From positions 1-32,413 of the forward strand of contig JAADEI010000129.1 of NCBI GenBank assembly GCA_013153515.1: DNA of 32,413 bases. Direction: 5' to 3'. Numbering within the stretch: the stretch's first letter is position 1; each line of letters starts with the position of its first letter. Source of the DNA: Chlorobiota bacterium (GTDB lineage Bacteria; Bacteroidota; Bacteroidia; JAADEI01). Shown in pieces: positions 1 to 32,413 of this stretch. The notes under the pieces are model-generated. The model saw only the letters and a program-made list of their open reading frames with translations. It did not search any database and was not told where the DNA came from. The position numbers were made by a program, and so were the translations under genes.

Positions 1-2
1 TA

Positions 3-809
3 GCGGTAAGCGGGACAGAGATGTGGGTGGTGTATGAGTATAAGAACAGTGGCAAGTATGACACAGTTTTAGTTCAGTTGCCGTTCACGACGGGTCAATG
101 TTGCAAGTTCAAGGACACATCAAGGGCGAAGATATATTGCGGAGTGGTAACGCCGTATGTACCGCCGATGGCACCGGACACGCCCACGTTTTGCAATGAT
201 TTAGCGACCATCCAGCAGTCGTGGGTTTGGGCATATAATCGTCAGCGGTTGGAGGATTCAGTGAGGCGGTATATAGTTCCGCAGATAGAGTCTGTTTGCC
301 AGAGCGTGACGGACAGCCTTTGGTGGAGGATAAAGCAGCCTGAGTTTGCCTTTACATTATATTATTATGACAGGGCAGACAACCGCGTGGCAGTTGTTCC
401 ACCTGATGGCGTGGAGATGCTTTCCGACGACAGCACAGCGATGGTTCCCAATGCCCGAGCAATGGGCGACACCCTTAGACCGAAACACAGAAAAGTCGTT
501 CAGTGGCGTTACACTGCCAGCAATCAGGTTTGGATGCGTCACCACCCGGACCGAGGCACTGATTTAACATGGTATGACCCAGCCGACAGACCAATAGCAA
601 CACAGGATGCAAGACAGCGAGCCGAAAACAAGGTTTCTTTCATCAAATACGACAGTCTTAGCCGACCGATTGAAGGAGGGGTTGCATCACTTAATGGAAA
701 TTTTGTTAATTTTGCATATGCGAACAATGCGTCCATAAATACGAGCATTGTGTGGGATAGGTTTATACAGGTTTACGACACGGCAGCGACAGGAAGCCCG
801 ATAAGTTGA
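3..809 (+). CDS. RHS repeat core protein fragment (5' end outside window, early C-terminal end)
   Basis: Frame stays open to the left edge (AVSGTEMWVVYEY... upstream of the ATG at 21). Text such as FTLYYYDRADNRVAVVPPDGVEML, VVQWRYTASNQVWMRHHPDRGTDLTWYDPADRPIATQDARQ and SFIKYDSLSRPIEGG matches the YYYDQAGN..VPPAGV / WYDALGR pattern of Bacteroidota RHS proteins. ORF stops soon after, where such proteins normally continue. Confidence 0.75.
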   Translation, partial: AVSGTEMWVVYEYKNSGKYDTVLVQLPFTTGQCCKFKDTSRAKIYCGVVTPYVPPMAPDTPTFCNDLATIQQSWVWAYNRQRLEDSVRRYIVPQIESVCQSVTDSLWWRIKQPEFAFTLYYYDRADNRVAVVPPDGVEMLSDDSTAMVPNARAMGDTLRPKHRKVVQWRYTASNQVWMRHHPDRGTDLTWYDPADRPIATQDARQRAENKVSFIKYDSLSRPIEGGVASLNGNFVNFAYANNASINTSIVWDRFIQVYDTAATGSPIS

Positions 810-842
810 GGGCACTTCCATTGTTGTATAATCAGGCAACAA

Positions 843-856
843 GTCATTAGTCATTA
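843..856. repeat. Two-copy heptanucleotide tandem repeat (GTCATTA GTCATTA G)
   Basis: Direct reading: aagtcattagtcattagct between the RHS fragment and metK. Confidence 0.6.
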
Positions 857-879
857 GCTAAAATCACATTCTTAGAAAA

Positions 880-2184
880 TTAGGGAATTTTTAAGAAATC
901 TTTGATATCCTGCACCCTGTCAAGTTTTTCCCATGGGAACAGTGTTACTTCGGCTGCCACAGTCTCGTTTCCAACCACCACATTAACTTGTTTGGTTTCA
1001 GGGGTTCTGCCCATGTGTCCATAAGCCGCTGTGGGGAAATAGATTGGTTTGTTGAGTTGCAGGGTTTTAATGATGGCTGCTGGTCTGAGGTCAAACAGTT
1101 CTCTAATTGCTCGCTCCACTTTTTCTGTGGTTATTCCCTCTGTTGGTTCGTTTAATTGCACTGAAACACTTGCGGGTTCTGCTATTCCGATGGCATAAGC
1201 CACTTGAACGGTTACTTCTTTGGCGACTCCCGCTGCAACCATATTTTTGGCTATGTATCTGGTCATATATGCGGCGGAACGGTCCACCTTAGTGGGGTCT
1301 TTCCCAGAGAATGCCCCTCCTCCATGGGGTGCCCAGCCTCCATATGTGTCAACAATTATTTTCCTTCCTGTGAGTCCTGTGTCTCCGTGGGGACCTCCAA
1401 TTACAAACCTACCAGTAGGATTTAACAATAGTTTGGCATTGCCATTTTTAGCACGCTGAATAAAATCTGCTATTAACGTGTAGATTTCCGGGGAATCTTT
1501 ATATTTTTCAAGCACTCTGGGCAATAAGATATTTATAACATCGCTTCGTAATCTTTTAAGGAAAGCACCGTCTGGATTAGATGAATCCGGGAAGAGTCTC
1601 GCTGGTTCTTCGTGTTGCGTGGAAATAAGTATTGTGTCAAGGGACACCGGCTTAAGCCTCTTTTCATATCTCGCAGTTACTTGGGCTTTGGCATCGGGTC
1701 TTAAGTAGGGCATTAATTCAGGCTCGTGCTTCCTGATGTTTGATAATTCTTGCATTATGACGTGAGATAAGTCAATGGTCAAGGGTATATACCTCTGTGT
1801 TTCCAGAGTGGCATAGCCAAACATTAGCCCTTGGTCTCCTGCCCCTATCTCGTCGTCGTCCCTGTCAACGCCCATAGCTATGTCTGGCGACTGCTCGTGA
1901 TAGACACTCACTATTCCACAAGCATCTGCACTAAAGCCCAGTTCAGGATGGACATATCCGATTCGTCGGATCACTTCCCTAACGATGGGCTGAATATCCA
2001 GTTTTGCTAAGCTTCTGAATTCGCCACCTACTACAACCAACCCTGTGGTTACAAATGTTTCGCAAGCTACCCGGGCATTCGGGTCTAACGCAAGGAAGGC
2101 GTCAAGGATTGCATCTGAAATCTGGTCTGCTATCTTATCCGGGTGTCCCTCCGATACCGACTCTGATGTAAATAGGAATGCCAT
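880..2184 (-). CDS. metK: S-adenosylmethionine synthetase
   Basis: [31 protein letters not shown]-terminus, [61 protein letters not shown] signatures. Confidence 0.98.
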
Positions 2185-2188
2185 AGTG

Positions 2189-2196
2189 CAAAGTTA
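2189..2196 (-). promoter_or_regulatory. Bacteroidota -7 element TAACTTTG for metK, 4 nt before the start codon
   Basis: Plus-strand CAAAGTTA; minus strand reads TAACTTTG-CACT-ATG. Confidence 0.6.
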
Positions 2197-2216
2197 TGTA
2201 AGGCAAGAGAAATGGC

Positions 2217-3248
2217 TTAATCAAAGAATGTAACCCGCAGTCCCTCTGAACAGTTGCGACAAATATCAATTTGCCTCCTGTCTGTTAAAACCACTTCTCT
2301 AAATTGTTTGTATTTTGGGCTATTCCAGATTTCTTCGGGCTCCTGTTCCAACAGGTTGCCCATAACATATTTCCCGTCCTTGTCAAAGCAGCAGGGTAGC
2401 CACCTGCCATCCCATGTAACCACCGGGTTGTGCCACAGCCTCCAACATTTGTTAAGTAGTTTTCCCTTGAGTTGGAATGTTCCGTCAGGTTGTTTGACAT
2501 ATCTGGAATAACGGGTGTTTTCGGGCAAGTAGGGTTCCTTATTCTCGTCATAAATCTGAGCTGATTTAATAACAAAGATGTCAGCACCATGTTGATATGC
2601 TATCTCCCGGGCTTTCCCCAACTCATGCTCGTTGTGTTTAAAAACAATAAACTGGAAAACGATAATCGGATTCTTTCTCCCAAGAGATTCACGTACGGTT
2701 GAAAGCAATTTGAGATTTTGCAAGGCTTTGGATAAATCACCTCCAACTCTATATTTTTCATAGGTTTCCTGCGTAATGCCGTCTATTGAGAAGATAATCC
2801 TGTTCAATCCTGACAGCACGACCTCTCGAGCCGTTGCTTCTGATAGGAAATGCCCATTGGTTGAAGTCATTACGTACATGTTCCTGTCCCTTGCCTCCTT
2901 GACCATTTGTATAAAGTGTGGGTTTAAAAAAGGCTCGCCTTGAAAATAAAGGGTTAAGAAGGCAACGTGAGACTTTATTTTTTCAAGGAAATTTATATAA
3001 GTTTCAAGAGATATGGAACCTGTTGGTCTGGTAAATGATCTCAAACCGCTGGGACATTGCGGACATCTCAGATTGCAATACGTCGTTGGTTCTATGCTCA
3101 TTGCAACAGGCAACCCCCAGATGAAATTTCTTTTTAACAATCGTGATAAGTGATAAGAAGTCCACAAACCAGTTAAATGATGAAATCTTGGCAGCATGGC
3201 TTTTATTGCCTGCCACCTATCATGAACAATAATGTTAAGCTTGTCCAC
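2217..3248 (-). CDS. Radical SAM / SPASM domain protein
   Basis: CNLRCPQC (CxxxCxxC) cluster motif after EPTTY; C-terminal SPASM-like cysteines (NKCWRLW...PCCFDKDGKYVMGN...IDICRNC). GTG start in the track. Confidence 0.9.
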   Translation of the reverse strand: MDKLNIIVHDRWQAIKAMLPRFHHLTGLWTSYHLSRLLKRNFIWGLPVAMSIEPTTYCNLRCPQCPSGLRSFTRPTGSISLETYINFLEKIKSHVAFLTLYFQGEPFLNPHFIQMVKEARDRNMYVMTSTNGHFLSEATAREVVLSGLNRIIFSIDGITQETYEKYRVGGDLSKALQNLKLLSTVRESLGRKNPIIVFQFIVFKHNEHELGKAREIAYQHGADIFVIKSAQIYDENKEPYLPENTRYSRYVKQPDGTFQLKGKLLNKCWRLWHNPVVTWDGRWLPCCFDKDGKYVMGNLLEQEPEEIWNSPKYKQFREVVLTDRRQIDICRNCSEGLRVTFFD

Positions 3249-3255
3249 CTGTGGA

Positions 3256-3999
3256 TTAAACTTTTCGCTTCAATTGAAAATGCTTACCGAGGTAAAGCCT
3301 TCTGACCTGCTCGTCAGCCGCTAACTCTTCTGCTGTGCCCTGTTTCAAAATTCTACCGTCAAACAGCAAATATGCCCTGTCGGTAATGGATAATGTCTCG
3401 TCAACATTATGATCAGTAATCAAAATCCCTATGTTACGGCTTTTAAGTTGCAAAATCAAGTTCTGAATATCTTCAACAGCAATTGGGTCAATCCCAGCAA
3501 ATGGCTCGTCAAGAAGCATGAATCTCGGGTTTGCCGCTAGCGCCCGGGCTATCTCCGTTCGGCGTCGCTCACCGCCAGACAGCAAGTCCCCCCTTGTTTT
3601 GCGAACTCTTGCAATTCCAAACTCTTCCAGTAGTTCCTCCAGCCTTTCCCTCCTTTCCCTTTTATCTTTTATTTGAAATTCCAGAACAGCCAAAATGTTC
3701 TCTTCAACTGTCAACTTCCTAAAAATGGAACTTTCCTGTGGCAGGTATCCGATTCCCCGCCTCGCATGCTTATACATCGGCTCCCTCGTAATATCTTCAT
3801 TATCAAGATATATTCTCCCACTATCAGGCTTTATAAATCCAACCAGCATGTAGAAAGTTGTTGTTTTTCCTGCCCCATTAGGTCCTAATAAGCCAACTAT
3901 TTCACCTTGCTTCACTTCCAGAGACACTTCATTAACAACACGTCGTTTCCTATACTTCTTTACCAATTTTTCACACCATAGTTTGCTTTGAGTCTTCAT
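3256..3999 (-). CDS. lptB: LPS export ABC transporter ATP-binding protein
   Basis: Walker [64 protein letters not shown] typical of LptB. Confidence 0.95.
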
Positions 4000-5696
4000 A
4001 ACAGGTCATAATCTTTAACGTATAAATTCAGGTATTCCTTACCGTTAAATTTGCGTTTTTTGACATAATAACACAGCCAAAATCTCTTGCCTCTGAGTTT
4101 TTGAACCTCCGAGGCACCTTCCCATAACATAACTTTTTCCCTGATGCCATATTGGTCCGACACAGAAAGGCGAAGATGTTTTTCCTTGACAATTTCCGAG
4201 CTGCTGTCTTCAATAACCGAAGTGGCAAACAAGGGAATGGGGTTGGCTTCTCCCCACGGTGCACTGTTCTCAATAAACCAAAGAATCTTTTCGTCTTTTA
4301 GGTCCTTAAAGTTCAAAAAACCATCAATTGTCAATGCTTTTGTTCCCTCTGTGGAACCATTGGTCCTGATTCGCTCCAAAACGTTAAGCCTATCTTTCAT
4401 TATAGTTATTCCAATTGCATTGGCATGTCCGCCGAACCTAACAAATTCAGAACCTAAGGGACTCATCAAATCATATAAATTAACATGTTCTGGAGACCTG
4501 CCAGACCCCTTCAATACACCGAACCCAACGTCTGTAAGGGCAATAACTGGTTTCTTAAATAAATCCTGAATTCGGGCAGCAACAATACCCATAATGCCTT
4601 CCTCCCAATCCCTTCCAACAACTATGATAATATCATTTGCTGCTTGCTTAGTCGCTTGCTTAATGGCTTCCTCCACTGCTTTTTCTGTCAGCTTTCGCCT
4701 TTCATTATTAAGCCTTATTAATTGGTCCATCCAGAAAGATGCCTCCGTTTCATTATTTGAAAGCAACAGGTTGAGGGCTGTGCGAGCATGGGCAATGCGT
4801 CCAGCCGAATTGAGCAGAGGAGAAATTTTAAAAACTATATCTCTCAGGTCAAGCTGTAGGGCACCCTCAGAATCAGTTATGTCCACATTAAAATGCCTAA
4901 AAAGAGTTCTAATTGCAGGACGCTGATAACGAGCAACTAACCTGAGTCCATGAACAACCATGGTTCTGTTTTCTCCCACAAGAGGCATCACATCGGCAAC
5001 TAACCCCAACATTACAAGGTCCAAAACAGAGTACGGATCAAATTTTTTCAATCTAAATCGTTCACTAAAAAATTGCACAAATTTAAATACCACAGCACTG
5101 GCAGATAGCCTCTTATTGGGATACTGGCTGTGTGGAGCCTGTGGATTTACGAATGCATACACGTCAGGCAAAACCTCTCCTGTCTCATGATGGTCAAGAA
5201 CTATTATGTCTAAACCGTGAGCCTTAGCCATATTGACCGCGGCAAAATCCCTACTGCCTATGTCCACCGCAATAAGTAGTGAAGCACCCTGCTGCAACGC
5301 CCACTGAACAGATTCCACATTCAAGCCATAACCGTGAACCTTTCTGTCGGGAATGTAATAAACGAATTTAGCATTCACACGATTAAGAAAATTTATTAAA
5401 ACAGAAGTTGAAGTAATACCATCAACATCATAATCCCCAACAATGGCAATCAACTCATCGGTTTTTAACGCCTTAGCTAACCTTTCAGCAGCTTTCTCTA
5501 TATCAGGAAGCAATGCAGGAGGATGCAAATTGCTCAAAGAGGGTTTATAAAACTCTTCTGCGTCCCCCCTTGTCCGAATCCCCCGTCGGATAAGCATTCT
5601 GGCAATGGCATCATGGTCTATTCCAAGGTCCTTCTTTAACTGTTCAATACTGTCTTGATCTATTTCAGCCAGTTGCCATTTCTCGGGCATCTCCAT
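3996..5696 (-). CDS. recJ: Single-stranded-DNA-specific exonuclease RecJ
   Basis: DHH family motifs: [31 protein letters not shown]. 4-nt overlap with lptB. Confidence 0.96.
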
Positions 5697-5706
5697 AACT
5701 AATAAG

Positions 5707-6189
5707 CTATTTCTCTATCTGTTCAATTGCCTTGATGTTCCTCAAGAAAGCTAGTATTTCTTTGTAGTGTGTTGCCGGCTTCACTTTATTATAAATCCTA
5801 ATAATATATCCTTCCGGACTGATAATAAATGTTTTTCTCTTTGGTAAGCCCCAAAACGCTAACGCTTCGTATTTCCTGCAAATCTCACCGGATTCATCTG
5901 AAATCAAAGTGTAAGGAAACCCAAGCCTCTCCCTGAATTTCCTATGAGAGGAAGGCTTGTCCCTGCTAACACCAACTATCTCTACATTTTGAGGAATGAC
6001 CATGGGGTCAAGGTTTTTTATCCCTTTCAGCTCGGAAGTGCATCCGGGTGTGAAATCCTTAGGATAAAACAACAGAACGACATATTTACCTGCTTGCTCC
6101 CTCAACCTCCATTTTTTGCCCTCATCGGTAATCCCTTCAAAGTCCGGTGCCGGTGCCCCCGCCTTGATTAAAACAGGTTCCTGTATCAT
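5707..6189 (-). CDS. bcp: Bcp/PrxQ-type thioredoxin-dependent peroxiredoxin
   Basis: LLFYPKDFTPGCTSELKG peroxidatic Cys motif; start preceded by AAAAAGGAGAA on the minus strand. Confidence 0.93.
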   Translation of the reverse strand: MIQEPVLIKAGAPAPDFEGITDEGKKWRLREQAGKYVVLLFYPKDFTPGCTSELKGIKNLDPMVIPQNVEIVGVSRDKPSSHRKFRERLGFPYTLISDESGEICRKYEALAFWGLPKRKTFIISPEGYIIRIYNKVKPATHYKEILAFLRNIKAIEQIEK

Positions 6190-6199
6190 TTCTCCTTTT

Positions 6200-6207
6200 T
6201 AACTTCG
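6200..6207 (+). promoter_or_regulatory. Variant -7 element TAACTTCG for the osmC-like gene
   Basis: Near-consensus to TAnnTTTG; the same octamer sits before the CDS at 9595. Confidence 0.4.
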
Positions 6208-6213
6208 CAATAT

Positions 6214-6221
6214 CAAAATTA
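6214..6221 (-). promoter_or_regulatory. -7 element TAATTTTG for bcp
   Basis: Plus-strand CAAAATTA, exact TAnnTTTG on the minus strand about 25 nt before the bcp start. Confidence 0.5.
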
Positions 6222-6229
6222 TATAACAG

Positions 6230-6649
6230 ATGGTAAAAGTTAAGATAATCAGAGAGGAACCTCCCTTCTTGTTAAAAGGCATAGACGAGAAAGGACACGA
6301 AGTCTATATGGATTCAGTTCCAAAATTCGGAGGCAAATGGGCTGGGTTCAGACCCATGCACCTGCTACTTGTTTCCCTTGGTGGATGTGCCGTGATGGAT
6401 GTCGTCGCTATCCTTGGCAAGATGCGTCAGGAAGTGGAAGACATAAAAGCAGACGTTACTGCCGAACCAATCCCTAATAGTAAGCCGACTCTCTTTCAAA
6501 AGATTCATGTCCATTTCATTATCAAGGGCAACATAGACGAAGAAAAACTTAAAAAGGCTCTTGAATTAACAATGGAAAAGTATTGTTCCGTTGTTCTTAC
6601 TGTACGCCCCGCCGTCCCCGTATCTTACGATTATGAATTGATTAAGTAG
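6230..6649 (+). CDS. OsmC family protein
   Basis: LLLVSLGGCAVMDVVAILGKMRQEVEDIKADV...KALELTMEKYCSVVLTV: OsmC Cys motifs (GGC..., KYC). Confidence 0.92.
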   Translation: MVKVKIIREEPPFLLKGIDEKGHEVYMDSVPKFGGKWAGFRPMHLLLVSLGGCAVMDVVAILGKMRQEVEDIKADVTAEPIPNSKPTLFQKIHVHFIIKGNIDEEKLKKALELTMEKYCSVVLTVRPAVPVSYDYELIK

Positions 6650-7329
6650 TGTGGGGTAAACCGTGGGAGTGGCTGGGCAGTCCCAGAGAGGCAATACGCC
6701 TACAAAAAGAATTAGTTGGGTCCATTGAATTAAAGCCCTTAGAGAAACCAGTTAGATTTATTGCCGGATTTGACTGTGCATTTATAAAGCGAGAGGAGGG
6801 AGAATTTATAGTTGCTGGCGGTGTAGTGTGGGATTCCCTTACAAATAAAATTGTTTCTCAAACAACCGTTGTTGAAAAAGTACAGTTTCCATACATTCCC
6901 GGACTACTTGCCTTTAGAGAAATGCCTGCAATCACTAAGTTAAGCCTCCATCTTGAAAAGCCAGACCTCATAATGGTTGATGGACATGGCATCGCCCACC
7001 CCAGAAGGGCTGGAATAGCCGTACACATAGGCATCTGGGCTGGAATACCCACTATCGGAGTGGCTAAAAAGAAACTGGTCGGGACCTATGAAATGCCTTG
7101 TGAAGAGAAAGGCTGTCAAACATTTTTGTATGATAGAAGTGAAAAGATAGGGATTGTGCTAAGAAGCAGGACAGGTGTTAAACCAATCTTTGTGTCTCCG
7201 GGAAATTTAATAAATCTATCGCAGGCTATAGATGTGACTTTGAAGTCTTGCTTAAAATATAGACTTCCTGAACCAACTCGGCTCGCCCATCATTTAGTCT
7301 CTTTAAAGAGAAAAGAAATAAACGTGTAA
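6649..7329 (+). CDS. nfi: Endonuclease V (deoxyinosine 3'-endonuclease)
   Basis: FIAGFDCAF, FPYIPGLLAFREMPA, PDLIMVDGHGIAHPRRAGIAVHIG; acidic catalytic positions retained. GTG start overlaps the TAG of osmC by one nt. Confidence 0.95.
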   Translation: MWGKPWEWLGSPREAIRLQKELVGSIELKPLEKPVRFIAGFDCAFIKREEGEFIVAGGVVWDSLTNKIVSQTTVVEKVQFPYIPGLLAFREMPAITKLSLHLEKPDLIMVDGHGIAHPRRAGIAVHIGIWAGIPTIGVAKKKLVGTYEMPCEEKGCQTFLYDRSEKIGIVLRSRTGVKPIFVSPGNLINLSQAIDVTLKSCLKYRLPEPTRLAHHLVSLKRKEINV

Positions 7330-7345
7330 TACTTCCTGTAAGTCT

Positions 7346-7702
7346 TTATACCAGTTCAACGTGAAAAATAGAGCAAATCGGAATTGCTTTCTGTGCTTTT
7401 AGCAACACGTTTTTCTCAGTCAATGCCCAAATGGTTGTATAGACATAAAACGGACCGTTGTCGGTCATAAAATAAATTTTGGCTTTGTGTTTAAATATAT
7501 TACCAAGCGTGAGAGCTCTGTTTAGTGCCCACCGTCGCCTCTGGCGATCCTCTTCTGAAGGTAGGACGTCTTCTTTGCAGAAAGGGAGTGTGTCCACCTT
7601 CTCTTTGTCAATTGGTTTAGCTTGAGCAATCAAAGTGATGGGATTATGAATGTGGAGATTTGGATTTATTCCGCCTTCCCTCATGGCTATGTTTAATTTC
7701 AC
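7346..7702 (-). CDS. Conserved Bacteroidota protein of unknown function
   Basis: Single compact ORF; RRRWALNRALTLGN..KAKIYFMTDNGPFYVYTTIWALTEKNVLLK..IPICSI resembles small Bacteroidota hypotheticals. GTG start, alternative ATG at 7684. Confidence 0.65.
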   Translation of the reverse strand: MKLNIAMREGGINPNLHIHNPITLIAQAKPIDKEKVDTLPFCKEDVLPSEEDRQRRRWALNRALTLGNIFKHKAKIYFMTDNGPFYVYTTIWALTEKNVLLKAQKAIPICSIFHVELV

Positions 7703-7833
7703 AGGTTAACTTGCTTATTATTATTTGACAGAAATCTATGTAGTAGTTATAATTATTATCATTTTTAATCAACAACATTAACATGTTTGTTTTTGTTATG
7801 TTATACGCAACATTACTTCAAAGGGTTCTTATT

Positions 7834-9513
7834 CTAACGTAACACTTTCATGGTTACAACACCTTGTCTATCAAATCGGACCTGTAAATTATACATTCCG
7901 CGAGCTAAAGTTTCATCTGGTATTTTAACCGTGGTTCCACCATTAACCAAAATATCTGATTTGAACCAAACTAGGCGTCCCGTGGCGTCATAAATAGCTA
8001 TTTGTGCCATAGTGGGTTCAGAAGCAGTGAGCAAAACAGATAAATCACCATCAAATCGGTTGTCCATTAATGTAGCCGAGGCAATTCCGTCTTGTGTTCC
8101 AAGCATTGCGGTAGCAACATTAGAATATCTTTGAGTGCCGTCGGTAAGAGTTGCCTTGACTACATATTCATACAGAACACCTTTCTCAACATTATGATCT
8201 TCATATGTGTAAGTGTGAGTTGAAATAACCCCCAATGCACTTTGTCTGTGAATGACCTCTTTTTCCGTTATTTTATCGCTTCGGTACAATTCATAGTCAA
8301 TCACGTCGTCTCCTTCCATAGGAACGGTCCATTGAAGTTGAATGTGGTCTGCTTTAGGTAGTGCTTTTAAGAAGATGAATTCCAGAGGAAGGATTGGGTC
8401 TTGGACAAGAGTGAACACCCAAGAGGCTCCCTGCCCACTACTGTTGGTAGCATAGTTAAAGGGGTCGTATCGCCCTATGAAGTTTTGGTATATGTATGAA
8501 AGAGTCGGACCTGCATTATTAACATTACAACCTGTGCAGGGACCTTGGAAATCTTTGTATGTCCAAGCAGGCGTTGTATTAGTGTTCACATCAGTGCTGT
8601 CCGGGTTCCAGTGTGCGAAACCTTTGTAATATCCGCCATCTGTTAAATCATTATAGAATACTGTTATTGTGTCGTTCCTCGGCAATGATTCCCCATTGGA
8701 ATGAATAAGCCAATAGAAAACATTCCCTACTGTTGTTATGGGATCTTGATACCTGTTAGGGTCATATTGGTCCGTTGCGGGTGGGATGTTGACGAACCGA
8801 ACGAAGATGGTGTCTTGGGTCCGCCCAGAAGGGATAGACACAGGTTTAAACAAAATAGGTCTGAACCGTTTGGTTGTCTGAGTGGTGTCCCCAACGGGAA
8901 AGAAATAAGTTTGATTGGCTTGAACAGCTCGGGCGAAATAGCCTTTATGCCTTCGGTCCCTCGTGGAATGGTTCGAAACTATAATGCCTTGGTTGGTGTT
9001 GTCAGAGAAATTGGGAGTTATGGCTCCTGTCCTTGATAGTGCCGTAACAGAGGGATTGAGCAAATAGGCAGTGTTGGTGTCAAGATAAAGGATTTCGTCA
9101 GTTAAATTAAGGGTGTTTTGGACGTACATGTCCACGCCACGAAGCCATTTCTCGTTTGTTCCAGCCCCTCCAAGGACAAGATCATAGAATGTGGTGGGGA
9201 ACGTTCCCGTTATTTCCTGCGGACCATCGGCTTCCATATATACTGTTCCTGTTCCTGTAAGCAAGTTAGGGCTTGCGTTATTCGTCCAGTTTTCTTTACC
9301 TGCCGCAGGGTCAAGCCTGATAAATATCTGTCCATTGTTTTGGATCAATGAGGTGGAGTTAGTGGCATGAAGCCCACCGTAGATATAGACATCTGCCCCA
9401 GGTTGGATGTAAACATCGCCACCAACTACATAGAATAAGTCCTGTGCGTTGAGAGATAATATAGATAGTCCCAGAGCCACTGCTAACCCTTTCATTCCTT
9501 TACCCCTGGTCAT
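7834..9513 (-). CDS. Secreted/surface protein with T9SS type A sorting domain
   Basis: Signal peptide (GLAVALGLSILSLNAQ), beta-rich adhesin-like body, Fn3-like segment, C-terminal AQIAIYDATGRLVWFKSDILVNGGTTVKIPDETLARGMYNLQVRFDRQGVVTMKVLR. Confidence 0.9.
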   Translation of the reverse strand: MTRGKGMKGLAVALGLSILSLNAQDLFYVVGGDVYIQPGADVYIYGGLHATNSTSLIQNNGQIFIRLDPAAGKENWTNNASPNLLTGTGTVYMEADGPQEITGTFPTTFYDLVLGGAGTNEKWLRGVDMYVQNTLNLTDEILYLDTNTAYLLNPSVTALSRTGAITPNFSDNTNQGIIVSNHSTRDRRHKGYFARAVQANQTYFFPVGDTTQTTKRFRPILFKPVSIPSGRTQDTIFVRFVNIPPATDQYDPNRYQDPITTVGNVFYWLIHSNGESLPRNDTITVFYNDLTDGGYYKGFAHWNPDSTDVNTNTTPAWTYKDFQGPCTGCNVNNAGPTLSYIYQNFIGRYDPFNYATNSSGQGASWVFTLVQDPILPLEFIFLKALPKADHIQLQWTVPMEGDDVIDYELYRSDKITEKEVIHRQSALGVISTHTYTYEDHNVEKGVLYEYVVKATLTDGTQRYSNVATAMLGTQDGIASATLMDNRFDGDLSVLLTASEPTMAQIAIYDATGRLVWFKSDILVNGGTTVKIPDETLARGMYNLQVRFDRQGVVTMKVLR

Positions 9514-9531
9514 GTTGTAAGTATTTTATAA

Positions 9532-9539
9532 CAAATATA
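9532..9539 (-). promoter_or_regulatory. -7 element TATATTTG for the T9SS cargo gene at 7834-9513
   Basis: Plus-strand CAAATATA, 18 nt before the start codon. Confidence 0.5.
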
Positions 9540-9567
9540 CGGAAGATTAGCTAAAATGGATACATAG

Positions 9568-9575
9568 TAACTTCG
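9568..9575 (+). promoter_or_regulatory. Variant -7 element TAACTTCG for the esterase gene
   Basis: Same octamer as before osmC; 19 nt before ATG. Confidence 0.4.
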
Positions 9576-9594
9576 CAAAAGAAATACATGCCTC

Positions 9595-10719
9595 ATGAAA
9601 CGTTTGATTCTGCTAAGCATTCCATTGGTGTTCACATTAAAATCTCTATCCCAGCAAACACAAATTGATTCAATACGTGTGGACTCTCTATGGAGACGAT
9701 TCATCATATTCAAACCGCAGGATTATGATACAAATCAAACCCAACTTTTTCCTTTAATTATTAACCTGCATGGCTACACATCTGATGCCCTTCAACAAAT
9801 GCTATACACAAACATGAATGCTTTCGCCGATACATCAGGATTTATAGTTGTGTATCCCTACGGAACTAAGGACACGACAGGCTACCGATATTGGAATGCA
9901 GGGTTTTCGCCAATTGGCGCTAATGACGTTTTCTTCCTTGATTCCCTTGTTAAGCACCTGATCACTACCGAACGAGTTGACCCACATGGCGTTTTCTTCT
10001 GTGGACTAAGCAACGGCGGAATTATGTCTTACTACATGTCTTGTTTCGGCAAAATCAAGATCAGAGGAATCGGCTCTGTCGCCGGAACACCCCTCGCAAG
10101 TTGGTTTCCCTGCAACGCAAATCCTACCCCAGTTATACATTTCCACGGCACGGCAGACAACACAGTGCCTTACAATGGCGGATTCATCCCTCCACTTCAA
10201 GATTCATTCGTTGCCGTTGAAAGGACCGTCAACTTCTGGAAAAAGACAAACTATTGTCTTGAAACTCCAGATTCTAACTTTATTGACAGAGATACTACCG
10301 ACGGGACACAGGTGATCCGTTACAAATGGAAACATAAAACAGGCAATTATTACCCCTTGGAATTCTTTAAAGTCCTGTATGGCGGGCACACATGGCCCGG
10401 TGCCTCTTTCACCTATGACGTTACAACACGAGACATCCACGCAAGTTCCGAAATAATCAGGTTTTTTAAATACATCTATACTCACAACATATATGTAACC
10501 GGAAACAACCACCCGCAAACAACTCACCATCAGACAAATTTCATAAAAAGATTGACCTCAAATACTTTCATCGCACTATCTCCCCTAACTATCTTCTCCT
10601 TGGACGGTCGCTTAATAGGAAGTCTCCCCGAAAACACTGTATTTTCCCTGCCCTCAGGAACCTTTATCGCACAACCTCAGATAACGGATCATCATCCCAC
10701 AATTTTAATTTCCTATTGA
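9595..10719 (+). CDS. Secreted PHB-depolymerase/LpqC-like esterase with degenerate T9SS-like C-terminus
   Basis: LIINLHGYTSD, GVFFCGLSNGGIMSYYMSC (GxSNGG nucleophile elbow), PVIHFHGTADNTVPYNGG, GGHTWPG. C-terminal IFSLDGRLIGSLPENTVFSLPSGTFIAQ resembles a short sorting domain. Confidence 0.85.
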   Translation: MKRLILLSIPLVFTLKSLSQQTQIDSIRVDSLWRRFIIFKPQDYDTNQTQLFPLIINLHGYTSDALQQMLYTNMNAFADTSGFIVVYPYGTKDTTGYRYWNAGFSPIGANDVFFLDSLVKHLITTERVDPHGVFFCGLSNGGIMSYYMSCFGKIKIRGIGSVAGTPLASWFPCNANPTPVIHFHGTADNTVPYNGGFIPPLQDSFVAVERTVNFWKKTNYCLETPDSNFIDRDTTDGTQVIRYKWKHKTGNYYPLEFFKVLYGGHTWPGASFTYDVTTRDIHASSEIIRFFKYIYTHNIYVTGNNHPQTTHHQTNFIKRLTSNTFIALSPLTIFSLDGRLIGSLPENTVFSLPSGTFIAQPQITDHHPTILISY

Positions 10720-10820
10720 TTTTAGTGGTCTTATCTATCCGTATTATTATTTCAAGAAGCACCCAAAGAAAAAGCAAACATTCTTCACAGTTTTTAGTTG
10801 GACCCTGAGTACATTGTGTT

Positions 10821-10941
10821 TTTTAGGTCACAGAGTGCCTCAGAGTTAAAACGGAGTTCTACGGAGTTTTCATTAAATTTCTCTACCCTATTCAATACTC
10901 TGTGTCCACTGTGCATAACTCCGTGTTCATTGTGGTTAAAA
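10821..10941. repeat. Inverted pair of arms, each four ACTCYGTG-like units spaced 10-11 nt
   Basis: Reverse complement of 10821-10867: ACTCCGTAGA ACTCCGTTTTA ACTCTGAGGC ACTCTGTGACCTAAAA. Plus strand 10897-10941: ACTCTGTGTCC ACTGTGCATA ACTCCGTGTTC ATTGTGGTTAAAA. Confidence 0.8.
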
Positions 10942-10980
10942 GGAGAGAGAGGTTCATTACAAGGGTTTGTTGATATGTCT

Positions 10981-10988
10981 TAATTTTG
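10981..10988 (+). promoter_or_regulatory. -7 element TAATTTTG for ktrA-like gene, 5 nt before the start codon
   Basis: taattttg-atact-ATG. Confidence 0.55.
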
Positions 10989-10993
10989 ATACT

Positions 10994-11665
10994 ATGCGGT
11001 TGAGATATGCAGTTATTGGACTTGGGAGTTTTGGCAGGGCAGTGGCGGTCAAGCTCGCAGAGGAAGGAGCAGAAGTCCTTGCAATAGATAAGAACGAAGA
11101 ACGGGTTGAGGAAATTAAAGACTTAGTGGCGACAGCTGTTGTTGTGGATGCCACGGAAGAGAAAGCTTTGAGGGCTCTGGAATTAGATCAGATGGATGGG
11201 GTAGTCGTAGCAATAGGCAAGACATTTGAAGACCTTATCCTCGCCACCGTCCATCTGCTTAACATAAACGTCAAAAGGCTTATAGCACGGGCATTTAACC
11301 AAACACAACGTATGATTCTTGAGAAACTGGGGGTTCATGAGATTGTGTCACCAGAAGAAGACGCCGGCAAAGCATTGGCAGAAAAACTGCTTCACCCAAC
11401 GTTTAAGGCTTACATTCCCTTGCCCGGCGGATATGAGATAGTGGAGATTGAAGCACCGCCCGGAATAGTGGGACGCTACGTTAAAGATATAAATTTCATT
11501 GGAAAGTATAACATAACGCCAATCACTGTGAAGAGAAAAAATGAGAAGGGGGAGTATATTGTTGTGGGATGCCTAAGCCCAAACTTTAAATTCCAAGAAG
11601 GAGACCTTCTTATTATAATGGGACATAAAGATGACATTCAAAGGTTTCTTGAAATTATGGAGTAG
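10994..11665 (+). CDS. ktrA: TrkA/KtrA-type potassium channel regulatory subunit (RCK_N + RCK_C)
   Basis: MRLRYAVIGLGSFGRAVAVKLAEEGAEVLAIDKNEE Rossmann GxGxxG and VVVDATEEKALRAL. Start moved from 10967 to 10994 by homology and promoter position. Confidence 0.92.
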   Translation: MRLRYAVIGLGSFGRAVAVKLAEEGAEVLAIDKNEERVEEIKDLVATAVVVDATEEKALRALELDQMDGVVVAIGKTFEDLILATVHLLNINVKRLIARAFNQTQRMILEKLGVHEIVSPEEDAGKALAEKLLHPTFKAYIPLPGGYEIVEIEAPPGIVGRYVKDINFIGKYNITPITVKRKNEKGEYIVVGCLSPNFKFQEGDLLIIMGHKDDIQRFLEIME

Positions 11666-13952
11666 TTGGATTGTTTCTCTGGCATCCCTTTCTCAACCTT
11701 GCATTAGCGGGAGAGTGTATGACAACGTTGGGGAACCAGCCATTGGAGCAATAGTTAGAATATATCCTGATTCAATTGTTTTACAAACAGATATAAACGG
11801 ACAATTCAAGGCATGCCCTCAAACCATCCGCAACCTGACCATTGAAATAACGTATTTCGGAACAAGAAAATCAATAATTATTCCCAAACTAAGCAATGAC
11901 ACAACACTGGAAATAAAAATAATTCCGCAAGTCAACCTCAATCCCGTTACGATCATACACAAACACTCATTATCAATAGAACCCGGCGGGATAACAAAAA
12001 TCTCAATGCAAGAACTGTCAAGGCGTCCGGCATTGCTTGGAATAAGGGAACCCATCACGCAACTCAAAAGCATTGGGGGAGTAACCACTGTTTCGGAGAC
12101 TCAGGAAGGGCTTGCCGTCAGGGGAACAGCACCGGAACACACACTCATCTTGCTTGATGGCGTGCCTCTCTACTTTCCCGGCAGGGTCTTCGGAATGTTT
12201 TCCATGCTTCATCCTGAGATAGTTAAAGACATAACTTTCTATCCGGGGGCGTTCCCGGCTAAGTATGGCGGTAGGTTAGGAGCAATAGCCGAATTCTCGC
12301 TCAAAACAGGAGAGTGGACACGTAAACATTTATCTTTCTGGACTGGAACAGCCACAACGGGTTTGTATCTCTCAGCACCCATAACAAAAAATGTTTTCAA
12401 CGTAACCACGGCACTGCGTTATAGTTATCTTGGACGGTTAATAAAGGCGATTCACAAAACACCATTAACCGCAGACTTTGGAGATGCATTCCTGCAACTG
12501 GCTTTCAGACACAAAGACAAAACAGTAGTTAGGTTTTGGACATTGACAGCCTCTGATTGGTATTACCAAAGCATAAGAAACGATTCAACCGTAGGGAGCG
12601 TAGTTAATCCCGGCATAGCATCCGCTCTGTCAATAAGACACAAGATTAACAAGGAAGCCATCATCAAATCAACGTTCTATTACTACAATAATTCCAGCGA
12701 AGTGTTTTACCGCAAAATATATGATGATGGCAGATTGCTCGCTATATCAACTGGAACATACCATTTCAGTGCAGGCTTAAACACCATCTTGACACACAGA
12801 AACACAGAATTAGGACTACAACTTGAAAGACTGTGGATTAGACCATTGACCGAACAAGTGACGTTCTATCAACCTACCTTCTCAGATACTCTTAAATTTG
12901 AAAGCAAATCGCAACTCTATCACGCTTGGCACAAAGCAGTCTTTGTTAGCCATGCATTTGATATAAGAAAATTTTCCATTGTCTCAGGAATCAGGGCAAA
13001 CTACTTCACGCAAATAGGTCCTTATTCCAGACCCAGAAGCGATACCTTCGTCTTCAGAACTAACGAAATAGTGGCTTCATACTTCGCTATCTTGCCCAGA
13101 CTTAGGGTAACCTACACAGACACACCGTTCCAACTAGTTCTCGCCTCTGGATTCGCTTGGCAACCTGTACATAAACTCTCACAGGGCTTGGTCACCACAC
13201 CTTGGGACTTCTGGCTTCCCTCAACAGTGAACGTTAAACCCTCTTACATCTACGACCTCACGCCGGGAATCAAATTCATTAAAAACAACCTCGCCATAGG
13301 AATTGATTTGTTTTATAGACTCTTGTGGAACCTTTATGAATTCAAACAGGACTATGTCCCGGCACCGGGAGTCGTCTCGGAAACAGAACTGACTCGTGGC
13401 ACTGGAAAAGCCTATGGAATAGTCGTTTATTTCCTGTATGAAAACAAAAGACTTTCATTAAACGGGAATTACACCTATTCCCGGTCGTGGCGATTTTTCC
13501 CAACCCTAAACCAAGGAATCCCATTCCCAGCAGACGAAGACCGCCCTCATGTCGGAAACCTTACTGCTTCCTACACATTCATAGACCGTCCGAAGGGCAA
13601 GTGGACTTTTTCCCTCAAATTCGTTATTGCCTCTGGCAAACTACTCACTTTGCCTTCCTACTGGCTCATCAGTGCAACTAAACTTAAAACCGCTTTCTTC
13701 TGGCGAAATAATTATAGGCTTCCAACATATCACAGGCTTGACCTGTCCGTCTCTTGGCAAAAAAGCCTTGGACACAGGTCAGACCTTGAAGTGTCCTTCA
13801 CACTCTATAACGCCTATAACAGGCAAAACATCCATCAATTAGTGATTGATGAAAAGGGCAGATTTATAGCCACTGGAAGATACCTTAGAACGGAAGCATA
13901 TACTCTGTTTCCCATAATGCCCGCAATAACTGTTAAATTGGATTTAAGATGA
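11631..13952 (+). CDS. TonB-dependent receptor with N-terminal carboxypeptidase-like regulatory domain
   Basis: Signal peptide, CISGRVYDNVGEPAIGAIVRIYPDS.. TDINGQF, plug AVRGTAPEHTLILLDGVPLYFPGRVFGMFSMLHPEIVKDITFYPGAFPAKYGGRLGAIAEF, beta-barrel, aromatic C-terminal region. Confidence 0.95.
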   Translation: MTFKGFLKLWSSWIVSLASLSQPCISGRVYDNVGEPAIGAIVRIYPDSIVLQTDINGQFKACPQTIRNLTIEITYFGTRKSIIIPKLSNDTTLEIKIIPQVNLNPVTIIHKHSLSIEPGGITKISMQELSRRPALLGIREPITQLKSIGGVTTVSETQEGLAVRGTAPEHTLILLDGVPLYFPGRVFGMFSMLHPEIVKDITFYPGAFPAKYGGRLGAIAEFSLKTGEWTRKHLSFWTGTATTGLYLSAPITKNVFNVTTALRYSYLGRLIKAIHKTPLTADFGDAFLQLAFRHKDKTVVRFWTLTASDWYYQSIRNDSTVGSVVNPGIASALSIRHKINKEAIIKSTFYYYNNSSEVFYRKIYDDGRLLAISTGTYHFSAGLNTILTHRNTELGLQLERLWIRPLTEQVTFYQPTFSDTLKFESKSQLYHAWHKAVFVSHAFDIRKFSIVSGIRANYFTQIGPYSRPRSDTFVFRTNEIVASYFAILPRLRVTYTDTPFQLVLASGFAWQPVHKLSQGLVTTPWDFWLPSTVNVKPSYIYDLTPGIKFIKNNLAIGIDLFYRLLWNLYEFKQDYVPAPGVVSETELTRGTGKAYGIVVYFLYENKRLSLNGNYTYSRSWRFFPTLNQGIPFPADEDRPHVGNLTASYTFIDRPKGKWTFSLKFVIASGKLLTLPSYWLISATKLKTAFFWRNNYRLPTYHRLDLSVSWQKSLGHRSDLEVSFTLYNAYNRQNIHQLVIDEKGRFIATGRYLRTEAYTLFPIMPAITVKLDLR

Positions 13953-14863
13953 AGATGCCCAAAACGTTAATTTGGACTTTGGGAATAACCATTATAACTA
14001 TGTCCTGCAAAAAAGAATTTGTTATAGAGCCATATTACCCTCAAGAAATGCCTATCATAATTGAAGGAAACATTGCTACTGACAAGCCACCGGTAGTTAC
14101 GTTATCCCTGCCCAACCCAGCATTTGACACAATCAAGCCAGAAGACATTCAGTTTGTTCATAATGCAAAAGTTCTGGCAATAAGGGAAAACACGGACACT
14201 ATCTTGCTTGTGGAATACAATAAAGATACACTTACTGGTTTGCTATGGCAACTTTTTAACTCAATGCTTGCTATCCACTTCACAGGAATTGAAACACCTC
14301 TTTATTTCTACTCAGTGCCAAGGGATAGGATTGTAACTGGTCAGCCGGGCGAATCATGGAAATTTGTTATTTATGCTAATAAGCAAATTTATCAAACAAC
14401 TGTTAAAATTCCACAAAGCCCATATCCTCTGGACAGCATCATTCCCATTCCGCAACAGGGCAGGTATTACATGATAGCCTTTTTCAGGGACCCGCCCGGC
14501 TCACAAGACTATGGCATCTACTACACCAAATACTTGAATCTTCCATTTTGCATGGGTAGATATTGGTCAGATAGGACTATTGACGGCAAACGATGGGCTT
14601 GGAAGATAACGCCGGGCACCTGTGCAGACAGGGCTCACGAAACAGCACCTGAACTGTTCTATTCAGAAGACAAAGTTGAAATTGCTTGGTGCAGATTAGA
14701 CAAAGAGTCCTATGATTACCTTAAAGAATTGGACAATGCCGATGATGCCCTTGACAATCCATTTGACTATCCCACATTGCCCACTGGAAACATGTCCACC
14801 ACGACCTCAATAGGGCACGTCTTCGCTCTCAACTGTCAGTATTACTATTTTGATTTGCCCTGA
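13949..14863 (+). CDS. DUF4249-type lipoprotein paired with the TonB receptor
   Basis: Lipobox-like TIITMSCKKE; PIIIEGNIATDKPPVVTLSLPNPAFDTI; position directly behind the TonB receptor with 4-nt overlap. Confidence 0.75.
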   Translation: MKMPKTLIWTLGITIITMSCKKEFVIEPYYPQEMPIIIEGNIATDKPPVVTLSLPNPAFDTIKPEDIQFVHNAKVLAIRENTDTILLVEYNKDTLTGLLWQLFNSMLAIHFTGIETPLYFYSVPRDRIVTGQPGESWKFVIYANKQIYQTTVKIPQSPYPLDSIIPIPQQGRYYMIAFFRDPPGSQDYGIYYTKYLNLPFCMGRYWSDRTIDGKRWAWKITPGTCADRAHETAPELFYSEDKVEIAWCRLDKESYDYLKELDNADDALDNPFDYPTLPTGNMSTTTSIGHVFALNCQYYYFDLP

Positions 14864-16218
14864 CGGGGCTTAAAAGACACTTTTAATACCCGCTTGGTTC
14901 GTGGAGTGACCTTGAACCTATCATCAATCCGATAGGGAATCACCCAGACTATATAATCGCCAGATTGCAAAACCCTGACTTTTTTCTTCAAATGAGCAGG
15001 CACTTTCTCGTCAGTGAGAAACTTCTTTATTTTCTTCTTTTTCCTTAGCCCAAAGGGGTAGAAGTAGTCGCCATCCCGCCAGAACCTCAACATAATAGGG
15101 CTTTCCAGTTTGTCATAATCCAGATAGGCAATGTTTTTGTCGGTAGTTATCTTAACATCCTTTGCAGGAAGCAGTTCAAAGACATATTTCCCTTCGGAGA
15201 GTTCAATTACCGTAGGGATTTCAGGCACTGGGACGACCGACGGTTCCGACTCTTCTGTTTTTTCTGTGATAATTAAATGAGTTCTGTCTATCACCAGTTT
15301 GAACCTCTCTGTTTCCAAAGTGGCACCGACCTTTATTTCTTCGCCTCTAATTAAGTCAATCAGTTGGTCAACTTGATTCACATTGAAGCCAAATTCTTTC
15401 AAAATCTCATAGAAAATGGTTCTATAAGCAGGATATGACAAAACCTTTCGGAAGGGAATCCACACTTCACCATCTTTCCTAATTAAGACCCTGTTTTTTA
15501 TTCTTTGCAGTGTTACTTCGGCAATCCATTCCAAATCTCTCATTATTCGGGCGTGGTTGTAGATTGCCACATCAACCTCTGGATTCAATTCCCTCAAAAC
15601 GGGCATTACACGATGCCTTATGAAGTTCCGCCTGAATCTCAGGTCTCTGTTTGTTTCATCTTCCAACCACGACAAACCTTTTTCCAAGGCATATTTTTCT
15701 ATTTCTGACTTTGAAGCAAACAATAATGGTCTGATGAGAAAATCTCGTTTGGGGACAATGCCTTTCATCCCTCGCCACCCACTGCCTCTAATCAGATTCA
15801 TCAATACTGTTTCGGCAACGTCATCCCTGTGATGGGCAGTGGCAACAAAGTGATAGCCGTGTTTCCTGCGAACTTCATTCAACCATTGATATCTCAAATG
15901 CCTGCCCGCTTCCTCTATGGACATTCCTTCCTGACGTGCGAAACCTTCAACATCCGCACCACCGATGAAAAACGGAACCCTGTATTTGAATGCCAATTGA
16001 CGGATGAAAAACTCGTCTTTATAGCTGTCTTTCCTGAGATGATGATTGAAATATGCTATTCCAAAAGGGAATTCGCCACATTTATAAAACAATTGAGTAA
16101 GCACCACTGAGTCAACACCGCCACTGACAGCCACCAAAACAGGTTGCCCTTTGAACAGCAAACCCTCATCAAAAATAAATTTCCGAAACACCTCAACATT
16201 CAACATAAGCCCTTTCAT
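14845..16218 (-). CDS. tilS: tRNA(Ile)-lysidine synthetase
   Basis: VLVAVSGGVDSVVLTQLF P-loop, FNHHLR, ATAHHRDDVAETVLMNLIRGSGWRGMKGI, C-terminal TilS domain. Confidence 0.96.
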   Translation of the reverse strand: MKGLMLNVEVFRKFIFDEGLLFKGQPVLVAVSGGVDSVVLTQLFYKCGEFPFGIAYFNHHLRKDSYKDEFFIRQLAFKYRVPFFIGGADVEGFARQEGMSIEEAGRHLRYQWLNEVRRKHGYHFVATAHHRDDVAETVLMNLIRGSGWRGMKGIVPKRDFLIRPLLFASKSEIEKYALEKGLSWLEDETNRDLRFRRNFIRHRVMPVLRELNPEVDVAIYNHARIMRDLEWIAEVTLQRIKNRVLIRKDGEVWIPFRKVLSYPAYRTIFYEILKEFGFNVNQVDQLIDLIRGEEIKVGATLETERFKLVIDRTHLIITEKTEESEPSVVPVPEIPTVIELSEGKYVFELLPAKDVKITTDKNIAYLDYDKLESPIMLRFWRDGDYFYPFGLRKKKKIKKFLTDEKVPAHLKKKVRVLQSGDYIVWVIPYRIDDRFKVTPRTKRVLKVSFKPRQGKSK

Positions 16219-16228
16219 TTAACCTGCC

Positions 16229-16236
16229 TATATTTG
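16229..16236 (+). promoter_or_regulatory. -7 element TATATTTG for etfB
   Basis: Exact TAnnTTTG, 28 nt before ATG. Confidence 0.5.
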
Positions 16237-16264
16237 CACTAAACTAAATGTAAAATTCAGAACA

Positions 16265-17014
16265 ATGAAGATACTGGTAGCGATAGCACGGACGCCAGAC
16301 ACAACGGCACCAATAGACTTCGTTGATGACGGCAGGAAATACAAGGAGGAGGGCGTTCAGTTCATCATTAATCCATACGACGAATTCGCCCTCGCCAAGG
16401 CAATGGACATCAAGGACGAACGACAAGATGTGGAAGTAACTGTAATCTCCGTGGATTCAAATAAAGCAGACCAGTTGCTCAGGAAAGCCCTCGCCGTCGG
16501 GGCAGACAAAGCAGTTCGCATTGACATTGAGCCTGAGGACGCTTGGCAAACAGCAGGAGAAATAGTGGAATGGATTAAGAAAAGTGGAGAGCAGTTTGAC
16601 CTCATCTTCACTGGAAAGGAAACCATTAACTATAACGGCGGACTGGTCGGCGGATATATAGCCAGCCTGCTTGGATACACATACGTCCCTGAAACATATA
16701 AACTTAGCATAATGGACGACGGAAAGTTGGATATAGTGAGGGAAATAGAAGGCGGGAAGGTATATCTAAAAACCACCATGCCAGCAGTGATCACAGCCGT
16801 TGAATATCTCGCAGAACCTCGCCTTCCCTCAATGCGTGGAATCATGCAGGCACGCACAAAGCCATTCTCTGTTGAGCAACCGACAGGAATTGAGCCACTC
16901 ACCACAACAGTCAAACACTACTTACCGCCTCAGCGGAAAGAGTGCAAACTCATTGACCCTGAAAACATAGAGGAACTTGTCGAAATCCTTCACAAGGAAA
17001 TCAAAGTAATCTAA
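16265..17014 (+). CDS. etfB: Electron transfer flavoprotein beta subunit
   Basis: MKILVAIARTPDTTAPIDF, INPYDEFALAKAMDIKD, LIFTGKETINYNGGLVGGYIASLLG. Confidence 0.96.
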   Translation: MKILVAIARTPDTTAPIDFVDDGRKYKEEGVQFIINPYDEFALAKAMDIKDERQDVEVTVISVDSNKADQLLRKALAVGADKAVRIDIEPEDAWQTAGEIVEWIKKSGEQFDLIFTGKETINYNGGLVGGYIASLLGYTYVPETYKLSIMDDGKLDIVREIEGGKVYLKTTMPAVITAVEYLAEPRLPSMRGIMQARTKPFSVEQPTGIEPLTTTVKHYLPPQRKECKLIDPENIEELVEILHKEIKVI

Positions 17015-17042
17015 ACCCTAACCTGTTAAAAATAAAAGAGTC

Positions 17043-18023
17043 ATGGCAGTAATTGTCTACACAGAACACGAAGATGGGAAAGTGAAAAGGTCCAGTTACG
17101 AACTGACTGCGTACGCCTCTGAACTGGCAAAACGGTTCAACGCAGGACCAGTCATTGCAGTCTCTTTCGGCAACATAGCAGATTCAGAACTGGCTACCCT
17201 AGGAAAAGCCGGGGCAGAGAAAGTGATTAATTTCCAAGGGGAAGGCACTGAGCAAGTGGACCCAAAACTCTTCTTTGAAAACATAAAATCAGTATTAGAT
17301 GAAACATCTCCTAAATTCGTGGTTTTCGGAGCCAACAATAGCGGTAGGGCAATAGCACCATTGGTCAGTGCTCATCTGAAATATGGTTTAGTGCCAGGCG
17401 TAGTGGAACTGCCAAGAGAGGAAAACGGGAAACTCATTTTCAAGAAGAATGCATATTCAGGAAAAGCCTTCGCAGACTATCAAGTAAACACGGATGGAGC
17501 AGTCATCATGCTCATGAGAAATTCCTTTGACTATGAATTGGGAGAAGGAGCAGCACAGGTGGAAGTAAGACAAGCCACGGGAGAAGGCTCATATATCGTT
17601 GAAAAGGTGGAAAAGGCGACAGGAAAAGTTCCTCTCACCGAGGCAGACATAGTTGTTTCAGGAGGACGCGGTCTTAAAGGTCCTGAGAACTGGCATCTAT
17701 TGGAGGAGTTAGCAGAGGAATTAGGGGCTGCTCTCGCATGCTCAAAGCCTGTGTCCGACATGGGTTGGAGGCCGCACACTGAACACGTTGGACAGACAGG
17801 TTTAACAATCAGACCAACCTTATATATCGCAGTTGGTATTTCAGGTGCAATTCAGCATCTTGCCGGTGTGTCGGGGTCCAGATACATCATAGCCATCAAC
17901 AAGGACCCGGAAGCACCTATATTTAAGGCATGTGACTATGGTGTTGTCGGAGACCTCTTTGAAGTCGTCCCTAAATTAACACAAGCAATAAGGGAATTCA
18001 AGAAGAAACAGGCAGGCGGATAG
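17043..18023 (+). CDS. etfA: Electron transfer flavoprotein alpha subunit
   Basis: VVSGGRGLKGPENWHLLEELAEELGAALACSKPVSDMGWRPHTEHVGQTGLTIRPTLYIAVGISGAIQHLAGVSGSRYIIAINKDPEAPIFK FAD-binding domain. Confidence 0.97.
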   Translation: MAVIVYTEHEDGKVKRSSYELTAYASELAKRFNAGPVIAVSFGNIADSELATLGKAGAEKVINFQGEGTEQVDPKLFFENIKSVLDETSPKFVVFGANNSGRAIAPLVSAHLKYGLVPGVVELPREENGKLIFKKNAYSGKAFADYQVNTDGAVIMLMRNSFDYELGEGAAQVEVRQATGEGSYIVEKVEKATGKVPLTEADIVVSGGRGLKGPENWHLLEELAEELGAALACSKPVSDMGWRPHTEHVGQTGLTIRPTLYIAVGISGAIQHLAGVSGSRYIIAINKDPEAPIFKACDYGVVGDLFEVVPKLTQAIREFKKKQAGG

Positions 18024-18032
18024 TGTACAGTT

Positions 18033-18092
18033 GAGGGGCATCTCTGAGCATTCGGGGGAAATTTCCCCGGAAGGGATGCCCTTATTTTTTTA
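18033..18092 (+). terminator. Rho-independent terminator after etfBA with nested hairpin
   Basis: Outer stem GGGCATC/GATGCCC, inner perfect palindrome GGGGAAATTTCCCC (18055-18068), followed by TTATTTTTTTAA. Confidence 0.85.
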
Positions 18093-18107
18093 ATTCGTTA
18101 TAATTTT

Positions 18108-18764
18108 ATGGGTATGAGTAAGAGAAGTAATAAGCTTCCAATGTCGGTCCTTGAAGTTACTCTCTTGAAGACCAATGAATACAATCCACACTATGTGGTT
18201 ATTCTTGTCCAGCCCGACGAAAACATTTATCTTCCCATAATGATAGATGGGGCAGTGGCATATGCGATTGATGTAGCTCTAAAAAAGGTTGCTACAGCCA
18301 GACCTCTCACTCACGACCTGTTGAAAAACATACTTTCTGCTTATAATATCACTGTGAAAGAAGTGATTATAAGCGATTTTAAAGACAGTGTCTTTTATGC
18401 AACCATAGTTTGTGTTGACGAAAATGGGGAGGTTAAGGAGTTTGACTCTCGAGCTTCGGATGCCATTGCTATAGCCCTTAGAACAAATGCTCCGATTTAT
18501 GCTCACAGGTTCGTGCTTGACGAAGCAGGAATGGTAACCCAAACGGAAGAGAAGGAGAGTAGTTCTTCTGAGAAGAAGTCTTCCACGCCGGCAAAAGCCG
18601 AAAAAACCTCAAAAATAAATTTGGAGGACCTAACGCCTGAAAACATTAAGAATTTGTCTGATAAGGAGTTAAAAGCTCTGCTTGATGAAGCAGTGAAAAA
18701 AGAGATGTATGAAATAGCTGCTTTAATTCATGCAGAATTGGAGAGACGTCAACAGGACTCTTAG
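18108..18764 (+). CDS. Bifunctional nuclease (BFN/DUF151) family protein with C-terminal UVR-like motif
   Basis: ILVQPDENIYLPIMIDGAVAYAIDVALKK..RPLTHDLLKNIL, EFDSRASDAIAIALRTNAPIY; LSDKELKALLDEAVKKEMYEIAALIHAELERR. Confidence 0.93.
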   Translation: MGMSKRSNKLPMSVLEVTLLKTNEYNPHYVVILVQPDENIYLPIMIDGAVAYAIDVALKKVATARPLTHDLLKNILSAYNITVKEVIISDFKDSVFYATIVCVDENGEVKEFDSRASDAIAIALRTNAPIYAHRFVLDEAGMVTQTEEKESSSSEKKSSTPAKAEKTSKINLEDLTPENIKNLSDKELKALLDEAVKKEMYEIAALIHAELERRQQDS

Positions 18765-18767
18765 GAA

Positions 18768-20069
18768 ATGGATTGGACAGTAATTATCAGGGGCATATTG
18801 GGTATGGTTGTTCTAATTGGTATATCATATTTGCTCAGTGAGAACAGAAAAGCCATTAATTGGCGATTGGTCATCTGGGGCGTTGCCCTTCAATTAGTGC
18901 TTGCCGTGTTAATTCTGTATGTTCCCGGCGTTAGGGATGTTTTTGAGGCAATTTCATATTTTTTTGTGAAGATTCTTGATTTCTCTCACGAAGCAAGCGT
19001 GTTCCTGTTCGGTTCGCTTGTTACGGACATAGACACCTTTGGCTTTATTTTCGCTTTTCAAGTTCTTCCAACCATAATCTTTTTTGCGGCACTATCTGCA
19101 ATCCTGTATTACTTAGGAATTCTTCAAAGGGTTATATATGCCTTTGCGTGGCTAATGCAACGAACAATGAAACTATCCGGTGTGGAAAGCCTCACCGCAG
19201 CAGCAAACATATTTATCGGACAGACGGAAGCACCACTACTTGTTAGACCATATCTTGACAAGATGACCCGCTCTGAACTGTTTGTTATGATGAGTGGGGG
19301 AATGGCAACTATTGCGGGGGGGGTCTTGGCGGCTTATGTGGGATTCCTCGGGGGGCAGGACCCTGAATTAAGGCTTTTCTTTGCAACCCATCTTCTCACG
19401 GCATCTATCATTTCAGCCCCGGCAGCGATCGTAGCAGCTAAAATAATGGTTCCGGAAACCCAGGACACCGACAGGAAACTATTTGTTCCACCCAAACACA
19501 TTGGTTCAAACCTTCTGGATGCCATAACCAACGGGACAACAGACGGCTTACGACTGGCGGTAAACGTTGGGGCAATGCTCATAGCTTTCATCGCTCTGAT
19601 AGCAATGCTCAATTATGCCGTTAGCCACGGTCCCGGACAATGGTTTAACCTCAATGAATGGGTTCAAGAGTTCACGGAAGGACAGTATAAGGAGTTCAAC
19701 CTGCAATTTATCCTTGGCTTGTTGATGGCACCGGTGGCTTGGCTCCTCGGAGTCCATCCCAATGATTTAATCATTGTGGGGCAATTGCTTGGAGAAAAAA
19801 CAGTCCTCAATGAGTTCTATGCCTATGCTCAGCTTGGAGAATTAAAGGAGGCAGGGCTTTTTTCCAACACCCGCTCACTTCTGATAGCCACTTATGCCCT
19901 ATGTGGGTTTGCCAACTTCGCTTCAATTGGGATTCAAATTGGGGGCATAGGGGCTTTGATCCCTTCCAGAAGGAAAGAACTATCGCAGTTGGGCATTAAA
20001 GCAATGATTGCAGGAACAATAGCATCCTTTATGACCGCCATAATCGCCGGGGTGTTGTATGTTGTTTAA
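18768..20069 (+). CDS. nupC: NupC/CNT family nucleoside transporter
   Basis: FIGQTEAPLLVRPYLDKMTRSELFVMMSGGMATIAGGVLAAYVGFL, CGFANFASIGIQIGGIGALIPSRRKELSQLGIKAMIAGTIASFMTA. Confidence 0.95.
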   Translation: MDWTVIIRGILGMVVLIGISYLLSENRKAINWRLVIWGVALQLVLAVLILYVPGVRDVFEAISYFFVKILDFSHEASVFLFGSLVTDIDTFGFIFAFQVLPTIIFFAALSAILYYLGILQRVIYAFAWLMQRTMKLSGVESLTAAANIFIGQTEAPLLVRPYLDKMTRSELFVMMSGGMATIAGGVLAAYVGFLGGQDPELRLFFATHLLTASIISAPAAIVAAKIMVPETQDTDRKLFVPPKHIGSNLLDAITNGTTDGLRLAVNVGAMLIAFIALIAMLNYAVSHGPGQWFNLNEWVQEFTEGQYKEFNLQFILGLLMAPVAWLLGVHPNDLIIVGQLLGEKTVLNEFYAYAQLGELKEAGLFSNTRSLLIATYALCGFANFASIGIQIGGIGALIPSRRKELSQLGIKAMIAGTIASFMTAIIAGVLYVV

Positions 20070-20211
20070 TAACTTGATACATTGCACTGAGAACCTGAGG
20101 CAAAGTTTCAGCTATAAAGAGATTACTATTTGACACTCTTTCTTAGGAAATATGCTCAACTCTTGCCTATGCCTTCTTTGATAATTTGTTTCAGAATCTG
20201 TATATAGATCT

Positions 20212-20544
20212 TCAATTAAAAGGCATCATCTTCTTTATGTCAAATCCGGGAATTCCATCGGCTATATCACCAAGCTCGTCCTCAAAAATTTCTTGAATCT
20301 GTATGTGCAGTGTTTTTGTAGCATCATTAATTGTTTCCTTGATTATTTCAGAAAGTTGGTCATAGCTTAATTCTTTGGCTTTCTCTTCATCTATCTTGAG
20401 TTCCAATATCTCTCGCAATCCATTTATCTTCACATACACAATGCCGTTCTCACTACGCACTTCAATGACCAACTGCCTAACCCTTTCCTGAGCGTTCTTC
20501 AACCTCTTGGGTATTTCATTGAACTTTCCAAACAATCCAAACAT
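20212..20544 (-). CDS. YbaB/EbfC family nucleoid-associated protein
   Basis: MFGLFGKFNEIPKRLKNAQERV... and short acidic C-terminal half typical of YbaB. Start moved from TTG 20553 to ATG 20544. Confidence 0.82.
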   Translation of the reverse strand: MFGLFGKFNEIPKRLKNAQERVRQLVIEVRSENGIVYVKINGLREILELKIDEEKAKELSYDQLSEIIKETINDATKTLHIQIQEIFEDELGDIADGIPGFDIKKMMPFN

Positions 20545-20560
20545 AATAATCAATTTCTTG

Positions 20561-20568
20561 CAAAGATA
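20561..20568 (-). promoter_or_regulatory. -7 element TATCTTTG for the ybaB-like gene
   Basis: Plus-strand CAAAGATA, 16 nt before the ATG at 20544. Confidence 0.55.
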
Positions 20569-20621
20569 GTCTAAATTACATAATGGAGTTCACAAATTCC
20601 AAGTGGCATAATTTAGCATGC

Positions 20622-22808
20622 ATGAATCAGACACTGTTAATAAAAAGCAAATCACTACTTCTTTTAATACCCGCCATTAACATTGCTCAGGACACAATAG
20701 AGATTAAATTCACTGATGAGAAGTTAAAAGTAGATGGCGTTCTTTCTGAACAAGTATGGCAACAAACACCTTTCCACAACTCTTTCCATCTGAACTATCC
20801 AACTGATAGTGGATATGCCAGATACCAAACGTGGTTCGCCCTCGCATATAATCGCAATTTCCTTTATGTTGCCTTCAAATGTCAAGACTCCTCAACGGCA
20901 TATTTTGTTGCAGAGAACTTAAAGCGGGATTTCTCATTACGCAATACCGATGCCGTGCAAATCATTTTTAATCCCTCTGGAGACCAACAGTATGGCTTTG
21001 GTTTTGCGGTCAGCCCATATGGGTCCCAGCGGGAAGGCTTGATAGTCAATGGAGGGGCGTGGGGGCTTAGCACAGCGTGGGATAACAAATGGTTTTCGGC
21101 AGTTAGTAAAAACGATTCTTTCTGGTTCGTAGAAATGGCAATACCATTTAAGACCCTTCGCTATCGGGAGAGCGACACGCTGTGGAGAATCAATGCAGCA
21201 CGGGTTAACTGGAAAGTTCAGGAACGGTCAACATGGCAGCCAGTTCCCTATGTGCACAACATAAGCAACCTGCTATTCACTGGATTTCTTAAATGGGACA
21301 CGGCATTGCCACCTCAAGGTCTCAACCTGTCAGTGATCCCTTATGTCCAATCGGCATACACGGATAGCATTACCTTTTCAGCAGGGGGAGACCTTAAATT
21401 CATGATAACACCTTCCCTGACCCTTGATGCCACTATACTGCCCGACTTCTCTCAGGTTGAAGTGGACTGGCAAGTGCTTAACCTATCTCGCTTCTCGGTT
21501 TTCGTCCCTGAGAGACGACAGTTTTTCTTAGAGAACAGGGATTTGTTTTCTTCATTTGGACTTTGGGGAATAAACATTTTCTTCTCACGCACAGTGGGAA
21601 TGTATGAACTGGCACCCTATTGGTATGAACAAGTCCCTATCTGGGTTGGATTGAAACTAAGTGGTTCAGTAACTTCCTCAACAAGACTTGGAATAATGCT
21701 TGTCCAGACAGGTCCTAAGGAAATAAGCCTTTCTGATACCACAATCCGAATAAAGCCTTACACCCATGAAGTGTTCTCTATTCAACAAATGGCTAATAAA
21801 CCTTCGTTTTTCAGAATCCAATATGTTGGAAGACAGTCCTTTGAAAGATTTTCAGCCACAGAAGAAAATCACACCTTTGGCATTGAATACAATTTGAGAA
21901 CCAACAGCGACATTTGGCGGGGAACAGTGTTTTTCGCTATAACAAAAGACACCTATGTTCCGGATCAAGACAACTTCGCCACTGGATTCTATGTGAGATA
22001 CAGAACCAGAAAATGGATGTTTATGACCCAAAATGCTTATGTGGGCGACAACTTCGTGCCACGACTCGGATTCATCCCAAGACAATATCATCCTGATTCC
22101 ACCGGTCAACTCGTCAGAAAAGGATACTACAGTTCTTTTTTTCGTGGAGAAAGAACCTTCTATGGAAAAAAAATTAATCAAGCAATAGGGGCAGAGACTT
22201 CTATCTCAGCATTCACAAGCAACAACCAAGTGTGGCGAAAACTCATTAGTGCTGGCTATTCCATCAGACCCTTTAGGGGAGATAACATTTATTTCAATCT
22301 TGAATTAACCGAAGATTTGATTCCCTTCACTACATACATATATGGAATTACTCGTATTAGTCCCGGGACCTATCAGCAATGGCAAGGAAAAATAGGGTAT
22401 GAAACACCACCACAATTCAAACTCACATTGAAAACATCAGCGGGAACAGGCACCTATTACACTGGCACGCGAACAAGTTTTGAAACAACAGTGGGCTATC
22501 GGTTCGTGCCTTATGCAACAATTTCCACTACGCTGTGGCATGAACGAATAGTACTGGATGGTCGGATAATTCCTTTGTGGCTTGTCAGCCTTGATAATGT
22601 GATTACCTTCACTACCACCCTCTATTGGACAAACATTATCCAGTATAATACGCAGCTCAACAGGGCAACCTTCTTCAGTAGGTTCCAATGGCGTTTCGCC
22701 CCTATGTCCGATATTTTCCTTGTTTGGCGGGCGGACAAATGGCTGGATAACACCCAACCAATGCAAAATTCTTTTTACCTCAAATTGGTCTATTGGTTTA
22801 ATGTGTAA
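20622..22808 (+). CDS. DUF5916 outer-membrane protein with N-terminal CBM9-like domain
   Basis: IEIKFTDEKLKVDGVLSEQVWQQTPFHNSF..., FALAYNRNFLYVAFKCQDS, SFWFVEMAIPFKTLRYRESDTLWRINAARVNWK, PERRQFFLENRDLFSS. Start MNQTLLIKSKSLLLL (signal peptide) at 20622 preferred over 20583. Confidence 0.9.
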   Translation: MNQTLLIKSKSLLLLIPAINIAQDTIEIKFTDEKLKVDGVLSEQVWQQTPFHNSFHLNYPTDSGYARYQTWFALAYNRNFLYVAFKCQDSSTAYFVAENLKRDFSLRNTDAVQIIFNPSGDQQYGFGFAVSPYGSQREGLIVNGGAWGLSTAWDNKWFSAVSKNDSFWFVEMAIPFKTLRYRESDTLWRINAARVNWKVQERSTWQPVPYVHNISNLLFTGFLKWDTALPPQGLNLSVIPYVQSAYTDSITFSAGGDLKFMITPSLTLDATILPDFSQVEVDWQVLNLSRFSVFVPERRQFFLENRDLFSSFGLWGINIFFSRTVGMYELAPYWYEQVPIWVGLKLSGSVTSSTRLGIMLVQTGPKEISLSDTTIRIKPYTHEVFSIQQMANKPSFFRIQYVGRQSFERFSATEENHTFGIEYNLRTNSDIWRGTVFFAITKDTYVPDQDNFATGFYVRYRTRKWMFMTQNAYVGDNFVPRLGFIPRQYHPDSTGQLVRKGYYSSFFRGERTFYGKKINQAIGAETSISAFTSNNQVWRKLISAGYSIRPFRGDNIYFNLELTEDLIPFTTYIYGITRISPGTYQQWQGKIGYETPPQFKLTLKTSAGTGTYYTGTRTSFETTVGYRFVPYATISTTLWHERIVLDGRIIPLWLVSLDNVITFTTTLYWTNIIQYNTQLNRATFFSRFQWRFAPMSDIFLVWRADKWLDNTQPMQNSFYLKLVYWFNV

Positions 22809-22810
22809 TA

Positions 22811-23461
22811 ATGGCAACAAAACACATAGCAATTGAAGGGAACATAGCGGCGGGAAAGACCACACTCGCCCATTTGATAGCACCATATTGGAAAAACTCA
22901 ACACTTGCCCTTGAACCATTTGACAAAAATCCTTTTCTGAAACAGTTCTATAACGACCCAGACAAGTATGCCCTCGCCCTTGAATTGTCCTTTCTCGCCC
23001 TTCGTTATGAGCAACTAAGCAGGCTATTGCAACCTTCCCTGTTTGAAAAAGTAGTCATTAGTGACCACAGCCTTTTTAGGTCTTGGGTCTTCGCAGGCGT
23101 AACCCTTCCAGAATCAGAATTCGTACTTTTCGAACGGCTCTATAACACAATGATTAAAAGCCTAAAAAAACCAGATGTTATCATAAAAATTTCTGCACCT
23201 GTTGAAAGATATTTGAAACAAATCAAATATAGGAGTAGGTCATTTGAAACAGGAATTTCAACTGAATACTTGCAAAACATAGAAAAGCGATATACAGAAA
23301 TAATCAAGCAACTGGCAACCTTTATGCCAGTCATTGACTTCCAAATAGGTTGGGTAGATTTATTGAACACGCCCACTATAACAAAACGTCTCGTAGAAAT
23401 AGTAAAAGATGTCTTAAATTCAGAGAAACAGGGTTTAATTCCTGTTGTGGCAGAAAAATAA
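22811..23461 (+). CDS. Deoxynucleoside kinase (dNK family)
   Basis: IAIEGNIAAGKTTLAHLIA P-loop, LFRSWVFAG, PDVIIKISAPVERYLKQIKYRSRSFETGISTEYLQNIEKRY. Confidence 0.94.
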   Translation: MATKHIAIEGNIAAGKTTLAHLIAPYWKNSTLALEPFDKNPFLKQFYNDPDKYALALELSFLALRYEQLSRLLQPSLFEKVVISDHSLFRSWVFAGVTLPESEFVLFERLYNTMIKSLKKPDVIIKISAPVERYLKQIKYRSRSFETGISTEYLQNIEKRYTEIIKQLATFMPVIDFQIGWVDLLNTPTITKRLVEIVKDVLNSEKQGLIPVVAEK

Positions 23462-23487
23462 GCAGGTTAATCAAATATAAATTTTCG

Positions 23488-23495
23488 TATCTTTG
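23488..23495 (+). promoter_or_regulatory. -7 element TATCTTTG for the M43 protease gene
   Basis: Exact TAnnTTTG, 17 nt before ATG. Confidence 0.6.
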
Positions 23496-23512
23496 TTAAA
23501 AATCTTGTTATC

Positions 23513-26422
23513 ATGTATAAGGGGGGGATTTTTTCTTTCTTGGCTGTTGTTTTCTCATTGCTTAATCCTGTTATTGCTCAGAGAAACGTAGTGGGCTATG
23601 CAATGAAGCCATTGCCCACACTAACCTTGCCTAATAGCACACAAAACAATTCGTCTAACAGTCAGAGCAATTATGTTAGATGTGCCACTGATGAATATGA
23701 TGCTTGGAAAAGGTCTAATGACCCTCAGTTTGATGCTATGCGTCGCCAGTTCATTCAAGCATTTGATATGTGGCTTCAAAATATGGATTTGAGCAGGTTG
23801 CAACAAAATGTTGTCTATACGATCCCTGTTGTTGTTCACGTGGTCTATAATACACCTTCTCAAAATCCTACAGATGCCCAGATTCAGGCTATGATTGATG
23901 CAGTAAACAAAGACCTGCGTCGCTTAAATAGTGATACCTCAAACACACCAAGCGTGTGGAAATCCATTGCAGCAGACTTTCAAATTGAACTTTGCCTTGC
24001 ACAACAGGACCCCTGGGGTAATCCTACTACAGGCATAGAAAGGAGACAAACCTCTGTGTCTTCATTCTCAGCCAATAACAATGACATTAAATTTTTTAGT
24101 ACTGGGGGACTGGATGCGTGGGACCCTACAAGGTATTTCAACATATGGATCGGTCCTTTGGGCGGGGGACTATTGGGATATGCTGAATTCCCAAGTGGAA
24201 CAGTTATTACATCGTCTCACACTACCTATGGCGTTGTTGTTGAATATTGCACCGTCACTGGAACCTGTGCTCCCTACAACCTCTACAGAACACTTACTCA
24301 CGAAATAGGACATTGCCTTAATCTTTATCATATTTGGGGAGACGATTTTGGAGCATGTACAGGAGATGATCAATGTCAAGATACTCCTAACCAAGCACAA
24401 GAAACAACAGGATGTCCTACTTTCCCTCAAACGGATGCCTGCTCACCAACATACCCAGGAATCATGTTTATGAACTACATGGACTATTCAGATGATGCTT
24501 GCATGAACCTGTTCACTCAAGACCAGAAAGCCAGAGCCTTGGCAGTGGTTACAAATTTCCTTTTGCCTCTTCTCTCCTCTAATGCATGTCAACCACCTGC
24601 AACGAACCAACCTCCAGTGGCTAATTTCTACGGAATCCCGACAACCATATATGCCGGGCAGAGTGTTAATTTCTTTGACCAATCTCTTTATTCACCAACT
24701 TCATGGACTTGGTCATTTCCAGGTGGAACGCCGGCAACCTCAACAGCACAAAACCCCTCAAACATTGTCTATAATACTCCGGGAACATACGACGTAATAT
24801 TGGTAGCATGCAATGCCTTCGGCTGCGATACCATGACTAAACAGAATTATATCACTGTATTACCTATCCCTTCATGCGTTACTATTGCTAACATTGATAC
24901 ATTCCCAATAGATACACCAATCCTCTACGTTACCAACTGTGACGGAACAGGTCCCCTGTCCTATGTGTCCGGACACAACTGCTATCAAGACATTGGCAAG
25001 ATGGATTTCTTCTCTTCGTCATCCCTTTCTGGATTTAATTATATAACGGCGGTTGCAATAGCCTTCGGAGTTGGAAAAGATGGCGGCAATGGAAATTCTA
25101 TCAACGTTACAGTGTGGGACAGTAATAGGAATGTTCTTGCTTCAGTACCAGTTCCTTATAGTAAAATCAAGCAAGATGTTGACAGTGGCAGGGTGACAAT
25201 CGTACCGTTACCTAACCCAATTCCAATCCCACCGAACGGAGTGTATGCAGGCATTACATTTACCTATTCTTCGGGAGACACAGTAGCAATCCTTACTAAC
25301 AAACACAACAACTCACCGGCACCGGGAACCGCTTGGGAGATATGGTCGGATGGCTCATGGCACGTTTATGGGGATGCAACTAATTCTTGGGGACTCAATG
25401 TGTCCCACTACATCTGGTTGTTTGCCACATCCGGACTACCAAACGCTTCTTTTACGCCCATCAGAGACACCATCTGCGAAGGGGAAACGGTAACTTTTGA
25501 CGCCTCTGCTTCTTCAAATAGTTCGGAGTTCTATTGGTCATTGCCAGGGTCATCAATGCCTTCGGCACAGGGCGTAACAGTTGCCACATCCTATCCAAAT
25601 GCTGGAACCTACGACGTCCAGTTGGTTGTTGGTAATGCCTGTTTTGCGTATGATACTTTATTTGTACCTAATGCTATTATTGTCAATCCCAAACCAACAA
25701 TTTCCATTAACCCAGCAAACCCAGTTATTTGCACCGGGCAGAGCGTTACCCTCACCGCGTCAGGAGCACAATCCTACACATGGTCACCTTCCACTGGGCT
25801 GAACACAACCACTGGAAGCATGGTAGTGGCAAGCCCTTCCTCAACAACCACATATACTGTTGTCGGGACATCCGCCGAAGGATGCACTAACTTAGCATAT
25901 GTAACAGTCACGGTAACGGACCAATATCCTGTGCCTAACATACAGGTGATAAGTGATACATCCGTGCTTTGTGCCTCAGATACAATCATTTTAGATGCTT
26001 CCGGTTCTCAATTCGTGCAGAACTGGACATGGGACATTCCGGGTGTCGCTTCATCCACTTCAACAGATGCCATAGTGCCCGTGGTATTCCCATCTCAAGG
26101 CATATATACGGTAACTCTGACGGTAGAAAACGGTTGTGGAACAACACAGGACACCATAGTGCTAAACATTAAAGCATGCTATACTGGGATTGAAGATGCA
26201 AAAGAGAACCTAATAGTTACAACAATGCAAAACAAAGTGATTATCACAACATCACAACTATACCGACTTACCATAACGGACCCTGTGGGCAGGATGATTG
26301 CTGAAAGAGAACTTCCAGCAGGAAAACATTCCATTCAGTTGAGTCCGGGACTTTATTTTATCCAATTGACGGACAAGCAACTTAATCACACAACTATTAA
26401 AAAAGTATTACTTATGGAGTAA
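23513..26422 (+). CDS. Secreted M43 (pappalysin/cytophagalysin-like) metalloprotease with PKD domains and T9SS sorting domain
   Basis: HEIGHCLNLYH (24299-24331), Met-turn region MNYMDYSDDACMNLFT, PKD repeats (PTSWTWSFPGG..PGTYDVILVACN; PNAGTYDVQLVVGN; PSQGIYTVTLTVENGCG), C-terminal LYRLTITDPVGRMIAERELPAGKHSIQLSPGLYFIQLTDKQLNHTTIKKVLL. Confidence 0.95.
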   Translation: MYKGGIFSFLAVVFSLLNPVIAQRNVVGYAMKPLPTLTLPNSTQNNSSNSQSNYVRCATDEYDAWKRSNDPQFDAMRRQFIQAFDMWLQNMDLSRLQQNVVYTIPVVVHVVYNTPSQNPTDAQIQAMIDAVNKDLRRLNSDTSNTPSVWKSIAADFQIELCLAQQDPWGNPTTGIERRQTSVSSFSANNNDIKFFSTGGLDAWDPTRYFNIWIGPLGGGLLGYAEFPSGTVITSSHTTYGVVVEYCTVTGTCAPYNLYRTLTHEIGHCLNLYHIWGDDFGACTGDDQCQDTPNQAQETTGCPTFPQTDACSPTYPGIMFMNYMDYSDDACMNLFTQDQKARALAVVTNFLLPLLSSNACQPPATNQPPVANFYGIPTTIYAGQSVNFFDQSLYSPTSWTWSFPGGTPATSTAQNPSNIVYNTPGTYDVILVACNAFGCDTMTKQNYITVLPIPSCVTIANIDTFPIDTPILYVTNCDGTGPLSYVSGHNCYQDIGKMDFFSSSSLSGFNYITAVAIAFGVGKDGGNGNSINVTVWDSNRNVLASVPVPYSKIKQDVDSGRVTIVPLPNPIPIPPNGVYAGITFTYSSGDTVAILTNKHNNSPAPGTAWEIWSDGSWHVYGDATNSWGLNVSHYIWLFATSGLPNASFTPIRDTICEGETVTFDASASSNSSEFYWSLPGSSMPSAQGVTVATSYPNAGTYDVQLVVGNACFAYDTLFVPNAIIVNPKPTISINPANPVICTGQSVTLTASGAQSYTWSPSTGLNTTTGSMVVASPSSTTTYTVVGTSAEGCTNLAYVTVTVTDQYPVPNIQVISDTSVLCASDTIILDASGSQFVQNWTWDIPGVASSTSTDAIVPVVFPSQGIYTVTLTVENGCGTTQDTIVLNIKACYTGIEDAKENLIVTTMQNKVIITTSQLYRLTITDPVGRMIAERELPAGKHSIQLSPGLYFIQLTDKQLNHTTIKKVLLME

Positions 26423-26436
26423 TCGTGCAGAGCTTC

Positions 26437-26452
26437 TCTACCTTTCTACCTT
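26437..26452. repeat. Perfect two-copy 8-mer tandem (TCTACCTT)x2
   Basis: Direct reading of agcttctctacctttctaccttag. Confidence 0.6.
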
Positions 26453-26516
26453 AGAAACTTCAACTTGCTTTATATCGCAATTTATTTATATGCAATCTAA
26501 ACAAGCCCAACAATTA

Positions 26517-26524
26517 TATCTTTG
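26517..26524 (+). promoter_or_regulatory. -7 element TATCTTTG for the FA2H-like hydroxylase
   Basis: Exact TAnnTTTG located inside the predicted 26490 ORF, 13 nt before the ATG at 26538. Confidence 0.6.
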
Positions 26525-26537
26525 TCCCTTGAAAAAC

Positions 26538-27203
26538 ATGCGAACCATGACAACCGCAGTTAAAACAAACAGGATTCCGGAATACTTACGACCGAGGGCT
26601 CAGGGGGAATGCGAACTGCACAAGAATCCAACACTAAACAGGATTGCCCGAACACCTGTGTGGCTTCCTTGGGCTGTTTACCTGCCAATCATTGCCTTGA
26701 TAATTGGCTTCGCAATCTTTAAAGTTGGCGTAAGCATTTGGTCCGTGGCAGTCCTGTTCTTTGCAGGTTGGTTCACTTGGACCCTTACTGAATATGTGGT
26801 TCATCGGTTCCTCTACCACACAGAGACCAAATGGGAATGGTTACATAGGTTTCAAGACAGGGCTCATTATGTCCATCACAGGCACCCGAAGGACCCGCTT
26901 TGCCTCGCTATGCCACCGCTTGTAAGCATATTTGTTGCCGCTATTTTCTTCGCATTATTCCACTATCTCTTAGGCAACTTGTCCTATGCATTTTTTGCAG
27001 GCTTCGTCTTTGGATATCTGGTTTATCTATTTTTCCACTGGGCTCAGCACAGACTGCCTAAAAGGAGCGTTCCGAAGTTCTGGCATCCGCTCTGGGAACA
27101 TCATGTTATACACCATTATAAGGACCCAACCGTTAATTTTGGAGTGAGCACCCGATTGTGGGACGTGATGTTTGGAACATCGGATAAAAATGAGGAAAGA
27201 TGA
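26538..27203 (+). CDS. Fatty acid hydroxylase superfamily (FA2H/sterol desaturase-like) membrane protein
   Basis: Histidine boxes: EYVVHRFLYH, HYVHHRHPKDP, HWAQHRLPKR, WEHHVIHHYKDPTVNFGVSTRLWDVMFGT; several TM segments. Confidence 0.92.
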   Translation: MRTMTTAVKTNRIPEYLRPRAQGECELHKNPTLNRIARTPVWLPWAVYLPIIALIIGFAIFKVGVSIWSVAVLFFAGWFTWTLTEYVVHRFLYHTETKWEWLHRFQDRAHYVHHRHPKDPLCLAMPPLVSIFVAAIFFALFHYLLGNLSYAFFAGFVFGYLVYLFFHWAQHRLPKRSVPKFWHPLWEHHVIHHYKDPTVNFGVSTRLWDVMFGTSDKNEER

Positions 27204-27754
27204 GTGTTTGGGACAGAATTGAGATTGCCAGAGGAGACATTACCACCTTTGAAGTTGATGCGATTGTCAATGCCGCCAACTCGTCGCTGATGGGCGGCGG
27301 GGGAGTGGATGGAGCCATCCATCGGGCTGCCGGTCCTCAACTTAAAGAAGAATTAAAGCGAATCCGTAGAGAACAATATCCAGATGGGTTGCCGCCCGGA
27401 CAAGCAGTGATTACAAAAGGCTATAACCTGCCCGCTAAATACGTCATCCACACAGTCGGTCCAATATGGCGAGGCGGAAACCATAACGAAGACGAAATCC
27501 TTGCCAGTGCATATCGAAACTCGCTGAAAATAGCCAGTGAACGAAAGTTTGATACAGTCGCCTTCCCTTCCATTTCCACAGGAGCATATCGGTTTCCTGT
27601 TGAAAGAGCAGCGAAGATAGCACTAAAAACAATTGCAGATTTCTTGAGCCAAAATGAATATCCCAGAAAAGTGATTATGGTTCTTTACGACGAACCTACT
27701 TATGATGTTTACAAACGAACCTATGAGGAACTGTCTCATGAACAGATAGCGTGA
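27200..27754 (+). CDS. Macrodomain protein (O-acetyl-ADP-ribose deacetylase, YmdB-like)
   Basis: IARGDITTFEVDAIVNAANSSLMGGGGVDGAIHRAAG, GQAVITKGYNLPAKYVIHTVGP, VAFPSISTGAYRFPVERAA. ATGA overlap with the hydroxylase. Confidence 0.96.
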   Translation: MSVWDRIEIARGDITTFEVDAIVNAANSSLMGGGGVDGAIHRAAGPQLKEELKRIRREQYPDGLPPGQAVITKGYNLPAKYVIHTVGPIWRGGNHNEDEILASAYRNSLKIASERKFDTVAFPSISTGAYRFPVERAAKIALKTIADFLSQNEYPRKVIMVLYDEPTYDVYKRTYEELSHEQIA

Positions 27755-27782
27755 CTACTGCTGACAAACCCGCTTATATTCT

Positions 27783-27790
27783 TATCTTTG
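27783..27790 (+). promoter_or_regulatory. -7 element TATCTTTG for the rhomboid gene
   Basis: Exact TAnnTTTG, 16 nt before ATG. Confidence 0.6.
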
Positions 27791-27806
27791 CATAAAAAGT
27801 GCGTAA

Positions 27807-28556
27807 ATGATACCCTTATATGACATTATTCCCAGTCGTAGAAAGCCCATCGTTAACTATATCATAATTGTGCTGTGTTTCATTACATTCTTCTATGAAT
27901 TGAGCCTTTCACCTGTGGAAAGGGAGATTTTTGTAAGGACCTATGGAGTTGTTCCCGCTAATTATTCCGCTGTTCCCTTCTGGGAATGGTTCACCAACCT
28001 GTCCCTGCTTATTCCGCTCATCACAAGCATGTTCCTGCACGGAGGCTGGGCTCATATCATCGGAAACATGTGGTCGCTATGGATTTTCGGAGATAACGTG
28101 GAAGACGTAATGGGACACGTCAGATATGCTATATTTTATCTGCTCTCTGGTTTGGGAGCAATAACCCTGCACATACTGTTAAATCTTGATTCCACCATTC
28201 CAACCATTGGGGCTTCCGGGGCAATTTCAGGAGTTATGGGAGCATACATGTATTTGTTCCCGTGGAGCCGAATCGTTACACTAATCCCTGTGTTCTTTAT
28301 GGCATATTTCGTTGAGATTCCCGCCTATGTTTATTTAGGCGTGTGGTTCATAGGACAATTGATTTCTGGAATGGTTACTTTCGCCATTGGCAGTGCTGGC
28401 GGAATAGCCTTCTGGGCACATGTGGGAGGCTTCGTCGCCGGAATATTCCTCAGGAAACTGTTTGTTAAGGATGTTCCAAAGCCACCCAGATGGAACGATT
28501 ACTATTCAATTGAATACGATAGCACGGACAGGAATTATTATGGTCCCTTTTCTTAA
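27807..28556 (+). CDS. Rhomboid family intramembrane serine protease
   Basis: FLHGGWAHIIGNMWSLWIFGDNVEDVMGH, GASGAISGVMGAYMYLFP (GxSG), FWAHVGGFVAGIFL (catalytic His). Confidence 0.95.
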   Translation: MIPLYDIIPSRRKPIVNYIIIVLCFITFFYELSLSPVEREIFVRTYGVVPANYSAVPFWEWFTNLSLLIPLITSMFLHGGWAHIIGNMWSLWIFGDNVEDVMGHVRYAIFYLLSGLGAITLHILLNLDSTIPTIGASGAISGVMGAYMYLFPWSRIVTLIPVFFMAYFVEIPAYVYLGVWFIGQLISGMVTFAIGSAGGIAFWAHVGGFVAGIFLRKLFVKDVPKPPRWNDYYSIEYDSTDRNYYGPFS

Positions 28557-29134
28557 CTGATGCTTCTGCAGAATTTAAGAAATTTCTTGACTGCCCGAGC
28601 CCGATGGCTAAATTCATTCTTCACTTCAGCAGGCAGTTCGGCAAATGTTTGTTCATATCCATCAGGGATAAATATTGGGTCATACCCGAAACCGCCATGT
28701 CCCGATTCCACTTCCGCTATCCTGCCTTCCACAACACCCTCAAAGAAATGAGGAACACCGTCTATTATTGCCACAAGAACTGTTCTGAACCGTGCTTTTC
28801 GGTTAGTAATCCCTTTCATCTGTTTCAAGACCAGTTGCCTGCGTTGTGAAATAGTTAGGTCCTCACCGCCATATCGGGCAGTGTGAACACCGGGTTTCCC
28901 ACCAAGGGCGTCAATCTCTAATCCTGTGTCCTCGGCAAAAACAGGTTTCTTAAGCAGATGCCAAGCCTTATGTGCCTTTGCCCATGCATTGGCATCCAAC
29001 GTGGAAAATGGTTCTTCTATCGGCGGGAAGCCCTCAGGTAGCAATTCAATGGAAAGGGTATATTTTATTATGGCACGTAATTCTTCCAGTTTATGTGGAT
29101 TTCTGGTTGCCACAACCCACCTCTCAGGACACAT
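28553..29134 (-). CDS. rdgB: RdgB/HAM1 XTP/dITP pyrophosphatase
   Basis: VVATRNPHKLEELRAI, PVFAEDTGLEIDALGGKPGVHTARYGGE, GGFGYDPIFIPDGYEQTFAELPAEVKNEFSHRARAVKKF. Confidence 0.96.
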   Translation of the reverse strand: MCPERWVVATRNPHKLEELRAIIKYTLSIELLPEGFPPIEEPFSTLDANAWAKAHKAWHLLKKPVFAEDTGLEIDALGGKPGVHTARYGGEDLTISQRRQLVLKQMKGITNRKARFRTVLVAIIDGVPHFFEGVVEGRIAEVESGHGGFGYDPIFIPDGYEQTFAELPAEVKNEFSHRARAVKKFLKFCRSIS

Positions 29135-29612
29135 TATAAATTCTTTTTAGGTTTTCCCACAGTTTGGCTTTCAACTGCCTGTTTTTATATATTGCAGAAG
29201 GTTTATGAGAGAGTAAACAAACGGAATCTAAAAGATTAAAAGGCTTATATGCAAACTTGTTTGGGTCGTCTATGTTAATCCCAATCAGTGAGGGATGAAC
29301 GCCCATCACAAGAACATATTTAATCGTTGGGAAAACTCTCTTGAATGCTATGAAAGAAAAAGGTTTTTCCGGTTGCCAGTATGCCACTAAAGAGGAATGC
29401 TGTTGCTTGACTGCAAGCAAAATTTTTCCAATAAACCCTTCGTAAGGCTGTTGGTCATGGCTTGTAATAACCAGAGTGTGGACTGGCTGACCAGTTATCT
29501 CATACTCAACACTTGTAGGAAGGTAGAAAACATGCTCAATATGTGCTATTACACCTTCCCGATATTGGCTTTCCAATATTCCTTTCAAAATTTCAGACTT
29601 AAAATCATTCAT
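29124..29612 (-). CDS. Uncharacterised 162-aa protein upstream of rdgB
   Basis: MNDFKSEILKGILESQYREGVIAHIEHVFY... ; 11-nt overlap with rdgB. The 46 aa upstream of M29612 are antisense to ilvE and not protein-like, so the start was trimmed. Confidence 0.7.
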   Translation of the reverse strand: MNDFKSEILKGILESQYREGVIAHIEHVFYLPTSVEYEITGQPVHTLVITSHDQQPYEGFIGKILLAVKQQHSSLVAYWQPEKPFSFIAFKRVFPTIKYVLVMGVHPSLIGINIDDPNKFAYKPFNLLDSVCLLSHKPSAIYKNRQLKAKLWENLKRIYNVS

Positions 29613-29624
29613 GATTGTAAAATT

Positions 29625-30743
29625 ATGCCTAAATTTGCTAAAAAGCCATTGGGTATGCAAGTTCAAGAGATGCCAGAGATAAGGGTTCAAAGGGTAGGGC
29701 AGTCCAGAATAAATGAAGTTGATTGGGATAACCTCATTTTCGGAAGGCACTATTCAGACCACATGTTCGTGGCTGACTACCGAGATGGGCAATGGACAGA
29801 TTTAAGAATCGTTCCTTATGAGAAAATAAGCGTATATCCCGCATTGATTGCTTTCCACTACGGACAAGAAATCTTTGAGGGGTTGAAAGCCTATCGGACC
29901 GTGGACGGCAAAGTGGCTATATTCCGCCCTGACAAGAACATAAAGCGAATGAACAATTCGGCTCGCAGAATGGCTATGCCAGAATTTCCCTTTGATTGGT
30001 TTATGGAAGCAATGAAGAAACTGGTTAGCATAGACAAAGACTGGGTTCCAGCAGGCGACGATGTAGCACTATATATCAGACCCTTCATGATTGCCACTGA
30101 TGAATACGTTGGCGTCCGTCCCTCAGATACTTATAAACTGTTTATCATCACAAGCCCTGTTGGACCTTACTATGCCAAGCCACTTAACGTTAAGGTTGAA
30201 AGGAAATACGTCAGGGCATTTCCCGGAGGAACGGGGTATGCCAAGGCTGCTGGGAACTATGGCGGGGCAATGATGCCAACGGCTCTCGCTAAGGAAGAAG
30301 GCTTTGACCAACTCTTGTGGACAGATGGAATCCATCATGAATACATTGAGGAGTCCGGCACAATGAATGTCTTCTTCATTATCAACGGAACAGTAGTTAC
30401 GCCACCGCTCACTGGAACAATCCTTCCGGGAGTAACCAGAGATAGCATAATCACACTATGCAAGGATATGGGCATTCCCGTTGAGGAACGGCAAATAACT
30501 GTTAGGGAATTGTTTGAAGCGTATGAAAAAGGAATTCTGGAAGACGCTTTTGGCAGTGGAACAGCCGTTACAATCCATCACATTGTAAGCATTACGGACA
30601 TCCTGCCCAATGGAGAGAGGAGAACCATTGAATTACCAAGCCCTGAAAAACGGGAAGTTTCCAATAAATTGAAAGAAGTCCTTGAAGGCATTAAACGTAG
30701 GAAATATCCCGATCGGCATGGCTGGCTCGTCTATGTTGATTAA
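29625..30743 (+). CDS. ilvE: Branched-chain amino acid aminotransferase
   Basis: ALIAFHYGQEIFEGLKAYRTVDGKVAIFRPDKNIKRMNNSARRMAMP, YIRPFMIATDEYVGVRPSDTYKL, YAKAAGNYGGAMMPTALAKEEGFDQLLWTDG, IEESGTMNVFF. Start MPKFAKKPLGM at 29625 rather than 29397. Confidence 0.96.
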   Translation: MPKFAKKPLGMQVQEMPEIRVQRVGQSRINEVDWDNLIFGRHYSDHMFVADYRDGQWTDLRIVPYEKISVYPALIAFHYGQEIFEGLKAYRTVDGKVAIFRPDKNIKRMNNSARRMAMPEFPFDWFMEAMKKLVSIDKDWVPAGDDVALYIRPFMIATDEYVGVRPSDTYKLFIITSPVGPYYAKPLNVKVERKYVRAFPGGTGYAKAAGNYGGAMMPTALAKEEGFDQLLWTDGIHHEYIEESGTMNVFFIINGTVVTPPLTGTILPGVTRDSIITLCKDMGIPVEERQITVRELFEAYEKGILEDAFGSGTAVTIHHIVSITDILPNGERRTIELPSPEKREVSNKLKEVLEGIKRRKYPDRHGWLVYVD

Positions 30744-30761
30744 TTAACATTTGCTTGGATA

Positions 30762-31361
30762 ATGAACTTTATTGACGGCTTAAAAGGGATTGTATGGGAG
30801 CGTGGTCCCACATGGATAGTGCTAAACGTTGATAACACAGGGTTTTATTATAAGATTGAGATTCCCGCATATTCAGAAGATTTGCTTCCCGAAGGCAGTC
30901 AAGTGCACATTTTTACTTATGTTTTCAAGAATCCACAGGAAGAATTAATTATGTTCGGATTTCTTTCCCGGGAGGAGCGGAACCTGTTTGAAAGGCTTCT
31001 GAGAATTCAGGGAGTAGGAATTTCAATAGCAAGGAATATTCTGTCTACCTATTCACCGGCTGAGTTCGCTGGAATAGTCTCAGGAGAAGATGTTGAGAGT
31101 CTTAAAGACATAAAGGGCATTGGGGAAAGACTTGCTAATAGAATCATTTATGAACTGAAACCCGATTTTGACTTAAAGGCTGAACAGGCAAACAGTAGCC
31201 TAATCCTCAGTTCAATCAAAGCCCTTGAGATGCTCGGGCTGTCAAGACGGGAAGCCAGAAAACTGGTTAAGAAAGCCATTGAGTCGGGAATGGATGACGT
31301 TCAGAAGGTCGTTACTAAAGCCCTTCAACTGAGGGGAATTATTGGTTCACATGAAAAATAA
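30762..31361 (+). CDS. ruvA: Holliday junction branch migration protein RuvA
   Basis: MNFIDGLKGIVWERGPTWIVLNVDNTGFYYKIEIP, LFERLLRIQGVGISIARNILSTYSP, LKDIKGIGERLANRIIYELK. Confidence 0.95.
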   Translation: MNFIDGLKGIVWERGPTWIVLNVDNTGFYYKIEIPAYSEDLLPEGSQVHIFTYVFKNPQEELIMFGFLSREERNLFERLLRIQGVGISIARNILSTYSPAEFAGIVSGEDVESLKDIKGIGERLANRIIYELKPDFDLKAEQANSSLILSSIKALEMLGLSRREARKLVKKAIESGMDDVQKVVTKALQLRGIIGSHEK

Positions 31362-31391
31362 TCGTCCCGACCATTGCGTTGTCCTGCATAC

Positions 31392-32413
31392 ATGAAGAGG
31401 TTGTTACCCATATTGGTCGTCGCACTGGCTGCATGCCTGAAAGTCCCTGACCTTAAACCACCTTCGCTTATCTATTTCAACACAGACACCCTTTGGTTAG
31501 ACACCATATTCACAGGACTTTCTTCTTCCACATACTATTTGAAACTCTATAATCCCACAAAGGACAGGATAATTATCCCTGCTATTCTTCTTAGCAATTC
31601 AGACAAGTCGCCTTTTAGGTTGAATGTCAACGGGAAAGGGGGCAGGGCAGTGCGAAACGTTATTATTGAACCCAACGATAGCATATTCATCTTCGTTGAA
31701 GCAACTATTAATCCCACCGTTGAAAACCTGCCTTTCGTGGTATATGACCGATTGGTTGCTATTGACCAGAAAGGGGAGGAGTTAGCGTCTGTGGTCCTTG
31801 CCGCCTATGGGCAAAATGCACATTATTACAGGAACATAGTCATTTGCGATATGACATGGACTTCTGACAAACCTCACGTGCTGCTTGGTTCAGTGTTCGT
31901 GGACACCAATTGCGTGCTGACAATAAAAGAAGGGGCAAGGATTCATCTGGACCGGAACAGTGCTCTATTCATTGCTGGAACGCTAATTGTTGACGGTTCT
32001 TTTGAGAAACCCGTTGTGTTTCAACAAAGCAGGCTGGAAGATTTCTTTAAGGACATTCCCGGGCAGTGGCAGGCAATAGTTATTTTGCCCGTTTCCCAAA
32101 ACAATGTAATAAGAAATGCCATAATTAAAAACGGCGTCGCTGGACTAATCGTTGACTCAACAGGTAAGGATGCACCGGCAGTCAGGTTGTATCAGGTCCA
32201 CATAGACAACATGCTTGGATACGGTATTCTTGCTGGAAATTCATATATCTACGGCGAAAATGTTATTATTTCACGGGCTGGCGAACGGCTCATCGCTGCA
32301 TTCGGAGCAAAACTGGAATTTTTCCACGCCACAGTAGCGGGATATAGCGGGGAATATCTCAGGCGAAATAAGCCGGGGGTCCTGCTTGCAAACTACTACG
32401 GCACAACAGAAGA
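31392..32413 (+). CDS. Bacteroidota lipoprotein with putative beta-helix region (3' end outside window; absent from ORF track)
   Basis: ATG at 31392 opens a stop-free frame to the edge: MKRLLPILVVALAACLKVPDLKPPSLIYFNTDTLWLDTIFTGLSSSTYYLKLYNPTKDRIIIPAILLSNSDKSPFRLNVNG...; lipobox LAAC. Confidence 0.85.
   Translation, partial: MKRLLPILVVALAACLKVPDLKPPSLIYFNTDTLWLDTIFTGLSSSTYYLKLYNPTKDRIIIPAILLSNSDKSPFRLNVNGKGGRAVRNVIIEPNDSIFIFVEATINPTVENLPFVVYDRLVAIDQKGEELASVVLAAYGQNAHYYRNIVICDMTWTSDKPHVLLGSVFVDTNCVLTIKEGARIHLDRNSALFIAGTLIVDGSFEKPVVFQQSRLEDFFKDIPGQWQAIVILPVSQNNVIRNAIIKNGVAGLIVDSTGKDAPAVRLYQVHIDNMLGYGILAGNSYIYGENVIISRAGERLIAAFGAKLEFFHATVAGYSGEYLRRNKPGVLLANYYGTTE

Follow-up and report, generated by a model that had tools for sequence, protein, structure and literature searches.

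A solitary inverted array of helically phased units upstream of ktrA, probably a gene-less member of a family of elements enclosing GxxExxY nuclease genes

The array upstream of ktrA and its copies in the genome

The window analysed here, a stretch of 32,413 nucleotides (positions 1 to 32,413 of contig JAADEI010000129.1 of a Chlorobiota bacterium), contains upstream of ktrA an array of short units in two inverted arms, and the question is whether this array is a chance sequence, a structure or binding site serving ktrA, or a copy of something mobile. A first-pass annotation, made from the letters alone, had described four units per arm at a spacing of 10-11 nt around a spacer of about 29 nt, and direct reading confirmed this layout: the left-arm units (...GAGT) end at 10836, 10846, 10857 and 10867 (spacing of 10, 11 and 10 nt), the right-arm units start at 10897, 10908, 10918 and 10929 (11, 10 and 11 nt), and the 29 nt between the arms are AT-rich. 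The units of both inverted arms, 10-11 nt apart, are of the CACAGAG type, and the outer ends read ACCTAAAAAA on the left (reverse complement) and GGTTAAAA on the right. The parts of the locus are as follows.

10820..10942, plus strand: whole solitary element (left arm, spacer and right arm); 103 bits with the family model, about 40 further copies in the genome
10821..10867, minus strand: left arm of four units with outer end TTTTTTAGGT, from direct reading; conserved among copies
10868..10896, no strand: 29-nt AT-rich spacer, conserved between copies as seen in their alignment
10897..10941, plus strand: right arm with outer end GTGGTTAAAA, from direct reading; one module here, one to three in other copies
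10767..10819, plus strand: what may be left of a decayed adjacent module; weak (model match of E = 0.18 only)
10943..10999, plus strand: ktrA promoter-proximal DNA outside the element, partly conserved in the congener G001, which lacks the element, from orthologue comparison

The array is not a chance sequence, since the element recurs about 40 times in its own genome (G000; 2.2 Mb in 146 contigs, 94.6% complete). Reading the stretches around the matches, of which BLAST gave 49 and a family model 70 (partial and antisense ones included), we located the element at about 40 distinct places, essentially all intergenic. The array pattern gave six matches, compared with none for a reversed control, and the unit spacing over the copies peaked at 9-10, 21 and 30-31 nt, corresponding to a period of 10.5 nt. 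The claim that this is a dispersed element was thus borne out, and the checks that had been proposed with it (copy number, 10.5-nt periodicity and orthologous sites) were positive. The window itself holds only one good copy by family-model search (103 bits, E = 1.7e-31, the copy being itself among the training sequences of the model), besides the weak stub at 10767-10819, which may be the end of a decayed adjoining module.

Alignment of the copies gave the family consensus TTTTTAGGTCACAGAGTnnCACAGAGTnAAAACnGAGTnnCACAGAGTTTTTATTAAATTTnTTnnTCCTnTTTAATACTCTGTGTCCACTGTGCnTAACTCTGTGTACACTGTGGTTTnAAAAA, in which the left arm and the spacer are single and conserved and the right arm consists of one to three modules of about 45 nt; the description of four plus four units therefore stood, but the variable number of right-arm modules and the conservation of the spacer had been overlooked. 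The element is common to G000 and G001 at other loci, where the flanking DNA is about 75-89% identical, and both unit number and unit spacing have changed at the loci where the two genomes carry it. Its distribution is patchy, with no element detected by the family model in G003 and G004, and convergent gene pairs are mildly enriched at the copies (12/27 vs 18/79, p = 0.047). Judged from the copies, the arrays of this genome would represent an old insertion family that is decaying and changing by modules.

Other repeats were observed next to some copies. At two contig ends (L022 at the end of G000:C61 and L015 at the end of G000:C113), an insertion sequence (IS) with an IS110-like N-terminus (QNVGIDVSKSSFEA) lies inside an array copy; the two ends have about 40 bp of the IS end in common, and a 42-bp array piece is present on both sides, as if duplicated. 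Adjoining sequence is also held in common by the copies L003, L021 and L027 (G000:C84, C138 and C124) and by L012 and L026 (AACAAGTGGGG / TTTTGGGG and GGATTGCGATGTGGGCTTTCT), indicating that other repeats or ISs abut the arrays, and contigs often break at such places.

Two further suggestions of the first-pass annotation did not hold. One was that the arms form a cruciform or hairpin: in predicted folding the window copy does not surpass shuffled sequence (z of 0.19 as DNA and -0.13 as RNA), arm-to-arm covariation is absent from the alignment of copies (one of nine consensus pairs with two-sided change), and Rfam gave no credible match for the element, so that a hairpin, cruciform or structured RNA was discarded. 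The other was a binding array regulating ktrA. The gene is kept in two congeners, G001 and G002, where the array is absent, and a conserved regulator of ktrA was rejected on this ground. The DNA just before ktrA is conserved in G001 (window ATTACAAGGGTTTGTTGATATGTC, G001 ATTACAAAGGGTTTGTTGATATGCC) and the upstream neighbour of ktrA is a different one, which places the element at a synteny break (window 10720-10999, between ktrA and an esterase-like gene, genes that are on separate contigs in G001). The binding of protein to the phased units, as had been predicted, is plausible, and the best candidate for such a protein is not a regulator of potassium uptake but the GxxExxY nuclease that arrays of this kind enclose elsewhere.

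GxxExxY genes between inverted arrays

The GxxExxY genes (NCBIfam TIGR04256, Pfam PF13366 PDDEXK_3) were suspected to have such arrays as their flanks, and the link was tested on genomes and on loci. Of 198 genomes sampled from the class, 50 contained at least six CACARAG pairs, and PF13366 was present in 48 of these and in 81 of the 148 others (Fisher p about 1e-8, uncorrected for relatedness and genome size). The array-rich exceptions were the genome of the window copy and G031, in which (L047, L108) some repeats are spaced about 150 nt apart.

Flanks were read at 30 loci of the class and at 80 further loci from GTDB genomes, spanning Bacteroidota, Chloroflexota, Acidobacteriota, Planctomycetota, Verrucomicrobiota, Pseudomonadota, Ignavibacteriota, two archaea and others. 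The GxxExxY gene lies between inverted phased arrays, usually a few tens of bases from its start and stop. Unit patterns were fixed after the class loci had been read, and the loci were picked by protein score, not by array content; with these patterns, at least three array units were found within 180 nt of 107 of the 110 GxxExxY genes (three viral-contig loci included), in about 13 phyla including Archaea, and at least five units at 85 of the 110, compared with at least three units at 30 of 129 other genes from these loci. Relative to the strand of the gene, units upstream of it ran in the CACAGAG direction 223 times versus 90 in the opposite direction, and downstream of it in the opposite direction 257 times versus 104. 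At the RAYT genes of eleven array-rich genomes, at least three units were found in 4/26 cases and at least five in 0/26, several of these genes being visibly flanked by ordinary REP-like palindromes. The high unit counts at GxxExxY genes and the low counts at neighbouring and RAYT genes indicate that the link is specific.

A plain inverted-alignment score of the gene flanks, which placed 58 of 111 above the 99% level of the control, proved a poor detector because start codons were misplaced and arrays were sometimes tandem, and was replaced by the unit counts. In addition, a motif-free chain statistic was positive on both flanks for 73% of GxxExxY genes, 18% of control genes and 5% of shuffled flanks, in agreement with unit counting but with less specificity.

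Neither Pfam nor a 30-sequence profile revealed a GxxExxY gene in the genome of the window copy (94.6% complete), and none was found in the sampled congeners G001 and G002 (assemblies 93-95% complete). The window copy can thus be no more than a non-autonomous derivative. Its spacer occupies the position of the GxxExxY gene in gene-bearing elements, as well as that of a deletion scar in G098 (see below), and contains no recognisable trace of such a gene. The family of the window copy has a distinct, longer consensus and outer ends of its own, and its model matches arrays of other families, including the cluster that encloses the GxxExxY gene of G033.

Several peculiarities were seen at individual loci. 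In five genomes (L071, L076, L081, L194 and L201), the gene end ahead of the GxxExxY gene is the same (FGREGGxHGL, presumably that of an aldehyde-dehydrogenase-like gene), and at several of these loci the GxxExxY gene also precedes a gene of like type; the site is possibly a hot spot or an old insertion. At L086, L094, L235 and L253 the open frames extend into the upstream array and have odd N-termini (RTQGTQ, HRQDAKSARDRKR), and the annotated start codons of GxxExxY genes may often be wrong. At L041 (893-1551, G016:C109), a tandem series of five to six complete elements, each about 120 nt long, resembles a small satellite.

The GxxExxY proteins are about 125 residues long, with a single domain, and form a family of their own (TIGR04256/PF13366). 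Residues E32, D72, E82-x-K84 and Q96xxxY100 were invariant in 30 of 30 proteins, and a pattern of D, ExK and QxxxY is that of RecB, Cas4 and lambda exonuclease. The AF2 model is confident (pLDDT 96.4). Among solved folds it comes nearest to those of lambda exonuclease, LHK-Exo and SSO0001, at modest E-values of 6e-3 at best, and weak Cas_Cas4 profile matches occurred in 16 of 74 members; no relative by sequence was found in the PDB, and no PHROG was matched. By its residues and modelled fold, the protein is predicted to be an intact Cas4/RecB-like PD-(D/E)XK nuclease. It is nearly absent from mobile replicons, with no match in 50,697 phage records, three loci on viral contigs, and eight matching records among 72,556 of plasmids, several of these eight being very large replicons; a phage or plasmid origin was rejected for this reason. 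A catalogued defence system was likewise rejected, PADLOC giving a single weak Cas4 score. In the open-licence PMC literature, we found no paper on the function of GxxExxY/PF13366, on the repeat or on the combined system.

Joint history of gene and arms, and loss of the gene

The arrays fall into several letter classes (CACAGAG, CGCAAAG, CACGAAG, CACAGAT, CACGAAA, ACAGGAT and others). Placed on the protein tree, the choice of CAC or CGC required 9 changes compared with 23.7 in shuffled data (minimum 19), the core letters 18 compared with 30.6 (minimum 26) and the broad letter class 8 compared with 13.8 (minimum 12), whereas phylum labels required 26 changes among 79 loci, compared with 35.2 when shuffled. 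The letters thus follow the protein tree, with phylum much more scrambled, as would be expected if gene and arms travel jointly between distant hosts. Co-inheritance alone would give this agreement, and recognition of the arrays by the nuclease is not proven by it.

Presence and absence could be compared at related sites. For example, at one site between convergent genes, gene and arms are present in G124 and G154, and neither is present in the congeners G092, G056 and G012; G056 also lacks another gene-bearing element of G124 and has a half-array in its place. In G033, three other contigs carry gene-less copies of the four-unit arm that lies beside the gene, about 84-91% identical to it. Within one genus, G062 has a GxxExxY gene enclosed by arms of CGCAAAG units; in G098, the orthologous site shows both arms around ATGAATGAAAATGAATTATAAATAATTTGTGA, in which the first codons of such a gene (MNENE) are fused to its last codons (INNL-stop). 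Read from this scar, the ends stayed and the gene was lost, and the G098 copy would represent a gene-less array in the making, formed as MITEs are. A wider scan with one spelling of the scar listed 38 matches, near the control level, and among the loci fetched arms were present only at the G098 scar. No target-site duplication was seen, the intergenic DNA at the empty sites examined being too diverged, and the pattern of presence and absence could partly reflect loss. As a separate observation, a different inverted 11-nt array (GAGTGGCGAGTAGCGAGTG) occupies the site of the G124 GxxExxY element in G056 (L272, about 2200-2330, G056:C49), possibly another array family on the same convergent site.

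Known systems, rival explanations and a possible mechanism

In RAYT/REP and REPIN systems, many short intergenic copies are moved by a single small nuclease encoded between repeat copies (PMC3116915, PMC3686654). The arrays described here are similar in their short intergenic copies, in the small nuclease gene between repeats and in their inverted pairs, but hairpins are the substrate of RAYT, an HUH/Y1 tyrosine enzyme, whereas the partner here is of the PD-(D/E)XK type and the repeat does not fold. RAYT/REP was rejected as an identity for the element, as it is no palindromic hairpin and the Y1_Tnp genes carried at least three units in only 4/26 cases and at least five in 0/26; in addition, no Y1_Tnp gene was found in G000 or G001. 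Like MITEs (reviewed in PMC10969869), the window family is a multicopy, short, non-coding element with inverted ends, and internal deletion of an autonomous element was seen for the related G098 element; unlike MITEs, it has no DDE-type or other known transposase, and its ends are helically phased arrays. Target-site duplications were not seen in the too diverged DNA of the empty sites examined. The GxxExxY protein resembles Cas4, RecB and lambda exonuclease, including solo-Cas4 (PMC5704561), in active-site pattern, nearest folds and weak Cas_Cas4 matches, but differs as a single domain of about 125 residues, of its own family, encoded between phased arrays with no cas genes seen to be involved. 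The multicopy families of direct or palindromic repeats in Geobacter genomes, for which no explanation, enzyme or mechanism was given (PMC2700814, PMC2996986), are by description like the window arrays in being multicopy and intergenic.

Because arrays of this design enclose GxxExxY genes, and because at one orthologous site both arms survive around a scar of the gene, the window array is best read as an old, non-autonomous derivative: it is probably a gene-less copy of a mobile family built as inverted phased array, GxxExxY nuclease gene and inverted phased array. An alternative is that the arrays are dispersed repeats in their own right, which spread by other means and into which the GxxExxY gene copies itself in the manner of a homing endonuclease. 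Small single-domain nucleases without any recombinase are typical of homing endonucleases, and GxxExxY is such a protein; arrays also outnumber genes in most genomes, and one site of G056 retains a half-array where G124 has the gene. Homing is nevertheless unlikely, in that three congeners lack array and gene alike at a site where two have both, the G098 scar gives the direction from gene to solitary array, and no other mover was found, RAYT genes being unflanked by arrays and absent from G000 and G001.

It is still less probable that the arrays of the window genome resemble the ends of GxxExxY elements by convergence and belong to a different mobile system of the genus. They have the unit letters, phasing, inversion and AT-rich middle of GxxExxY arrays, and the model of this family detects arrays around GxxExxY genes elsewhere, even though the gene is absent from the three sampled genomes of the genus and the family has its distinct longer consensus and outer ends. 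A host-serving array, whose phased units would bind a regulator, nucleoid or terminator factor and whose link to GxxExxY would be secondary, might be argued from the 10.5-nt phasing, which suits protein binding on one face, from the mild enrichment of convergent gene pairs (12/27 vs 18/79) and from the persistence of some copies at orthologous sites of G000 and G001; yet ktrA orthologues lack the array, orthologous sites differ in unit number and spacing, the element is missing from G003 and G004, and one nuclease family is specifically enclosed across phyla, which leaves this reading with very little probability.

For the mobile family with an enclosed nuclease gene, array structure, gene-array link, joint history, presence/absence, deletion derivative and intact active site are directly supported, and the nuclease as driver of movement is what we infer. 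Several nuclease molecules would occupy an arm, each bound to one helical turn and all on one face of the DNA, and would cut at or near the arms; the element would then spread by repair from a copy elsewhere or through a replication-fork event. Deletion of the gene would leave solitary arms, which the nuclease could move in trans, and with loss of the last gene, apparently in this genus, the arrays would remain as fossils, their module number being altered thereafter by slippage and recombination.

Since neither the enzyme nor the architecture of the ends fits any mobile-element class named or found, these elements may be of a new kind, unless the nuclease is a mere passenger, and the family seems to be undescribed so far. 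On balance, we lean towards regarding GxxExxY nucleases, together with their inverted, helically phased arrays, as a new class of autonomous mobile element in many bacterial and archaeal phyla, moved by a Cas4/RecB-like PD-(D/E)XK nuclease and host repair without a known transposase or recombinase, whose gene-less derivatives would be the intergenic repeats of CACAGAG/CGCAAAG type that stand unexplained in environmental genomes. Among the environmental genomes sampled, short phased arrays of the CTCTGTG-like kind occur widely, and the GxxExxY family is annotated without a function, so that with a link between them the repeats acquire an origin and the protein a role. Should the nuclease drive the spread, this would be a mobile system without a known class of transposase or recombinase, similar to RAYT-REP in its working but unrelated to it, and would bear on the part that Cas4/RecB-type nucleases play in genome invasion and DNA integration.
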